A DNA stretch of 64,000 bases from contig PHCQ01000031.1 in NCBI GenBank assembly GCA_002840835.1, positions 1 to 64,000 on the forward strand. Direction: 5' to 3'. This document shows positions 1 through 64,000 of the stretch, in pieces; positions within the stretch are counted from its first letter, which is position 1; every line of letters begins with the position of its first letter. A program made the position numbers and the translations under genes. The DNA is from Betaproteobacteria bacterium HGW-Betaproteobacteria-16. GTDB taxonomy: Bacteria; Pseudomonadota; Gammaproteobacteria; Burkholderiales; Burkholderiaceae_C. The notes under the pieces were generated by a model that did not search any database, was not told the DNA's origin, and saw nothing but the letters and a program-made list of their open reading frames with translations.

Positions 1-96
<96 letters not shown>

Positions 97-142
97 TCAG
101 CTCCAAAATCAAAATTGCCGAAACACCAGATCAAAAAATCAT

Positions 143-217
<75 letters not shown>

Positions 218-294
218 AAAGGCGCCCAGCACCAGCCAGACACCTGAAAACCTTCAAAGCCACCCAAAAGGGCAACGCAACCACCAACACAACA

Positions 295-368
295 TGGAGC
301 GGGAGACGGGAATCGAACCCGCGTCATCAGCTTGGAAGGCTGGGGTTCTACCATTGAACTACTCCCGC
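295..368 (-). tRNA. tRNA-Gly (anticodon TCC)
   Basis: A 74-nt cloverleaf is present with acceptor stem GCGGGAG/CTCCCGC, anticodon loop CTTCCAA, T arm GCGGG/CCCGT with TTCGATT loop, discriminator T and encoded CCA. The anticodon TCC reads GGA/GGG glycine codons. It lies between tRNA-Tyr and tRNA-Thr on the same strand, so one transcript is likely. Confidence 0.96.
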
Positions 369-451
369 CCGAACAGGCCCATCTTCAGAATCCAAAGACC
401 GGCACTCTCAAAGCGCTTTGATTCCAATCGCTCGCATATCACACTGGTTGC

Positions 452-537
452 TGGTGGAGGAGGCTGGATTCGAACCAGCGTACGCGTTAGCGGGCAGATT
501 TACAGTCTGCTGCCTTTAACCACTCGGCCACCCCTCC
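452..537 (-). tRNA. tRNA-Tyr (anticodon GTA)
   Basis: This 86-nt class II tRNA has a long variable arm. The acceptor stem GGAGGGG pairs with CTCCTCC including one G-U pair, the anticodon stem AGACT loop holds GTA, the T arm is GCTGG/CCAGC with TTCGAAT, and an encoded CCA follows discriminator A. It is the first gene of the tRNA-tuf transcript. Confidence 0.96.
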
Positions 538-552
538 ATAGCGCAGCCCAGC

Positions 553-558
553 ATTATG
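553..558 (-). promoter_or_regulatory. Possible -10 element of the tRNA-tuf transcript
   Basis: On the minus strand CATAAT is preceded by TGG (an extended -10 pattern) and lies 15 nt before the first base of tRNA-Tyr. A GC-rich stretch follows, as in the discriminators of stringently controlled stable-RNA promoters. No good -35 hexamer is present at 16-18 nt, so this is only a candidate. Confidence 0.3.
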
Positions 559-599
559 CCATGGATTTTTCAGGTGCGGGCAGCCCGGTCAAGCTGGAT

Positions 600-1346
600 T
601 CACCAGCGAACGGGTGAGCGCCCCTGCTCCACCAGCCAGCGATTGGCCCGACCGAAGTGCCCACACCCCAGAAAAGGCACCGGACCCCGGCTGGCCGACA
701 GGGGCGAAGGATGGTTCGCGCAGAGCACCAGATGACGGGAAGCATCGATCAACGGCAGCTTTTTCTGGGCATGAGCGCCCCACAGCAGAAACACCTTGGG
801 CGGTCCGGCGTCGCTGCAGCGGTGAATCACCGCGTCGGTGAGCACCTCCCATCCTTGCCCTGAGTGGCTTGCGGGACGACCGTCTTCCACCGTCAGACAG
901 GTGTTCAACAGCAGCACGCCCTGCTCCGCCCAGCGCAACAGCGAGCCCTGAGCGGGCGGGAGGGTGCCATTGTCGCGCTGCAGCTCCTTGAATATGTTGC
1001 GCAGGCTCGGTGGAATCTTCACGCCCGGCGCCACGGAAAACGCCAGGCCTTCGGCCTGCCCGGGACCGTGATACGGGTCTTGACCAAGAATGACCACACT
1101 GACCGCCTCAGGCCCGGCCAGCGTCAGCGCCCGCAGGGGCTCCGGGGGATACACAGGGCTCAGGGCCACCCTTTCCCGAATAAACGCCGCAAGACCGCGA
1201 CCCGCCGGGCTTGCCCAGAAATCCCGAACCAAAGGCGCCCAACCGCCGTCCACCTGCCAGCTGGCGGGGTCAACCATTACCAGTCGCCCAGGGGAGTTCG
1301 CCGCGTCTTCGGGCAACAACTGGCCTTGCATCTCCGGCATGCTCAT
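600..1346 (-). CDS. ung: Uracil-DNA glycosylase
   Basis: Family 1 uracil-DNA glycosylase, which removes uracil from DNA to start base excision repair. The 248-residue protein carries the water-activating motif GQDPYHG with catalytic Asp about residue 90, the uracil-recognition segment NTCLTV, and the C-terminal HPSPLSA loop with the conserved His. It is slightly longer than the E. coli enzyme because of an N-terminal extension. Its start overlaps the end of trpC by four bases (ATGA), so it is translated as the last gene of the trp operon. A DNA repair gene coupled to tryptophan synthesis has no obvious functional logic and is probably inherited gene order. Confidence 0.95.
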
Positions 1347-2143
1347 CCGAACAGCTCAGCCAGCGCCAGACCGGGGTCCGGGGCGCGCATGAAAGCCTCG
1401 CCGACGAGGAAGCCGTGCACGTTGGCATCGCGCATCAGGCGCACGTCTGCCCGGGACAGAATGCCTGACTCGGTGATCAGCAGCCGGTCGGCCGGCACAT
1501 CGGGCAGCATGTCCAGCGTGGTCTGGAGCGTGACCTCGAAACTGCGCAGGTTGCGGTTGTTGATACCCAGCAAGGGCGTTTTGAGTTTCTGGGCGCGCTG
1601 CAGTTCTTCGCGGTCGTGCACTTCCACCAGCACCGCCATGTTGAGAGACAGCGCAAGCGCCTCAAGCTCGGCCATCTGCACGTCGTCCAGGCAGGCCGCG
1701 ATCAACAGGATGGCGTCCGCCCCCATCGAACGCGCCTCGTAGACCTGGTACGGATCGACCATGAAGTCCTTGCGCAGCACGGGCAAGTCACAGCTCGCAC
1801 GTGCCTGCTTCAGGAAGTCGGGACTGCCCTGGAAGAACTGTCGATCCGTCAACACCGAAAGGCAGGCGGCCTGGGTCTTTCCGTCGCCCTCTGCATAACT
1901 TTGGGCGATGTCGGCGGGAATGAAGTCTTCGCGCAACACCCCTTTGCTTGGGCTGGCTTTCTTGATTTCCGCGATCACCGCCGCCTGGCCCGTCTGGATC
2001 TTGGCGCGAAGCGCAGCTTCGAAGTCCCGGGTCAGCACGCGACTTTCGGCATCGAAACGAACCACGTCCAACGGCTTCTTCTTGCGCGCGGCTGCGATTT
2101 CTTCGTGCTTGACGGCCACGATTCTGTTGAGGATGTCACTCAT
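1343..2143 (-). CDS. trpC: Indole-3-glycerol phosphate synthase
   Basis: Converts CdRP to indole-3-glycerol phosphate in tryptophan synthesis. This is a 266-residue monofunctional TIM-barrel enzyme without a fused TrpF. The phosphate/catalytic segment [11 protein letters not shown] (about residues 58-68), LRKDF (123-127), LLGINNRNL and the late ITESGI segment are all present. The start ATG lies inside the tail of a 49-codon ORF and the stop overlaps ung. It belongs to the minus-strand operon trpE-trpG-ltaE-lysE-trpD-orf-trpC-ung. The length is normal for the family. Confidence 0.96.
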
Positions 2144-2285
2144 GGGATTTCGTTTCCTGGGTTGGGGGCGCCTGAAGCACCTTCTTGATGAACCGGTGCA
2201 TCAGCACACCGGCCACGATGAAAAGCAGCGAGACGCCGATGGCGATCCAGGCACCTTCGTTCTGCATCCAGACCGGGAGGTTCAT
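2136..2285 (-). CDS. Small single-span membrane protein between trpD and trpC (hypothetical)
   Basis: This 49-codon ORF starts with ATG nine bases after the trpD stop and overlaps the trpC start by eight bases, an arrangement typical of translational coupling. The product begins [13 protein letters not shown], then has one hydrophobic helix (about residues 13-29, [16 protein letters not shown]), followed by a basic flank HRFIKK and a polar tail ending KSHE. The pattern fits an N-out, C-in single-span peptide. No strong Shine-Dalgarno is seen, so expression would depend on re-initiation after trpD. I do not recognise the family. It could be chance, but size, position and topology favour a real gene. 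Confidence 0.5.
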
Positions 2286-2293
2286 GGCCGGGA

Positions 2294-3361
2294 TCAGGCG
2301 CTGCCGGTGGTCGTGGCGGCTTGCGTGAAGTCGGTCAGCTCGCGCAGCTTTTGCGCCGCCGCGCCGGACTCGATGGCACGGCGCGCCAGTGCGATGCCCT
2401 GGGTCATGTCCTCGCAGACATTGGCGGCGTAGAGCGCCACGCCTGCGTTGAGTGCCACGATGTCTTTGGCGGCGTTGACGGACGCTTCGTCGCTGTTGTT
2501 CAGCACCCCCATCAGCATGGCCCTGGAATCCTCGGGCGTTTCCACACGCAGCGTGCGGTTGCTGGCCATGGTCAAACCGAAGTCTTCCGGATGGATCTCG
2601 TATTCGGTGATTTCGCCACTCTTGAGCTCACCCACCATGGTGGCAGCGCCCAGCGATACCTCGTCCATGCCGTCACGGCCGTAGACGACCACCGCGTGCT
2701 CGGCGCCCAGGCGCTGCAGCGCACGCACCTGAATGCCCACCAGATCCGGGTGAAACACGCCCATGAGGATGTTGGGAGCGGAGGCGGGATTGGTGAGCGG
2801 GCCGAGGATGTTGAAAATGGTCTTGATGCCCAGTTCGCGGCGCACGGGTGCCACGTTCTTCATCGCCGGATGGTGGTTGGGCGCGAACATGAAACCCACA
2901 CCCACCTGTTCAATGCAGCGCGCAATCTGATCGGGCGACAGGTTGATGTTGATGCCCAGGCTTTCCAGCACGTCGGCGCTGCCGCTCTTGCTGCTGACGC
3001 TGCGCCCGCCATGCTTGCTGACCTTGGCGCCCGCTGCTGCGGCCACGAACATGCTGCAGGTGGAAATGTTGAAGGTGTGGGAGCCGTCGCCGCCAGTGCC
3101 CACGATGTCCACCAGGTGCGTCTTGTCGGCCACGTTCACCTTGGTGGAAAACTCGCGCATCACCTGCGCCGCCGCCGTGATTTCGCCAATGGTTTCCTTC
3201 TTCACGCGCAGGCCCGTGACAAGCGCGGCCATCATCACGGGCGACATCTCGCCGCCCATGATCAGCCGCATGAGGTGCAGCATTTCGTCGTGGAAGATCT
3301 CGCGGTGCTCGATGGTGCGTTGCAGGGCTTCCTGCGGTGTGATCTTGTGGCTGTTGGGCAT
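2294..3361 (-). CDS. trpD: Anthranilate phosphoribosyltransferase
   Basis: Transfers phosphoribose from PRPP to anthranilate, the second step of tryptophan synthesis. The 355-residue protein has the PRPP-binding loop [15 protein letters not shown], the [15 protein letters not shown] segment, and the NILGPLTNP loop typical of TrpD. The chosen start is the ATG giving [13 protein letters not shown]. The reading frame stays open upstream, but that extension lies inside the end of the LysE-type gene and has no family similarity. The gene is monofunctional, not fused to TrpG. It follows the LysE-type gene by eight bases and precedes the small membrane ORF. Confidence 0.96.
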
Positions 3362-3369
3362 GGTGTCTC

Positions 3370-4008
3370 CTACGGGGTGGGATGGTCGGACATGGCCAGT
3401 CGCAAGCCGAAGCCGACAAAAAGCAGACCGGCGGCGCGGTCCATCCAGTGCATGGCGCGCTGCACGGTGTGCACACGGCGAGCTGCCCAGGCGGCCAGCC
3501 ACGCGTACCCAAAATTGATGGGCAACGAATTCAGGTTGAAGATCACGCCCAGCGTCAGGAAGACCCAGACCTTGTTGTCCGCCCCAGGTGCAATGAACTG
3601 CGGCACGAACGCAAGGAAGAACAGCGCCACCTTGGGGTTGAGCACATTGGTGAGGAAGCCGCGCCTGTAAACGCGCCAGAGGTCGACTTCCCCGGCACCC
3701 TCACCAAGGTGGAGCGGCGCGGCCCTGGACAGCAGCAGGCGCACACCCATCCACAACAGGTAGGCCGCCCCCACCCACTTGAGCACGGTGAACGCGGCAG
3801 CCGACGTGGCCAGCAGCGCACTCACCCCGATGGCGGCTGCGAACACGTGCACGAAGCAGCCACTGACAATGCCGAGCGCGGCCACCAGGCCGGCGCGCAC
3901 GCCACTCTTGAGCGCGTTCGTGACGATGTAGAGCACGTCCGGGCCGGGCGTGAGGTTGAGCAGCCAGCCGGCTGCGATGAAGAGCAGGAGTTGCGGCAGG
4001 TCCGGCAT
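3370..4008 (-). CDS. LysE/RhtB-family amino acid exporter
   Basis: This is a 212-residue inner-membrane protein with about six hydrophobic segments and the family's signature N-terminus: an opening helix followed by [13 protein letters not shown], then [16 protein letters not shown]. The cytoplasmic loop [21 protein letters not shown] is also diagnostic. Relatives export threonine, homoserine, lysine, cysteine or similar compounds; the substrate cannot be read from sequence. It lies between a threonine aldolase gene (13 nt upstream) and trpD (8 nt downstream), so threonine or an aromatic/glycine-related amino acid is a reasonable guess. The start is the ATG at 4008, where family similarity begins. 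Confidence 0.88.
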
Positions 4009-4021
4009 GTGCGCTCCGGGT

Positions 4022-5089
4022 TCAATAGACGGCGGTGCCTGCCGCTTGTGCGGCGGGCTTGCTGCCGCCTTGCGCGAAGAAGGTCTTGACACTGCCGATG
4101 GCGCGGTCGATGCCGGCCGCGTCCACGTCGAGGTGGGTAACGAAGCGCAGGCCGATCAGGCCGGTGGCCAGCACGCCGTCTTGGGCCAGGTGTGCCAGCA
4201 GGTCGGGGCCGCGCCCGTTGTCCACATCGACGAATACGATGTTGGTCTGGGCCGATCGCACCGACAGGCCGTCAATGCCGGACAGGCCCTGCGCCAGCTG
4301 CTGCGCCAGGGCGTGGTCGTCGGCCAGGCGGTGCACATGGTGGTCGAGTGCGTGGTGCGCCGCGGCCGCCAGCAGGCCCGATTGCCGCAAACCACCACCC
4401 ACCATCTTGCGCCAGCGGCGCGCACGTTCGATCAGGGCCTTGGAGCCACACAAGGCGGAACCCACAGGCGCACCCAGACCCTTGCTGAAGCAGACCGAGA
4501 CGCTGTCGAAGAGGTCGACGATGTCGCGCAGGGCATGGAAGGGGTCGCCACCGCGCGCCACCGCCGCGTTGAACACGCGTGCGCCGTCGAGGTGGGTAGC
4601 CAGGCCGTGTTGTCTTGCCAGGTCGGTCGCCTGTTGCAGATAGGCCTGCGGCATGGGTTGACCGTTCCAGGTGTTTTCCAGGCACAGCAGGCGTGTGCGG
4701 GCAAAGTGCGGGTCGTCCGGTTTGATGGCGGCGGCGATGTCTTCCAGCCGCATGAGCCCGGCAGCGTCCTGTGCCAGCGGTTGCGGCTGGATGCTGCCCA
4801 GCACGGCCGCACCACCGCCTTCGTAACGGTAGGTGTGCGCGTTCTGCCCCACGATGTATTCGTCACCGCGATCGCAGTGGGCCATCATCCCGCAGAGGTT
4901 GCTCTGCGTGCCACTGGCCATGAACAGCGCGGCCTCCTTGCCGGTCAGCGCGGCGATGCGTTCCTGCAAGGCGTTCACTGAAGGGTCGTCGCCGAACACG
5001 TCATCACCCAGCGGCGCAGCCATCATGGCGGCGCGCATGGCGATGGTGGGTTGCGTTACCGTGTCGCTTCTCAGATCGACGACCGTCAT
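4022..5089 (-). CDS. ltaE: Low-specificity L-threonine aldolase
   Basis: A PLP-dependent fold-type I enzyme that splits L-threonine/allo-threonine into glycine and acetaldehyde. The 355 residues start with the family hallmark [21 protein letters not shown] (about 28-36), the LDGAR aspartate motif near 168-171 and the PLP lysine in [14 protein letters not shown] (Lys203) are all in place. It is translationally coupled to trpG (ATGA overlap at 5086-5089) and is followed by the LysE-type exporter. Its insertion between trpG and trpD is unusual. Possibly the operon links serine/glycine/threonine balance with tryptophan synthesis, which also consumes serine. Confidence 0.92.
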
Positions 5090-5691
5090 TGCACTTGCTC
5101 CAGGAAGTTCTTGAGCATCGCGTGGCCATGCTCTGTGAGGATGCTTTCGGGGTGAAACTGCACGCCTTCGATGGCCAGCGTCTTGTGTTTCACACCCATG
5201 ATTTCGCCATCGGGCGTCCAGGCGGTGACTTCCAGGCAGTCTGGGCAGGTGCCGCGTTCGATGGCCAGCGAGTGGTAGCGGTTCACGGTGAACTGCTCAG
5301 GCAGATGGGCAAACACCCCTTGCTGCGTGGTGGTGATGACGCTGGTCTTGCCGTGCATGAGTTCTTGCGCGCGAACGATGTTGCCGCCGAAGGCAGCGCC
5401 AATGCTCTGGTGACCCAGGCACACGCCGAGGATGGGCAGCTTGCCGGCGAAGTGCTGGATGGCGGGCACCGAAATGCCGGCCTCGGCGGGCGAACACGGG
5501 CCGGGCGAAATGACCAAGCGGTCCATGTGGCCAGCGTCCAGCCGGGCCTGCAGCTCCGCGACGGTGGTTTCGTCATTGCGCACCACGGTGACGTCAGCAC
5601 CCAGCTCGCCGAGGTACTGCACGATGTTGAAGGTGAACGAATCGTAGTTGTCCACCATCAGGACCTGGAGGGGTTTTCTGGATTGGCTCAT
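5086..5691 (-). CDS. trpG: Anthranilate synthase component II (glutamine amidotransferase)
   Basis: Supplies ammonia from glutamine to TrpE for anthranilate formation. This 201-residue class I amidotransferase has the start [11 protein letters not shown] region, the oxyanion/GPCSP motif near 63-67, the nucleophile Cys91 in GVCLGHQ, and the His/Glu pair in VQFHPESI near the C-terminus. The start ATG (5691) lies five bases after the trpE stop. A longer open frame upstream lies inside trpE and is not supported. In many bacteria this subunit also serves as PabA for folate synthesis; no second copy is seen here. Confidence 0.96.
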
Positions 5692-5696
5692 GGTGT

Positions 5697-7196
5697 TCAC
5701 TCCAGCCCCTCTTCGACCAGTTCGGCCGCGCGCAACAGTGCCCGCGCCTTGTGTTCGGTTTCTCTCCATTCCATTTCGGGCACCGAATCAGCGACCACGC
5801 CGGCCGCTGCCTGCACGTACAGGGTCTGGTCCTTGATGATGCCGGTGCGGATGGCGATGGCCACGTCCATGTCGCCGGCATAGCTGAGGTAGCCACAGGC
5901 ACCACCGTACAGGCCACGTTTGGTGGGCTCCAGCTGGTCAATCAGTTCCATGGCGTGCACCTTGGGCGCGCCGGTGAGCGTGCCAGCGGGGAAGGTGGCC
6001 TTGAGCACGTCCATGTTGGTCATTCCTGCGTTGAGCAGGCCTTCCACGTTGCTCACGATGTGCATCACATGGCTGTAGCGCTCCACGGCAAACGCCTCGG
6101 TGACTTTCACGCTGCCGACCTGGGCGATGCGACCAATGTCGTTGCGGGCCAGATCGATGAGCATCACGTGCTCGGCACGTTCTTTCGGGTCGTTGACCAG
6201 TTCCTGCTCGGTGGCCTTGTCCTTTTCCGGCGTGGCGCCGCGCGGGCGTGTGCCGGCCAGCGGGCGGATCGTCACCTTGGTGCCCTCCACGGTGTTCTCC
6301 TGTCGCACCAGGATTTCTGGCGAGGCGCCCACCACGTGGAAGTCACCGAAGTGGTAGTAGTACATGTAAGGCGAGGGGTTGAGCGAACGCAGCGCTCGAT
6401 AGAGCGACAGCGGCGATTCGGTGTAGCGTTTCTTGATGCGCTGCCCCACCTGCACCTGCATGAAGTCGCCATTGGCGATCAGCTCCTTGGCGCGCTCCAC
6501 GGCGGCCAGGTAGTCGGCCTTGTCAAAGTCGCGCTCGGCTGGAAAGCTCTGGCTGGGCTTGACCACCGGTGCGCTCACGGAATACTTCAACGCTTCTCGC
6601 AGCTCACGCAAACGCTTCTTGGCGTTGGCGTAGGCCTCTGGCTGACCGGGGTCTGCGTAGACGATGAGGTAGAGCTTGCCCGAGAGATTGTCGATCACCG
6701 CGAGCTCCTCGCACTGGAGCAGCAGGATGTCGGGGCAGCCCAGGGTGTCGGGTGGGCAGGTCGCTTCCAGTTTCTTCTCGATGTAGCGCACTGCGTCGTA
6801 GCCGAAATAGCCGGCCAGACCCCCGCAGAAACGTGGCAGGCCCGGGCGAAGCGCCACTTTGAAACGCTTCTGGTAAGCGGCAATGAAGTCCAGCGGATTG
6901 CCATGGTCCGTCTCGACGACCGCGCCGTCGCGCACCACCTCGGTTTTGGCGTCAGCACCAAAACCGCTGGCGCGCAGCAGGGTTCGCGCGGGCAGCCCGA
7001 TGAAGCTGTAGCGGCCAAATCGCTCGCCGCCCACCACCGATTCGAGAAGAAAGCTGTACTTGCCGTCGCCACGACCATGGGCCAGCTTGAGGTACAGCGA
7101 CAAGGGGGTTTCAAGATCCGCAAAGGCTTCCACCATGAGCGGGATGCGGTTGTAGCCCTGCTGGGCCAGACTTTTGAATTCCAGTTCGGTGATCAT
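5697..7196 (-). CDS. trpE: Anthranilate synthase component I
   Basis: Converts chorismate plus ammonia to anthranilate, the committed step of tryptophan synthesis. The 499-residue protein has the N-terminal regulatory region with [15 protein letters not shown] (the LLES-type tryptophan feedback site) and the C-terminal chorismate-binding core with [40 protein letters not shown] and [10 protein letters not shown]. It is the first large gene of the operon, behind a leader that encodes a peptide with two Trp codons. The length is normal. Feedback inhibition by tryptophan is expected from the intact LES motif. Confidence 0.97.
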
Positions 7197-7202
7197 GTTC
7201 GT

Positions 7203-7445
7203 TCAGACGCTCCGTCGGCTCCACCCGGGTGGGTGCAATGAAAGCCGTTTGTCCTGGGGTCCCCGGTCGGCGCGGCCGCCAGGGTTTGGAGGGGGAGCGC
7301 ACCGCGGGGACCTCACAGCCGGTGTCCTTCGCTACGCGCCCCAAAGGGATGGGCACATTTACGCTGGCTTACGCCAGGGCCAGGCTCCCCGGCCATTGCG
7401 GCTCGGCAGACCACCTGTAAAGGATGTGCGTGGGTTGAACATGGT
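7203..7445 (-). promoter_or_regulatory. trp operon leader with alternative hairpins (attenuator candidate)
   Basis: Between the leader peptide and trpE the transcript can form several hairpins. CTGGC/GCCAG (7377-7373 with 7368-7364) overlaps the second Trp codon. An 8-bp perfect stem GGTCCCCG/CGGGGACC (7312-7305 with 7265-7258) encloses a nested GGCG/CGCC hairpin. A CCACCC/GGGTGG palindrome lies near 7224-7235, just before the trpE start region. Ribosome stalling at the Trp codons could choose among these. No clear U-tract terminator is visible, so control might act on translation or Rho rather than on a classical intrinsic terminator. This is inferred by eye, without folding calculations. 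Confidence 0.5.
7359..7442 (-). CDS. trpL: trp operon leader peptide
   Basis: This 27-codon ORF lies 162 nt before trpE. It starts ATG at 7442 and ends TAA at 7361-7359. The product runs MFNPRTSFTGG, then LPSRNGRGAWPWRKPA; the Trp-Pro-Trp cluster is at residues 21-23, shortly before the stop. Tryptophan is rare, and two Trp codons in a short ORF directly upstream of trpE is the hallmark of an attenuation leader. The ORF begins only about 10 nt downstream of a TACACT -10 element, so the transcript would be nearly leaderless and no Shine-Dalgarno is available. Too short for routine gene finders. Confidence 0.65.
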   Translation of the reverse strand: MFNPRTSFTGGLPSRNGRGAWPWRKPA

Positions 7446-7451
7446 GCCGCG

Positions 7452-7481
7452 AGTGTAGCAAAGCCCAAATGCAATTGACCA
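7452..7481 (-). promoter_or_regulatory. Candidate trp operon promoter
   Basis: On the minus strand TGGTCA (7481-7476) and TACACT (7457-7452) are spaced by 18 nt. The predicted start would be near 7445-7442, at or just before the leader-peptide ATG. The -10 is good and the -35 matches consensus in four of six bases. Confidence 0.45.
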
Positions 7482-7558
7482 GCCTGTGCAAACCTTCACA
7501 CCTCAACGGGAAAGCCCTGCTTGTCTGTTGAGGTTTGGCGGCAGAAAATATCAATTTT

Positions 7559-7572
7559 CGAACGATCGTTCG
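7559..7572. promoter_or_regulatory. 14-bp perfect palindrome, possible operator
   Basis: CGAACGATCGTTCG is its own reverse complement and lies 18 bp before the ATG of the chalcone isomerase-like gene. It also sits roughly 100 bp upstream of the divergent trp promoter. Perfect even palindromes of this size near a start codon are common targets of TetR-type repressors. No such regulator gene is adjacent. The regulator is unknown. Confidence 0.45.
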
Positions 7573-7589
7573 TTTTTCTGAAATACACC

Positions 7590-8189
7590 ATGCCCCATCC
7601 GATCCGACTGCTCCGCGCCGCCGCCTTTTCCGTCGGCCTTTTGTTGACGCCTGCCTGGGTCCTGAGCGCCACCATCGAGGTTGCGGGCGTGAAACTGGAA
7701 GACCGTGCCGTGGTGGGCGGCAGCACGCTGCAGCTCAATGGCGCCGGCGTTCGCTACAAGGCCGTGTTCAAGGTGTACACGGCCGGCCTGTACCTGAGCG
7801 AAAAAGCGACCACCCCCGCAGCCGTGATGTCGGCGCCTGGCCCCAAGCGCATGACCATCACCATGCTGCGCGACATCGACTCGGCCGAACTGGGCAAGCT
7901 GTTCTCCAGAGGCATGGAAGACAACATGGATCGCAAGGCGTTTTCCCGCCTGATCCCTGGCGTGCTCCGCATGAGTCAGGTCTTCAGCGACCACAAACGT
8001 CTTCTAACAGGGGAAACCTTTGTGATTGACTGGATCCCCGGCACCGGAACGGTGCTGACCATCAAGGGCAAGGTCGAAGGCGACCCCTTTGTGGAGCCTG
8101 AGTTCTTCAATGCCCTGATGCGCATCTGGCTGGGCAACAAGCCCGCCGACTGGCAACTCAAGGACGCCCTGCTGGGCAAGACGTCCTGA
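7590..8189 (+). CDS. Secreted chalcone isomerase-like domain protein
   Basis: A 199-residue protein with an N-terminal signal sequence (MPHPIRLLRAAAFSVGLLL followed by a cleavage-like ALS/A region near residue 27). The mature part resembles bacterial chalcone-isomerase-fold proteins: EVAGVKLEDRAVVGGSTLQL, YKAVFKVYTAGLYL and KRMTITMLRDI near residues 30-95. Bacterial members are periplasmic and of unknown function; plant enzymes of this fold isomerise chalcones or bind fatty acids. The start ATG at 7590 was chosen because the signal peptide begins there; the frame is open a little further upstream. A palindrome sits just before it, suggesting local repression. It faces away from the trp operon. 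Confidence 0.75.
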   Translation: MPHPIRLLRAAAFSVGLLLTPAWVLSATIEVAGVKLEDRAVVGGSTLQLNGAGVRYKAVFKVYTAGLYLSEKATTPAAVMSAPGPKRMTITMLRDIDSAELGKLFSRGMEDNMDRKAFSRLIPGVLRMSQVFSDHKRLLTGETFVIDWIPGTGTVLTIKGKVEGDPFVEPEFFNALMRIWLGNKPADWQLKDALLGKTS

Positions 8190-8222
8190 AGGCCGAGCCT
8201 TTCAGCCGGCAAACATCCAGGG

Positions 8223-9320
8223 TCAGGGCACGAGGTAGCGCCGCACGGCTGACTCGTCCCACTCGATTCCCGTTCCGGGCGTGTCTGGCGGGCAGGCATT
8301 GCCGTTCCTGATCTGCATGGGCTGGGCGAGTATGGGCGAGGCCCAGTCCACGAACTCCAGCCAGTGGCGCGTGGGCGTTGCGGCCATGAGATGCGCGCTG
8401 ACTTCCGGGAACAGGTGGGTGGAAACCGGCATGCCGGCGGCGTCCGCCAGAGCGGCGGCCTGCATCCACCCCGTGACCCCGCCAATCTTCATCGCGTCCG
8501 GCATGCCGAGATCGGACGCGCCGAAGCTGAGGCACACGGCCATCTCGCTGGGGCCCCACCAGTTTTCACCCATCTGGATCGGCGTCGTGGACGCCGCCCT
8601 CACCCGCGCATAGCCCGCGTAGTCGTGTGCGGCACAGGGCTCTTCGATCCAGCACAGACCTTCATCGGCCAGAGCACGAACCCGTCGTTCGGCTTCTGGC
8701 ACTGAAAGCCCCTGGTTGTAGTCCGACATGAGCTGCACGTCATCGCCAATGGCCGCCTTCACGGCCCTGACAACCTGAATGTCGGTCTCAAGCGCTGGAT
8801 AGCCGAGTCGAACCTTGATGGCGGAGAACCCGGCCGAGACGAGCGCTTCCGCCTCCGCCGGAGCGAGATCAGGACCAATCAGTCCGAGCCCGCAACTGTT
8901 GTAGGCGCGAATCCCGGAAAGCTCGGCCCCGAGCGCACGCGCCAGCGGCTGCCCCTCGGCACGCGCCAGCGCATCCCAGGCCGCCATGTCGATGCCCGCG
9001 AGCGCCATGCCCACGATGCCCTTGGCGCCCAGCAGGCGAAAGCGGGCGTGAAGCGAGCGGTTGATCTCCAGCGGCGCCACCGGCATGTCCTGCAGAAGCG
9101 GCGCCAGGTTGTTCAGCATGTCGCACACCGGCTTCAGGACGAGCGGCGTGTAACAGAACAGATAGGTGCGCCCGGTCACGCCCTCCCGGGTATGAAGATC
9201 GATCAGCGCCAGTGGCGCAATGTGGATGGTGCCACTGCTGGTCTGAAGCGGTATCCGCATCGGCACATGCACAGCGCGCACCTCAAGACCGGTGATGGTG
9301 AGCAGACCAGAAGCGCTCAT
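8223..9320 (-). CDS. Mandelate racemase-like enolase superfamily enzyme (KxR variant)
   Basis: A 365-residue enolase-superfamily enzyme that aligns without gaps to mandelate racemase over its active site. Metal ligands Asp200, Glu226 and Glu252, the Asp275/His302 dyad (in PDAMKIGG and STHLFPE) and Glu322 all keep the racemase spacing. The lysine pair KxK is instead Lys169-Val-Arg171. Such enzymes abstract a proton alpha to a carboxylate, giving racemisation or acid-sugar dehydration; the substrate here is unknown. The ATG at 9320 is preceded by AAGGGG at proper spacing; an in-frame TTG five codons earlier is less likely. It stands alone and begins the minus-strand accessory run. Confidence 0.85.
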   Translation of the reverse strand: MSASGLLTITGLEVRAVHVPMRIPLQTSSGTIHIAPLALIDLHTREGVTGRTYLFCYTPLVLKPVCDMLNNLAPLLQDMPVAPLEINRSLHARFRLLGAKGIVGMALAGIDMAAWDALARAEGQPLARALGAELSGIRAYNSCGLGLIGPDLAPAEAEALVSAGFSAIKVRLGYPALETDIQVVRAVKAAIGDDVQLMSDYNQGLSVPEAERRVRALADEGLCWIEEPCAAHDYAGYARVRAASTTPIQMGENWWGPSEMAVCLSFGASDLGMPDAMKIGGVTGWMQAAALADAAGMPVSTHLFPEVSAHLMAATPTRHWLEFVDWASPILAQPMQIRNGNACPPDTPGTGIEWDESAVRRYLVP

Positions 9321-9468
9321 GACAGGCCCCTTCAAAAAGAATGAGCGGGCGTTGCAATCACCCGCCTGGCGACGGGCGCCCTGCCCATTGTGGCCACCCC
9401 AGGTCCGTTTGCCAAGCCGCTAACGGGTGCACCCGCTCGATGCGGCCTGGTCGCGCCCTTGACTCATT

Positions 9469-9708
9469 TCAACGCGGCGATTGCCCGGCCAGAAAATGCG
9501 CCACCAGCGCATTGGCATGGCCATGTCCCATGCCATGCTCCGTCTTGAGCAGGGCCACCAGCGCCATGTGCTTGAGCGGTCCGGCCTTCTGGAGCAGGGC
9601 CAGCCAGTGCCCAATGGGTTGACCGTACTTCTTTTCAATGGAAGGAAAGTACGACGCCGGGCCCTTGGCAGGTCCGGTAGCCGGGGTGGCTTTTTCACTT
9701 GCAGACAT
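9469..9708 (-). CDS. DUF4287 domain protein
   Basis: A 79-residue soluble protein. After a low-complexity Ala/Pro/Lys head comes the DUF4287 core: a YFPSIEKKYGQPIGHWLALL segment followed by GPLKHMALVALLKTEHGMGHGHANALVAHFLAG in pieces typical of the family. The function is unknown; related proteins are often stand-alone or fused to DUF5655 and look like small stress or cassette proteins. AAGGAG lies upstream of the ATG at suitable spacing, supporting this start. It precedes DUF4256-type and VOC genes on the same strand but is separated by over 120 bp, so its own promoter is likely. Confidence 0.82.
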   Translation of the reverse strand: MSASEKATPATGPAKGPASYFPSIEKKYGQPIGHWLALLQKAGPLKHMALVALLKTEHGMGHGHANALVAHFLAGQSPR

Positions 9709-9834
9709 GAACGGCTCCTTGTTTTTTGGGCCTGTGGGTCGGGGGAGCGGAGAGGGGGAGGATTTACGATCTCTGCCTACGACGCACGGGATCAGCCCGA
9801 ATCGACAAGGTGTTCAAAAAATGGAGAAAGCGGG

Positions 9835-10380
9835 TCACACCCGAAGCGAGCCGCGAAATCCCCTGGCCGAGTAGTAAGACTGTGCGCCGTTGTGATAGAC
9901 GAACACCTGGCCGTAGCGCCGGTCACAGAACAGGGCGCCACCCAAAGCCCGGATCGCAGGCGGCGTGCGGATCCAGCTGGATGTCTTGTTGTCGAATTCA
10001 CCCAACTGCTGCAGGGCACGGTACTGCGCTTCGGTCAGCAGCTCGATGCCCATGTCGACTGCCATGTCGACCGCACTGTTCGCCGGTTTGTGCTCCTTCC
10101 GGGATTCGAGCGCCTGCCTGTCGTAGCAGGTGCTTCTGCGCCCCGTGGGGCTCTCCGGGGAGCAGTCACAGAAGATGAGACCATCGGACGCTTCGTCGCG
10201 ACCGATCACGTCAGGCTCACCACCTGTGGCCTCCATTTTCTGCAGCGACCGCCAGGCATCCGGACGGGCCTCGAGCCTGGTCAGCACCAGTGCCCACACG
10301 ATGCCGGCATGCCGGTGCTTGTGTTGCTCGAAACGAGCCTTCAGCACCTGCAGCAACTTTTCGCGTTCTTTCGCCGCCAT
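9835..10380 (-). CDS. DUF4256 domain protein
   Basis: A 181-residue soluble protein resembling the DUF4256 family: an N-terminal LLQVLKARFEQHKHRH, central TGGEPDVIGRD and IFCDCSPESPTGRRSTCYDRQALESRK, and C-terminal YRALQQLGEFDNKTSSWI with FCDRRYGQVFVYHNGAQSYYSARGFRG. Length and motifs fit the family, whose function is unknown. Several Cys residues are present but no clear metal site. It starts 24 bp after the end of a truncated VOC frame on the same strand, as if it lies beside a deletion junction. Confidence 0.8.
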   Translation of the reverse strand: MAAKEREKLLQVLKARFEQHKHRHAGIVWALVLTRLEARPDAWRSLQKMEATGGEPDVIGRDEASDGLIFCDCSPESPTGRRSTCYDRQALESRKEHKPANSAVDMAVDMGIELLTEAQYRALQQLGEFDNKTSSWIRTPPAIRALGGALFCDRRYGQVFVYHNGAQSYYSARGFRGSLRV

Positions 10381-10404
10381 GGTGATTTCCTGATGGGTGG
10401 CGCT

Positions 10405-10581
10405 TCAATGCGGGTGCGCGAGGGAACAGGTGTTCGGGTCAGGTCGAGCCAAGAACCGGCGCCAAGACACAGAGGCGTCTTCTGCCCGACCCTCCTGCAG
10501 CGGCAGTTCAAGCACATGTTCGCAAAAGACTTGCGCAGTCGCCAAGTCTCGTACGCACACCCGCGCGGCGTGGAGTTGCAT
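10405..10581 (-). pseudogene. Truncated VOC (glyoxalase-like) half domain
   Basis: A 58-codon frame begins MQLHAARVCVRDLATAQVFC and continues EHVLELPLQ, which matches the N-terminal beta-alpha-beta of VOC proteins (xxRVxVxDxxxAxxFYxxVLgLpl). It ends after a short stretch with LARPDPNTCSL. A full VOC protein needs about 120 residues, so the C-terminal half is missing. A complete VOC gene lies 37 bp upstream on the same strand. It is probably a remnant left by a deletion before the DUF4256 gene, though a small functional half-domain cannot be ruled out. Confidence 0.45.
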
Positions 10582-10618
10582 GCCCGCCCCTTCTGTTGAG
10601 ATGGTGCTCAAACCGGCA

Positions 10619-11026
10619 TTATGCGAGCGTTGGGCCCTTGAACTCCACCACATTGCCTTCCGGGTCCGTCACATAGATGGATGGACCTTCGCCTTCTGCA
10701 CCGTAGCGTTGCTCAACGGGGCCGGCTTCATAGCCATGGCGCGCAAGCTGGTGGCGCAGGGCCGCCTCGTCGAAAGGCTCGATCCGCAGACAGAAGTGGT
10801 CCAGGTTGCGCCCTTCCTTGCCAGGCGCGGCACCACCGACACGCCCGAGCTTTCCATCGATGGGCACCAGGTCAATGAGCGCACTTCCGGCTCGGAGCTG
10901 AATCAGGCCGATCTCATCCGGGCGCCTTTCGACGGTACAGCCAAGGGCATCGCAGTAAAAGTGCATCATTTTCTCCAGGTCAACGACGCGGAGCACGAGG
11001 TGATCGATGTTGAGGAGGCGGAACAC
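10619..11026 (-). CDS. VOC family protein (glyoxalase/dioxygenase-like)
   Basis: A 135-residue vicinal-oxygen-chelate protein: INDHLVLRV-type opening (NIDHLVLRVVDLEKMMHFYC), GLIQLRAGSALIDLV, NLDHFCLRIEPFD and the ending YVTDPEGNVVEFKG. His, His and Glu in metal-ligand positions are retained, so a metal-dependent lyase, dioxygenase or resistance role is possible; the substrate is unknown. The start is a GTG at 11026, preceded by AAGGA; no ATG precedes the domain in frame. It lies in a run with a VOC fragment, a SnoaL-like gene and another VOC gene. Confidence 0.85.
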   Translation of the reverse strand: MFRLLNIDHLVLRVVDLEKMMHFYCDALGCTVERRPDEIGLIQLRAGSALIDLVPIDGKLGRVGGAAPGKEGRNLDHFCLRIEPFDEAALRHQLARHGYEAGPVEQRYGAEGEGPSIYVTDPEGNVVEFKGPTLA

Positions 11027-11152
11027 GGTGGGTCCTTGCAGGGTGGCCGAGGTTGTGCGGATCAAGGGCAAGTCGGGCGGTGCTGTTTCTCTGCAGCGGG
11101 TTGTCACGTGACATTCTCATTGGCCTGTGAAGACAGACAGCGGAGCAGGGCT

Positions 11153-11539
11153 TCACCGCGAGGCGACCGGCGATTGGGGGGCGAATTGCGCCGGGTCATA
11201 AAAGAACTGCTCCTTGCAAATCCGTTCGCCTCGCCACTCCTGGTAGGCCAGTTCTTCCATTTCACGCACCGTGCCGTCCTGAAATTCGAATCGGAACTGC
11301 CAGCGGATCACAACGAAATCACCGTTCGTGAACACTGGGCCGACGCATTTCGACCGCACGGTCCTGGCTCGCTCCATCACACGCGACTCGTGGGCCACAA
11401 GCGCATCGCGCCCGACCCTGGGCGCTGACGTGTTCTCCTGCATTGAGGCGTCTTGCGTGTAGAACGCCTCAATCGCCTCAACGTGGGCGTTCTGCTCAAC
11501 AAGCGCGATGAAGCGGGTGAGGGTTTCTGGTGCAGGCAT
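11153..11539 (-). CDS. SnoaL-like / NTF2-fold protein
   Basis: A 128-residue protein with the NTF2/SnoaL pattern: an opening amphipathic helix (ETLTRFIALVEQNAHVEAIEAFY), QENTSAPRVGRDAL, then beta strands with FVVIRWQFRFEFQDG and a C-terminal ICKEQFFYDPAQF. Members of this fold act as small-molecule isomerases, hydrolases or ligand binders, and the catalytic residues vary too much to name a reaction. It is unlinked to any polyketide genes. The run of neighbours (VOC, SnoaL, VOC, MAPEG) suggests detoxification or stress. Confidence 0.78.
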   Translation of the reverse strand: MPAPETLTRFIALVEQNAHVEAIEAFYTQDASMQENTSAPRVGRDALVAHESRVMERARTVRSKCVGPVFTNGDFVVIRWQFRFEFQDGTVREMEELAYQEWRGERICKEQFFYDPAQFAPQSPVASR

Positions 11540-11751
11540 GGGTGTCGACGGGTAGAGCGGTGCAGGTTACCGTTATGTGGCTCAGCTCAAATCGGCAGAC
11601 TCTCAAACGGCGGAGGTTCGGTCTTGCTCGGCCTCGGTATGAGTTTGGGACAGCGATTGACCCAGTTGATGGCCCACTTGAATACTCACGTCGGGGCGGT
11701 GACGCCGATGCATTTGGGGCTGCGCGGTGGCACAAAGGCGCAACACTTCAC

Positions 11752-12165
11752 CTATTCAGGTCGATGGCACACCGCCTCAATGTTGTTGCCTTCAGGGTCA
11801 ATGACGAAAGCGCCATAGTAGTACGGGTGATAGTCTGGGCGCAGGCCAGGGGGGCCATTGTCTTTTCCTCCGGCCCTGATCGCCGCTTGGTGAAAGGCAT
11901 CCACTTGCGCACGAGTCTCGGCACGCCAGCACAGGTGACAGCCAGTCGTCGCTGGAGACCCGCCATATGGAGAGGGACCATCGACGAACCACACATCGGC
12001 CTTCTTTCCGTCCGGCTCGGCGGCGTCCGGGTAGGCAAATCCCAGGACGTTCATGCCGAAGTTGCCTTCGAAGGAAACGCTGTAGCCCAACGGCGCAAGG
12101 GCGGCGCTGTAAAACGATTTGGTTCGAACCATATCGGTCACTCGGAAAGTCATGTGGTCAAGCAT
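11752..12165 (-). CDS. VOC family protein
   Basis: A second complete VOC protein of 137 residues: MLDHMTFRVTDMVRTKSFY opening, FGMNVLGFAYPD, CHLCWRAETRAQVDAFHQAA and the ending YYGAFVIDPEGNNIEAVCH. The C-terminal Glu of NNIEA and N-terminal His are at metal-ligand positions; the family spans dioxygenases, glyoxalases and resistance proteins. The ATG at 12165 has GGAG eight bases upstream. The frame is open far upstream but the rest has no protein similarity. Not closely similar to the VOC at 10.6-11.0 kb. Confidence 0.87.
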   Translation of the reverse strand: MLDHMTFRVTDMVRTKSFYSAALAPLGYSVSFEGNFGMNVLGFAYPDAAEPDGKKADVWFVDGPSPYGGSPATTGCHLCWRAETRAQVDAFHQAAIRAGGKDNGPPGLRPDYHPYYYGAFVIDPEGNNIEAVCHRPE

Positions 12166-12221
12166 GTTGAGATTCTCCAGAAGTAGGTTTGTCGCGTGGG
12201 GCGTTCCGCCAGAGTCAGGGC

Positions 12222-12629
12222 TCATGCCCAAAGCAGTCGGCCGGCCCAGTACACCCCAATGGCCAGTTGCACGGCGAATGCCAGAAACCGCAGCGTGACG
12301 GCCAACGAGGAAATCGAAGCAAGGTGGATCACCGACTGCACGATGCGAGCACCGAGGAACACGTAAGCGAGTGAATCCGTGAGGGTGGTTTTGTCTGCCA
12401 CCGCTGCAATGAGCATCAGGCCGCCGAAAATCGGCAGCCCTTCGACACAGTTGGCGTGAGCCCTTGCCAGACGCTGCATGAAGGGTGAAAGGTTCGCGTT
12501 GTCTGGCGTGAACCCGTTGGCCGGAACAACCTTGGTGACGACGAGCCTGGAGCGAATGACCTCCATGAGCAGCAGGAGAAACAACGACCAGGCAACAAAG
12601 CCAGTGAGTGCAGTGAGGGTTGGATTCAT
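12222..12629 (-). CDS. MAPEG family membrane protein
   Basis: A 135-residue integral membrane protein with four predicted helices: TALTGFVAWSLFLLLLMEVI, a loop with ANGFTPDNANLSPFMQRLARAHANCVEGLPIF, then GGLMLIAAVADK, AYVFLGARIVQSVIHL and LAFAVQLAIGVYW. The RAHANxxE motif is the MAPEG signature (membrane-associated eicosanoid/glutathione metabolism), whose Arg/Glu/Asn bind glutathione in known members. Bacterial members may be microsomal-type glutathione transferases. It starts at the ATG at 12629. A GST and gor lie elsewhere in the window, consistent with an organism investing in glutathione chemistry. Confidence 0.86.
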   Translation of the reverse strand: MNPTLTALTGFVAWSLFLLLLMEVIRSRLVVTKVVPANGFTPDNANLSPFMQRLARAHANCVEGLPIFGGLMLIAAVADKTTLTDSLAYVFLGARIVQSVIHLASISSLAVTLRFLAFAVQLAIGVYWAGRLLWA

Positions 12630-13076
12630 TTTTTTCGCGCTCGATTGGGTTTGAATCTCCGTGGCGCCCGTGAAGCTGGCAAACGAAAGGACCTGCTCGT
12701 ACCCAGGTAAGCCACACGAAGACGGCCACCAGCATTGCCTTGTCCCGATGGAAAACCTGGCCACTCACCCTTCCAACTGTCCGGAGGAAGGCGCAGCCCC
12801 GCAATCGTATCGCCGGGCACCGATCTGGCCAAGCGCGAGCCTCACTGCGGCCCCTTGCCGGACGGCATCAGCATGTGCGCAGCAGCACAATAGTGCCGCT
12901 GGTGCTGGCGTTTATCGGCAAGACAGTGCGAAGGATCGCGACCTCATGCGACGACCAACGAACAGCGGGAGGTATTGCTGAGGTCCCACTCAGTCTGCGA
13001 GTTCTGCAGATGAGGGTGGATGGGTGCTGGCCACCCGGCGCCCGGGCCTCGAAGCCGCTGCATGAAAGCCGCTTGG
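12630..13076. other. 447-bp stretch without a recognisable gene
   Basis: No protein or RNA of known family is visible. On the minus strand a short hydrophobic patch (AMLVAVFVWLTWVR, about 12.70-12.74 kb) resembles the first helix of a small membrane protein, but it is followed by unrelated sequence and a late stop, so it may be a decayed gene. No attC-like or IS-like ends are seen. The base composition is a little less GC-rich than the core genes around it. Confidence 0.4.
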
Positions 13077-13373
13077 CTACCCCTGCACGAGCCGATATGC
13101 CAGATAGGCAAACAATGCGACGACCGCCCAGCCCCAGAACTTCGATCCTGTGTTGGGCACTTCGCCTGGCGAAAGTCCTTTGGCGGGGTTGATGGACCCC
13201 TTGTTCGCAGGCGCGCTTGCCTTTGGGGTCGCAACCGTTTGACCGCGCTGCTGAGGTGCGCTTTTTGTGAGACCCGCCCGATTCGCAAGCAACAGTTTGA
13301 TGGCCTCCATAGGCTGACGCCGTTCAAACGCCACCAGAACTTCAGGCGGCAGGGGCGGGTTGGGTTTGGCCAT
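13077..13373 (-). CDS. Small tail-anchored membrane protein, L7/L12-CTD-like N-terminus
   Basis: A 98-residue protein. Residues about 8-35 (PPEVLVAFERRQPMEAIKLL and LANRAGL) resemble the helix pattern of ribosomal protein L7/L12 C-terminal domain-like proteins (xGxKIEAIKxxREatGLGL). A Pro/Ala/Lys-rich linker follows with GLSPGEVPNTGS, then one C-terminal transmembrane helix (WGWAVVALFAYLAYRLV). The layout fits a C-tail-anchored inner-membrane protein with a small cytoplasmic domain. Function unknown. It stands alone between gene-poor stretches; the start is the ATG at 13373. Confidence 0.6.
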   Translation of the reverse strand: MAKPNPPLPPEVLVAFERRQPMEAIKLLLANRAGLTKSAPQQRGQTVATPKASAPANKGSINPAKGLSPGEVPNTGSKFWGWAVVALFAYLAYRLVQG

Positions 13374-13623
13374 TTGCGTTGGTCCGTTGAATACTCAATG
13401 GATTGGCTCTGCCTCTTGCCGTTCTGAACTCCTCATGTGGAGACCGCCGCTTTGCTGAGCATCTAGAGTGGCATCGCGGCGATCATAGCTTTTGCCTTCG
13501 TTCTGGCAAAGACTGTCGAAGACGCCCACGTCGTTGCCGAGCAAGCCAGTGGCAGCTCAAACAGGTGCATTCAAGGAAGGCAGCGGACGGAAGACCCTCA
13601 TTGCTGGAAGATCTGGACGCGAA

Positions 13624-14088
13624 TTATTCGAGCCTGAGCAAAAACGTTTGCCCGACCTGCTGCGCGACAGCGTGTCCGCCTGCTTGTGCCGGCGAAAAAG
13701 TCCAGTTCCGAAGTGCCATGACATACAAGGCGTCAACTTCGGGATTGCCACTGCTTTTGCCGACGACGACGTCGCGAACGGTCCCGTCGATTTCCACAAC
13801 CGCCCATACCAACAATTCGGCATGAAGCGGTCCCAAACGTGCGGGAATGTTCGGCATGCGGCGGATTCGGATCTGGGCGGGAGAGTCGGGTGTGCCCCTG
13901 AACAGATCGTTTCGGTCCACAAAGTGGTTGCTTGCGGGTGAAGACGGTCTGGCGCTATCCACTTCTATGGTTTGTCTGTAGCTGCCGTCGACTGGTGGAG
14001 GAAGAATCCATATCTGAGAGCAGCCAGCGAAGGCGGCAGTGGCCATGACACTGACCAGTGAAAGGTGTCGTCTGAGGAAAAGTGTCAT
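13624..14088 (-). CDS. Lipoprotein with TonB C-terminal-like domain
   Basis: A 154-residue protein with a lipoprotein signal: MTLFLRRHLSLVSVMATAAF followed by the lipobox AFAGC (Cys about residue 23). After a short linker, residues 85-150 (ELLVWAVVEIDGTVRDVVVG, NPEVDALYVMALRNWTFSPA) have the TonB C-terminal fold pattern of a beta strand with xxGxVxxxxVxxSSGxxxLDxaAlxxxxxWxFxPA. TonB itself is not a lipoprotein, so this is probably a periplasm-facing TonB-CTD-like protein of unknown partner. The lipobox decides the start at 14088; the frame is open upstream. Divergent from hemE. Confidence 0.72.
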   Translation of the reverse strand: MTLFLRRHLSLVSVMATAAFAGCSQIWILPPPVDGSYRQTIEVDSARPSSPASNHFVDRNDLFRGTPDSPAQIRIRRMPNIPARLGPLHAELLVWAVVEIDGTVRDVVVGKSSGNPEVDALYVMALRNWTFSPAQAGGHAVAQQVGQTFLLRLE

Positions 14089-14312
14089 CTGCGCTTCTTG
14101 CTTGTTTGAGATCGCCGCCGTGAATTGAAAAAGGCATTCTCCGGTCATGGTATCCGTCGGCATGGACCTTCGAGAATTGCCTCCGGGCCATGCAGCGTCG
14201 GGCATGGCAATCGTCCGAGGTACCGGACGACCAAAAACCACCGCCACAGGCCCTGCGCGTCAGACGGGATAATCCCCCCAACCCTTCGATCCCACGAGAA
14301 AAGCCCAAGCCC

Positions 14313-15416
14313 ATGCCCTTCGCCCCCCTGCAGAACGACACTTTCCTGCGCGCCTGCCTGCGCCAGTCCACCGACCACACCCCTGTGTGGCTCATGCGCC
14401 AGGCCGGGCGCTACTTGCCGGAATACCGCGCCACACGCGCCAAAGCGGGCAGCTTCATGGGGCTGGCCACCAACACCGACTACGCCACCGAGGTGACCTT
14501 GCAGCCGCTGGAGCGCTATGCGCTGGACGCGGCGATCCTGTTTTCCGACATCCTCACCGTGCCCGACGCCATGGGCCTGGGCCTGTCGTTTGCCATTGGC
14601 GAAGGCCCCAAGTTCGCCAGGACCGTGCGCACCGAGGCCGACGTGGCCGCGCTGGCCGTGCCGGACATGGACAAGCTGCGCTATGTGTTCGATGCGGTCA
14701 CCAGCATCCGCAAGGCCTTGAACGGGCGCGTACCGCTGATCGGTTTTTCGGGCAGCCCCTGGACGCTGGCTTGCTACATGGTGGAAGGCGGCGGATCGGA
14801 CGACTACCGGGCGGTCAAGACCCTGATGTACAGCCGGCCGGACCTGATGCACCGCATTCTGGCGATCAACGCCGACGCCGTGGCGGCCTACCTGAACGCT
14901 CAGATAGAAGCTGGCGCACAGGCGGTGATGGTGTTTGACAGTTGGGGCGGTGTGCTGGCCGACGGCAATTTCCAGCAGTTCAGCCTGGCTTACACGCGCC
15001 GGGTGCTGGACCAGCTCAAGCCCAGTTTTGAGGGCGCCACCATCCCGCGGATCGTGTTCACCAAAGGCGGCGGTCTGTGGCTGGACGATATGAAGGACCT
15101 GGACTGCCACGTGCTGGGCCTGGACTGGACAGTGAACCTGGGCAAGGCCCGCGCCCTGGTGGGCGAAGGCCCTGGCGGCAAGGCGCTGCAGGGCAACATC
15201 GACCCCAACGTGCTTTTTGCCCCGCCCGAGGCGATCGACGCGGAAGTGGCGAAGGTGCTGGAGAGTTTTGGCACGCCGCACCAGGGGCCAGGCGTGGGTG
15301 CCACACACATCTTCAACCTGGGCCACGGCATCAGCCAGTACACCCCGCCGGAACATGTGACCGCACTGGTCAACGCAGTGCACACTCACTCACGGCGCCT
15401 GCGCCAAAGAGGTTGA
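14313..15416 (+). CDS. hemE: Uroporphyrinogen decarboxylase
   Basis: Removes four acetate carboxyls from uroporphyrinogen III to give coproporphyrinogen III in heme synthesis; cytoplasmic. The 367-residue enzyme has the diagnostic [16 protein letters not shown] near residues 24-40, the [12 protein letters not shown] loop, [17 protein letters not shown], and GNIDPNVL near 297. The start ATG at 14313 follows an A-rich stretch; an upstream extension of the frame has no family similarity. An inverted repeat lies directly behind the stop. hemE next to priA is a common betaproteobacterial arrangement. Confidence 0.96.
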
Positions 15417-15422
15417 AACCAC

Positions 15423-15447
15423 CCACCCCGGCAGGCCTGCCGGGTGG
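15423..15447 (+). terminator. Inverted repeat behind hemE
   Basis: A perfect palindromic core CGGCAGGCCTGCCG with flanking CACC/GGTG lies 6 bp after the hemE stop and could form a very stable hairpin. No U-tract follows on either strand, so if it ends transcription it would need Rho or act as a 3'-end stabiliser. Confidence 0.45.
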
Positions 15448-15537
15448 CTCTCGCAAGGGCCAGGCAACCGCCAAAAACCCGGTTGGCGCAGGCCCATAGC
15501 ACAAAAGACGCCAAAAGAAACACTTGACAGGCCTTAC

Positions 15538-15792
15538 TTATGCACAAATTTTGTGCTGCGGTGCGCAATGAAATTGCCGGGCCTGCAAAACCCCTCCATT
15601 TGGAGAAGAGTTTGCTAAGTGCTTGATTTCATTGAAGTTAGATTTCTGCTTTTTTTGTGAGCAGTTTAAGCAAACCGTTGATTTTCAAGGCCTCCGAGCG
15701 TGCAAAAGCAAACTATCAACAAAGTTATCCACAGAAACTCTGGACAGGTCCGGATCGCATGTCAAATCAATGACTTACACCGCTTTTCCACA
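15538..15792. promoter_or_regulatory. Cluster of three DnaA boxes in AT-rich DNA upstream of priA
   Basis: Three same-orientation matches to TTWTNCACA are present: TTATGCACA (15538-15546), TTATCCACA (15725-15733, the strongest R1/R4-type box) and TTTTCCACA (15784-15792). The stretch is clearly richer in A and T than the surrounding coding DNA, including a run of T near 15650. A 7-bp-arm palindrome GCACAAA/TTTGTGC overlaps the first box (15542-15556). TTGACA occurs at 15524-15529 but has a poor -10. The region could place priA, a replication restart gene, under DnaA control, or could titrate DnaA. Confidence 0.6.
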
Positions 15793-15818
15793 TTGCAACT
15801 GAGGAAGAACCGCTAAAC

Positions 15819-18014
15819 ATGGCTTTTTGGCCCAGTGTCGTGATCGCCACGCCTGCCCACAGCGGCATCGGCGCCAGCCTCACTTACCGAAGTGAGTTGT
15901 CGCTAGCGCCGGGCACGCTGGTGCGCGTTCCGTTGGGCTCGCGCGAGGTGCTGGGCGTGGTGTGGGACTGTCCCGCCGAGCCACCGGAAGGGTTGACCGA
16001 GGCCCAGACCAAGGCAGTGGTGGGCGCACTGGAAGGCCTGCCGCCGCTCAACGAACGCTGGCGCCAGCTGGTGAGTTTTGCGGGGCGCTACTACCAGCGC
16101 AGCGCCGGTGAAGTGGCCTTGGCCGCCCTGCCGCCGCAGTTGCGCGAGCTCGATGCCACCCAGCTCGCGCGCCGGCTCAAGCGCCGGGCCAAGGCGTCGG
16201 CCCAGCCCGACGCGGCGCCCGATGGGCATGCACCACCCGCTGCCCCATGGCCGGCACTGAGCGCCGAGCAGGCCCAGGTGCTGGCTGAGCTGGAGGCTGC
16301 CAAAGCCCCGGTGCTGCTGTTCGGTGCCACCGGCAGCGGCAAGACCGAGGTGTACCTGCGGGCCACCCAGCGCGTGCTGGAACAGGCCGGCGACGACCAG
16401 GCGCCCACCCAGGTGCTGGTGATGGTGCCGGAGATCAACCTGACGCCGCAGCTGGAATCGCGCTTTCGGGAGCGGTTCGAGCCGCTGTTTGGTGCTGGCG
16501 CAGTGGTCTGCCTGCACAGCGGCATGACACCGGCGCAGCGCCTGACCAGCTGGCTGGCGGCGCACACTGGCCAGGCGCGCATCGTGCTGGGCACGCGGAT
16601 GGCGGTGTTTGCCAGCCTGCCCGGGTTGCGCCTGATCGTGGTGGATGAAGAACACGACCCCAGTTACAAGAGCCAGGATGGGTCGCGGTATTCGGCGCGG
16701 GACCTGGCGGTGTACCGGGCCAAGGTGGAGACGGAGGCCCTGGCCGTTGAAGCAGTGGCTGGGCGGGCAGGCCCTCACCCCCGCCCTCTCCCAGTGGAAG
16801 AAGGAACAAAGTCCCTTCGCTGCCAGGTGCTGCTGGGTTCCGCAACCCCTTCGCTGGAGAGCTGGCACGCGGCCGACCAGGGGCGCTACCTGAGGCTGGA
16901 GATGCCGGGGCGCATCGGCGGGGGCAGCCTGCCGCGTCTGCGGTTGGTGGACATGAACCACCAGCCCAAGGGCGCCGTTCTGGCGCCACCGCTGGTGGCG
17001 GCCATGGCCGAACGCATCGGGCGGGGCGAACAGTGCCTGGTGCTGCTGAACCGGCGCGGCTATGCCCCGGTGCTGGCCTGTCACGCCTGTGGATGGAAAA
17101 GCGGTTGCCCACACTGCAGCGCTTACCGCGTGTTCCACAAACTGGACCGCACCCTGCGCTGCCACCACTGCGGCTTCACCGAGCGCGTGCCGCGCGCCTG
17201 CCCGGATTGCGGCAACCTCGACATTTCGCCCGTGGGCCGCGGCACCGAACAGGTGGAAGAACAGCTGGCCGGTTTGCTGGCCGACGTGAAACGCGCCGAC
17301 GGCGACCCGGCGCGCGTGGCGCGCATGGACGCCGATTCCACCCGACTCAAGGGCAGCCTGGAGGTGCAACTGGCGGCCTTGCACAGCGGCGAGGTGGACG
17401 TGCTGGTGGGCACGCAGATGATCGCCAAGGGGCACGACTTCCGGCGCATCACCTTGGTGGCCAGCGTGAACGCCGACAGCGCCCTGTTCGCCAGCGACCA
17501 CCGCGCGCCAGAGCGGCTGTTCGCGCTGCTGATGCAGGCGGCCGGCCGTGCCGGGCGTGACGCCGCCCAGAGCGAGGCCAGCGAGATGTGGGTGCAGACC
17601 TGGTACCCGCAGCACCCGCTGTTTGCGAGCCTGAAGAAACACGACTTCCCGGGTTTTGCGGCCGAGCAGCTGGCCGAACGCGAATCCGCCGCCATGCCGC
17701 CCTACGGCTTCCAGGCCCTGCTGCGCGCCGACGCCCGCACCCAGGCCGCCGCCCAGGCGTTCCTGAACGCGGCGGCCGAACAGGGCGCCGGCCTGCCCCA
17801 CCGCGGCGAGATCACCCTGTACCCGGCGGTGCCGCTGACCATCCAGCGCGTGGCCAATGTGGAGCGTGCGCAATTGCTGGTGGAATCACCCTCACGCGCG
17901 GCGCTGCAGCGCTTTCTGGCCGCCTGGCAGCCGGTGCTGCTGGCCTGCCGCGGCTTGCCGGAAGCGCGAGGCTTGGTGCGGTTTGCAGTGGATGTGGATC
18001 CGCTGTCCATCTGA
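15819..18014 (+). CDS. priA: Primosomal protein N' / replication restart helicase
   Basis: PriA reloads DnaB at stalled forks, using superfamily 2 3'-5' helicase activity. The 731-residue protein has an N-terminal DNA-binding domain, Walker A FGATGSGKTEVYL (about residue 170), DEEHD box (VVDEEHDPSYKSQDGSRYSARD), LGSATPSLES, and the zinc-binding cysteines in ACHACGWKSGCPHCSAY and CHHCG...CPDCG, followed by GRGTEQ and the QMIAKGHDF segment. Between the motif around RDLAVYRAK and VLLGSATPS there is an extra stretch with PHPRPLPVEEG encoded by a GC-rich repeat. Upstream are DnaA boxes. The start ATG at 15819 matches the family N-terminus. Confidence 0.96.
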   Translation: MAFWPSVVIATPAHSGIGASLTYRSELSLAPGTLVRVPLGSREVLGVVWDCPAEPPEGLTEAQTKAVVGALEGLPPLNERWRQLVSFAGRYYQRSAGEVALAALPPQLRELDATQLARRLKRRAKASAQPDAAPDGHAPPAAPWPALSAEQAQVLAELEAAKAPVLLFGATGSGKTEVYLRATQRVLEQAGDDQAPTQVLVMVPEINLTPQLESRFRERFEPLFGAGAVVCLHSGMTPAQRLTSWLAAHTGQARIVLGTRMAVFASLPGLRLIVVDEEHDPSYKSQDGSRYSARDLAVYRAKVETEALAVEAVAGRAGPHPRPLPVEEGTKSLRCQVLLGSATPSLESWHAADQGRYLRLEMPGRIGGGSLPRLRLVDMNHQPKGAVLAPPLVAAMAERIGRGEQCLVLLNRRGYAPVLACHACGWKSGCPHCSAYRVFHKLDRTLRCHHCGFTERVPRACPDCGNLDISPVGRGTEQVEEQLAGLLADVKRADGDPARVARMDADSTRLKGSLEVQLAALHSGEVDVLVGTQMIAKGHDFRRITLVASVNADSALFASDHRAPERLFALLMQAAGRAGRDAAQSEASEMWVQTWYPQHPLFASLKKHDFPGFAAEQLAERESAAMPPYGFQALLRADARTQAAAQAFLNAAAEQGAGLPHRGEITLYPAVPLTIQRVANVERAQLLVESPSRAALQRFLAAWQPVLLACRGLPEARGLVRFAVDVDPLSI
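16770..16815 (+). repeat. Dispersed-repeat-like insert inside priA
   Basis: The DNA reads GCCCTCACCCCCGCCCTCTC followed by CCAGTGGAAG, the typical core of intergenic 'CTCACCCC-CCCTCTCCC' repeats found between genes in many Proteobacteria. Here it is read in frame as GPHPRPLPVEEGTKS. In PriA relatives I know, the two flanking motifs are separated by only a few residues, so the insert of some 25-30 residues sits in a surface loop and keeps the frame. Confidence 0.6.
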
Positions 18015-18071
18015 GTCGGCGCCTTCTCCGCAGCCAACAGGACGCATCAACCCGCACCCCTCCATCCCTCC

Positions 18072-18488
18072 ATGCGCACGCTAGCACTTGCTGCCATTCG
18101 GCTCTACCAGCGCTTTGTTTCACCACACAAGGGATTTGCCTGCGCCTACCGTGTGCACACCGGTCGCTGCAGCTGCTCACAACTGGGGTTTCGGGCCATC
18201 CGCCGCTTTGGCGTGACCAAGGGATGGGGGTTGTTGCGCCAGCGCACCGGCCTGTGCGGTGTGGCCCATCGACGTTTCACACCGCTGCGTCCGCGCCCGC
18301 CTTCAAGGGAGCGGGGCGACTGCGATCTGCCGTGTGACTTCGACTTCTCGCCTTCGCCAGGCAAGTGGGGTTGGTGCGACTTTCTGAACTGCTGCGACTT
18401 TGGCAGTTGTGGTGGGTCCGAGGCCAAAAAGAAACGCAAGGCAGAGGACAAGGTCTACCTGCCGCCCCGCAGCCAACGCAATGGATGA
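18072..18488 (+). CDS. YidD-like membrane insertion factor with Cys-rich tail
   Basis: The first 60 residues match YidD (membrane protein insertion efficiency factor): ALAAIRLYQRFVSPHKGFAC, CRYxPSCS-like AYRVHTGRCSCSQLGFRAI and RFGVTKGW. YidD is usually about 70-90 residues; this one has 138, with a tail rich in Cys, Asp and Gly (CDLPCDFDF, WCDFLNCCDFGSCGG) and a basic end. YidD normally lies between rnpA and yidC; here it is an orphan 57 bp behind priA. It may be a specialised paralogue. Relation to the YidD fold is inferred from the N-terminus only. Confidence 0.72.
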   Translation: MRTLALAAIRLYQRFVSPHKGFACAYRVHTGRCSCSQLGFRAIRRFGVTKGWGLLRQRTGLCGVAHRRFTPLRPRPPSRERGDCDLPCDFDFSPSPGKWGWCDFLNCCDFGSCGGSEAKKKRKAEDKVYLPPRSQRNG

Positions 18489-18530
18489 AGTGTGACGAGA
18501 ACGCCCCCCACACACGCCACACCCGGTGCT

Positions 18531-18944
18531 TCACGCGGTGATCAGCTCCTGTACCGGCCAGAGCTGCTCCAGCGTGTGAATCACGTCTCGCAACTTGAAC
18601 GGCTGCAGCAGCAGGCGCCGCACGTCCAGTTCCTTGAGACGGCCCACGAGCGCCCCGTCGCCTGCGCGGGCCATCGCGGCCACCGGCATGTTGGCGTCGC
18701 AACGGTAGGCGCCATTTCGAAGCCGTGACAGAAATGCCAGGGCCGACTCGCCTTCGGCCAGCGAAATCAGCAAGCCATGGGGCGTTCCGGTCTTGAGCCA
18801 TTCTTCTGCCGACGCGACGCTGATCGTCTGGCACACGCGCGCAATGTGCATGTCGCGACACACCGACGTGACCGTGCCGCGCACCAACCCGTCGGGTTCG
18901 ATCAGCAGCACCTTGCGGGTGACCCCGCCTGCTCGCGCACTCAT
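18531..18944 (-). CDS. Degenerate response-regulator receiver domain protein
   Basis: A 137-residue stand-alone receiver-like domain: KVLLIEPDGLVRGTVTSVCR (acidic pocket at Glu16/Asp18), then beta3 HGLLISLAEG and beta5 LLLQPFKLRD. The phosphoacceptor Asp is replaced by Ser61 and the conserved Lys of the KPF motif by Gln114. The domain therefore probably cannot be phosphorylated normally. It overlaps the upstream GAF gene by four bases (ATGA), so the two proteins are made together and likely interact. No histidine kinase is adjacent. Confidence 0.75.
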   Translation of the reverse strand: MSARAGGVTRKVLLIEPDGLVRGTVTSVCRDMHIARVCQTISVASAEEWLKTGTPHGLLISLAEGESALAFLSRLRNGAYRCDANMPVAAMARAGDGALVGRLKELDVRRLLLQPFKLRDVIHTLEQLWPVQELITA

Positions 18945-19441
18945 GCCGCAGCCTCTTCGCGGCGGAAAAGTTCGTCCACCACCAGGTCGCGCAGGCCACC
19001 GAGGATGGCCGCGTCCAGCTTGTCGAAATCGCGCGGGCGTCGGTCCATGATGCACAGCGTGCCGACCACCTGGCCATAGGGAAGGCGAAGGCCCGCCCCG
19101 GCATAGAAGCGGATGAAGGGATGGCCGATCACCAGCGGGTTGTCGGCAAAGCGGGGGTCCCGGAGCGCGTCGGGGACCACCAGGGGTTCCGACTTGTTGA
19201 TGGCATGGCCGCAAAAGGAAACGTCTCGCTTCGTCTCGCAAACGTCCAGGCCAAAGTTCGACTTGAACCACTGGCGGTCCTGGTCCACCAGGGACACCAG
19301 CGCGATCGGCACGTCGAATTCCTTCGCAGCGAAGGCCGAGATGCGGTCGAAGCGCTCTTCGGGCGCGGTGTCCAGAATCAACAGTGAACGAAGCGCCTCC
19401 AGGCGCTTGGCCTCGTTTCGGGGCAAGGGAGCTGCGAGCAT
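18941..19441 (-). CDS. GAF domain sensor-like protein
   Basis: A 166-residue cytoplasmic protein that is essentially one GAF domain of the class found at the start of many diguanylate cyclases and kinases: NEAKRLEALRSLLILDTAPE, ERFDRISAFAAKEFDVPIAL, VSLVDQDRQWFKSNFGLDV and RDVSFCGHAI, ending with the PYGQVVGTLCIMD strand. No output domain is attached; the degenerate receiver encoded in the overlapping next gene may be the partner. The start at 19441 is preceded by GGAG at good spacing; two in-frame ATGs lie upstream without better signals. The ligand is unknown. Confidence 0.8.
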   Translation of the reverse strand: MLAAPLPRNEAKRLEALRSLLILDTAPEERFDRISAFAAKEFDVPIALVSLVDQDRQWFKSNFGLDVCETKRDVSFCGHAINKSEPLVVPDALRDPRFADNPLVIGHPFIRFYAGAGLRLPYGQVVGTLCIMDRRPRDFDKLDAAILGGLRDLVVDELFRREEAAA

Positions 19442-19505
19442 GGGGTCTCCGGGTGGTCTGTACATCAGGTTCATCGGCACACAAGCGCAAAACGTGAGCT
19501 TGAAC

Positions 19506-19535
19506 TTGAACCAAACATAAGCAAACTGCGATATA
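19506..19535 (+). promoter_or_regulatory. Candidate promoter of the metallo-hydrolase gene
   Basis: TTGAAC (19506-19511) and GATATA (19530-19535) are spaced by 18 bp in an AT-rich gap between divergent genes. The gap also holds a direct TTGAAC-like repeat just upstream. Moderate match only. Confidence 0.35.
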
Positions 19536-19572
19536 AGCAGAAAACAGCACAACAACCTCCTGGAGACATGCC

Positions 19573-20538
19573 ATGCGCCATGCCGCCCTGCGCGCCCTTC
19601 TGGCCCTGAGCCTGACCCTTGCCTTCACCGCTCCTGCCCGGGCAGCCGACGCCGAGCCGCCGATGCAGACCGTGCGCGTGGCGCCGAACACCCACTACGT
19701 GCAAGGCCTGTCGCAACTGGGCTCGCCAAAGAACCAGAACTTCATCAGCAACGCCGGCTTCGTGGTCACACCGGCGGGCGTGGTGGTGGTGGATGCCCTG
19801 GGTTCACCCCGGCTGGCCGAGCGCCTGACCGCTGCCATCCGGAGAATCACACCCCTGCCCATCACCCACGTGGTGGTCACCCACTACCACGCGGATCACA
19901 TCTACGGGCTGCAGCACTTCAAGGCCATGGGTGCGCAGATCGTGGCCCATCGGGCGGCGCAGGCCTACATCCAGTCCGACACCGCGCGGCTGCGGCTGGA
20001 GGCTTCGCGCAGCGACCTGGCACCGTGGATCGACGACAAAACGCGCATTGTGGAGGCCGACCTCTGGGTCGATGGCCCCACGTCGTTCAAGGTGGGCGGC
20101 GTGGTGTTCGAGGTGGATCACGTGGGGCCCTCGCACACGCCGGAAGACCTGGTCGTTTACGTGCCGTCGGAGCGCGTGCTGTTTGCCGGTGACCTGTTCT
20201 TCAACGGCCGCCTGCCTTTTGTGGGCATGGCCGACAGCAGCCAGTGGATCCGTTCGCTGGAGCGCGTGCTGGCCTTTGACACGGCCGCGGTGGTGCCCGG
20301 ACACGGCACGGCATCGACCGAACCGCGCAAAGACATCGGCATGACGCGCGACTACCTCAAGCACCTGCGCGCCAGCATGGCGCGCGCGGTGGAAGATTTT
20401 GTGCCGTTCGAAGAGGCCTACGCCACCACCGACTGGAGCGCCTTCGAGGCCACGCCCATGTTCCAGTTCGCCAACCGCATGAACGCCTACAACACCTACC
20501 TGCTGCTCGAACAGGAGGCGCTTGGCAAAAAGCGCTGA
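19573..20538 (+). CDS. Secreted MBL-fold metallo-hydrolase
   Basis: A 321-residue protein with a signal peptide (LLALSLTLAFTAPARA, cleavage near residue 24) and the metallo-beta-lactamase zinc motif THYHADH at 103-109, a later His in VGPSHTPEDLVVYVP, Asp in LFAGDLFF and His in VVPGHG. It belongs to the periplasmic group often annotated as quinoprotein-relay or SoxH-like hydrolases; the substrate is unknown. GGAG lies eight bases before the ATG. It converges with katG, and the shared intergenic hairpin ends transcription from the katG side. Confidence 0.86.
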   Translation: MRHAALRALLALSLTLAFTAPARAADAEPPMQTVRVAPNTHYVQGLSQLGSPKNQNFISNAGFVVTPAGVVVVDALGSPRLAERLTAAIRRITPLPITHVVVTHYHADHIYGLQHFKAMGAQIVAHRAAQAYIQSDTARLRLEASRSDLAPWIDDKTRIVEADLWVDGPTSFKVGGVVFEVDHVGPSHTPEDLVVYVPSERVLFAGDLFFNGRLPFVGMADSSQWIRSLERVLAFDTAAVVPGHGTASTEPRKDIGMTRDYLKHLRASMARAVEDFVPFEEAYATTDWSAFEATPMFQFANRMNAYNTYLLLEQEALGKKR

Positions 20539-20541
20539 CGC

Positions 20542-20576
20542 AAAAAAACGCCCCGCCAGTGGCCCGGCAGGGCGTT
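20542..20576 (-). terminator. Intrinsic terminator of katG
   Basis: On the minus strand AACGCCC pairs with GGGCGTT (20576-20570 with 20553-20547), with an inner GCC/GGC stem, and is followed directly by seven T residues (complement of 20542-20548). It begins about 40 nt after the katG stop. This is the clearest Rho-independent terminator in the window; on the plus strand the hairpin lacks a T-tract. Confidence 0.85.
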
Positions 20577-20616
20577 GGGGCCGGTGCTCATCCGACCCGG
20601 CTCACGTGTTGAAGCG

Positions 20617-22869
<2,253 letters not shown>

Positions 22870-22979
22870 TCAGCCATGGCGGCCAGGATTTGCAGCCAAC
22901 TGGCGTCAAGCGCTGGGACAGAATGGCTCGGGTACATGGCTGCTCCGGTTGGTTGGAGCCACGACTTTAGAAGTTCCCT

Positions 22980-23011
22980 ATTGATTTGTCGACATAATTA
23001 GGCAAATCAAT
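22980..23011. promoter_or_regulatory. Inverted repeat upstream of katG, candidate operator
   Basis: ATTGATTTG (22980-22988) and CAAATCAAT (23003-23011) are perfect 9-bp arms around a 14-bp AT-rich spacer, within an AT-rich island between katG and the AEC gene. Further matches CTA/TAG flank it. The layout fits a dimeric regulator site overlapping the katG promoter; it does not match the spaced ATAG/CTAT pattern of E. coli OxyR exactly. Confidence 0.5.
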
Positions 23012-23070
23012 GCAATAGCGTCTGCCAATGCGGCGGCGCAGCATCTTGCGCCCGGCTGCTTTCCGCGCGA

Positions 23071-24033
23071 TCAGATCAGCAGGGCCACGGCCCCGGAGAA
23101 CGACAGAAAGGCCGCCGCCGTGGTGACCAGGATGATGCGGGCAATGCGCCCGTTGTCGGCACCCAGCCGTTCGGCCAGCAGCGACACATTGCTGGCACTT
23201 GGCAAGGCCGAAACCAGCACCATCACGGTCAACGCAAATGGCTGCAGGGGCACACCCAGCTGGATGGCCGCCGTGCCCACGCCCAACACCAGCAGCGGAT
23301 GCAGCACCAGCTTCATCAGCGTGACGGGGAGATAGTCAGACAAGGGCATGGGGTGGTTGGCCTGCAGTTGCGCGCGGGCCAGCACCGCGCCAATGGTGAA
23401 GAGCGCCACCGGGGAGGCGGCGTCGGCCAGCAGCCACACGGTCTGTTCGACCGGCTTTGGTAGCGTGAACTCCATTGCAGACGCCACGGCGCCCAGCAGA
23501 ATGGCCCAGGGCATGGGATTCGCAGCCACACCGCGCAGCGCCTTCTTTCCGGCGTCCAGCATGGCCCGTCCTCCGTGGCCTTCGCCTTCGTCCAGCCGGG
23601 AAAGTGCCACACACAGGGAACTGGTCATGATCATGTCGACGAAGATGAGCAGGATGATGGGCCCCGCACTGGCCGGCCCCAGCAGGGCCGCCAGCAGCGG
23701 CACCCCCATGAACCCGGTGTTCGGGAATGCCGCCACCAGCGCACCCATCGATGCGTCGTTCCAGCGGATGCGGCTGTTCAGCGACATGGCCACCGCGAAG
23801 GCCACCATCACCAGCGCGCAGACCGCGTACACCCCGGCAACCGACGCGTCGAGCAGTTGAGCGATGGGCGTCGTGGATCCGAAGCGGAAGAGCAAGGCCG
23901 GCAGCGCGAAATACAGCACGAAACTGTTCAGGCCGGGAATGGCTTCCAGCGGCAACATGCGCCGATGCGCCGCCACAAAGCCGGCGAGCACGAGCGCAAA
24001 GAAGGGTAAGGTGACGAGGAGGACGGTAAGCAC
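23071..24033 (-). CDS. AEC family transporter (auxin efflux carrier-like permease)
   Basis: An integral membrane protein of about 320 residues with ten hydrophobic helices in two halves separated by a polar loop (LSRLDEGEGHGGRAMLDAGK), as in AEC permeases. Family features include FVLYFALPALLF, AAFPNTGFMGVPLL (the conserved NxGFMGxP) and VLVSALPSASNVSLLAERLG. Bacterial members move malate, malonate or other small acids; the substrate is unknown. No ATG begins the frame; GTG at 24033 or TTG at 24054 are candidates and neither has a good Shine-Dalgarno. It is divergent from rep. Confidence 0.85.
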   Translation of the reverse strand: MLTVLLVTLPFFALVLAGFVAAHRRMLPLEAIPGLNSFVLYFALPALLFRFGSTTPIAQLLDASVAGVYAVCALVMVAFAVAMSLNSRIRWNDASMGALVAAFPNTGFMGVPLLAALLGPASAGPIILLIFVDMIMTSSLCVALSRLDEGEGHGGRAMLDAGKKALRGVAANPMPWAILLGAVASAMEFTLPKPVEQTVWLLADAASPVALFTIGAVLARAQLQANHPMPLSDYLPVTLMKLVLHPLLVLGVGTAAIQLGVPLQPFALTVMVLVSALPSASNVSLLAERLGADNGRIARIILVTTAAAFLSFSGAVALLI

Positions 24034-24131
24034 GGTGGGGGATTGTCTCAGCAACGGCCGTGCACCCCGCTGACGACCGGCAGACCGGTATCATCAACCG
24101 CTTTGCCCCGCTTGCGAGTCTGCGTCACCCC

Positions 24132-26204
24132 ATGTCCCACGGCCTGAACCTTGCCCAACTCGAAGCCGTGAACCACCTGGGCGGGCCCTGTCTGGTGCTG
24201 GCCGGTGCGGGTTCGGGCAAGACGCGGGTGATCACCCACAAGATCGGTCGCCTCATCCAGGCCGGGCTGGCTGCAGACCGAATCGCCGCCATCACCTTCA
24301 CCAACAAGGCCGCCGCTGAAATGCGCGAGCGGGCCAAACAGTTGGTGGGCCGCGATGCCCGCAAGGTGCTGGTCTGCACCTTCCATGCGCTGGGTGTTCG
24401 CCTGTTGCGCGAAGACGGCGAGGTGCTGGGCCTGAAGAAGAACTTCAGCATCCTGGACACCGACGACATCACCACCATGCTGAAAGACTGCGGCGGCACC
24501 ACCGACGCCAACACCGCGCGCGGCTGGCAATGGGCCATCAGTGCGCTAAAGAGCGCGGGCCTCACGGCCGCCCAGGCGCTGGCACAGGCCAAGGACGAAA
24601 ACGAACGCGTGACCGCGACCATCATGGCGCGCTACGAAGAACGCCTCACTGCCTACCAGAGCGTGGACTTCGACGACCTGATCAGCCTGCCGCTCAAGCT
24701 GCTGACCGAGCACCTCGACGTGCGCGAGCGCTGGCAGAAGAAGATGGGCCACGTGCTGGTGGACGAGTACCAGGACACCAACGCCACGCAGTATGAGCTG
24801 CTCAAGCTGCTGGTGGGTGAACGCGCGCGCTTCACCGCCGTGGGCGACGACGACCAGAGCATCTACGGCTGGCGCGGCGCCACACTGGACAACCTGAAAC
24901 GCCTGCCGCAGGACTTTCCCGAGCTGAAAGTCATCAAGCTGGAGCAGAACTACCGATCCACCAGCGCCATCCTGCGCGCGGCGAACAACGTGATCGGCCC
25001 CAACCCCAAGCTGTTTCCCAAGACCTTGTGGAGTGACCTGGGCGAAGGGGAACCGGTGCGCGTGGTGGACGCCGACAACGAAGAGCACGAGGCCGAGCGC
25101 GCAGTGGCACGCATCCAGAGCCTGCGAGCCAGTTCACAACACAAGGAGTGGCGCGACTTCGCCATCCTCTACCGTGCCAACCACATGGCACGCCCGTTCG
25201 AGCAGTCGCTGCGCCGCGCGCAGATTCCGTACAAGGTCTCCGGCGGGCAGAGCTTTTTTGACAAGGCCGAGATCCGCGATCTGTGCGCCTGGCTGCGACT
25301 GCTGGTGAACAACGACGACGACCCGGCGTTCCTGCGCTCGGCGACCACGCCCAAGCGCGGCATCGGCCACACCACGCTGCAGCAACTGGGCAACTTCGCC
25401 ACGCAGTACAAGCTGAGCCTGTTCGAAGCCTTGTTCTCGCACTCGCTGGGCACCGCCCTGCCCGCGCGTGCCGTGGCCACGCTGCACGAATTCGGCCGCG
25501 CGGTGAACGACCTGGAATACCGCGCCCGCCACACCGTGGGCCATGAGGCGGCGCGCGCCTTCCTCACCGAATGGCTGAAGGACATTGCCTACGAGAAGCA
25601 CCTGTACGACAGCGAAGACAACGAAAAGGTCGCGGCTGCACGCTGGACCAATGTGATGGATTTCTGCGACTGGGTGGCCTGTCGCTGCGGCGGCAAGATC
25701 GAGGACGATGCCGGGGTGCAGGTGGAGACGGAGCGGAAAACACTGCTGGAGGTGGTGCAGACCATCGCGCTGATTTCCACATTGAGCGAACGCGAACAGG
25801 ACCAGAACGTGGTCACGCTCTCCACCCTGCACGCCTCCAAAGGCCTGGAATGGCCGCATGTGATGCTGGTGGGTGTGAACGAAGGCCTGCTGCCCTTCAA
25901 GATGGACGAAGAAAGCAACCGCGACGCCAGCGCCGAAAGCCTGGCGCAGCGCCTGCAGGAAGAGCGCCGCCTGATGTACGTGGGCATCACGCGGGCACAA
26001 CGCACACTGGCGGTGAGCTGGCTCAAGCGCCGCAAGAAGGGCCGCGAAAGCGTGCCCGGGCAGGCCAGCCGGTTCATCAAGGAAATGGCGCTGGACGAAA
26101 ACACGGTCAAGGAAGACCCGCGCGAAAAGCTGCGCGCCCTGCGTGCCGAGTTCGCCCAGCGCGCCACCGATCAGGCGGCACTGAAGGCCGCCGAAGCACC
26201 ATGA
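24132..26204 (+). CDS. rep: ATP-dependent DNA helicase Rep (UvrD/Rep family)
   Basis: A superfamily 1A 3'-5' helicase of 690 residues that helps replication forks pass obstacles. All SF1 motifs are visible: LNLAQLEAVNHLGGPCLVLA with AGAGSGKTRVIT (Walker A near residue 30), AAITFTNKAAAEMRERA, HVLVDEYQDTNATQYEL, GDDDQSIYGWRGA, EQNYRSTSAIL, VTLSTLHASKGLEWPHV and YVGITRAQ. Length and lack of a long C-terminal Tudor tail point to Rep rather than UvrD. The start ATG at 24132 opens the family N-terminus. The stop overlaps the next gene by ATGA. Confidence 0.9.
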   Translation: MSHGLNLAQLEAVNHLGGPCLVLAGAGSGKTRVITHKIGRLIQAGLAADRIAAITFTNKAAAEMRERAKQLVGRDARKVLVCTFHALGVRLLREDGEVLGLKKNFSILDTDDITTMLKDCGGTTDANTARGWQWAISALKSAGLTAAQALAQAKDENERVTATIMARYEERLTAYQSVDFDDLISLPLKLLTEHLDVRERWQKKMGHVLVDEYQDTNATQYELLKLLVGERARFTAVGDDDQSIYGWRGATLDNLKRLPQDFPELKVIKLEQNYRSTSAILRAANNVIGPNPKLFPKTLWSDLGEGEPVRVVDADNEEHEAERAVARIQSLRASSQHKEWRDFAILYRANHMARPFEQSLRRAQIPYKVSGGQSFFDKAEIRDLCAWLRLLVNNDDDPAFLRSATTPKRGIGHTTLQQLGNFATQYKLSLFEALFSHSLGTALPARAVATLHEFGRAVNDLEYRARHTVGHEAARAFLTEWLKDIAYEKHLYDSEDNEKVAAARWTNVMDFCDWVACRCGGKIEDDAGVQVETERKTLLEVVQTIALISTLSEREQDQNVVTLSTLHASKGLEWPHVMLVGVNEGLLPFKMDEESNRDASAESLAQRLQEERRLMYVGITRAQRTLAVSWLKRRKKGRESVPGQASRFIKEMALDENTVKEDPREKLRALRAEFAQRATDQAALKAAEAP

Positions 26205-26695
26205 ACCTTCGACGTCCTCACCCCATGGTGCTGGCTTGCGCCGCTGTCTTTGCGTGGACCGCGACCGGTCTGGCACAAGCCCAGACCGACGCGACCACAA
26301 CACCCGCCGCATGCCTGAGCGCTCACCTGCAACCTGCCCAGCTCTATGGCCAGTGGTCGCTGCGGCTGTGGCCGGAGGGCGGCACGCAGGCCAAGCCCGT
26401 AGCCACCGGCACGGCGCACTTTGAACGCCACCCGGAATACCCGGGCAGTGTGCGCGGGCGACTGACGCTGAGCACCGGATCAGGCCAGGCCCTGCTGTCC
26501 GGCGACGCCACCGATGGCGAGTTTCAGCTGGACGAATCCGAAGACGGTGTGGCCATCAGCGCGGTCTGGCACGCGGTGGTGAACCCGGCCGATTGCGGTC
26601 GACGGTTGCAAGGCACGCGCCGCCCGGCCGAAGGGCGCCCGGCCAGCGAGGTTCTGCTGAACTTCGAACTGAGCAAGGTGCCGGGCTGGCAGTGA
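26201..26695 (+). CDS. Exported hypothetical protein
   Basis: A 164-residue protein starting in the ATGA overlap with rep. It has a signal peptide (MNLRRPHPMVLACAAVFAWT, cleavage near AQAQ at residues 27-29). The mature part is predicted to be beta-rich: LYGQWSLRLWPEGG, GTAHFERHPEYPGSVRGRLT, GEFQLDESEDGVAISAVWHA, with two Cys (CLSAHL, PADCGRR) that may form a disulfide. I do not recognise the family. The end overlaps the next gene by GTGA, so rep, this gene and the PhoD-like phosphatase form a coupled set. Confidence 0.75.
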   Translation: MNLRRPHPMVLACAAVFAWTATGLAQAQTDATTTPAACLSAHLQPAQLYGQWSLRLWPEGGTQAKPVATGTAHFERHPEYPGSVRGRLTLSTGSGQALLSGDATDGEFQLDESEDGVAISAVWHAVVNPADCGRRLQGTRRPAEGRPASEVLLNFELSKVPGWQ

Positions 26696-28713
26696 GCATC
26701 CTCAATGAGGTGCACGTGACCGCGCCGCAAACGGACGACCTGCCCCTGGTGCTGGCCGGGCCCATCTTGCGGCGGGTGGAGGCCCGTCGCCTGGTGCTGT
26801 GGTTAGCCACCAGCACAGCGGTGCGCTCGCGCGTGGTGCTGGACACCGGAGAAGGAGAACCCCAGGTGCACGAGCTGCAACCCGGCAGCCACACCTGCCA
26901 GCACCTGGCCGCTGGCGAGCACCTGCACATCGCGCTGATCGATCTGCCACTGCCACAGGACCTGCCGGCGCAGCGCTGGGTGGGCTACACCCTGTCGCTG
27001 CTGCCACTGAACGGCAACAGTGCCGAATGGCAGGACTGGCGCAGCTGGGCACCCGACCTGTGTTACCCCGGCCGATCAACACCCGGCTTCGTGTTCCAGC
27101 CGCGCATCGCCGCCTTGCTGCACGGTTCCTGCCGCAAGCCGCACCACACCGACGGCGATGGCCTGGTCGTGGCCGACCAGTTGCTGCTGGCCCGCGTCAA
27201 GGCACTGCGCAAGGGGGAGCGGCCAGACAGTGACCCGGGCCATGGCGACGACACGGCCTGGCCGGCCGTGCTCCTGCTCACGGGCGACCAGATTTACGCC
27301 GACGATGTGGCCGGCCCCATGCTTCGGGCCATTCACCGCCTGATCAAGCGCCTGGGCATGCCGGTGGAGGTGCTGCGAGGCATCGAATCGGCGGGCGTGG
27401 CCGATGCCAACGATCTGTACCGCCACCCCGACACCTACTACCGGCGCGAAAAGCTGCTGCCCAGCCACAAGCGTCACCGGGCATTGATCGAGGTGCTGTT
27501 CGGCGGTGTGGAAAAACCGGTGTTCACCACCGACAGCGCGCACAACCACCTGGTCACACTGGCCGAGGTCCTGGCGATGTACCTGCTGGTCTGGTCGCCC
27601 GCGCCTTGGCAGGCCCTGGACCTGAGCGCGCCAGGAGGGCTGGACCCGGAACAGCGCGCCACCTACGAAGAAGAGCGCCAGCACATCGAGGGCTTTGCCG
27701 CCGGCCTGCCTGCGGTGCGCCGGGTGATGGCCCATCTGCCGGTGGCCATGATCTTCGACGACCATGACGTGACCGACGACTGGAACCTCAGCCGAGAATG
27801 GGAAGAGATCGCCTACGGTCACCCGTTCTCCAAGCGGGTCATCGGCAACGCCTTGCTGGGCTACCTGATCGCACAGGGCTGGGGGAACCAGCCGGAGGCC
27901 TTCGACCGCCGGTTGCTGGCTCAGGTGCAACACAGCCTCGGCGAGCCTGGCGACACCGCGTACGACGACAACATCGACCGCCTGTTGCGCTTCGGCCAGT
28001 GGCACTACAGCTGGCCCACCTCGCCACCGCTGATGGTGCTCGACACCCGCACGCACCGCTGGCGCTCGGAGTCGCGGGCGCACAAGCCGTCGGGCCTGAT
28101 GGACTGGGAAGCGCTGACCGACCTGCAACAGGCTTTGCGCGGTCACGAGGCCGTTCTGCTGGTCTCGGGCGCTCCGCTTTTTGGCGTGAAGCTGATCGAA
28201 GCCATCCAGCGCGTGTTCACCTGGTTCGGTCACCCGTTGATGGTCGACGCCGAGAACTGGATGGCGCACCGCGGTGCGGCGCGCGCCGTGCTCAACATCT
28301 TCCGCCACCGCGAGACGCCAAAGAACTTCGTGGTGCTCTCGGGCGACGTCCACTATTCGTTCGTGTACGACGTGGAGCTGCGCGCCCGCACACAAGGCCC
28401 GACCATCTGGCAGATCACCAGCAGCGGCCTGCGCAACGCCTTTCCGGAAGGCCTGCTCGACAAGCTGGACCGACTCAACCGCTGGCTGTATTCACCCCGC
28501 TCGCCCCTGAACTGGTTCACCCGCCGGCGCCACATGCGCGTGACGCCCCGCAAGCCCGAGGGCACCGCCAGTGGTCGCCGCCTGCTCAATGGCAGCGGCA
28601 TCGGACTGGTGGAGATTGACGAACACGGCGTGCCCTGGCGCATCCGCGAACTGATGGCGAACGGAGAGGTGCGGGCGTTTACGAGGCGAGAGGACGAAGC
28701 AGCGGAGGTTTGA
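26692..28713 (+). CDS. PhoD-like metallophosphatase
   Basis: A 673-residue protein starting at GTG in a four-base overlap with the preceding gene. The core has metallophosphatase motifs of the PhoD type: LHGSCRKPHH, LLLTGDQIYADDVAGPML, MIFDDHDVTDDWNLS, and VVLSGDVHYSFVYDVEL followed by QITSSGLRN. The N-terminal 130 residues form a beta-rich PhoD-N-like part (GPILRRVEARRLVLWLATST). No signal peptide is seen, unlike classical secreted PhoD, so it may be cytoplasmic or act on an internal phosphoester or lipid. Directly behind the stop lies a copy of the dispersed 100-nt repeat. Confidence 0.85.
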   Translation: MSILNEVHVTAPQTDDLPLVLAGPILRRVEARRLVLWLATSTAVRSRVVLDTGEGEPQVHELQPGSHTCQHLAAGEHLHIALIDLPLPQDLPAQRWVGYTLSLLPLNGNSAEWQDWRSWAPDLCYPGRSTPGFVFQPRIAALLHGSCRKPHHTDGDGLVVADQLLLARVKALRKGERPDSDPGHGDDTAWPAVLLLTGDQIYADDVAGPMLRAIHRLIKRLGMPVEVLRGIESAGVADANDLYRHPDTYYRREKLLPSHKRHRALIEVLFGGVEKPVFTTDSAHNHLVTLAEVLAMYLLVWSPAPWQALDLSAPGGLDPEQRATYEEERQHIEGFAAGLPAVRRVMAHLPVAMIFDDHDVTDDWNLSREWEEIAYGHPFSKRVIGNALLGYLIAQGWGNQPEAFDRRLLAQVQHSLGEPGDTAYDDNIDRLLRFGQWHYSWPTSPPLMVLDTRTHRWRSESRAHKPSGLMDWEALTDLQQALRGHEAVLLVSGAPLFGVKLIEAIQRVFTWFGHPLMVDAENWMAHRGAARAVLNIFRHRETPKNFVVLSGDVHYSFVYDVELRARTQGPTIWQITSSGLRNAFPEGLLDKLDRLNRWLYSPRSPLNWFTRRRHMRVTPRKPEGTASGRRLLNGSGIGLVEIDEHGVPWRIRELMANGEVRAFTRREDEAAEV

Positions 28714-28715
28714 GT

Positions 28716-28872
28716 CCCCCCGCGCCGCAGGAAGGGAGCCCCCCCGCGCCGCCTTCGGCGTCACCCCCCAAGGGGGGCGATGCCTGAGGCCCGGCAGAGC
28801 CGGTTCCTCGGCATCTCTGGACAAAGGCATTGCGCGCCGGTGCGATCGCCTTGGAGGGGGCACGCGCTCCGG
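28716..28872 (+). repeat. Dispersed 3'-end repeat, copy A1
   Basis: Starts two bases after the TGA of the PhoD-like gene. The consensus parts are in order: CCCCCGCGCCGC, TTCGGCGTCACCCCCC, AAGGGGGGCGATGCC, a GGCCCGGC-GCCGGTTCC hairpin, GGCATC, and CACGCGCTCCGG. The head is duplicated (28716-28730 and again from 28739) and the tail contains an insertion. Orientation is sense to the upstream gene. Converges on gph. Confidence 0.75.
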
Positions 28873-28883
28873 TGGCGTTGGCC

Positions 28884-29609
28884 CTATGCCGCTTTGAACT
28901 GCACTTGCAATGCGCTTGCGATTTCGTCCAGCGAGTCCACCAGCAGGTCGTGCGGCGCCTGCGCGATGGGTTCGCCGTGGTTGTAGCCGTAGGTCACCAG
29001 GGCCACCGGGCAACCGGCAGCGCGTGCAGCAAGAGCGTCGTTCTGGGAGTCGCCCACCATCAGCGTCTGCGTTGGCGCCGTGCCCAGTGCTTCGCAGGTC
29101 TTGATCAGGGGCAGGGGATCGGGCTTTTTGCGGTCGAAGCTGTCGCCGCCGAACACGTGCTCAAAGTGACCATCAAGCCCTTTGATTTCAAGCAGCGCAC
29201 GAGCGAACGACAGGGGCTTGTTGGTCAGGCAGGCCAAAACAAACCCCGCCGCACGCAAGCCCTGCAATCCCTCGGCCACGCCGGGATACACCTCCGCGTA
29301 CTGGCCATTGGTGAAGCTGTAGTGGTGCTGGTAGCGCTCCAGCGCCAGCTCGATCATCTGAGCCTGCGGCCAGGTGAGCGCAACACAGCCTGAAGACACC
29401 ACCTCCGGCAAAGCCAGCTGGTGCGTCAACACACTGCGCACCAGATGCTCCGACCCCTTGCCCACCGTGCGCTCGATCAACACCCGCTCCACCGGCGGCA
29501 GGCCCAGATCGCTCAAGGTGTGATTGAGCGCCACCTCAAAGTCACCCATGGTGTCCACCATGGTGCCGTCGAGATCAATGATGACCGCGGAAATGCTTGA
29601 AAGCAGCAT
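28884..29609 (-). CDS. gph: Phosphoglycolate phosphatase
   Basis: A HAD-superfamily phosphatase of 241 residues that removes 2-phosphoglycolate, a by-product of DNA repair and oxygenase reactions. It has motif I DLDGTMVDT (nucleophile Asp about residue 12), motif II LACLTNKP, motif III Lys in GGDSFDRKKPDP, and motif IV MVGDSQNDALAARAAG. Two repeat copies flank it, one behind each neighbour. The start at 29609 opens directly into the HAD core; the frame is open upstream without similarity. Together with rpe, one gene upstream on the same strand, it belongs to sugar-phosphate metabolism. Confidence 0.9.
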   Translation of the reverse strand: MLLSSISAVIIDLDGTMVDTMGDFEVALNHTLSDLGLPPVERVLIERTVGKGSEHLVRSVLTHQLALPEVVSSGCVALTWPQAQMIELALERYQHHYSFTNGQYAEVYPGVAEGLQGLRAAGFVLACLTNKPLSFARALLEIKGLDGHFEHVFGGDSFDRKKPDPLPLIKTCEALGTAPTQTLMVGDSQNDALAARAAGCPVALVTYGYNHGEPIAQAPHDLLVDSLDEIASALQVQFKAA

Positions 29610-29642
29610 AGGGGAAATCCGGTGAAAAATAGGAAGGAGCAC

Positions 29643-29748
29643 CCTCTCCGGAGCGCATGCCTTGTCCAGGGCTCCAGTGGAACCGGCTTCGCCGGGCCAC
29701 ATGGAGCGCCCCCCTTTCAGGGGGGGTGACGCGAAGCGGCGCGGGGGG
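29643..29748 (-). repeat. Dispersed 3'-end repeat, copy A2
   Basis: On the minus strand it starts immediately after the TAA of rpe with CCCCCCGCGCCGCTTCGCGTC, continues through CACCCCCC/GGGGGGCG, GTGGCCCGGCGAAGCCGGTT and CCACTGGAGCCCTGG, and ends with GCGCTCCGGAG. It occupies nearly all the space between rpe and gph. Same orientation as rpe. Confidence 0.8.
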
Positions 29749-30429
29749 TTATTTCAACTCCGCCCTCATGCTGTCAATCACCCCCTTGTAATCCGGCTTG
29801 CCAAAAATCGCACTGCCGGCCACAAAGGTGTCCGCGCCCGCGTCAGCCACGCGGCGGATGTTGTCGGCCTTGATGCCGCCGTCCACCTCCAGGCGGATGT
29901 CGCGCCCGCTGGCCTCGATGCGTTTGCGGGCGGCTTCGATCTTGCGCAAAGCCGAATCGATGAAGCTCTGGCCGCCGAAGCCGGGGTTGACGCTCATGAT
30001 CAGGATCAGGTCGATGTCGTCGATGGTCCAGTCGAGCACGTCCAGCGGTTGCGCCGGGTTGAAGGTGAGGCCGGCCTTGGCGCCCTTGGCCTTAATGGCC
30101 TGCACGCTGCGGTGCACGTGAGCGCTCGCATCCGGGTGAAAGCTCACCAGATCGGCGCCCGCATCAATGAAAGCGCCCGCCAGGGCGTCCACCGGCTGAA
30201 TCATCAGGTGCACGTCGATCGGCACCGGTGTGCCGTCGGCCCGCACCGAATGCGGCTTGAGTGCCTGGCAGATCATGGGGCCGAAGGTGAGGTTGGGCAC
30301 GTAATGGTTGTCCATCACGTCGAAGTGGATCCAGTCGGCGCCGGCGGCGATGACGTTCTTCACCTCTTCACCCAGGCGGGCGAAATCGGCGGACAGAATG
30401 GATGGCGCGATACGGTAGGTGGTGGTCAT
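29749..30429 (-). CDS. rpe: Ribulose-phosphate 3-epimerase
   Basis: Interconverts ribulose 5-phosphate and xylulose 5-phosphate in the pentose phosphate pathway. The 226-residue TIM barrel has [33 protein letters not shown] (metal and catalytic Asp), [22 protein letters not shown] and [11 protein letters not shown] with catalytic Asp, as expected. Length matches the family. The ATG at 30429 is used; the frame stays open far upstream as an artefact of GC-rich DNA. It is divergent from apaG across 135 bp, and a dispersed repeat lies directly behind its stop. Confidence 0.96.
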
Positions 30430-30564
30430 GGGGGCCCGCAACGTTGGTTCTTGAATCCAGGAGCCTGTATTTTGGCAGGCCGCAGGAACATGTTGAGGGT
30501 CCAGGGATGCTCTGCCTAAGCCTTTGGTATGCGAATCACACGGGCGCGGGGTAACATCCTGCCC

Positions 30565-30966
30565 ATGTCGAAATACCAGTTCACTTGCGAAGTGGAGCCC
30601 CAGTACCTGAGCGAGCAGTCCACGCCCGATGAGGATCTGTACGCCTTTGCGTACACCATCACGATCACCAACACAGGTGATGTAACGGCCCAGCTGATCG
30701 CCCGCCACTGGATCATCGACGACGCCCACGGGCACAAGGAAGAAGTCAAGGGTCTGGGCGTGGTGGGCCACCAGCCCTTGCTGCGACCCGGCGAATCGTT
30801 CCAGTACACCAGTGGCACCCGCCTGAAGACGCCCACCGGCAGCATGCGCGGCAGTTTCTTCTGCGTCGCCGAAGATGGTGAGCGATTTGAAGCCCCCGTG
30901 GACAGCTTCACCCTGATCGCCGATGCCAGCGACGCGGGCGATGGCGTCGGGCGCGTGCTGCACTGA
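30565..30966 (+). CDS. apaG: ApaG protein
   Basis: A 133-residue fibronectin-type-III-like beta-sandwich protein: [58 protein letters not shown] and [20 protein letters not shown] are near-invariant in the family. ApaG is linked to cobalt/magnesium tolerance and diadenosine tetraphosphate metabolism in enterics, where it lies with apaH and ksgA; here it is beside rpe. TAACAT just upstream of the ATG could be a -10, giving a very short leader. Length is near the family norm. Confidence 0.95.
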
Positions 30967-31030
30967 GCGCGCTGGTTCGCGTCCTCCGTGATGGCCTGCG
31001 GCGCACGGCCTCCCTATTTTCCTTTCACCG

Positions 31031-33310
31031 ATGACGCTGTCCGATCTGCTCGATACGCTGGACCCTGACGCGCCCCTGGCCATCCGCCACCTGTGGCTGA
31101 TGGATGCACTGCGCTGGGTGCGCGGCGAAGCCGAAGATCCACAGGCCAGCGTGAACCGGGTGAGGCAACTGCTGACCACCCTTCAGGATCAACCCGCTCA
31201 ACTCGCGCGCTGGCACCGCTGGTGGCGGCGCTTCGTGCAGACGGTCGACATCACGCCCCTGCTGGCCGACTTTGGTTTTGCGCCTCGCACCGCGTTCATG
31301 AGCGAGCTGGGCCACCGACTGCGCCGCAAGCTGCTGCCCGGCACACCGGAAACCAGCGACATCACCGACCTGTTCGGCCTGCTGTTCTCCAGCCGGTTCG
31401 ACGTGCGCTGGCTGCAGGCCCTCGACTCGCGCACCTTGCAGGACATTCACAGCGTGCTGCTGAGCCCGCCCGCGCCCGCCGGCACACCGCCCGCTCCCGT
31501 GCCAGGGCGCGGCGAGGCTGCGGCGCCCTCCCACTGGCAGGCCGCGTTGCTGGATGCGCTGGTGTTCTGCGTCGGCCAGGTCAGTGCCACGGGTTTTTCC
31601 AGTGAGATTCGTGGGCGCATGAGTCACGAAGACCGCGCCCGCCGCGCGTTCCACGCCCTGCCGGTGCAGATGGAAGCCCTGCGCCGCAGCGCGTTGCGCC
31701 ATGGCACGCGCAGCGGCCAGGCGCGCTACGAGGCCGACAAGCTGCGCCTGCAGCTCGACGTGTGCCGGGTGGCGGCCGAGTCCGTCTATGCCCATCTGGA
31801 AGAGCACGGCGTCTCGGTGGGCATCGTGTTCCGCCTGCGCCAGCTGGCCGAGCGCATCGTGCGCATCCATCAGTTGCTCGACTGCATGCTCTCCGACAAG
31901 CCCGAACGCGCCACCGCCGCGCTGCTGGCCGACCTGGCGCAGCTGGGGCACGACAACCGCAGCATCCGCGCGCTGGTGGCCCACAGCTCCGGCCTCACGG
32001 CCGCCAAGGTGGCCGAACGCAGCGCCGAAACCGGCGAACGCTACATCACCCGCAATGCCGCCGAATACCGCCAGATGCTGGGCATGGCCGCAGGGGGCGG
32101 GGCGCTGCTGGGCCTGACGACCTGGGCCAAGTTCGGTCTGGGCCTGCTCGCACTCTCGGCTTTCTGGGCGGGTTTTGCTGCCGGCCTGAACTACGCACTG
32201 TCGTTCGTGGTGATCCAGTTGCTGCACTTCACGGTGGCCACCAAGCAGCCTGCGGTGACAGCACCGGCCATGGTGGCCAAGCTCAAGCACATCCAGCAGC
32301 CCGGGGCGGTGCGCCGCTTCGTGGACGAAGTGGCCCACCTGTTCCGCTCGCAGATCGCGGCCATTCTGGGCAACGTGGGCCTGGTGGTGCCAGTGGTGCT
32401 GGGGATCAGCTTCGTGCTGGCCCTGGCCACGGGCCGCCACATGATCGGGCCCGAGAAAGCCGCCCATGTGATGCACTCGCTGCACCTGCTAGGTCCCACC
32501 GCCTTCTTCGCGGCCTTCACCGGTGTGCTGCTATTCTCCTCCAGCATCATTGCCGGCTGGGTGGAAAACTGGTTCGTTTACTACCGCTTGGACTCGGCCA
32601 TCCGCCACAACCCGCGCATCACGCGTTGGCTGGGCACGGTGCGCGCGGCGCGCTGGGCGCGGTTCTTCCGCGACAACATCTCCGGCCTGGCGGCGAACGT
32701 TTCGCTGGGTTTCCTGCTGGGGCTGGTGCCGGCGTTTGCACAGTTCTTTGGTCTGGGGCTCGACATTCGCCACGTCACGCTGGCGGCCGGCCAGCTGGCG
32801 GCCGCCGCCATCGCCATTGGCCCTGTCGTGCTGGTCGACCCCACGTTCTGGTGGGCCATGGCGGGCGTGGCGGTGGTGGGTCCGCTCAACCTGATCTTCA
32901 GCTTCTACCTCGCCTACCGGCTCGCACTCAAGGCACAAGGCATCAGCGACGTGAACCGCAGCCTGATCCACCTGGCTCTGCGCCGGCGCCTGCGCAGCCA
33001 CCCGCTGGGCTTCTTCCTGCCACCGCGCACCGAAGCACCTGTGCCGCCTGAAGATGTGAGCGACATCGAAGCCGCCTGGTCGCCCGACGCACAGCGCGAC
33101 ACCATGGACGAAGAAAGCCGACGCTGGGCCGAGGCGTTCCTGGAGCGCTCCGCCGACGCGATGAAACCCGGCGAGGACCTGTGGGACTGGTCTGCCCAGA
33201 ACATGCCGGCCTCCCAGGCATCGACTGCGCCTGCACTGGACGAAGAAGCCCCGACCAACGGCGCAAGAACCAAAAACGGACCGCCTGACGACGGCCCCCT
33301 CACGCCATGA
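31031..33310 (+). CDS. Gcr-type membrane protein ('site-specific recombinase' family)
   Basis: A 759-residue protein of the SpecificRecomb/Gcr family common in betaproteobacteria. The N-terminal third is soluble and alpha-helical; from about residue 350 there are several transmembrane helices ([80 protein letters not shown] and later helices), then an acidic, Pro-rich tail. No recombinase catalytic residues are seen, so the historical family name is probably misleading and an envelope role is more likely. It overlaps thiL by ATGA. Confidence 0.82.
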
Positions 33311-34329
33311 GCGCACCGACCCCCTCCCCCGAAACCACGCGCGCGGCGGGTGAATTTGACCTGATCCGCCGGCATTTCCAGCGCCCGGGCCAGCCCGGTG
33401 CGCCCGGTGTGGCGCTGGGCATTGGCGACGACTGTGCCCTGCTGGCACCCCGCCCCGGCCATCAGATCGCGGTATCCACCGACATGCTGGTCGAGGGAAG
33501 GCACTTTGTACCCGGCGCAGACCCGGCGGCCCTGGGCCACAAGGCCCTGGCCGTGAACCTGAGCGACCTGGCCGCCATGGGCGCGCGACCGCTGGGTTTC
33601 ACGCTCGCACTGGCGCTGCCTGACGCCAACGAGGCCTGGCTGGCGGCCTTCGCCAGCGGCCTGTTTGCCCTGGCCGACGCACACGCCTGCCCCCTGGTGG
33701 GCGGCGACACCACGCGCGGTCCGCTCAATATCTGCATCACCGTGTTCGGTGAACTGCGCCCTGGCCAGGCACTGCGGCGCGATGCTGCGCTGGCCGGCGA
33801 CGACCTGTACCTGAGTGGGCGCACCGGTGAAGCCCGGTTGGCGCTGGCCTTGTTGCGCGGGGAAGCCTGGTTGCTGGACGCTCCGGGCCGCGACGCACGG
33901 CACATCCCGCCCGAACTGCGCCAGCGGCTGGACCGTCCCATGCCCCGGCTGGCGCTGGGACAGGCGCTGGCTGGTCTGGCCCACGCGGCCATCGACGTGA
34001 GCGACGGGCTGGCGGGTGACCTGGGCCACATCCTGGCGGCCAGCGGTCTGGGCGCGGACATCCAGCTGGGTGCGCTGCCGGTGGCGCCCGCACTGCAACC
34101 GCTGCCGCCAGCGCAGCAAGAGGACTGCCTGCTGCACGGTGGTGACGACTACGAACTGCTGTTCACGGCGGCGCCGGACAAGCGAAACACCATCGAGACG
34201 GCGGCACGCGACAGCGCCACGCCGGTCACGCGCATCGGCTGCCTCACGGCGTCACCCGGTCTGTGGGTGGTGCAGGCCGACGGTCAACGCCGCCCCGTGG
34301 TTGCGCGCGGCTTCGACCACTTTGGTTGA
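33307..34329 (+). CDS. thiL: Thiamine-monophosphate kinase
   Basis: Phosphorylates thiamine monophosphate to thiamine pyrophosphate with ATP. The 340-residue PurM/SelD-fold protein has GEFDLIRRHF near the start, LGIGDDCALL (metal Asp pair), VSTDMLVEGRHF, AVNLSDLAAMGARP, LVGGDTTRGP, AAIDVSDGLAGDLGHI and HGGDDYELLFT. The start overlaps the Gcr-type gene by four bases. The gene leads into pgpA and pncC on the same strand, a common betaproteobacterial order (thiL-pgpA-pncC). Length normal. Confidence 0.96.
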   Translation: MSAPTPSPETTRAAGEFDLIRRHFQRPGQPGAPGVALGIGDDCALLAPRPGHQIAVSTDMLVEGRHFVPGADPAALGHKALAVNLSDLAAMGARPLGFTLALALPDANEAWLAAFASGLFALADAHACPLVGGDTTRGPLNICITVFGELRPGQALRRDAALAGDDLYLSGRTGEARLALALLRGEAWLLDAPGRDARHIPPELRQRLDRPMPRLALGQALAGLAHAAIDVSDGLAGDLGHILAASGLGADIQLGALPVAPALQPLPPAQQEDCLLHGGDDYELLFTAAPDKRNTIETAARDSATPVTRIGCLTASPGLWVVQADGQRRPVVARGFDHFG

Positions 34330-34369
34330 ACCCGGAAACAGCGGTTGACGGGCCACCGATAATGCGCCG

Positions 34370-34906
34370 ATGACCGACGCTTCGATGGACGCCACCCCCT
34401 TCCCAACCGCCCCCCTCCATCGCCCCACCTGGGCATTCGCGCTGGCCCATCCGGCCCGCTTCATCGCGCTGGGCGCGGGCTCGGGGCTTCCGCGGTTTGC
34501 CCCTGGCACGGTGGGCACCTTGTGGGCATGGGCGGTGTTTCTATTGCTGGAACCCTGGATGAGCGACACCGGCTGGGCAGCGCTGATCGGGCTGGGAACG
34601 CTGGTGGGCTGGTGGGCCTGCACGGTCACGGCGCAACACATGCGCGTGGCCGATTCGGGTCACATCGTGATCGACGAGATCATCGCGTTCTGGCTGATTC
34701 TGTGGCTGGTGATGCCCACCGGCTTTTGGGGCCAACTGGTCGCGTTCGCGCTTTTTCGCCTGTTTGATTCGGTCAAGTTCGGCCCCATGGCCTGGGCCGA
34801 TCAGGCCTTCAAGGGTTTCGGGCCGCGCGGCGGCTTCGGCATCATGCTGGACGACTTTGCGGCGGCCTTGTGCACCTTGCTCGTGATCGCAGCATGGAAG
34901 TTCTGA
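34370..34906 (+). CDS. pgpA: Phosphatidylglycerophosphatase A
   Basis: Dephosphorylates phosphatidylglycerol phosphate in the inner membrane. The 178-residue protein shows the PgpA pattern: FIALGAGSGLPRFAPGTVGT (near residue 35), two membrane helices, then HIVIDEIIAFWL with acidic catalytic residues, FRLFDSVKFGPMAWADQ and the terminal GGFGIMLDDFAAA with the DD metal pair. The start ATG at 34370 is 40 bp after thiL; a second Met five codons on is possible. Part of the thiL-pgpA-pncC block. Confidence 0.95.
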   Translation: MTDASMDATPFPTAPLHRPTWAFALAHPARFIALGAGSGLPRFAPGTVGTLWAWAVFLLLEPWMSDTGWAALIGLGTLVGWWACTVTAQHMRVADSGHIVIDEIIAFWLILWLVMPTGFWGQLVAFALFRLFDSVKFGPMAWADQAFKGFGPRGGFGIMLDDFAAALCTLLVIAAWKF

Positions 34907-34928
34907 CCTCTCGCCAAGGCACATTCGC

Positions 34929-35426
34929 ATGACCCCATCCCACATCGCCACACTCGTCGAAACGCTCGCCGTGGAACTCAGGTCACGCGGCCTGATGATG
35001 GCCACGGCCGAGAGCTGCACCGGTGGCCTGATCGCCGGTGCCTGCACCGAACTCAGCGGCTCCAGCGACTGGTTCGAGCGCGGTTTTGTCACCTATTCCA
35101 ATGCAGCCAAGGTCGAGCTGCTGGGCGTGCCAGCCGAACTCATCGACACGCACGGCGCGGTCAGCGAACCCGTGGCACATGCGATGGCCGCTGGTGCATT
35201 GGCACATTCCAAAGCCCGGCTGGCGGTGTCGGTCACCGGCGTGGCCGGCCCGACCGGCGGCACGGCGGACAAGCCGGTGGGCACGGTCTGGTTTGGCTGG
35301 GCCACGCCACAGGGCGTGTTCACCGAACACCGGCGTTTTGAGGGCGACCGCGCCACCGTGCGGCAGGCCACGGTGGCGCACGCGCTGGCCGGGTTGCTGC
35401 AACGCCTGCCACCCACCCCGGCCTGA
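34929..35426 (+). CDS. pncC: Nicotinamide-nucleotide amidohydrolase (CinA C-terminal domain)
   Basis: Hydrolyses NMN to nicotinate mononucleotide for NAD recycling. The 165-residue stand-alone CinA-C domain contains MMATAESCTGGLIAGACTEL with the catalytic Ser, GFVTYSNAAKVELLGV, AVSEPVAHAMAAGAL and VSVTGVAGPTGGTADKPVGT. There is no N-terminal MoaB-like half, as is typical for PncC. It follows pgpA by 22 bp. High confidence by motif content and length. Confidence 0.95.
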   Translation: MTPSHIATLVETLAVELRSRGLMMATAESCTGGLIAGACTELSGSSDWFERGFVTYSNAAKVELLGVPAELIDTHGAVSEPVAHAMAAGALAHSKARLAVSVTGVAGPTGGTADKPVGTVWFGWATPQGVFTEHRRFEGDRATVRQATVAHALAGLLQRLPPTPA

Positions 35427-35453
35427 GAAGCCCGCCCCAACACACGCTGCACC

Positions 35454-36623
35454 ATGGCAGAAGCCTTCAAGAACCTCATCAACCTCGGCACCGTGTCCAT
35501 GGCGGGCGAACACCTGGAGCGCGTGTGGTCGGCATTCGATCGCCGCGCCTTTGAGGCGCAGGCGCGCAAGGGCCTGGAAGATCTGGAATTCAAGGCCCGC
35601 GCCATGCAGGTGGCCGATGCACTGGAATCCACACTGCCTGCCGATTTTGACGCCGCGTGTGCGGTGCTGGAGGCCGGCCTGGCACCGCCGCTGGCGCTGG
35701 ACGCGGCCGGTGAGCCGGTGAATCTGGCCAGCGGCCGTGGCGACGCGGCGGCGCAGGGTCTCAGCGGCTGGGTGTTGTGGGCGGCGGGCGATTTCGTGGC
35801 CCGGCGCGGTCTGGGCCATGTGCCGCGCGCCCTGGTCTGTCTGCATGCGATCACGCAGCGCTTCACGGCCGAGTTCGCCATCCGCCCGTTCCTCCAGCAG
35901 GCACCACAGGTCACGCTGGCCACCCTTGAGCGCTGGGCCGCCGACCCCAGCGCCCACGTGCGCCGGCTGGTGAGCGAAGGCAGCCGGCCGCGTCTGCCCT
36001 GGGGCTTGCGTCTGCAGGCGCTGGTGCAGGACCCCTCCCCCACGCTGCCCCTGTTGCGCGCGCTGCAGGACGACGAGAGCGCCTACGTGCGCCGCAGTGT
36101 GGCCAACCACCTCAACGACATCGCCAAGGACCATCCCGACCTGGTGGCGCGCTGGGTGACCGAGCACCTGCAGGGGGCCAGCGCCGACCGGACCGCGCTG
36201 CTGCGCCACGCCAGCCGCAGCCTGATCAAGCAAGGGCATGGCCCCACCCTGAGCGCCTGGGGGCTGGGCCAGGGCTTGCAGGGACGGGCCTCGATGACCT
36301 TGTCCCGGCACCGCGTGGCGGTGGGCGAGAGCATCGACTTCAGCGTGTCCCTCGAAGCCGATGCCCCTGCCGCACAAAACATGGTGGTCGACTACGCCGT
36401 TCACCATGTGCGGTCCAACGGCACGCTTTCCCCCAAAGTATTCAAGGGCTGGAAGCTCACACTCGGTGCGGGTGAAACGCGCACACTGCAGAAGCGCCAT
36501 TCGCTGCGCCCGGTCACCACCCGCCGCCTGTACCCCGGCCAGCACCAGATCGATCTGTTGATCAATGGACAGGTCTGTGCCAGCGCCGAATTTGAACTGT
36601 TGCCTGAAACGACGGTCTGCTGA
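35454..36623 (+). CDS. AlkC-type DNA alkylation repair protein (HEAT-like plus Ig-like domain)
   Basis: A 389-residue protein. Residues about 1-280 form HEAT-like helical repeats related to the AlkC/AlkD non-base-flipping glycosylases: MAEAFKNLINLGTVSMAGEH, GLGHVPRALVCLHAITQRFT, TLERWAADPSAHVRRLVSEG, SRPRLPWGLRLQALVQDP, SAYVRRSVANHLNDIAKDHP. The C-terminal 100 residues (MTLSRHRVAVGESIDFSVSL and VVDYAVHHVRSNGTLSPKVF) resemble the Ig-like domain found in some AlkC enzymes. The expected role is removal of 3-methyladenine/3-methylcytosine. It sits 27 bp behind pncC and 25 bp before arginase. Confidence 0.82.
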   Translation: MAEAFKNLINLGTVSMAGEHLERVWSAFDRRAFEAQARKGLEDLEFKARAMQVADALESTLPADFDAACAVLEAGLAPPLALDAAGEPVNLASGRGDAAAQGLSGWVLWAAGDFVARRGLGHVPRALVCLHAITQRFTAEFAIRPFLQQAPQVTLATLERWAADPSAHVRRLVSEGSRPRLPWGLRLQALVQDPSPTLPLLRALQDDESAYVRRSVANHLNDIAKDHPDLVARWVTEHLQGASADRTALLRHASRSLIKQGHGPTLSAWGLGQGLQGRASMTLSRHRVAVGESIDFSVSLEADAPAAQNMVVDYAVHHVRSNGTLSPKVFKGWKLTLGAGETRTLQKRHSLRPVTTRRLYPGQHQIDLLINGQVCASAEFELLPETTVC

Positions 36624-36648
36624 TCGCCACCACCAGAAGGACATTGCC

Positions 36649-37578
36649 ATGCCCCACCTCATCAGCCTGATCGGCGTGCCCACCGACATTGGTGCTGGCG
36701 CCCGTGGCGCCTCCATGGGGCCGGAGGCCCTGCGTGTGGCGGGCCTGGCCCAGGTGCTGGAGAGCCACGGCGTCGAGGTGGCGGACCGGGGCAACCTCGC
36801 CGGACCGGCCAACCCCTGGCAACCCCCGGTGGACGGTTACCGCCACTTGGCCGAAGTGGTGGCCTGGAACACCACGCTGCACGAGGCGGTGCACGCCGAG
36901 CTGGCGCTGGGCCGCCTGCCCATCGTGCTCGGTGGCGACCACTGCCTGGGCCTGGGCTCCATCAGCGCGGTGGCCCGCCATTGCCGCGAAGCGGGCAAGA
37001 AGCTGCGCGTGCTCTGGCTCGACGCGCACGCCGACTACAACACCGCCACGCTCACGCCCAGCGGCAACATCCACGGCATGCCTGTGGCCCTGCTGTGCGG
37101 CCACGGCCCCGCCGCCCTGACCGGCATTGGTGGCGCCACCCCTGCCATCGACGCCAGCGTGGTGCGCGAGATCGGCATCCGCAGCGTGGACGCGGGAGAA
37201 AAACGCCTGGTGCACGAGGCCGGACTGGAGGTGTTCGACATGCGCTACATCGACGAGATGGGCATGCGCCACACCATGGAGCAGGCGCTGAAGGGCCTCG
37301 ACGACAACACCCACCTGCACGTGAGCTTCGACGTGGACTTCCTCGACCCCGAGATCGCACCCGGTGTGGGCACCACCGTGCCCGGCGGCCCCACCTACCG
37401 CGAAGCCCAGTTGTGCATGGAAATGATCGCCGACACCAACCGGCTCGCGTCGCTGGATGTGATGGAACTCAACCCCGCGCTGGATGTGAAAAATCGCACG
37501 GCTTTGCTCGCTGTGGATCTGATTGAGAGTCTTTTTGGAAAATCGACGCTCATGCGAAAGACTTCGCCGCGATCCTGA
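36649..37578 (+). CDS. rocF: Arginase
   Basis: Hydrolyses L-arginine to ornithine and urea with a binuclear manganese centre. The 309-residue protein has all ligand motifs: VLGGDHCLGLGS, VLWLDAHADYNT, NIHGMPVALL, SFDVDFLDPEIAPGVGT and the late LDVMELNPALD. MPHLISLIGVPTDIGAGARG is typical of rocF-type arginases rather than agmatinases. AGAAGG precedes the ATG at 36649. No ornithine transaminase, urease or arginine permease is nearby. The gene symbol is by family convention. Confidence 0.92.
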   Translation: MPHLISLIGVPTDIGAGARGASMGPEALRVAGLAQVLESHGVEVADRGNLAGPANPWQPPVDGYRHLAEVVAWNTTLHEAVHAELALGRLPIVLGGDHCLGLGSISAVARHCREAGKKLRVLWLDAHADYNTATLTPSGNIHGMPVALLCGHGPAALTGIGGATPAIDASVVREIGIRSVDAGEKRLVHEAGLEVFDMRYIDEMGMRHTMEQALKGLDDNTHLHVSFDVDFLDPEIAPGVGTTVPGGPTYREAQLCMEMIADTNRLASLDVMELNPALDVKNRTALLAVDLIESLFGKSTLMRKTSPRS

Positions 37579-37647
37579 ACGCCGGAACAGCGCGACCAAA
37601 AGCGCTCCTTTTCCGGGTTTTGGTAAGCCAAAAAGCGTGTAGGCAAA

Positions 37648-37682
37648 CGCCCGTAGTACCTATGGGCGACATCAAGTCGCCC
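37648..37682 (+). promoter_or_regulatory. Mutually exclusive hairpins upstream of the subtilase
   Basis: GGGCGAC (37664-37670) can pair with GTCGCCC (37676-37682) around a 5-nt loop, or its GGGCG can pair with the earlier CGCCC (37648-37652). Both cannot form together. The element lies about 75 nt before the subtilase ATG. It may be an RNA switch, a stabilising hairpin or chance in GC-rich DNA. Confidence 0.3.
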
Positions 37683-37755
37683 CTCCAGCGACCGATACAG
37701 GAACCAGTACTCCGTCTGTGCCCCCCTGGCAGGCGGACCGCCACTGGAGTCCTGC

Positions 37756-40602
37756 ATGCCGCCCTTGTTCACACCCCGCTGGCTGGCCGTACTGGCTGTC
37801 CTGCTGGCCACCGGCGCCGCCGCCCAGCCCGCGTCCAACGCCGAGATCGAGCGGCTTGCCGTCAAGGCGGCCACGCCACTAGGTGTGCGTCTCATCATCG
37901 GCCTGAACGAGGCCGTGGAACCCGAAACCCGGCTGTCCAAATCGGCCGCGGGTCTGCAACGCGCCCGCGTGCGTGCGGCGCAGAACAGCGCCATCTCGAC
38001 GCTGCTCAGCGGCACCAACTCCCGGGTGCGCACACAGTTCGAAAGGCAACCCCACTTCGTGGCCGACGTGGACGCCAATGCACTGGCCCGCCTGCGCAGC
38101 TCCAAGCTGGTGCGCAGCATCGAAGAAGACGTGCCGGTGCCCAGCACGCTGCTGGAAAGTACGCCGCTGATTCAGGCCCCTGAAGTCTGGGCCACCGGGC
38201 GCACGGGTACAGGCTGGACTGTGGCCGTGCTCGACACCGGCGTGGACAAGAACCACCCCTTTCTGGCGGGCAAGGTGGTCTCCGAGGCCTGCTACTCCAG
38301 CAACACCTCGATCGCACAGTCGGTGTGCCCGGGCGGGGTGAGCGAAAGCACGTCGGCCGGCTCGGGCATGCACTGCGGCTCAGCGCCCGACGCCTGCCGG
38401 CACGGCACCCACGTGGCTGGCATCGTGGCGGGCTCGGGCGGACCCAACGGTGCGCAGGGCGTGGCGCCCGGGGCCAAACTGATCTCGGTGCAGGTGTTCA
38501 GCCACTTCCCGTCCTACGGCACGGTGATGGCCTACACCAGCGACATCATCCGGGGCCTGGAGCGCGTCTACGCGCTGCGGGACACCCACCAGATCGCGGC
38601 CGTGAACATGAGTCTGGGTGGCGGTCAATACACCAGCACTTGTGATGCGGTCAACGGCGCCACCAAGTTCGCCATCGACAACCTGCGCGCCGCCGGCATT
38701 GCCACCGTGATTGCCAGCGGGAACGATGCGTACAAGAACGCCATTTCCTCCCCGGCGTGCATTTCCACCGCCGTCAGCGTGGGCGCGCACTGTGACGTGG
38801 GTCCGGACGGCGGGGCCTGTGCACAGGGCGCGGGCGGGGTGGCCTCGTACTCGAACATCGCGTCCTTTGTTTCGCTGCTCGCGCCGGGCAGCTACATCCG
38901 TTCTTCGGTGCCGGGCACGGGCTACGCGGCGTTCAACGGCACCTCCATGGCGGCGCCCCATGTGGCCGGCGCCTGGGCCGTAATGAAGCAGGCCCAGCCT
39001 GGCATCAGCGTCACGGAAGCGCTGTCCCTGTTCAAGAACCACGGCGCCAGCGTGACCGATACGCGGCCGGGCGGCACGGTCAGTGGCATGAAGCGGGTGC
39101 AAATGAGCTTTCTGGCGGGCCCCGCACGGACGCTGACCGTCGCACGCAGCGGCACCGGATCGGGCCTGGTGTCGTCATCGCCGGCAGGCGTGAACTGCGG
39201 TGGCGATTGCACCGAGAGTTTCCCCGACGGTGGCAGCGTCACGCTCAGCGCCATCGCATCCACCGGCTCGACTTTCAGTGGCTGGGGAGGCGCCTGCAGC
39301 GGCATGGGCAGCTGTACCGTGTCCATGACCGACGACCGCCACGTCATCGCCACCTTCACCGGCCAACCCCAGACCCTGCAGGTGATCCGCCAGGGCACCG
39401 GCATGGGCAACGTGATCTCCAGTCCGGCCGGCATTCAATGCGGCGCCGCCTGCAGTGTCTCGCTGCCCTACAACACCCTGGTGACGCTGTCGGCCAACGC
39501 TTCCGTGGGCTCGCGTTTCACCGGCTGGGGCGGCGCCTGCAGTGGGACGGGCGCGTGCACGGTGAGCCTGAGCTCGGCCCGTCACGTGACCGCCACTTTC
39601 GCTGTTCAGACCCATGCGGTCACCGTCACCAAATCGGGCGCAGGCCTGGTCACCTCCAGCACTTCAGCCGTGAAATGCGGCAAGGTCTGCAAGGCAACCC
39701 AGTCGCACGGCTCTCTGTTGGCCCTCACGGCCACGCCCGCTTCCGGTTCGGTGTTCATTGGCTGGTCCGGTGCCTGCACCGGCGCTGGTGTCTGCTCGGT
39801 GCCGGTGAATGAGGCCACTTCGGTGCACGCCGAATTCCGCAAGAGCCACTACAGGCTGAAGTACCGACAACTGGGCAAGGGGCTGGGCACCGTCACATCG
39901 GATCAGGGAACACTCCAGTGCAGCCGCGACTGCTCGTCCATGGTGGCGTCGACCGAGCCAGTCACACTGACCGCGCAGCCTGCCGAAGGTTCGTACTTTG
40001 CCGGCTGGAGCGGGGCCTGTGCAGGCGTCAGCAGTAACAGTTGCACGGTGTCCATGACCACCTCGCGCACCGTCAAGGCGACCTTCCAACGCATCAAGCA
40101 TGCGCTGGACACAACGGTGGAAGGCATCGGGAAAGGGCGCATCACCTCGCTGCCGAAAGGTGTCGATTGCGCCAGCGAATGCAGCCGCCTGTTCAACAGT
40201 GGCACCCTGGTCACGCTGACGGCGAGGCCTGCCAAGGGTTCGCTGTTTGCCGGGTGGGGTGGTGCCTGCAGCGGCACCAGCACCCGCAGCTGCGTGGTGC
40301 CCATGTCGCAGGCGCAAAGCGCGGTGGCGCATTTCACGCCCAGCCACTTCGCACTGCAGGTGAGCAAAACGGGCACCGGACGCGGCGCCGTGGTGTCTGC
40401 CGAGTCCGGCGTGAACTGCGGCACCACCTGCGCACGGCGCCAGCCCATTGGCAGCACGGTGACGCTCACCGCCACCGCGGCCAACGGGTCGGTCTTTGTT
40501 GGCTGGAGTGGCGCCTGCACCGGCAGTGCCAGCTGCATGGTGTCCATGACGCAGGCCCGCCAGGTGATCGCGCTGTTCGAGCCCGCGGCCTCGTCGCTGT
40601 AG
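37756..40602 (+). CDS. Secreted subtilisin-like serine protease with six Cys-rich repeats
   Basis: A 948-residue secreted protease. It has a signal peptide (residues 1-23), an inhibitor-I9-like propeptide (to about 130), and an S8 catalytic domain with triad Asp160 (VAVLDTGVDKNHP), His216 (RHGTHVAGIVAG) and Ser397 (NGTSMAAPHVAG), plus six internal Cys likely forming disulfides. From about residue 455 follow six repeats of 75-80 residues with the pattern GxGxVxSxPxGxxCGxxC, GSxVTLTA, GSxFxGWxGACxGxxxCxVxM and AxF, each with four Cys. Such repeats occur in adhesive or cell-surface proteins. It is unlinked to a secretion operon; export by Sec is expected. Confidence 0.92.
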   Translation: MPPLFTPRWLAVLAVLLATGAAAQPASNAEIERLAVKAATPLGVRLIIGLNEAVEPETRLSKSAAGLQRARVRAAQNSAISTLLSGTNSRVRTQFERQPHFVADVDANALARLRSSKLVRSIEEDVPVPSTLLESTPLIQAPEVWATGRTGTGWTVAVLDTGVDKNHPFLAGKVVSEACYSSNTSIAQSVCPGGVSESTSAGSGMHCGSAPDACRHGTHVAGIVAGSGGPNGAQGVAPGAKLISVQVFSHFPSYGTVMAYTSDIIRGLERVYALRDTHQIAAVNMSLGGGQYTSTCDAVNGATKFAIDNLRAAGIATVIASGNDAYKNAISSPACISTAVSVGAHCDVGPDGGACAQGAGGVASYSNIASFVSLLAPGSYIRSSVPGTGYAAFNGTSMAAPHVAGAWAVMKQAQPGISVTEALSLFKNHGASVTDTRPGGTVSGMKRVQMSFLAGPARTLTVARSGTGSGLVSSSPAGVNCGGDCTESFPDGGSVTLSAIASTGSTFSGWGGACSGMGSCTVSMTDDRHVIATFTGQPQTLQVIRQGTGMGNVISSPAGIQCGAACSVSLPYNTLVTLSANASVGSRFTGWGGACSGTGACTVSLSSARHVTATFAVQTHAVTVTKSGAGLVTSSTSAVKCGKVCKATQSHGSLLALTATPASGSVFIGWSGACTGAGVCSVPVNEATSVHAEFRKSHYRLKYRQLGKGLGTVTSDQGTLQCSRDCSSMVASTEPVTLTAQPAEGSYFAGWSGACAGVSSNSCTVSMTTSRTVKATFQRIKHALDTTVEGIGKGRITSLPKGVDCASECSRLFNSGTLVTLTARPAKGSLFAGWGGACSGTSTRSCVVPMSQAQSAVAHFTPSHFALQVSKTGTGRGAVVSAESGVNCGTTCARRQPIGSTVTLTATAANGSVFVGWSGACTGSASCMVSMTQARQVIALFEPAASSL

Positions 40603-40625
40603 CGGCTTCCCGCTGGGCTACAAGG

Positions 40626-40928
40626 TCAGGCGGACTTGCTGACCAGCTCCAGATGTTCCACCACCGGCGGTTGTGCGAAGAACGGGCCCACGAGGGCGCG
40701 CCACTCGGCAAACGCTGCTGACTGGCGGAAACCCACGGTGTGGTCCTCCAGCGTGTCCCAGTAGATCATCAGGATGTAGCGGCCCGGGCTTTCGATGCTG
40801 CGGTTGACCTTGTAGCCCTGGAAGCCCCGGGCGTTCGCGATCACCGTGGAAGCGCCGCGCTCGATGGCGGCTTCGAAATCGGTCGCACGGGCGGGATCGA
40901 TGCGGATGTCGGCGTGTTCAAGGATCAT
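40626..40928 (-). CDS. Antibiotic biosynthesis monooxygenase (ABM) fold protein
   Basis: A 100-residue ferredoxin-like-fold protein of the ABM superfamily: MILEHADIRIDPARATDFEA, AIERGASTVIANARGFQGYK, RYILMIYWDTLEDHTVGFRQ and SAAFAEWRALVGPFFAQPP. Members include cofactor-free monooxygenases and small degradative enzymes; no reaction can be assigned. It follows the GMC oxidoreductase by 31 bp on the same strand, so the two probably form an operon acting on an alcohol or aldehyde. It converges with the subtilase gene. Confidence 0.85.
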   Translation of the reverse strand: MILEHADIRIDPARATDFEAAIERGASTVIANARGFQGYKVNRSIESPGRYILMIYWDTLEDHTVGFRQSAAFAEWRALVGPFFAQPPVVEHLELVSKSA

Positions 40929-40959
40929 GGTTTTGTTCCTGGGGTGTTGATAAGGCAAA

Positions 40960-42579
40960 TCACTCTGCGCGCATCATATCGACGGCCTTCTCCGCCATCA
41001 TGATCACCGGCGCATTGGTGTTGCCGCCCACCACCTGGGGCATGACCGAGGCATCGATCACGCGCAGGGCCTGCACGCCGCGCACCCGCAGTTGTGCGTC
41101 CACCACCGCCATCGGGTCGTCGTCTGGCCCCATGCGGCAGGAGCCCACGGGGTGGTAGATGGTGTCGGCGTGGTTGCGGATGAATTGCTCGATCTGATCG
41201 TCGGTCTGCGCGCTGGCCGATACAGCAGTCTCCACCCCGCCGTGGCGTGTCAGCGCAGGCTGGTGCATGAGTTCGCGCACGCGTTTGAAACCCCGCACCA
41301 TGCGGGCCATGTCGTCCGGGTCTTGCAAGAACGCGGGATCGATCAGGGGCGCCCGCCGCGGGTCCGGGCTGGCCAGGCGCAATGTGCCACGGCTCTTCGG
41401 ACGCAGCAGGCACACGTGGCAGGAATAACCGTGCCCGAACACCGTCTTGCGGCCGTGGTCCACCAGCTTGCCCACCACGAAGTGCAACTGCAGGTCGGGG
41501 ATCGCCTCTTCGGGCGCACTCTTGATGAAGCCGCCCGCCTCGGCAAAGTTGGTGGTGAGCATGCCGCTGCGCGAGCGGCGCCATTCAAGAATCGCGCGCA
41601 CGGCGTTGACCGTGCCCTGCCACGACAGGCCAAACAGGTCGGTGAGCTTGGGAGCGTTGACCACCATCACCACATCGGGGTGATCGTGCAGGTTCTCCCC
41701 CACACCGGGCAGGTCGTGCACCACACCAATGCCGTGTTCGCACAGATGATCGGCCGGGCCGATGCCGGAGAGCATCAGCAACTGGGGCGAACCGAAGGCC
41801 CCCGCGCTCAGCAGGACCTCACCGCCCGGCTTCAGGCGCAGGTTCTGCACCGCGCCGTGACCATCGTCAGCGCGGTATTCCACGCCCACGGCGTGCACCT
41901 GGCCGTCGCGCGTTTCCGTGACCACGCGGGTGATGAGTGCGCGGGTGATGACCTTGAGGTTGGCGCGGCCCAGATGCGGCGTGAGATAGGCCTTGGCCGC
42001 GCTGAAGCGCTCGCCGTTCTTGTGTGTGACCTGGTAGGCGCCAATGCCCTCCTGATCGGCGCCATTGAAGTCGGTGTTGTGGCGCTCGCCGGCCTGCAGG
42101 CCGGCCTCCATGAAGGCCGTGAGAAAAGGGTTCGGACTGCGCAGGTCCATCACGTTGAGCGGGCCGCCTTCACCGTGAAAGTCGTCGGCGCCACGTTCGT
42201 TGTGTTCGGCGCGCTTGAAGTAAGGCAGCACGTCGGCATACGACCAGCCCGGATTGCCGCGCGCGGCCCAGTCGTCGTAATCCCGGGCATGGCCACGCGC
42301 ATAGACCATGGCATTGATGGAGCTGGAACCACCCAGCACCTTGCCGCGAGGCTGGTAGCCTTTGCGGCCATTCAGGCCGGGTTGGGGCACGGTGTTGTAA
42401 CCCCAGCCGTTGAGCTCGAACTTGGCCATCACGGCCAGCCCGGCCGGGCAATGGATGAGGGTGCTGCGGTCCGGGCCACCGGCTTCGATCAGCGCCACGC
42501 TGACATTCGGGTCTTCGCTGAGGCGCCCGGCCAACGTGCAGCCCGCCGAGCCGCCGCCGACAATGATGTAGTCGTACAT
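40960..42579 (-). CDS. GMC-family FAD alcohol/choline dehydrogenase
   Basis: A 539-residue FAD enzyme of the glucose-methanol-choline family. It has the Rossmann start YDYIIVGGGSAGCTLAGRLS, QPRGKVLGGSSSINAMVYARG (FAD site), AGAFGSPQLLMLSGIGP (the second GMC signature), and the catalytic His region IYHPVGSCRMGPDDDPM with the late Asn in VVGGNTNAPVIMMAEKA. Relatives oxidise choline, long-chain or polyethylene-glycol alcohols. The start at 42579 opens the Rossmann fold. Divergent from the hydroxyacyl-CoA dehydrogenase, suggesting shared control in alcohol or fatty-acid catabolism. Confidence 0.92.
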   Translation of the reverse strand: MYDYIIVGGGSAGCTLAGRLSEDPNVSVALIEAGGPDRSTLIHCPAGLAVMAKFELNGWGYNTVPQPGLNGRKGYQPRGKVLGGSSSINAMVYARGHARDYDDWAARGNPGWSYADVLPYFKRAEHNERGADDFHGEGGPLNVMDLRSPNPFLTAFMEAGLQAGERHNTDFNGADQEGIGAYQVTHKNGERFSAAKAYLTPHLGRANLKVITRALITRVVTETRDGQVHAVGVEYRADDGHGAVQNLRLKPGGEVLLSAGAFGSPQLLMLSGIGPADHLCEHGIGVVHDLPGVGENLHDHPDVVMVVNAPKLTDLFGLSWQGTVNAVRAILEWRRSRSGMLTTNFAEAGGFIKSAPEEAIPDLQLHFVVGKLVDHGRKTVFGHGYSCHVCLLRPKSRGTLRLASPDPRRAPLIDPAFLQDPDDMARMVRGFKRVRELMHQPALTRHGGVETAVSASAQTDDQIEQFIRNHADTIYHPVGSCRMGPDDDPMAVVDAQLRVRGVQALRVIDASVMPQVVGGNTNAPVIMMAEKAVDMMRAE

Positions 42580-42771
42580 GCTGGTTGTGTCTCCTGTGCG
42601 TGCACGCAAGCAGGCGCCCGCTGTGCACAATCTTGTGATGCAAGTTAGCACCGCCCAGGGCCAATGGGTAGATGCCTCTGCCTAACCCGGACGCCTTGGC
42701 GACTCGGTGGCAATCCCGGGTGGCCAGGCACCACAATCGCACCATCCCTTCATTTTTCAGGAGCAGTTTTC

Positions 42772-43623
42772 ATGAGCAGCATTCAAACCGTCGGCATCAT
42801 CGGCTCGGGCACCATGGGCAACGGCATCGCCCAAGCCTGCGCCACGCAGGGCATCCGCGTGGTGATGGTCGACATCGCGCAGGCAGCGGTCGACAAGGGC
42901 CTGGCCACCATCGCTGGCAGCCTGGACCGCCTCATCAAGAAGGAAAAAATCAGCGCCGCCGACAAGGCCGCTGCGCTGACGCTCATCCAGGGCAGCACGA
43001 ACTACGACGATCTCAAGGGCGCACAGCTGGTGATCGAAGCCGCCACCGAAAACGAAGGCCTCAAGGTCAAGATCCTTCAGCAGCTCGACGGCCTGCTGGC
43101 GCCCGAAGTGATCGTGGCCACCAACACCAGCTCGATCAGCATCACCAAGCTGGCGGCGGCCACGCAGCGCCCGGATCGCTTCATCGGCATGCATTTTTTC
43201 AACCCTGTGCCCATGATGGCCCTGGTGGAAATCATCCGCGGCCTGCAGACCAGCGACGCCACGCATGACGCGGTGAAGGCCCTGGCCGAGAAGCTGGGCA
43301 AGACGCCGATCACGGTGAAGAACGCACCCGGCTTTGTGGTCAACCGCATCCTGGTGCCCATGATCAACGAAGCCTTCTTCGTGCTGGCCGAAGGCCTGGC
43401 CACCCCGGAAGACATCGACGCCGGCATGAAGCTGGGCACCAACCAGCCCATCGGCCCACTGGCCCTGGCCGACATGATCGGCCTGGACGTGTGCCTGGCG
43501 GTGATGAACGTCTACATGGCCGAGTACAACGACAGCAAGTACCGGCCAGCGCCGCTGCTGAAGGAGATGGTGGCGGCGGGCTGGCTGGGGCGCAAGACGG
43601 GACGTGGCGTCTATTCGTATTGA
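42772..43623 (+). CDS. 3-hydroxybutyryl-CoA dehydrogenase
   Basis: An NAD-dependent dehydrogenase of 283 residues for 3-hydroxyacyl-CoA/acetoacetyl-CoA. It has the Rossmann motif VGIIGSGTMGNGIAQACA, VIEAATENEGLKVKIL, TNTSSISITKLA, the catalytic His in FIGMHFFNPVPMMALVEI, and PGFVVNRILVPMINEAFF. The length fits monofunctional Hbd/PaaH types rather than FadB. GGAG lies upstream of the ATG at 42772. The stop is followed directly by a copy of the dispersed repeat. A role in butyrate, PHB or phenylacetate metabolism is possible; context does not decide. Confidence 0.93.
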   Translation: MSSIQTVGIIGSGTMGNGIAQACATQGIRVVMVDIAQAAVDKGLATIAGSLDRLIKKEKISAADKAAALTLIQGSTNYDDLKGAQLVIEAATENEGLKVKILQQLDGLLAPEVIVATNTSSISITKLAAATQRPDRFIGMHFFNPVPMMALVEIIRGLQTSDATHDAVKALAEKLGKTPITVKNAPGFVVNRILVPMINEAFFVLAEGLATPEDIDAGMKLGTNQPIGPLALADMIGLDVCLAVMNVYMAEYNDSKYRPAPLLKEMVAAGWLGRKTGRGVYSY

Positions 43624-43726
43624 CCCCCCGCGCCGCCTTCGGCGTCACCCCCCTGGAAGGGGGGCGATGCCAGTGGCCCGGCGAAGCCGGTTCCACGGCA
43701 TCCCTGGAATGGGGCACGCGCTCCGG
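43624..43726 (+). repeat. Dispersed 3'-end repeat, copy A3
   Basis: The best-preserved copy starts on the base after the hydroxyacyl-CoA dehydrogenase TGA. Order: CCCCCCGCGCCGCC, hairpin GCCGCCTTCGGCG, stem CACCCCCC/GGGGGGCG, outer stem GATGCC/GGCATC enclosing GGCCCGGCGAAGCCGG, then CCTGGAATGGGGCACGCG and CTCCGG. Sense orientation to the upstream gene. Confidence 0.8.
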
Positions 43727-43772
43727 GTTGGTGTGTGGTCTGTCGGGTGCTGGGGGCCTGCGGGTCAATTTT

Positions 43773-43786
43773 TTGAGCCAGATCAA
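43773..43786. promoter_or_regulatory. FNR/Anr-like box upstream of hemerythrin gene
   Basis: TTGAG-CCAG-ATCAA matches the FNR consensus TTGAT-N4-ATCAA in nine of ten positions. Its centre is about 59 bp before the ATG; TTCAAT at 43806-43811 could serve as -10, which would put the box near the -40 activating position. Confidence 0.5.
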
Positions 43787-43838
43787 GCTGCCTCGTTTCA
43801 GCCTGTTCAATGATGAATGCCTGACCAAGGAGATCATC

Positions 43839-44378
43839 ATGAGTGCAGACACCGTTGCCCCCGAGCTGTTCGGGTTTCTGGATGCCACCCACCGCGAGAT
43901 TCAGAAGCAGCTCTCGCAATTGCATGCGCTGGTCGACGCCATCGAGAGCAATGGTTTGAATGCGGCCACGCGGGCACAGGCGCGCGGCGTGCTGAACTAC
44001 TTCAACGGCGAGGCGCGGCAGCACCACCTGGATGAAGAAAAACACATCTTCCCGGCCTTGCTGGGCAGCCAGAACGCCGAGATCGTGCAGGCCGCAGAGC
44101 GCCTGACCCAGGACCACGGCTGGCTGGAAGAGAACTGGATCCAGATCGCGCCCAGTCTGGAAGCCGCCACCAACGGCAATCTCTGGTTTGACCCAGTGGA
44201 ACTGCGCCACGCGCTGGAGGTGTTCGAGGCGCTGTACCTTGACCACATCCTGCTCGAAGAATCGATTGCATACCCCGCCGCCCGGCAGCGCCTGGCCGCC
44301 CACAACACCCATGGCATGGGCCGCGAGATGGCTCGGCGGCGTTTCCGCGCGGACAGCGCTTCCACGCCAGCAGGTTGA
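43839..44378 (+). CDS. Hemerythrin domain protein
   Basis: A 179-residue four-helix protein with spaced metal ligands of the HHE type: FGFLDATHREIQKQLSQLHA, GEARQHHLDEEKHIFPALL, LTQDHGWLEENW, YLDHILLEESIAYPAAR. His/Glu residues could hold a di-iron centre that binds oxygen or nitric oxide. AAGGAG precedes the ATG at 43839 by six bases; the frame is open upstream over the repeat but that part is not similar to anything. An FNR-like box lies upstream, which suits an oxygen or NO-related protein. It converges with the SDR gene, leaving only 7 bp. Confidence 0.88.
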   Translation: MSADTVAPELFGFLDATHREIQKQLSQLHALVDAIESNGLNAATRAQARGVLNYFNGEARQHHLDEEKHIFPALLGSQNAEIVQAAERLTQDHGWLEENWIQIAPSLEAATNGNLWFDPVELRHALEVFEALYLDHILLEESIAYPAARQRLAAHNTHGMGREMARRRFRADSASTPAG

Positions 44379-44385
44379 GCAGCCC

Positions 44386-45105
44386 CTACCAGGAAATGCT
44401 CAGACCGTGGTGGTCAAAGAAGCCGCCACTGCTGCCGGCCGGCAGGTGATCGATCACCTGCATCAATTCGCTGGCGGCCACAGCGGGTGGCCGTACCTGC
44501 AGCCCGGTCTTGGCGAACGGCTGCGACAGGGCCGTGTCCACCGTGCCCGGGTGCAAGACCACACACAGCGCTTCGCGGTTGCGGCGCGCCATCTCGATGG
44601 CCGCGGTGTGCACGAGTTGATTCAGCGCTGCCTTGGACGCACGGTAGCCATACCAGCCACCCAGCGCGTTGTCGCCAATGCTGCCCACGCGCGCCGACAG
44701 GAACGCCGCCACGCACCGGCCCTGTTTGGGCATCAGCGGCAGGAAGTGACGCATGACCAGCGCCGGGCCAATGGTGTTGATCAGGAACACCCGCTGCAAT
44801 GCCTCAGCATCCAGATGCGCCCAACTGCGTTCGGGTTGCAAGATGCCTTCGTGCAGCACACCGGTGGCCACGATGAGCCGCAGCATCGGCAACCCGGTGG
44901 CTTCGATCTGCTGTGCCACGTGCGCCGCCGCTTCAGCCACGGTTTCCGGTCGGTCATAGTCCATCGCTGGCACCGTGCGCCGGCCCACGGCGAGCACGGT
45001 GTGACCCTGGTCCCGCAGGCCATTCGTCAGGGCGGCGCCGATGCCACCGGTGCCGCCCAGCACCACGGCCAGGCCAGGGGAATGTGCAGCGGGGTGGAGT
45101 GGCAT
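44386..45105 (-). CDS. Short-chain dehydrogenase/reductase
   Basis: A 239-residue SDR with the cofactor motif VVLGGTGGIGAALTNGL near residue 14, a central VFLINTIGPALVMRHFLP (NxxG region), Ser in AAFLSARVGSIGDN and the catalytic YGYRASKAALNQL (Tyr-x-x-x-Lys). It resembles CsgA/YgfF-type SDRs of unclear substrate. The motif IEMARRNREALCVVLHPGTV is typical of the family C-terminal half. The start is the ATG at 45105, eight bases after the FMN-binding protein gene, so these two with the GST form one minus-strand transcript. Confidence 0.88.
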   Translation of the reverse strand: MPLHPAAHSPGLAVVLGGTGGIGAALTNGLRDQGHTVLAVGRRTVPAMDYDRPETVAEAAAHVAQQIEATGLPMLRLIVATGVLHEGILQPERSWAHLDAEALQRVFLINTIGPALVMRHFLPLMPKQGRCVAAFLSARVGSIGDNALGGWYGYRASKAALNQLVHTAAIEMARRNREALCVVLHPGTVDTALSQPFAKTGLQVRPPAVAASELMQVIDHLPAGSSGGFFDHHGLSISW

Positions 45106-45112
45106 GCACGGA

Positions 45113-46078
45113 TTATGGAGAGCGCCACGGGCCCATGCCCGCGAGGTGCCCAGAGACCTCAGCCACCGTCCAGCGCAGCGGCAGGGCGGCCGCCACACGA
45201 CGCACCTGTCGCACCTGGAAGCGCAGCACCCGTTGTGCGCCCGGAAAGGCAGCAAGCAGCGGGCCGTCCCAGTGCAGTTCGGCGGTTGCTGCCACCCACA
45301 GCAGGTCGCCCCGTTCAAAGTCCACGAACAGCAGACCCGCCAAGGGATTGGCCACCAGGTTGCCCAGTGTGTTGAAGAAGGCGTTCCCGACGAAGTCCGG
45401 CACGGTCAGCGTGTCGCCCTGAAGTTGCACAAAGCCGGGCGGGCCACCCCGGTGCGACACGTCCACGCCGTGCGCCGGGTCGCCACTGAGCAAGGCGTCG
45501 GGGTGTGCGGTGGCGATGAAGAAGGTGTCGGCGCGGGCGATGAGTTCGCGCGAGGCAGCATCCAGTGCCATGCCATCGTGCACCAGCGAGGGCGGTGGCG
45601 GATCGGACCACCCCAGCGGCTCGCGCGCCTGAATGTATTTGGGGCAGTTGCCGAAGCTCTGGCCCACCCGCACCTGCCAACCCCCGTCACGCATCGCCAC
45701 CACACCGTTGAGCCGGTTGCGCCGCCGTGTGTGAGGCTGCAGGCCCAGCAAGCCCACCGGCGCGCCTTCGCGCAGGTTCGCGGCCAGCGGGTCCAGCGGA
45801 TGGGGCAGCGCCCTGATGGTCAGCGCATGGGCCGTGGCTGCCTCCATGAAACCCGGCGCGCCAGCCAGCGCGCTGGCCCAGGGCTGGCCCTGCCGGTCCA
45901 GGCTGCCCACCAGCACCCACGGCAAGAGCCCGAAGAACTCGCGGTGCTGGTCGGGCATGAAGCTGCGTAGCACGCGCGGGCCCAGGGCGTCCAGCTGATC
46001 GGCCACGCCGGCGCGGGCCTGCAAGGCGCGCTCCCCCGCGTGAAACACTGCGCCCGGGCTATTGGGCCCGGTGTTCAT
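45113..46078 (-). CDS. Pyridoxamine 5'-phosphate oxidase-like FMN-binding protein
   Basis: A 321-residue split-barrel protein with two related halves: HREFFGLLPWVLVGSLDRQG followed by QPWASALAG, and later ADTFFIATAHPD with GGPPGFVQLQGDTLTVPDF and GNAFFNTLGNLVANPLAGLL. The central QVRVGQSFGNCPKYIQAREP is diagnostic of this PNPOx-like subfamily, some members of which are fused to ferredoxin reductases. Substrate unknown; likely flavin-dependent redox. The start overlaps the GST stop by ATGA. The GST-PNPOx-SDR block looks like a small redox operon. Confidence 0.86.
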   Translation of the reverse strand: MNTGPNSPGAVFHAGERALQARAGVADQLDALGPRVLRSFMPDQHREFFGLLPWVLVGSLDRQGQPWASALAGAPGFMEAATAHALTIRALPHPLDPLAANLREGAPVGLLGLQPHTRRRNRLNGVVAMRDGGWQVRVGQSFGNCPKYIQAREPLGWSDPPPPSLVHDGMALDAASRELIARADTFFIATAHPDALLSGDPAHGVDVSHRGGPPGFVQLQGDTLTVPDFVGNAFFNTLGNLVANPLAGLLFVDFERGDLLWVAATAELHWDGPLLAAFPGAQRVLRFQVRQVRRVAAALPLRWTVAEVSGHLAGMGPWRSP

Positions 46079-46689
46079 TCAGCCAACCCCACCGGGGTTT
46101 TCACCATGGGCACAAAGCCTGGCAAAGCCTCCACACGGGCCAGCCAGGCGCGCACCGCCGGGTAAGCCTTGAGTGACACGCCGCCCTCCGGCGCCCGCGC
46201 CACGTAGGCGTAGTGCGCGACATCCGCCAGAGTGGGCTGGGTGCCGACCAGCCAGCCGGTGGCCGCCAGTTCGCCGTCCATGTGGGCCAGCAACGCATGC
46301 GCCCGCTCAATCGCCGGCTGAGGATCAAGGGGACGCGAAAAAACCTGGATCGCGCGTGCCATGGCCGGGCCAAAGGCCAGCGGTCCAGCCGCCAGCGACA
46401 GCCAGCGCTGCACCCGCGCAGCGCCCACCGGATCGCGGGGCAGCCACTGGCCGGGCGCGTACTTGCCTTCCAGATAGACCAGGATGGCGTTGGAGTCGGC
46501 CAGAGTCACCTCATCATCCTGCAGCACGGGAATCTGCCCCAGGGGATTCAGGGCCAGAAAGGACGGCGACTTGTGTTCGTTCTCCAGAAAATTCAGTTCC
46601 ACCTTCTCGAACGGCAGGCCCAGCAGGGAAAGAAACAGCTCGACGCGGTGGCAATGGCCCGAGACGGCGTTGCGGTACAGACGGATCAT
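46075..46689 (-). CDS. Glutathione S-transferase family protein
   Basis: A 204-residue GST. The N-terminal thioredoxin-like domain has MIRLYRNAVSGHCHRVELFL, NPLGQIPVLQDDEVTLADSN and AILVYLEGKY; the C-terminal helical domain has WLVGTQPTLADVAHYAYVAR, a typical capping box. Ser/Asn near residue 9 may activate glutathione. The gene is divergent from a LysR regulator across 105 bp that includes a TGCA-ended dyad. It leads the GST-PNPOx-SDR block and lies beside gor, which supplies reduced glutathione. Confidence 0.9.
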   Translation of the reverse strand: MIRLYRNAVSGHCHRVELFLSLLGLPFEKVELNFLENEHKSPSFLALNPLGQIPVLQDDEVTLADSNAILVYLEGKYAPGQWLPRDPVGAARVQRWLSLAAGPLAFGPAMARAIQVFSRPLDPQPAIERAHALLAHMDGELAATGWLVGTQPTLADVAHYAYVARAPEGGVSLKAYPAVRAWLARVEALPGFVPMVKTPVGLAE

Positions 46690-46713
46690 GAATCGCTCCA
46701 ACGGTTGACAAGA

Positions 46714-46734
46714 TGCAGGATCATCTTTCTTGCA
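46714..46734. promoter_or_regulatory. LysR-type operator candidate between GST and lysR
   Basis: A 21-bp imperfect dyad TGCAGGA...TTCTTGCA with outer arms TGCA/TGCA lies in the 105-bp divergent gap, nearer the GST start. TTGACA (46705-46710) abuts it. The position suits regulation of GST by the divergent LysR protein. Confidence 0.4.
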
Positions 46735-46794
46735 CCCAAAAACATCAATATCCTTCATTGAACAAAACACCTCCGTTTTTCGGTTTAATGCCGC

Positions 46795-47700
46795 ATGGAC
46801 CGTTTCCGCGCCATGCAGACCTTTGTGCACATCGCCGACGCCGGCAGCCTCACGGCCGCCGCGCAGGCGATGGGCAGCTCGCTCCCGGCCGTGGTGCGGG
46901 CATTGGCTGGCTATGAAGAAAACCTGGGCGTGCGCCTGTTTCACCGCACCACCCGCCGCATTGCCCTGACCGAAGAAGGCCGTGCCCACCTGGATCACTG
47001 CCGCCAGGTGCTCACCGCTGTGGCCGAAGGCGAAGCCGCCTTGCGCCAGGACCTGGCCGAACCCAACGGCCTGCTCACGCTCACGGCCCCGGTGATGTTC
47101 GGGCAGCTGCACGTGGCGCCCCTGGTCACCCGATTCCTGCAGCGCCACCCGCTGGTGCGTTGCCGGGTGCTGCTGCTGGACCGGGTGGTGAACCTGCTGG
47201 AAGAAGGCATCGACGTGGGGGTGCGCATTGGCCCGCTGGAAGATTCCAGCCTCATTGCCCGTCCGCTGGGTCACGTCCGCCGGGTGGTGGTGGCCAGCCC
47301 CGGATTTCTCGCCCAACAGGGCACGCCCACCCATCCACGCGACCTGCAGGCCGCGCCCTGCGTGTGCAGGCTCGACGGCGCTTCCGCCTGGGGCCCGTTT
47401 CGCGATCAGGGCAAGCGGCTTCGCGTGCCCGTGAACGGCCGCCTGGCCTTCAACCACAACGCCCCCGCCATCGACGCCTGCATCGCCGGCATGGGCTTTG
47501 GCCAGTTTCTTTCCTACCAGGTCGCGCAGCACGTGCAATCGAAAGCGCTCACAATCGTTCTGTCCGAATTCGAGGACGCGCCGCGTCCACTCCATCTGGT
47601 CTACCCTCACGCCCGCCTGCTCCCGGCGCGCACCCGGGTCTTTGTGGAATGGATCGTTCAGGAACTGCGCGGCTTCGACACCACCTCTACATCACCATGA
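46795..47700 (+). CDS. LysR-family transcriptional regulator
   Basis: A 301-residue LTTR: winged helix-turn-helix at residues 1-60 (MDRFRAMQTFVHIADAGSLT, AAQAMGSSLPAVVRALAGYE, ENLGVRLFHRTTRRIALTEE) and a substrate-binding domain with TLTAPVMFGQLHVAPLVTRF, VGVRIGPLEDSSLIARPLGH typical of the large YafC/PA0477-like subgroup. The effector is unknown. Divergent from the GST operon, which it may control, and overlapping gor by ATGA, which it is co-transcribed with. Length normal. Confidence 0.93.
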   Translation: MDRFRAMQTFVHIADAGSLTAAAQAMGSSLPAVVRALAGYEENLGVRLFHRTTRRIALTEEGRAHLDHCRQVLTAVAEGEAALRQDLAEPNGLLTLTAPVMFGQLHVAPLVTRFLQRHPLVRCRVLLLDRVVNLLEEGIDVGVRIGPLEDSSLIARPLGHVRRVVVASPGFLAQQGTPTHPRDLQAAPCVCRLDGASAWGPFRDQGKRLRVPVNGRLAFNHNAPAIDACIAGMGFGQFLSYQVAQHVQSKALTIVLSEFEDAPRPLHLVYPHARLLPARTRVFVEWIVQELRGFDTTSTSP

Positions 47701-49103
47701 CCTCTTCCTTCGACTTCGACCTTTTCGTAATTGGCGGCGGCAGCGGCGGCGTGCGTGCCGCGCGCATGGCGGCACAGCGCGGCACGCGCGTGGGCCTGGC
47801 CGAAACCCTGGGCACCGACGGCCTGGGCGGCACCTGTGTGAACGTGGGCTGCATTCCCAAAAAGCTCTACAGCTATGCCGCGCATTACAGCGAAGCTTTC
47901 GAAGAGTCACGCGGCTTCGGGTGGGAAATCGATTCGCCACCTCAGTTCAACTGGGGCACCCTCAAGGCCAACCGCGCCAAGGAAATCAGCCGCCTCAACG
48001 GCGTCTATGGCAACCTGCTGCGTGGCTCGGGTGTCACCGTGTTCGACGCATTTGCCCGCCTGACCGGTCCGCACGGTGTGGCCCTGGCCACGCTCAACAC
48101 CGACGGCTCGCCCGGCCACCAGGCGTTCACAGCCAAAAACATCCTGATCGCCACCGGTGGCACGCCGCATGTGCCGCATTTCGTGGGCCGCGAACACGCC
48201 ATCACCTCCAACGACATCTTTGACGTCGAGCCTTTCCCGGGTCGCCTGCTGGTGGTGGGCGGCGGTTATATCGCCAGCGAGTTCGCTTCCATCTTCACCG
48301 GCCTGGGCGCAAAGGTGACCCAGCTCTACCGCGGCGAACAGATCCTGCGCGGCTTCGACGACGAGATCCGTCATTTTGTGGCCGCTGAAATGATCAAACA
48401 CGGCGTGGACCTTCGCCTGAATGCAGACGTGGTCGACATCCACAAGACCGACGACGGACTGCGGGTGGAATGCGAAGGTGGCGGCATCATCATGGCCGAC
48501 ACCGTGCTCTACGCCACCGGCCGCGTGCCGAACGTGAAGGACCTCGGGCTGGAAGCCGTGGGCGTGGCCCAGGGCGGCAAGGGCGAGGTGATCGTCAACG
48601 CGCACTACCAGACCAATGTGCCCAGCATCTACGCGGTGGGCGACGTGACCAACCGCGTGCAGCTCACCCCGGTGGCCCTGGGCGAAGCCATGGTGGTGGT
48701 GGACCAGCTGTTTGGCCCGGCCGCCGGCAAGCCGCCGCGCGACATGAGCTACGACTGTATTCCCACCGCCATCTTCACCCACCCCAGCGTCGGCACCGTG
48801 GGCCTGAGCGAAGCACAGGCCCGTGAGCGTTATGGCGAGGTGACGGTGTTCCGCAGCGAGTTCAAGGCGCTGAAGCACACGCTCTCGGGCAGCACCGAGC
48901 GCACGCTCATGAAACTCATCGTGGACACCGCCACCGATCGCGTGGTGGGCCTGCACATGGTCGGCGCCGAAGCCGGCGAAATCGTGCAGGGCTTCGCCGT
49001 GGCCATGAAAGCCGGCGCCACCAAGGCCGTGTTCGACAGCACCATCGGCATCCATCCCACGGCGGCGGAAGAGTTTGTGACCATGCGCAGTCCAGCGGGG
49101 TAG
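47697..49103 (+). CDS. gor: Glutathione-disulfide reductase
   Basis: An NADPH-dependent flavoenzyme of 468 residues reducing GSSG. It has FAD motif DLFVIGGGSGGVRAARMAAQ, redox pair GGTCVNVGCIPKKL (Cys47, Cys52), second Rossmann VVGGGYIASEFASIFTGLG with NADPH-type arginines (QLYRGEQILRGFD), FAD motif YAVGDVTNRVQLTPVA, and catalytic GIHPTAAEEFVTMRS. CIPKK and the HPT motif place it in Gor rather than lipoamide dehydrogenase. The start overlaps lysR by ATGA. Tandem GC-rich repeats begin seven bases after the stop. Confidence 0.95.
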   Translation: MTSSFDFDLFVIGGGSGGVRAARMAAQRGTRVGLAETLGTDGLGGTCVNVGCIPKKLYSYAAHYSEAFEESRGFGWEIDSPPQFNWGTLKANRAKEISRLNGVYGNLLRGSGVTVFDAFARLTGPHGVALATLNTDGSPGHQAFTAKNILIATGGTPHVPHFVGREHAITSNDIFDVEPFPGRLLVVGGGYIASEFASIFTGLGAKVTQLYRGEQILRGFDDEIRHFVAAEMIKHGVDLRLNADVVDIHKTDDGLRVECEGGGIIMADTVLYATGRVPNVKDLGLEAVGVAQGGKGEVIVNAHYQTNVPSIYAVGDVTNRVQLTPVALGEAMVVVDQLFGPAAGKPPRDMSYDCIPTAIFTHPSVGTVGLSEAQARERYGEVTVFRSEFKALKHTLSGSTERTLMKLIVDTATDRVVGLHMVGAEAGEIVQGFAVAMKAGATKAVFDSTIGIHPTAAEEFVTMRSPAG

Positions 49104-49109
49104 TGCCTG

Positions 49110-49309
49110 CCCCCACGCTCCGCCGCTTGCGCGGGTCGCTGCCCCCGAGGGGGCTGACCTTGCTTGGGGCGGCCCGGCGCTGCGGTCTGTCCGTTGCCCC
49201 CACGCTCCACCGCTTGCGCGGGTCGCTGCCCCCCGAGGGGGCTGGGCCTGCCTTGTGAGCGGCCCGGCGGCTGGCCCGTTGACCCCACGTTCCGCTGCTG
49301 CGCGGGTCA
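49110..49309. repeat. Tandem GC-rich intergenic repeat, about 86-bp period (family B)
   Basis: Two full units and one partial lie between gor and the broken MgtC gene. The units start with CCCCCACGCTCC (49110), CCCCCACGCTCC (49197) and the partial ACCCCACGTTCC (49282). Each full unit holds CGCTTGCGCGGGTCGCTG, hairpin GCCCCC/GGGGGC, and GCGGCCCGGC. The last unit is cut where the coding frame of the neighbour ends. This repeat type is familiar from Comamonadaceae intergenic regions. Confidence 0.75.
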
Positions 49310-50589
49310 TCCCAACGCGATCAGCGCCACCGTCAGAAGGGTGTGCACCCACAGGCCGGGTGCCAGCCACGCCAAGTAGCGCCAGCCACCGGCCACCCCA
49401 GCGGTCACGCTCTTGCTGCCAGCGTGCACAACCAGCGCCAGCATCAGGGCCTGCAGGGCTGCGCCGTCGGCACGGGGTGCGGCCGAAGCGAACACCGCCG
49501 ACAGGGCCGAATGCAGGTCCACGAGCGCACCGAGCAGCGCGCCCACCAGCAGGCCAGCCTCACCCTGCCAGAGTTGCAAGGCATGCACCATGGCCTGAAT
49601 ACCGGACAGCAGGGCGGCCACGGCGGCTGCGCCCCGCAGACTGAACATGCGATCGCCGGGTTTTTCGCCTGGTTTGTCGGTCGCCTTCTGTGACGCTGAT
49701 TCTGGTGCTGAATCCGGAGCCGCATCCGGTTCTGCAGCAGCCACACTGGCGCCGCTTCTGACCAGCCACCAACCCCAGGCCAGCGCCAGCGCCACACCCG
49801 CAAGCGCAGGCAACCACAGCACCGCCAGCCAGGCCGGGCGCACGGCAGACGCCACCAGCAGCAACAAAACCAGCGTGGGTGCACACGACAGCAGCCCGCC
49901 ACCGGCCATCAGGCGAGCAGCCGATCGACCCTCGCGCACCGCCAGCCCCATCGTCGCGATGGTGGCCGTGCTGGAGACGAACCCCGATGCCAGCGCCGAC
50001 AGCGCCACCGCATGACGCGCCTGCAGCAGGCGCCGGCACAAATGGGCCAATGACTGCACCGCCAGCAGCAATGCCAGCAACTGCAGGATGGTGTGCGGGT
50101 TGAGCACTTCTCCCCAGAGCGGCCGGTCCGGCGCCAGCGGCAAGGCCATCAGCACCAGCGCGGCCAGCAGGATGCCGTCGCGCACCTCGCCCGGGCGCAA
50201 CCAGTGGCGGGCGAAGCGGTGCACGCCGCCAGCGTCAGGCTGGAAGCGCACAGCACCCCGATCAGGTAAGTCAGCAGCAACGCCACCTCGGTCGTCACGC
50301 CCGGGTCGTCCGAGCGGTCGTTCCAGTAGGCAGCCACCCCCAGGGCCGCCACCAGGGCCGCGCCGGTCACCACCAGGCCGTCGATCCGGGTCAGCGCGGT
50401 GGTGGCACCCATCAGGCAGGCCACCGAAAACGTGCGCAAACCGGCGAACGCCCGGCCTGGCCCGTCGCCCTTGCGCCGCTCCCGTTCGACGCCGATTAGC
50501 AGCCCGCAGCCCAGCGCCACGCTCAGCACGGTGGCCGCGCGGGCCAGATCGGTCATTCCGGCAAGTTCGGAAGCTTCAATTCCCAGCAC
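49307..50589 (-). pseudogene. Frameshifted MgtC/SapB-DUF4010 membrane protein
   Basis: Two minus-strand frames together make one MgtC-DUF4010 protein. The upstream frame (from a likely GTG at 50589) carries the MgtC domain: VALGCGLLIGVERERRKGDG, RAFAGLRTFSVACLMGATTA and EVALLLTYLIGVL. Near 50225-50250 the coding moves to another frame, where VHRFARHWLRPGEVRDGILL and the DUF4010 helices (SALASGFVSSTATIATMGLA and later) continue to 49307. About 15-20 residues expected at the joint are missing, so a small deletion shifted the frame. A sequencing error is possible but would not explain the missing residues. The intact family is a multi-span membrane protein of unclear transport role. Confidence 0.65.
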
Positions 50590-50659
50590 CAGAGGTTCTC
50601 CATGATGCCAAGCGCTTGGCATTCCATCCAATGACATGCAGCAGGGCCAAAATAGCGCC

Positions 50660-52159
50660 ATGCACAAGACACCCCACTTTACCGCTCCCCTCTTTTTCAG
50701 CGATCCGGCCGCCGCGCTGGCCCAGGTGCAGCGCATCTACCACGAGGGCGTGGATTTCCTGCGCACCGCCATGCGAGAGTTTGTCGATGGCAACGACACC
50801 ACTGGCCAGCAGCGCGTGCGGGCTTGTTATCCCTTTGTGCGCCTGCACACCCACAGCGTGATGCGCCAGGGCACGGTCCCCAACAGCCGCCTGAGTTACG
50901 GCTTTGTGGCCGGCCCGGGGCGCTTTGAGACCACGCTGACCCGCCCTGACCTTTACGCCAACTACTACCTGGAGCAGTTCGAGCTGCTGCTGGCCAACCA
51001 CGGCGGCGAACTTGAAGTGGGCACCAGCGCTCAGCCCATCCCCATCCATTTCTCGTTCGCTGAACACGACCACGTGGAAGGCACCATGAGTGCCGCGCGC
51101 CGCGCCCTCATGCGCGACGTGTTCGACCTGCCCGACCTGACCGCGATGGACGACGGCATCGCCAACGGCACCCACGAGCCGCGCCCGGGCGAGCCGCACC
51201 CGCTCTCACTGTTCACTGCGCCGCGAGTGGACTACTCGCTGCAGCGCCTGCGGCACTACACTGGCACGGCGCCGGAGTGGTTCCAGAACTTCGTGCTGTT
51301 CACCAACTACCAGTTCTACATCGACGAGTTCATCAAGCTCGGCCATGCCGAAATGGCCGATCCGCAGAGCGACTACATCGCCTTCGTGGAGCCCGGCAAC
51401 GTGGTCACGCGTCGCACTGGCCTGCCCGCCGAAGTGGGCGACGAACTCGGCCACGCGCCTCCCCGCTTGCCGCAAATGCCCGGCTACCACCTCATGCGCG
51501 CCGACCGCACCGGCATCACCATGGTCAACATCGGCGTGGGGCCGGCCAATGCCAAGACCATCACCGACCACATCGCCGTGCTGCGCCCGCACGCCTGGCT
51601 CATGCTGGGCCACTGTGCCGGCCTGCGCAACAGCCAGCAACTGGGCGACTACGTGCTGGCCCACGCCTACGTGCGCGAAGACCATGTATTGGACGAAGAA
51701 CTGCCGCTGTGGGTGCCCATTCCCGCGCTGGCCGAAATCCAGCTGGCGCTGGAAGCCGCCGTGGCCGACGTGACCGGCGTGCCCGCAGCCGAACTCAAGC
51801 GCATCATGCGCACTGGCACCGTGGCCAGCACCGACAACCGCAACTGGGAACTGCTGCCCGACAACAAGCCCCAGCTGCGTTTTTCACAATCGCGCGCCGT
51901 CGCGCTCGACATGGAGTCCGCCACCATCGCCGCCAACGGCTTCCGCTTCCGCGTGCCCTACGGCACCCTGCTGTGCGTGAGCGACAAGCCCCTGCACGGC
52001 GAAATCAAGCTGCCCGGCATGGCCAACCACTTCTACCGCGAGCGGGTGGACCAGCACCTGCGCATCGGTATCCGTGCGGTGGAGCGCCTGCGCGAGGGCG
52101 GGCCGGATCAGTTGCACAGCCGCAAACTGCGGAGTTTTGCGGAGGTGGCGTTTCAGTAA
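50660..52159 (+). CDS. amn: AMP nucleosidase
   Basis: Splits AMP into adenine and ribose 5-phosphate. The 499-residue protein has an N-terminal AMP-nucleosidase-specific domain (YHEGVDFLRTAMREFVDGND, GTVPNSRLSYGFVAGPGRFE, TTLTRPDLYANYYLEQFELL) and a C-terminal PNP/UDP-fold: QNFVLFTNYQFYIDEFIKLG, GITMVNIGVGPANAKTITDH, MLGHCAGLRNSQQLGDYVLA and ALDMESATIAANGFRFRVPY. The length fits the long Amn type. Divergent from the broken MgtC gene; the start is ATG 50660. Behind it lies an AbiE-like relic. Confidence 0.95.
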   Translation: MHKTPHFTAPLFFSDPAAALAQVQRIYHEGVDFLRTAMREFVDGNDTTGQQRVRACYPFVRLHTHSVMRQGTVPNSRLSYGFVAGPGRFETTLTRPDLYANYYLEQFELLLANHGGELEVGTSAQPIPIHFSFAEHDHVEGTMSAARRALMRDVFDLPDLTAMDDGIANGTHEPRPGEPHPLSLFTAPRVDYSLQRLRHYTGTAPEWFQNFVLFTNYQFYIDEFIKLGHAEMADPQSDYIAFVEPGNVVTRRTGLPAEVGDELGHAPPRLPQMPGYHLMRADRTGITMVNIGVGPANAKTITDHIAVLRPHAWLMLGHCAGLRNSQQLGDYVLAHAYVREDHVLDEELPLWVPIPALAEIQLALEAAVADVTGVPAAELKRIMRTGTVASTDNRNWELLPDNKPQLRFSQSRAVALDMESATIAANGFRFRVPYGTLLCVSDKPLHGEIKLPGMANHFYRERVDQHLRIGIRAVERLREGGPDQLHSRKLRSFAEVAFQ

Positions 52160-52246
52160 GTGGGGGTCTTCTGCTGGGCTGAGAAATTGCCCGCGGGGCG
52201 AGCAAGCCCCGATCAAAGCCTTCACTGTAGGGCGTCTCTCAGATTC

Positions 52247-52285
52247 CTATTTGTCCGAAAAAAGTGCAATCTTTCGGACAAATAG
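52247..52285. promoter_or_regulatory. 14-bp perfect inverted repeat (operator-like) before the AbiE relic
   Basis: CTATTTGTCCGAAA (52247-52260) and TTTCGGACAAATAG (52272-52285) are perfect 14-bp arms around an 11-nt spacer. The segment is AT-richer than its surroundings and sits about 50 bp before the first recognisable codons of the AbiE-like relic. AbiEi-type antitoxins are known to autorepress through inverted repeats in their promoters. Confidence 0.6.
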
Positions 52286-52332
52286 ATACTCACTGCTTCA
52301 CCACAAGCTTCGCGCACCCACGCCCAACAGCC

Positions 52333-52506
52333 TGGATTCGCAGCTGTCACGCCGCGTGCAACGCAGCGCAAACGGCGCGGTCTTCAAGCGCGGCACTTCT
52401 CTGTGCAAGGTGTCTGGCGTGATCGACCAAGCTTCCGGAAGACATCGACCTGTGCTTGGTGCCGACGTTCGTAGCCGAGGCCGAACACCGGCTGAATTCA
52501 GTTTGA
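52333..52506 (+). pseudogene. Relic of an AbiEi-AbiEii toxin-antitoxin cassette
   Basis: One frame reads SLDSQLSRRVQRSANGAVF, like the start of DUF6088/AbiEi-type antitoxins. It runs directly into KRGTSLCKVSGVID, like the FKGGTSLSKVxGxIDRFSEDIDL motif of AbiEii nucleotidyltransferase toxins. The expected SEDIDL then appears in another frame as PEDIDLCLVPTF (from 52435), which ends at TGA 52504-52506. So the antitoxin C-terminus and most of the toxin are gone, and a frameshift separates the remaining pieces. No start codon is clear. It cannot make either protein. The assignment rests on motif recognition only. Confidence 0.5.
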
Positions 52507-52605
52507 AGCAATTCAGCTTTTGCTCCGAACAGGACGCTTTTCACCTTTCAACCGGTCAGGCGAAGCTGAATGGTCCTCATAAGGACAAAAATTCAGGTCG
52601 GCCCC

Positions 52606-53316
52606 TCACCCCGCCCCGTCTTCCTCATCCCCCTCACTCAGCGTCACCAGCAACTGCACCACCTCCGCACACTCTTCCTCAATCCGGCTGACGGCGCGGC
52701 GTCCCCCTGGCGCCAGTTGTTGGTGTTCATGGCTGCGCAGATACTCGGCCTGCTCCAGGATCGCCGTCATGCGTTCAAAGAGTTCGGAGGTGATCGCATC
52801 GGTGCGGTTGGCAGACTGGGGAATCTGGGTGGCTTCGAATTCGGGTGGTGCCGGGGCCAGATCGGTATGGAAGGCAAAGTCGCCCTCGGCATTGGATTCC
52901 AGTTCGATGGTTTCCATTTCAGCGAACGCAAGCAGATGCTCAACCCGCTCACGGATGAAAGCCCGGTCGAACGGTTTGACGAAAAAATCCACCGCGCCCA
53001 GGGCCAGCGCCTGATCGCGGTACGACTGCTCGGTGTGCGACGAGACCATCACCACCTGTGTGCCCATGAGCTTGGGGTTGCCACGCATGCGCTCCACCAC
53101 CTGGTATCCGCTCAGGTCCGGCATGTCGATGTCGATCAGCATCAGGTCCGGCGTGTTGGCCTCCAGCTTGATCAACGCATCTTCCCCGCGCACGGAAAAA
53201 TGCAACTGGGCCAGGTCCAGCAAGGTCCTGGCCAGCACGTGGACCATGCTGGGATCGTCATCGACGATCAGGATTCTTCGGCGTCTCTCGGTCTGGTCTG
53301 ACACGGCGTTGTGCAT
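52606..53316 (-). CDS. Response regulator with receiver domain and unknown C-terminal part
   Basis: A 236-residue protein: receiver domain at residues 15-135 with RRRILIVDDDPSMVHVLART, phosphoacceptor Asp in PDLMLIDIDMPDLSGYQVVE, VVMVSSHTEQSYRDQALALG and AVDFFVKPFDRAFIRERVEH (conserved Lys). The rest is acidic and helical (TSELFERMTAILEQAEYLRS, RIEEECAEVVQLLVTLSEGD) without a recognised output domain. GAGGGG before the ATG at 53316 sets the start. No histidine kinase is adjacent. It may act through protein contacts as a stand-alone regulator. Confidence 0.85.
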   Translation of the reverse strand: MHNAVSDQTERRRRILIVDDDPSMVHVLARTLLDLAQLHFSVRGEDALIKLEANTPDLMLIDIDMPDLSGYQVVERMRGNPKLMGTQVVMVSSHTEQSYRDQALALGAVDFFVKPFDRAFIRERVEHLLAFAEMETIELESNAEGDFAFHTDLAPAPPEFEATQIPQSANRTDAITSELFERMTAILEQAEYLRSHEHQQLAPGGRRAVSRIEEECAEVVQLLVTLSEGDEEDGAG

Positions 53317-53629
53317 CCGGTTGTCCCCTCGTACGGCGATTCGATTCAATCCGCTTTTTCAAACGGTATCACGATCGATCAAAAGTCCGAAATATTGGAC
53401 ATGCGCCGATACTGAACACTTCCGACCCAGGTGAAGCACGGAAAAAGCCGACATTTGCCGGCCATTCCTGCTCACCGCCGACCATCTTGCCCCTGACAAC
53501 CGGCCCCCTGCGGCGAACGCCGGCACAAGCGCCAGCCCTTGCGACAGAACTCTCATCCGCTCTCAAAGCCGCAGCGCTTTACAGGTGCTTCACAAACACG
53601 ACACACCACGGACGAAGGCGCTGCGCACA
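53317..53629. other. 313-bp divergent intergenic region
   Basis: Lies between the response regulator and the efflux operon. A dyad GTCC-N8-GGAC around AATATT (53385-53400) sits in an AT-richer part and could be an operator for either side. No convincing -35/-10 pair stands out and no small gene is recognisable. Confidence 0.35.
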
Positions 53630-55144
53630 ATGACCCCAACGCAGCCCTTGCCTGCCCCCATCTCCATGCAACCACAGCCCTTCCCAACGCCTCCCGTGCG
53701 CCTCGCTCACCCTGTGCTGGCACTCACCGCGGCTCTGCTGCTGAGCGCCTGCGCGAGCCTCTCGCCAACGGGCGCCGTCCTGCCGGATACCCCTTTGCCT
53801 GCCCGCTGGTCTGCCCCTGGTGGCTCCATCACCCAGGAAGTGTCTGCCCAGGCGTTGGCACAGTGGTGGCAGCGTTTCGACGACCCGGCGCTCACGGCCC
53901 TGGTGACCCAGGCGCTGCAGGCCAATACCAATGTGCGCGGCGCTCAGGCGGCGCTGTTGCAGGCCCGTGCCCAGCGCGATGTGCAGGCGGCGGCTCTGGG
54001 GCCTTCCCTGGGCGCCTCAGGCTCCGCACAGCGCAGCCGCTTGGGCGACACCGACGCCAGCAACCGATTCCAGGCCGGTTTTGATGCAAGCTGGGAGCCC
54101 GACGTGTTCGGTGGCAACCAGAGCGGCGTCAACGCCAGCGAGGCCGACACCCGTGCTGCCGAGACCTCGCTGGCCGATGTGCAGGTGTCGCTGGCCGCCG
54201 AAGTGGCCGTGACCTACATCGAGCTTCGCAGCCTCCAGACGCGCCTGGCCATCGCCCGAAGCAACCTGGCCGCGCAAACCGAAACCTTGCAGATCACGCG
54301 CTGGCGGGTGCAGGCCGGTCTGGCCTCGTCGCTCGACCTGGAGCAGGCGGTGGCCGCCAGCGAGCAGACCGCCGCCCAGCTGCCATCGCTGCAGACCGGT
54401 GTGGCCCAGGCCCTGAGCGGCCTGGCGGTGCTCACTGGCCAGGCCCCCGGCACGCTGGAAGCCACGCTACAGGCCGGCTTGACGACCCCGGCCCCCATTC
54501 CTCAGGCACCGGCCGCTCTGGCCATGGCCTTTCCGGCCGAGACGCTGCGCCAGCGCCCCGACGTGCGCACCGCCGAACACCGCATCAGCGCGGCATTGGC
54601 CCGGGTGTCACAGGCCGATGCCGCGCGCTACCCCAGCTTCCGGCTGGGCGGCTCGCTGGGCCTGAGCGCGCTCACGCTGAGCACGCTGGGCAACGGCGCG
54701 TCGGTGGTCAGCTCGCTGCTGGCCAGTGTGTCGGTGCCCTTGTTAGACGGGGGTGCCGCCGTGGCCCGGGTGCGCGCACAGGAAGCAGCACTGGAACAGG
54801 CCCGCACCAGCTACCAGGGCACCGTGCTCGCCGCCCTGAAAGACGTGGAAGACGCACTGGTTTCCTTGCAGGGCAACCAGGAACGTCTGACCCGATTGCA
54901 GACCGCCAGTGCTGCCGCCGCCAACGCCGAGCTGCTGGCGCGCCAACGCTACGAAAGCGGCCTGATCGACTTCCGGGCGGTGCTCGATACCCAGCGCACC
55001 CTGCTGTCCACCCAGGACAGCGTGGCCATCACACAGGCCAACCTGAGCGCCGACCTGGTGCGCCTGTACAAGTCGCTCGGCGGCGGCTGGGCGCCCGAGG
55101 CGGTTGACGCCGGAGGGGGCGTCGCTCCCGCCACCGGCCGCTGA
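53630..55144 (+). CDS. Outer-membrane factor lipoprotein of an efflux system (NodT/OprM family)
   Basis: A 504-residue TolC-like outer-membrane channel. The N-terminus has a lipoprotein signal with LLLSACAS (Cys about residue 42 from this start), then two OEP repeats: WWQRFDDPALTALVTQALQA, FGASWEPDVFGG-like FQAGFDASWEPDVFGGNQSG, and LRQRPDVRTAEHRISAALAR, YPSFRLGGSLGLSALTLSTL. The motif ARVSQADAARYPSF is typical of the NodT group. It is the first gene of a set OMF-MFP-ATPase-permease. ATG 53630 or 53666 could be the start. Confidence 0.92.
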   Translation: MTPTQPLPAPISMQPQPFPTPPVRLAHPVLALTAALLLSACASLSPTGAVLPDTPLPARWSAPGGSITQEVSAQALAQWWQRFDDPALTALVTQALQANTNVRGAQAALLQARAQRDVQAAALGPSLGASGSAQRSRLGDTDASNRFQAGFDASWEPDVFGGNQSGVNASEADTRAAETSLADVQVSLAAEVAVTYIELRSLQTRLAIARSNLAAQTETLQITRWRVQAGLASSLDLEQAVAASEQTAAQLPSLQTGVAQALSGLAVLTGQAPGTLEATLQAGLTTPAPIPQAPAALAMAFPAETLRQRPDVRTAEHRISAALARVSQADAARYPSFRLGGSLGLSALTLSTLGNGASVVSSLLASVSVPLLDGGAAVARVRAQEAALEQARTSYQGTVLAALKDVEDALVSLQGNQERLTRLQTASAAAANAELLARQRYESGLIDFRAVLDTQRTLLSTQDSVAITQANLSADLVRLYKSLGGGWAPEAVDAGGGVAPATGR

Positions 55145-55178
55145 TCAGTCCCAGCCTTCTCCTTTTCAGACACGCGCC

Positions 55179-56543
55179 ATGAACAACAACACCCCCTCTT
55201 CCGCCACCGAACCGTCGACTGCGCCCGTTGCCAGCGGCACACCCCCCTCCGACCTGGACACGCTGCTGGGCGAAGACCACGTGCCACACTGGTGGAAGCG
55301 TGCCTCGCTGTGGATCGTTGTGGCCATCGTGCTGGCCATGGCGGGCGCCGGGTACACCTGGCAGCAACAGAAAAAGGCCAAAGCAGCGCCGGTGTACGTG
55401 ACCCACACACTGAGCCAGGGCAACCTCACGCTCACCGTCTCTGCCAACGGCACGCTGCAGCCCACCCGCGCGGTGAACATCGGCAGCGAACTCTCGGGCA
55501 CGGTCAAACGGGTGCTGGTCGATGTGAACGATCGCGTGAAGACCGGACAGGTGCTGGTCGAACTCGATACCGCCAAGCTCAACGACCAGGTGGCACGGTC
55601 GCGCGCGGCCTTGGCCTCCGCCCAAGCGCAACTGGCCCAGGCCGGCGCCACGGTGAAGGAAGCCCAGGCCAGCCTGGCGCGCTTCGAAGAAGTGGCCCGC
55701 CTCTCGGGCGGCAAGGTGCCATCGGCAACCGAGCTCGACACCGCCCGCGCAGCCGTGGACCGTGCCGTCGCCAACGAAGCCAGTGCACGGGCCAACGTGG
55801 CCTCAGCCCGGGCCACGCTGGCCACGGACGAGACCAATCTGTCCAAAGCGTCGATCCGCTCGCCCATTGATGGCGTGGTGCTCACCCGCACGGTCGACCC
55901 CGGCAACGCGGTGGCGGCATCCCTGCAGGCGGTGACGCTGTTCTCCGTGGCCGAAGACCTGTCCAAACTCAAGCTGGAGGTCAGCGTTGACGAAGCCGAC
56001 GTGGGGTCGGTGCAGGTGGGGCAGCGCGCCAACTTCACCGTCAGCGCCTACCCGTCGCGCCGCTACCCGGCCACCACCAACCGGGTTGCTTTTGGCTCGA
56101 CCAAGATCGACAACGTGGTGACCTACGTGACCACGCTGGATGTGGACAACACCGACCTGAGCCTGCGCCCCGGCATGACGGCGGCGGCCACCATCGTGGC
56201 GGTGGAGCGCAAGGACGTGCTGCTGATCCCCAACACCGCCTTGCGTTTCACGCCCACGCAGGCCGCCGCATCGGACAGCTCTGCATCGGGCGGCAGCGTC
56301 CTGTCACAACTCATGCCACGCATGCCGCGAAGAGGCGGCCCGCGCACGGCTGGCGAAGAGCGGGGCAGCGCGCAGGGCGAACGCAGCATCTGGGTGCTGC
56401 GCGACGGACAGGCCGTGCCCATGACGGTGCTGACCGGCATCAGTGACGGCCGCATGACCGAGGTCAGTGGTGAGGGCGTGAGCGAAGGCCTGCTGGTCAT
56501 CACCGACCAGCGCAGCAATGGCGCAGCGGGGGCAGCGCGATGA
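55179..56543 (+). CDS. macA: Membrane fusion protein of a MacAB-type efflux system
   Basis: A 454-residue periplasmic adaptor anchored by one N-terminal helix (ASLWIVVAIVLAMAGAGYTW). The domains are in order: lipoyl half (GNLTLTVSANGTLQPTRAVN, IGSELSGTVKRVLVDVNDRV), a helical hairpin rich in Ala (about 150-235), second lipoyl half (ASIRSPIDGVVLTRTVDPGN), beta-barrel and membrane-proximal parts with VLLIPNTALRF. It bridges the inner-membrane ABC permease and the outer-membrane factor. The stop overlaps the ATPase gene by ATGA. Confidence 0.93.
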   Translation: MNNNTPSSATEPSTAPVASGTPPSDLDTLLGEDHVPHWWKRASLWIVVAIVLAMAGAGYTWQQQKKAKAAPVYVTHTLSQGNLTLTVSANGTLQPTRAVNIGSELSGTVKRVLVDVNDRVKTGQVLVELDTAKLNDQVARSRAALASAQAQLAQAGATVKEAQASLARFEEVARLSGGKVPSATELDTARAAVDRAVANEASARANVASARATLATDETNLSKASIRSPIDGVVLTRTVDPGNAVAASLQAVTLFSVAEDLSKLKLEVSVDEADVGSVQVGQRANFTVSAYPSRRYPATTNRVAFGSTKIDNVVTYVTTLDVDNTDLSLRPGMTAAATIVAVERKDVLLIPNTALRFTPTQAAASDSSASGGSVLSQLMPRMPRRGGPRTAGEERGSAQGERSIWVLRDGQAVPMTVLTGISDGRMTEVSGEGVSEGLLVITDQRSNGAAGAAR

Positions 56544-57298
56544 GCAGCAGCAGCGCCCCCGGCAGAGTGCCGTTGATCCGGCTGCGTGGCATCACCAAGG
56601 TGTACGGCGAAGGCAGCACGGCCTTCCAGGCCCTCAAGGGCGTGGACCTCGACATCGAGGCGGGCGATTTCGTGGCCATCATGGGGCCGAGCGGTTCGGG
56701 CAAGTCCACCGCCATGAACACCCTGGGCTGCCTGGACACGCCCACCACGGGCACCTACGAATTCCAGGGCGTGCCCGTGCAGTCGCTCGGCCGCGACCAG
56801 CGCGCGCGCCTCCGCCGGCGCTACCTGGGCTTTGTGTTCCAGGGCTTCAACCTGCTGGCGCGCACCTCGGCACAGGAAAACGTTGAGCTGCCGCTGATCT
56901 ACCGCGGTGAACCGGCGGCCGCCCGCCATGCGGCGGCGGCGCGCGCACTGGCATCGGTTGGTCTGGCGGGCTGGGAGCACCACACGCCGGCCGAACTCTC
57001 TGGCGGGCAGCAGCAGCGCGTGGCCATTGCGCGCGCCATCGTCACCCAGCCGGCGGTGCTGCTGGCCGACGAGCCCACCGGCAACCTGGATTCCCAGCGC
57101 AGCCAGGAAATCATGGAACTGCTCTGGCACCTCAACCACGACCAGGGCATCACCGTGCTCATGGTCACCCACGAACCCGACATGGCGGCCTACGCGCGGC
57201 GCATCGTGCGTTTCGTGGACGGTGTGGTGGAAAGCGACACGCGCAACCCCCACCCCGTGGGCATGCACCACAGCGCATTTCAGACGCAGGGGCACTGA
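56540..57298 (+). CDS. ABC transporter ATPase, MacB-type
   Basis: A 252-residue ATP-binding subunit: Walker A GPSGSGKST (about residues 50-57), Q-loop FVFQGFNLLARTSAQENVEL, signature ELSGGQQQRVAIARAI, Walker B AVLLADEPTGNLDS and the H-loop VLMVTHEPDMAAYA. The GNLDS motif and sequence style place it in the MacB/LolD group. Here ATPase and permease are separate genes, unlike the fused MacB of E. coli. It overlaps macA by four bases and is followed by the permease after two bases. Confidence 0.94.
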   Translation: MSSSSAPGRVPLIRLRGITKVYGEGSTAFQALKGVDLDIEAGDFVAIMGPSGSGKSTAMNTLGCLDTPTTGTYEFQGVPVQSLGRDQRARLRRRYLGFVFQGFNLLARTSAQENVELPLIYRGEPAAARHAAAARALASVGLAGWEHHTPAELSGGQQQRVAIARAIVTQPAVLLADEPTGNLDSQRSQEIMELLWHLNHDQGITVLMVTHEPDMAAYARRIVRFVDGVVESDTRNPHPVGMHHSAFQTQGH

Positions 57299-57300
57299 CC

Positions 57301-58506
57301 ATGTGGCTCAACACCTTGTTGCTCGCGCTGCGCTCGATCCGGCGCAACCTCATGCGCTCGTTCCTCACGATCCTGGGTATCGTGATCGGCGTGAGCGCAG
57401 TCATCACCATGGTCACGCTGGGCAATGGCGCCACCCTGGCGATCCAGAGCCAGATCTCCGGCCTGGGCACCAATCTGCTGCAGATCCGCCCCGGGCAGCG
57501 CATGGGCCCTGGCGGCAGCGGCGGCGCGGCCGCTTTCAAGGAAAGTGACGCCGAAGCCATCGCCACGCAGATTGGTGGCGTGCTCGCCGTGGCACCGGAA
57601 GCACGCACCGGCGCCACCGTGGTGGCCAACGGCCGCAACTGGACCAGCAGCATCATCGGCAGCACCAACGACTGGCTGACCACCGGCAACTGGAGCATCG
57701 GCCAGGGCCGCGCCTTCACGGACGATGAAATGCGCGCCGGGTCGGCCGTGTGCCTGATTGGTGAAACCGTTCGGCGCGAACTCTACGGCACCCGCCCGGC
57801 CCTGGGCGAGCAATTGCGCGTGCGACAGATTTCCTGCGAGATCATCGGTGTGCTGGGCTCCAAGGGCCAGGGCGCGTTTGGCAACGACCAGGACGACATG
57901 GTGCTGCTGCCCCTGAAGACCCTGCAACGGCGCGTCACCGGCAACACGCGGGTGAACACGCTGCTGGTGTCCATGACCGACGGCAGCGACCCGGCCCGCG
58001 TCACCAGCAGCCTGACGCAGCTGCTGCGCGAATTGCGCAAGCTGGCCGACACCGACGAAGACAACTTCAACGTGCTCGACACCAAGCAGCTCGCAGAAAC
58101 CCTCTCAGGCACCACACGGGTGCTGACCACCCTGCTGGGCGCGGTGGCCGCCGTGAGCCTGCTGGTGGGCGGCATCGGCATCATGAACATCATGCTGGTG
58201 AGCGTGACCGAGCGCACCCGCGAGATCGGGCTGCGCCTGGCCATTGGTGCGCTGGAGCGCGAGGTGCTGCTGCAGTTCCTGATCGAGGCGGTGGTGCTGG
58301 CGGCGCTGGGCGGGCTGGTGGGCATCGTGCTGGCCACGGGGGCGTCGATCGGCTTGTCTGCCGTGATGAACGTGCCTTATGTGTTCAATCCGGGGGTGAA
58401 CCTGCTGTCGTTCGTGTTCTCCGCCGGCATCGGCGTGCTGTTCGGTTATTTCCCGGCGCGCCGTGCGGCCCGGCTGGACCCGATCGAGGCACTGCGCCAT
58501 GAGTGA
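57301..58506 (+). CDS. ABC transporter permease, MacB-type
   Basis: A 401-residue inner-membrane subunit with a MacB topology: one N-terminal helix (SFLTILGIVIGVSAVITMVT), a large periplasmic domain (about 50-280) and three C-terminal helices (AVAAVSLLVGGIGIMNIMLV, AVVLAALGGLVGIVLATGAS, LLSFVFSAGIGVLFGYFPAR) ending in ARLDPIEALRHE, the hallmark of the FtsX/MacB group. With MacA and the outer-membrane factor it forms a tripartite pump for peptides, macrolides or lipids; the substrate is unknown. Confidence 0.94.
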   Translation: MWLNTLLLALRSIRRNLMRSFLTILGIVIGVSAVITMVTLGNGATLAIQSQISGLGTNLLQIRPGQRMGPGGSGGAAAFKESDAEAIATQIGGVLAVAPEARTGATVVANGRNWTSSIIGSTNDWLTTGNWSIGQGRAFTDDEMRAGSAVCLIGETVRRELYGTRPALGEQLRVRQISCEIIGVLGSKGQGAFGNDQDDMVLLPLKTLQRRVTGNTRVNTLLVSMTDGSDPARVTSSLTQLLRELRKLADTDEDNFNVLDTKQLAETLSGTTRVLTTLLGAVAAVSLLVGGIGIMNIMLVSVTERTREIGLRLAIGALEREVLLQFLIEAVVLAALGGLVGIVLATGASIGLSAVMNVPYVFNPGVNLLSFVFSAGIGVLFGYFPARRAARLDPIEALRHE

Positions 58507-58667
58507 TCCGTTCCGGGGGTCAAGAGGGTCACCGCAGGGCTTTGTGCCGGCCGCCAGTGCGGCGGTATATGCTGCATGCTCATGACGCTTGCGTCCCCCA
58601 TGGGGCCGCCCTCTGAGGCGGGCGTGCCGCTCTGCCCCAACCACCATCCGGAACTCACAAGACACCC

Positions 58668-60944
58668 ATGGCCTCGACGAGAAGAAAGTTCATTCTGGGC
58701 AGCTTGGCCGCCGGCGGGGCCCTGGTGGTGGGCTGGTCGGTGCTGCCACCGCGCCAGCGCCTGCACACCGAGGAGCCTCTGGCCCTTCAGCCGGGGCAGG
58801 CCGCGTTCAACGGCTGGGTCAAGATCGCCACCGACGGCACGGTCACCGTGATCATGAGCAAGAGCGAAATGGGCCAGGGCGTGCTCACCTCGCTGTCCAT
58901 GCTGCTGGCCGATGAGCTCGACGCCGACTGGTCGCGCGTGACCTACGAGATGGCACCCATCGACAAGATCTACAACAACGTGAGCGCCCTGGTGGACGGC
59001 CTGCCGTTTCACCCGGACAACCAGGGCCTGGTGCGCCGCGCCGCCAGCCACCTGACCGCCAAGACCGTGACCCACCTGGGCGTGATGATGACCGGTGGGT
59101 CCTCCAGCGTGAAAGACCTCTGGCTGCCCATGCGCGAAGCGGGCGCAGCGGCGCGCCAGATGCTGCAAACCGCCGCTGCATTGGGATGGGAGGTGGCCTT
59201 TGAAGATTGCCGCACCGAAAACGGCCAGGTGCTCGGCCCCAGCGGTCAGGTCGCCGACTACGGTTCGCTGGTGGCCAGGGCGGCTTCGTTGTCCGTGCCT
59301 TCCACCATCCGGTTGAAGAGCCCCGACCAGTTCAAGCTGATCGGCCAGCCCACGCACCGGATCGACAGCGCCGCCAAGATCACCGGCGCCGCACAGTTCG
59401 GCATCGACGCCCTGCCCGCCGGCCTGCTTTATGCAGCGGTTCAGATGTGCCCGACCCTGGGTGGTCGTGTGACCAGCTTCGACGCGGCCAGACTCACCGC
59501 CGCCCCGGGTGTGCGCCACGCGGTGGCCTTTGAGCCCCTCTACGGTGGAACCGGTGGCGTGGCCGTGGTGGCTGGCCGGCCCTGGCAGGCACAGAACGCG
59601 CTGAGAGATTTTGAAGCCGTGTGGGACCACGGCGCCCTGGCCGGCTTCAACAGCGAAGCGGTGATGGCCCAACTGACCCAGACCCTCGACGAGGGCGCCC
59701 AAGGTTACGGTTACCACAGCACCGGCGACGTGGACACGGCGCTGCAAGGCGCGGCCCGGATCGTGAGTGCCGACTACCAGGCCCCCTACCTGGCACACGC
59801 CACCATGGAGCCCATGAACTGCACCGTGCTGCTCAAAGACGGCCGGGCCACGGTGTGGGTGTCGACCCAGGTGCCCAGCATGGCGCGCGACGCGGTGGCC
59901 CAGGTGCTTGATCTGGCCCCGGAAGCGGTCACGATCCACGTGATGCTGCTGGGCGGCGGCTTCGGGCGCCGGCTGGAAGTCGATTTCATTGCCCAGGCCG
60001 CCCAGATCGCGCGCGTGGCCGAAGGCCTGCCTGTGCAGACCATCTGGACACGTGAACAGGACATGCGCCACGACTTCTACCGGCCGGCCTGCGTGTCGCG
60101 CTTTGCCGCGGGGCTGAACGAACAGGGCCAGTTGTTGGCCTGGAAGAACACCTCCGCCGGACAGGCCATCGTGCCCCAGGTGCTGCAGCGCGGTTTTGGC
60201 CTGCCGGGCGGCGGGCCCGACAAGACCACGTCCGAAGGCGCTTTTGATCAGCCCTACGAATGGCCGGCGGCGCGCATCGCGCACGAAACGGTCGACCTGC
60301 CGTTGCAGGTGGGGTTCTGGCGCGCGGTGGGGCATTCACACCAGGCGTTCTTCAAGGAATGTTTTCTGGACGAAGTGGCACACGCCGTGCAGGCCGATCC
60401 GGTGGCCTACCGCGCCAGCCTGCTGCAGCGCCACCCCCGGCACCTCGCGGTGCTGCAGCGCGTGGCCGAAATGAGCCGCTGGGGCGAGACGATCGCTTCG
60501 GTGGCGGGCACGCCCGCCCGGGCGCGCGGTGTGGCGCTGCACGAGTCGTTCGGCTCCATCGTGGCCCAGGTGGCCGAGGTGTCGATGCAGCCCGACAAGT
60601 CGATACGCGTGCACGAGGTGTGGTGCGTGATCGACTGCGGCCTGGCGGTGAACCCGCAGCTCATTGAACAGCAGCTGGAAAGCGCCATCGTCTACGGTTT
60701 GTCTGCAGCCCTGCATGGCGAGATTCACATCGTCAACGGGCAGGTGCAGGCCACCAATTTCCACGACCAGCCGGTCCTGCGCATGAACGAGTGCCCTGCC
60801 ATTCAATGCGCCATCATGCCCAACACCGAACCCCCTGAAGGTGTGGGGGAGCCGGGCCTGCCGCCCATTGCGCCCGCCGTGGCCAACGCCCTTTTTGCCC
60901 TGACCGGCCAGCGCCTGCGCAGCCTGCCACTGAAACCTGCATGA
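58668..60944 (+). CDS. Molybdopterin-binding large subunit, isoquinoline 1-oxidoreductase type
   Basis: A 758-residue xanthine dehydrogenase-family subunit with a twin-arginine signal ([20 protein letters not shown]), so it is exported folded via Tat. MoCo regions include [57 protein letters not shown], and [20 protein letters not shown]. The closing [20 protein letters not shown] contains the catalytic Glu (GEPGLPP). Relatives are IorB and aldehyde dehydrogenases that pair with a small 2Fe-2S subunit, encoded here 13 bp downstream. Electrons probably go to a cytochrome; none is encoded nearby. Substrate unknown. Confidence 0.93.
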
Positions 60945-60957
60945 GCTTGAGACTCGC

Positions 60958-61425
60958 ATGAGCACCACCATGACCCCCATTCAACTCAACGGCCAGCCCG
61001 TGCAGGTCGATGTCGATGGCGACGTGCCCTTGCTGTGGGTGCTGCGCGCCGAACTGCAGCTCACCGGCACCAAGTTTGGCTGCGGCATGGCGCTGTGCGG
61101 CGCCTGCACGGTGCACCTCGATGGCGTGCCCACCCGGTCGTGTGTGACCCCGCTGGCCAGCGCGGCGGGCCAGTCGGTCACCACCATTGAAGGCCTGCAA
61201 GGGCCGGTGGCCGATGCGCTGCGCGCCGCGTGGACGGAGCTCGACGTGGTGCAGTGCGGCTACTGCCAGAGCGGCCAGCTGATGCAGGCCCACGCCCTGC
61301 TCGTGACCCACCCGCGCCCCACCGATGAACAGATCGACGAAGCCATGAGCGGCATCATCTGCCGCTGCGGCACCTACCCGCGCGTGCGAGCGGCGATTCA
61401 CGAGGCGGCGGAACAGGCGGGGTAA
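60958..61425 (+). CDS. 2Fe-2S small subunit of the molybdenum hydroxylase
   Basis: A 155-residue protein with two clusters: the plant-type ferredoxin motif [20 protein letters not shown] (first four Cys) and the C-terminal helical motif [18 protein letters not shown] with [15 protein letters not shown]. It passes electrons from the molybdenum site of the upstream large subunit. It has no signal peptide, so it is probably carried through Tat by the partner. ATG 60958 is chosen; an in-frame ATG four codons on is possible. Downstream comes a dispersed repeat copy. Confidence 0.95.
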
Positions 61426-61501
61426 CTCGCACCATCAGCATTCCATCCGACAGAATCCGTTCGGGCTGAGCCTGTGGAAGCCCTGCGAGGACATGTAGCA
61501 C

Positions 61502-61607
61502 CTCCGGCGCGAGATGTGCCATTCCAGGGATACCGTGGAACCGGCTTCGCCGGGCCACTGGTATCGCCCCCTTGAGGGGGTGACGCGCGAAGCGCGGCGC
61601 GGGGGTG
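61502..61607 (-). repeat. Dispersed 3'-end repeat, copy A4
   Basis: On the minus strand it starts two bases after the purT TGA with ACCCCCGCGCCGCGC, then TTCGCGCGTCACCCCC, AGGGGGCGATACC, AGTGGCCCGGCGAAGCCGG, TTCCACGGTATCCCTGGAAT and ends GCGCCGGAG. Compensating changes (GATACC with GGTATC instead of GATGCC with GGCATC) keep the outer stem paired. Same orientation as purT; convergent with the 2Fe-2S gene. Confidence 0.82.
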
Positions 61608-61609
61608 GG

Positions 61610-62839
61610 TCAAACCCTTTTGGGTTGCACCTTGCTGGCGGCGCGCTTGGCCTGGGTGCGCGCGACTTCGACGTCTTCGTCAAACACCAGCGCCACGCCC
61701 ATGCGGCGCTTCACAAAACTCTCGGGCTTGCCGAACAAGCGCACTTCACTGTGTGGTACGCGCAGCGCCTCGTCCACGCCGTCGAACACGATGCCCTGCG
61801 CATCCACGCCGCCATAGATCACGGCACTGGCGCCCGGGCTCTTGAGTGTGGTGTCCACCGGCAGACCCAGGATGGCGCGGGCGTGAAGTTCAAACTCGTT
61901 CTGCCACTGAGTGACCATGGTCACCATGCCGGTGTCGTGTGGGCGCGGGCTCACTTCGCTGAACCAGACCTGATCGCCCTTCACGAACAGCTCGACACCA
62001 AACAGCCCCTGCCCACCGAGGTTGTCGGTCACGGCCTGGGCGATGCGGCGGGATTCGGCCAGTGCCGCGGGGCTCATGGGGTGAGGCTGCCAGCTCTCCA
62101 CGTAATCGCCACTGACCTGCACGTGACCAATGGGATCGCAGAAATGCGTCTGCACCTGGCCATGGGCATCCAGCGCCCGCACGGTCAGCTGGGTGATCTC
62201 GTAGTCGAAGTCGATGAAGCCTTCCACAATGACGCGGCCCGGGCCCACACGCCCGCCGGCCATGGCGTAGTCCCAGGCCTTCTTCACGTCGGCCGGAGCA
62301 TCGATCTTGCTCTGCCCTTTGCCGCTGCTGCTCATCACCGGCTTGACGATGCAGGGGTAGCCGATGCCACGGTGGCCTTGACCGCCGTTTTCTGTTCCGT
62401 CGATGGCAGCCTGAAGTTCTTCCAGCGAGTCGCAGAACCGGTGCGGGCTGGTGGGCAGGCCGAGTGTTTCGGCGGCCAGCCGGCGGATGCCTTCGCGGTC
62501 CATCGTCAGGCGCGCGGCACGCGCCGTGGGAATCACCCGCACCACGCCCGCCGCTTCCAGCTCTTCCAGCATGGGCGTGGCAATGGCTTCGATCTCGGGC
62601 ACCACCAGGTGCGGCCGCTCGGCTTCGATCAAGGCCTTGAGCTGCTGCGGGTCGCTCATGGTGATGGTGCGCGCATGGTGCGCCACCTGCTGTCCCGGCG
62701 CGTGGTCGTAGCGGTCCACCGCGATGGTCTCGACGCCCAGACGCTGGAGGGCAATCAGCACTTCCTTGCCGAGTTCGCCCGAGCCGAGCAGCATGACTTT
62801 GGTGGCGTGAGGGCTGAGCGGTGTGCCGATGGTGGTCAT
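61610..62839 (-). CDS. purT: Formate-dependent phosphoribosylglycinamide formyltransferase 2
   Basis: An ATP-grasp enzyme of 409 residues that makes formyl-GAR from formate and GAR in purine synthesis. Motifs: [72 protein letters not shown] (ATP loop), [20 protein letters not shown], and [18 protein letters not shown] with the ATP-grasp metal ligands. Length is slightly above the E. coli enzyme. It follows psd by 14 bp and is in the same transcript. A dispersed repeat begins right behind the stop. Confidence 0.96.
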
Positions 62840-62853
62840 GAAGGGATTCCGGT

Positions 62854-63762
62854 TCAAACGGTGGCGGTGGTGGCTGCAGAAGATGTGGTGGCGAGCACGG
62901 CCCTGCCCATGGTTTCGCCCATGCGCACGCCTTGTTCGGGCATCCACTGCGGATTGAAGGTGATGGTGTCCTTGGGCCAGAGCATGACGACGGTGGAGCC
63001 CAGCAGGAAGCAGCCCATTTCTTCGCCGCGCGCCTGCATGAACACCTGATCCTCGTAATCCCACTCGCGGATTCGCTCGGTGCGCGGCGGGTTGACCACG
63101 CCGTGCCACACCGTGGCCATGCTGCCCACGATGGTGGCGCCCACCAGCACCAGCACGAAGGGGCGGGTTTCCTGGCTGCCTTCGGGGCCAAACGGAATGT
63201 CGTAGACGCACACCACGCGCTCGTTGCGCGCGAACAAGCCCGGAATGCCTCGGGCGGTGGCCGGGTTGACCGAAAACAGTTCACCGGGCACGTAGATCAT
63301 GCGGCGCAGGCGGCCCGCGCAGGGCATGTGGACCCGGTGGTAATCCCTGGGGCTCAGGTAGAGCGTGGCAAAGGAGCCGTCCACGAACTGGTCGGCCAGT
63401 TCCAGATCGCCGCCCACCAGAGCGCGGGTGCTGTACTGGTGGCCCTTGGCCTGGAAGATCTGGTCGTGTTCGATGGTGCCGTACTGGCTGATGGCCCCGT
63501 CCACCGGGCACACAAATTCGGCACGCGACAAGGGCCGCACGCCCGGCTTGAGCGCGCGGGTGAAGAACTCGTTGAAGCTGGCGTAGCTGCGCACGTCGGG
63601 GTTGGCCGCTTCATCCATGTTGACGCTGTAGCGCTTGATGAACCAGCGAATGATGGCGTGGGACACCGCACCAGCGCGCGCCCCGGCCACCCAGCCTCCA
63701 AAAACGGTCAAGGCCCGCTTGGGCCACAGGTACTGCAGTTGAACAGAAAGGGGAGTTGCCAC
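62854..63762 (-). CDS. psd: Phosphatidylserine decarboxylase proenzyme
   Basis: Makes phosphatidylethanolamine at the inner membrane. The proenzyme has [41 protein letters not shown] (catalytic Asp), [11 protein letters not shown] (His) and the self-cleavage motif LGST near residue 256 ([16 protein letters not shown]), where the pyruvoyl prosthetic group forms. The chosen GTG at 63762 gives 302 residues and matches the usual start shortly before QYLWPKRAL; an in-frame ATG at 63828 would add 22 residues. Encoded with purT. Divergent from the ABC ATPase gene at the window end. Confidence 0.93.
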
Positions 63763-63888
63763 AGCAAGAATCGGGTGAGAAACGGAGAGGTGCGGAACGG
63801 GGCTGGTGCCGCCAAGCCTGGTATGCATTGTAGGTTCCGGCCCACCGGGCACCGTGAGGGGTCCACAGCTGTGTCTGCAGGCCATGCT

Positions 63889-63904
63889 CCTGCACGCGTG
63901 CAGG
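63889..63904. promoter_or_regulatory. 16-bp perfect palindrome before the ABC ATPase gene
   Basis: CCTGCACGCGTGCAGG is its own reverse complement, directly followed by CACAAT (63905-63910), a plausible -10, and the ATG at 63920. A palindrome abutting the -10 suggests repressor binding, though a very stable hairpin is also possible. Confidence 0.45.
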
Positions 63905-63919
63905 CACAATGTCCTGCCT

Positions 63920-64000
63920 ATGAGCACCCCTCTGTTTGAAGCCCACGATCTGGTCAAACGCTATGGCGACACCACCGTGGTGGACGGCCTGTCGTTTTCG
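63920..64000 (+). CDS. ABC transporter ATP-binding protein, N-terminal fragment (runs off the window)
   Basis: The last 27 codons of the window read MSTPLFEAHDLVKRYGDTTV followed by VDGLSFS, which is the standard start of an ABC ATPase (xxLxKxYGxxxVxxxLSF) just before Walker A. The style fits the branched-chain or multidrug ABC-2 type. Nothing more can be said because Walker A lies beyond base 64000. A 16-bp palindrome and a possible -10 lie upstream. Confidence 0.8.
   Translation, partial: MSTPLFEAHDLVKRYGDTTVVDGLSFS

Follow-up and report, generated by a model that had tools for sequence, protein, structure and literature searches.

Among the described toxin-antitoxin systems close to the locus considered here is AbiE of Streptococcus agalactiae, a type IV system in which the AbiEi antitoxin binds inverted repeats in the promoter and represses the operon (PMC3985639). 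The motifs of its AbiEii toxin were reported as essential, and replacing the first glycine of motif I gave a non-toxic protein; phage defence has also been published for some AbiE systems (PMC3985639). The pairing of AbiEii with a DUF6088 antitoxin is already in print as well: a survey of toxin-antitoxin systems in marine genomes lists 13 such pairs (PMC12654330).

In the window (the whole stretch of 64,000 nucleotides that was analysed), positions 52247-52506 are very probably the remains of a type IV, AbiE-like toxin-antitoxin operon that collapsed recently and is now dead, as judged by comparison with intact homologues. An operon of AbiE type, with a DUF6088 antitoxin and an AbiEii nucleotidyltransferase, once about 1.75 kb long, has been cut down to 260 bp. 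What is left lies on one strand and in the original order: first the operator, then residues 1-27 of the antitoxin, motifs I and II of the toxin, and last the C-terminal end of the toxin, stop codon included (Table 1). The antitoxin lies upstream of the toxin, adjacent and on the same strand, an arrangement shared with the cassettes of three congeners, G024, G076 and G066. A first-pass annotation, made from the sequence alone, had described a 14-bp perfect inverted repeat, a piece of an antitoxin start, a GTSLxKVxGVID motif and an EDIDL piece in another frame, and read them as the relic of an AbiE-type cassette with a preserved operator. The repeat was borne out, with its coordinates right, and all three coding pieces are present; a fourth piece, the end of the toxin gene with the stop codon, had gone unnamed.

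Table 1. Features of the cassette relic and its two neighbours (positions in the window)
Feature	Position	Strand	Remarks
amn, AMP nucleosidase	50636..52159	+	left neighbour of cassette; Pfam AMNp_N E 1e-52, PNP_UDP_1 E 2e-14
Operator, 14-bp perfect inverted repeat, 11-nt spacer	52247..52285	+	arms 52247-52260 / 52272-52285; 13-bp core arms 52248-52260, 52272-52284
Antitoxin (AbiEi/DUF6088) remnant, residues 1-27	52305..52385	+	reads KLRAPTPNSLDSQLSRRVQRSANGAVF; 54/81 bases identical to G076, ungapped; start codon lost
Toxin (AbiEii) motif I region, FKxGTSLxKVxGVID	52380..52427	+	reads VFKRGTSLCKVSGVID; 41/48 bases identical to G076
Deletion junction 1, short direct repeat (Val-Phe codons)	52380..52386	+	string present in both antitoxin and toxin genes
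Net one-base length change (frameshift) between motifs I and II	52428..52434	+	from blastn gaps and positions
Toxin motif II region (EDIDLCLVPxF), shifted frame	52435..52472	+	reads PEDIDLCLVPTF; tblastn 62.5% over 16 aa; translation
Toxin C-terminus AEAEHRLNSV and stop codon	52474..52506	+	22/23 bases identical to G066 toxin end
Deletion junction 2, 5-bp string	52474..52478	+	both sides in G066; flanks compared by eye
Response-regulator gene	52606..53349	-	right neighbour; Pfam Response_reg E 1e-23

The assignment is supported by the intact homologous operons found at amn, by the colinear order of the pieces and by an operator that matches theirs and sits in the corresponding position. When 60 genomes (the window's own and 59 relatives) were searched at the DNA level, two matches about 840 bp apart came up besides the window, both in G024. 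They fall on the operator and on the motif region of an operon that is intact and encodes a DUF6088 antitoxin of 225 aa (Pfam E 7e-44) and an AbiEii toxin of 350 aa as translated (Pfam E 1e-32). Its operator begins about 20 nt past the amn stop codon. A second intact operon with the same operator core is present in G076, where the operator stands 7 nt past amn. The intact AbiE pair with the same inverted repeat that the first-pass annotation had proposed looking for is thus found beside amn in two congeners, and its reading of the locus as a cassette relic is upheld by relatives at the same gene. Both operons resemble the relic in their place beside amn, in core arms and spacing, and in the colinear pieces; they are intact, whereas the relic has two deletions, a frameshift, no start codon and a different right-hand neighbour. 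In G066 a related cassette lies one gene further along from amn and has a different repeat, the inverted repeats there (L053, about 5100-5250) being of a GCCAC type; operator specificity seems to have diverged among the relatives.

Of the 67 genomes of the genus, 60 contain amn (the window's own and 59 others), and the proteins of G024, G076 and G066 are 84.8-88.7% identical to that of the window. For the survey downstream of amn, two loci (L082 and L083) had no sequence past the gene, leaving 57 others, 27 of which could be read for at most 1.5 kb; G066 had been fetched twice (L029 and L053) and was counted once. Cassette genes follow amn in 3 of the 57, and the relic does so in the window. 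One further locus, L064, gave a weak AbiEii match downstream of amn (28.9%, E 0.003). The response-regulator gene on the right of the relic also stands next to amn in G087 and G004, with no cassette between them, and the right-hand neighbours in G024 and G076 have starts shared, by eye, with cassette-free relatives. Cassettes may have inserted next to amn repeatedly, or amn may have moved together with its cassette. The site is variable in the genus: the first 1.2 kb downstream of amn at 59 loci (G066 included twice) fall into 16 DNA-similarity groups, three of which contain AbiE cassettes or the relic.

As for the coding remnants, the antitoxin piece is putatively assigned to its family through the G076 gene it matches (Table 1), which is 77% identical to the DUF6088 protein of G024; antitoxin remnant and operator together gave a blastn E of 4e-12. 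The motif I piece is joined in phase to the antitoxin start and matches the intact G024 AbiEii at 73.7% over 19 aa by tblastn (a small database was searched, and the E of 2e-4 is for the motif I and II pieces combined). The toxin span between motif II and the C-terminus is absent; going by the family, this span should hold motifs III and IV (PMC3985639), and its loss makes the locus a relic and no longer a functional AbiE system. Motif I has also lost its first glycine, with residue correspondence drawn by motif. With the antitoxin down to 27 residues, the toxin lacking the motif III/IV span and the motif I glycine gone, the remains should yield no working antitoxin or toxin.

The inverted repeat has fared better than the genes. 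A search of the window for the 13-mer arm, with up to 2 mismatches allowed, found 2 matches, which are the two arms themselves; shuffled windows gave 0.15 matches on average and at least 2 matches in 2 of 100. Genome-wide, the exact repeat with 12-bp arms has a single location, and the operator core occurs exactly in 3 of the 67 genomes of the genus, the window's own among them. Relative to the intact cassettes of G024 and G076, 0 of 26 positions differ in the core arms, and the 11-nt spacing is also the same. The repeat is present in and common to intact cassettes, and antitoxin binding to it is predicted; these comparisons point strongly to a former antitoxin operator, a candidate binding site. 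This reading is sound because similar palindromes stand upstream of related antitoxins, one of them with matching changes in both arms.

Unchanged arms were compared with the coding pieces, in which 8 of 77 constrained positions (those invariant in six intact relatives) have changed. The excess conservation of the operator is suggestive but not significant (P 0.058 by a simple binomial, 0.089 by Fisher's test), and the comparison draws on few sequences, most of the intact relatives having come in through exact operator matches, so that their arms are identical by data selection. In the spacer, 1 of 6 invariant positions has changed in the relic; the changed position is taken as part of a putative -10 element, where a promoter scan returned no promoter-like site. 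By piece, the relic has changed at 4 of 33, 2 of 27 and 2 of 17 constrained positions, and intact sequences held out in turn had changed at 1-3 of 34-36, 1-2 of 28-29 and 0-3 of 17-20. The relic is thus only modestly more diverged than living copies, and the recent collapse proposed in the first-pass annotation is moderately supported. If the collapse was recent, an intact operator is unsurprising, and recency is the most likely source of the operator's survival.

Other explanations for the persistent repeat were considered. One is that it was taken over as a 3' RNA hairpin ending or protecting the amn transcript, which appears unlikely. The transcript would fold into a 14-bp stem at -18.3 kcal/mol (z -5.8 against shuffles), and the operator closely follows the amn stop codon in both G024 and G076. 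However, any perfect operator palindrome results in such a stem, and the operator of the intact G024 cassette folds likewise (z -3.9). No terminator-like sites were found in 52100-52700, where shuffles lead one to expect 0.7, and there is no T-run behind the stem; moreover, an exact copy of the core is missing from 64 of the 67 genus genomes. Folding of the 87 nt that separate amn from the repeat does not exceed the shuffle level (z -0.5).

Alternatively, the operator may have been kept by selection as a decoy titrating an AbiEi-type antitoxin, either resident or brought in by plasmids or phages; this is decidedly improbable. Its appeal lies in the arms, unchanged against the changes in constrained coding and invariant spacer positions, and in the occurrence of cassettes with this operator in related genera. 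Against it, the excess conservation falls short of significance by Fisher's test, the intact relatives G024 and G076 likewise show 0 arm differences, and the relic had no match in a plasmid search. For a resident partner, neither a DUF6088/AbiEi homologue nor a second operator was found in the window's own genome. An antitoxin protein query that matched 11 of 67 genus genomes, down to 30% identity, found none there, nor did it at the stricter 1e-20, and a DUF6088 profile search of that genome was negative. The profile search also matched none of 14 control genomes and so counts for little alone, the antitoxin query being the better control for absence. An AbiEii search of the same genome did find one other family gene (C188:15725-16255, L094/L095), sitting behind a helix-turn-helix gene as read by eye; within 8 kb around it the best operator-like site has 11 of 26 mismatches. 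That nucleotidyltransferase gene and its helix-turn-helix neighbour perhaps form a different type of toxin-antitoxin system. A resident decoy partner appears absent as far as the assembly and the searches reach, and the first-pass suggestion of a leftover site titrating a homologous antitoxin elsewhere is not supported: no such antitoxin was found in this genome, and the sole other AbiEii-family gene found has no such operator nearby.

The same operator was followed beyond the genus. A scan for exact 12-bp arms separated by 9-13 nt covered 84,980 species genomes (contigs of at least 3 kb, the window's own record possibly left out) and matched 10 stretches; in 8 of these an antitoxin match of 36-77% identity lies beside the repeat, one of them (L092) being G076. 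In a ninth stretch, positions 2750-2935 of L091 from Gammaproteobacterium RBG_16_51_14, the core arms are identical and only the first 15 or so antitoxin codons remain, as judged by eye. Unrelated DNA, which may be an insertion element and in part reads N, interrupts the gene there. This is likely a second relic. It shares with the window relic the core operator arms and an antitoxin start; it was broken by unrelated DNA in another host class, whereas the window relic was broken by internal deletion. It could be counted as a second case of an orphan operator outliving its operon under selection, as a genomic decoy for the antitoxin of incoming AbiE-bearing elements, a proposal with very little probability. 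In the tenth stretch, L088 (Prevotella, 5159-5193), a perfect operator-like hairpin has no antitoxin match alongside; it was set aside, being compatible with chance by a rough, uncomputed estimate.

Homologues of the antitoxin at E <= 1e-20 occur in 46 of 399 genomes drawn from the family, and 14 of 30 loci (L096-L109) were examined, L096 apparently being the same contig as L086. Among the 11 closer loci (L096-L106), a TGTCCGAAA-type repeat lies upstream in 7 and a related GCCAC type in 2 or 3, and L101 has none. Among the 7, the repeat of L097 reads TGACCGAAA: its two arms carry one and the same substitution, which fits recognition by a symmetric protein. The best repeat in each of the 3 more distant loci also contains a GTCCG-type half-site. 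At L106 (1220-1821, G263), another of the 7, the antitoxin homologue is split by a frameshift, with a near full-length toxin match behind it and an operator with one arm mismatch; the split is a break, a sequencing error or recoding. A palindrome TGTCCGAAA...TTTCGGACA recurring upstream of DUF6088-class antitoxins, with symmetric variants, provides a testable predicted binding site; no earlier description of it was met in literature searches that were not aimed at the motif itself.

The way in which the operon was broken can be reconstructed from the junctions. Nearly the same short string encodes a Val-Phe pair in the antitoxin and in the toxin gene, and junction 1 falls inside it, with about 750 bp missing relative to G076. 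At junction 2 about 740 bp of the toxin is missing relative to G066 and G076, and on its right-hand side G076 differs from the 5-bp string. Going by these junctions, most of the antitoxin and toxin genes was probably lost through two deletions, each between short direct repeats. Both deletions preserve codon phase, which would happen 1 time in 9 if phase were random, and this counts against the collapse of an ordinary cassette as the best explanation. It could instead suggest that the in-phase fusion of antitoxin start, motif I and toxin end is, or was, a mini-protein under selection, such as a toxin fragment with dominant-negative action, with the motif residues partly retained. Such a product is highly improbable: the antitoxin start has no start codon, motif II is out of frame with motif I, and motif I lacks its first glycine. 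At junction 1, moreover, both repeats share the same codon phase, so that the phase would be kept there with no need for selection.

That the pieces merely resemble AbiE by chance is refuted by shuffles and control loci and has a negligible probability: in favour of chance, the fragments lack Pfam matches, but they are colinear at the same gene, share the operator, and, with the inverted repeat removed, match the intact cassettes at 92.4 bits in G076 (E 2e-22) and 74.3 bits in G024 (E 6e-17), beyond the best of 1000 dinucleotide shuffles (31.9 and 28.3 bits) and of 54 equal-length control pieces downstream of amn at other loci, cassette carriers left out (29.2 and 31.0 bits). The Pfam scan itself found 0 families at E <= 10 for 3 of 3 very short fragments. 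This is literally the outcome that the first-pass annotation had named as telling against its AbiE assignment, and its profile check came out negative to that extent; the comparison with intact relatives, in turn, shows the AbiE homology. The Pfam result was given no weight because fragments of this size are too short for a profile search.

In summary, the relic is an ordinary, well-resolved pseudogenised toxin-antitoxin cassette. A live operon would once have stood downstream of amn, with an operator/promoter, a DUF6088 antitoxin and an AbiEii nucleotidyltransferase toxin; going by its family, the antitoxin would have sat on the repeat as a repressor of the operon and would also have counteracted the toxin. 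Two deletions would then have taken most of both genes, with the start codon and reading frame lost as well. The operator may persist because too little time has elapsed or because nothing acts against the repeat, and no present function would be required of it. The window's assembly, in 232 contigs and 100% complete with 6.26% estimated contamination, counts against this account. The relic illustrates one route of operon loss, in which deletions at short direct repeats remove parts of antitoxin and toxin and a recognisable skeleton stays.

Compared with known systems, the relic resembles AbiE of S. agalactiae in the order of its genes (antitoxin, then a nucleotidyltransferase toxin of the AbiEii/DUF1814 family), in promoter inverted repeats and in recognisable motifs I and II (PMC3985639). 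The S. agalactiae system has a repeat of 11 bp with a 27-nt gap and another sequence, and an antitoxin of AbiEi class (PMC3985639). The window relic has arms of 13-14 bp with an 11-nt gap and an antitoxin remnant probably of DUF6088 class, and its genes are dead. In M. tuberculosis Rv2827c-Rv2826c, an AbiEi-like antitoxin binds inverted repeats in the promoter and represses its own operon, much as would have been the case for the relic while it was alive; that system, unlike the relic, is intact and has two sets of repeats (PMC7319586). The AbiEii/DUF6088 pairs tallied in marine genomes have the same gene pairing as the relic, in a table passage that gives neither an operator nor a relic (PMC12654330).
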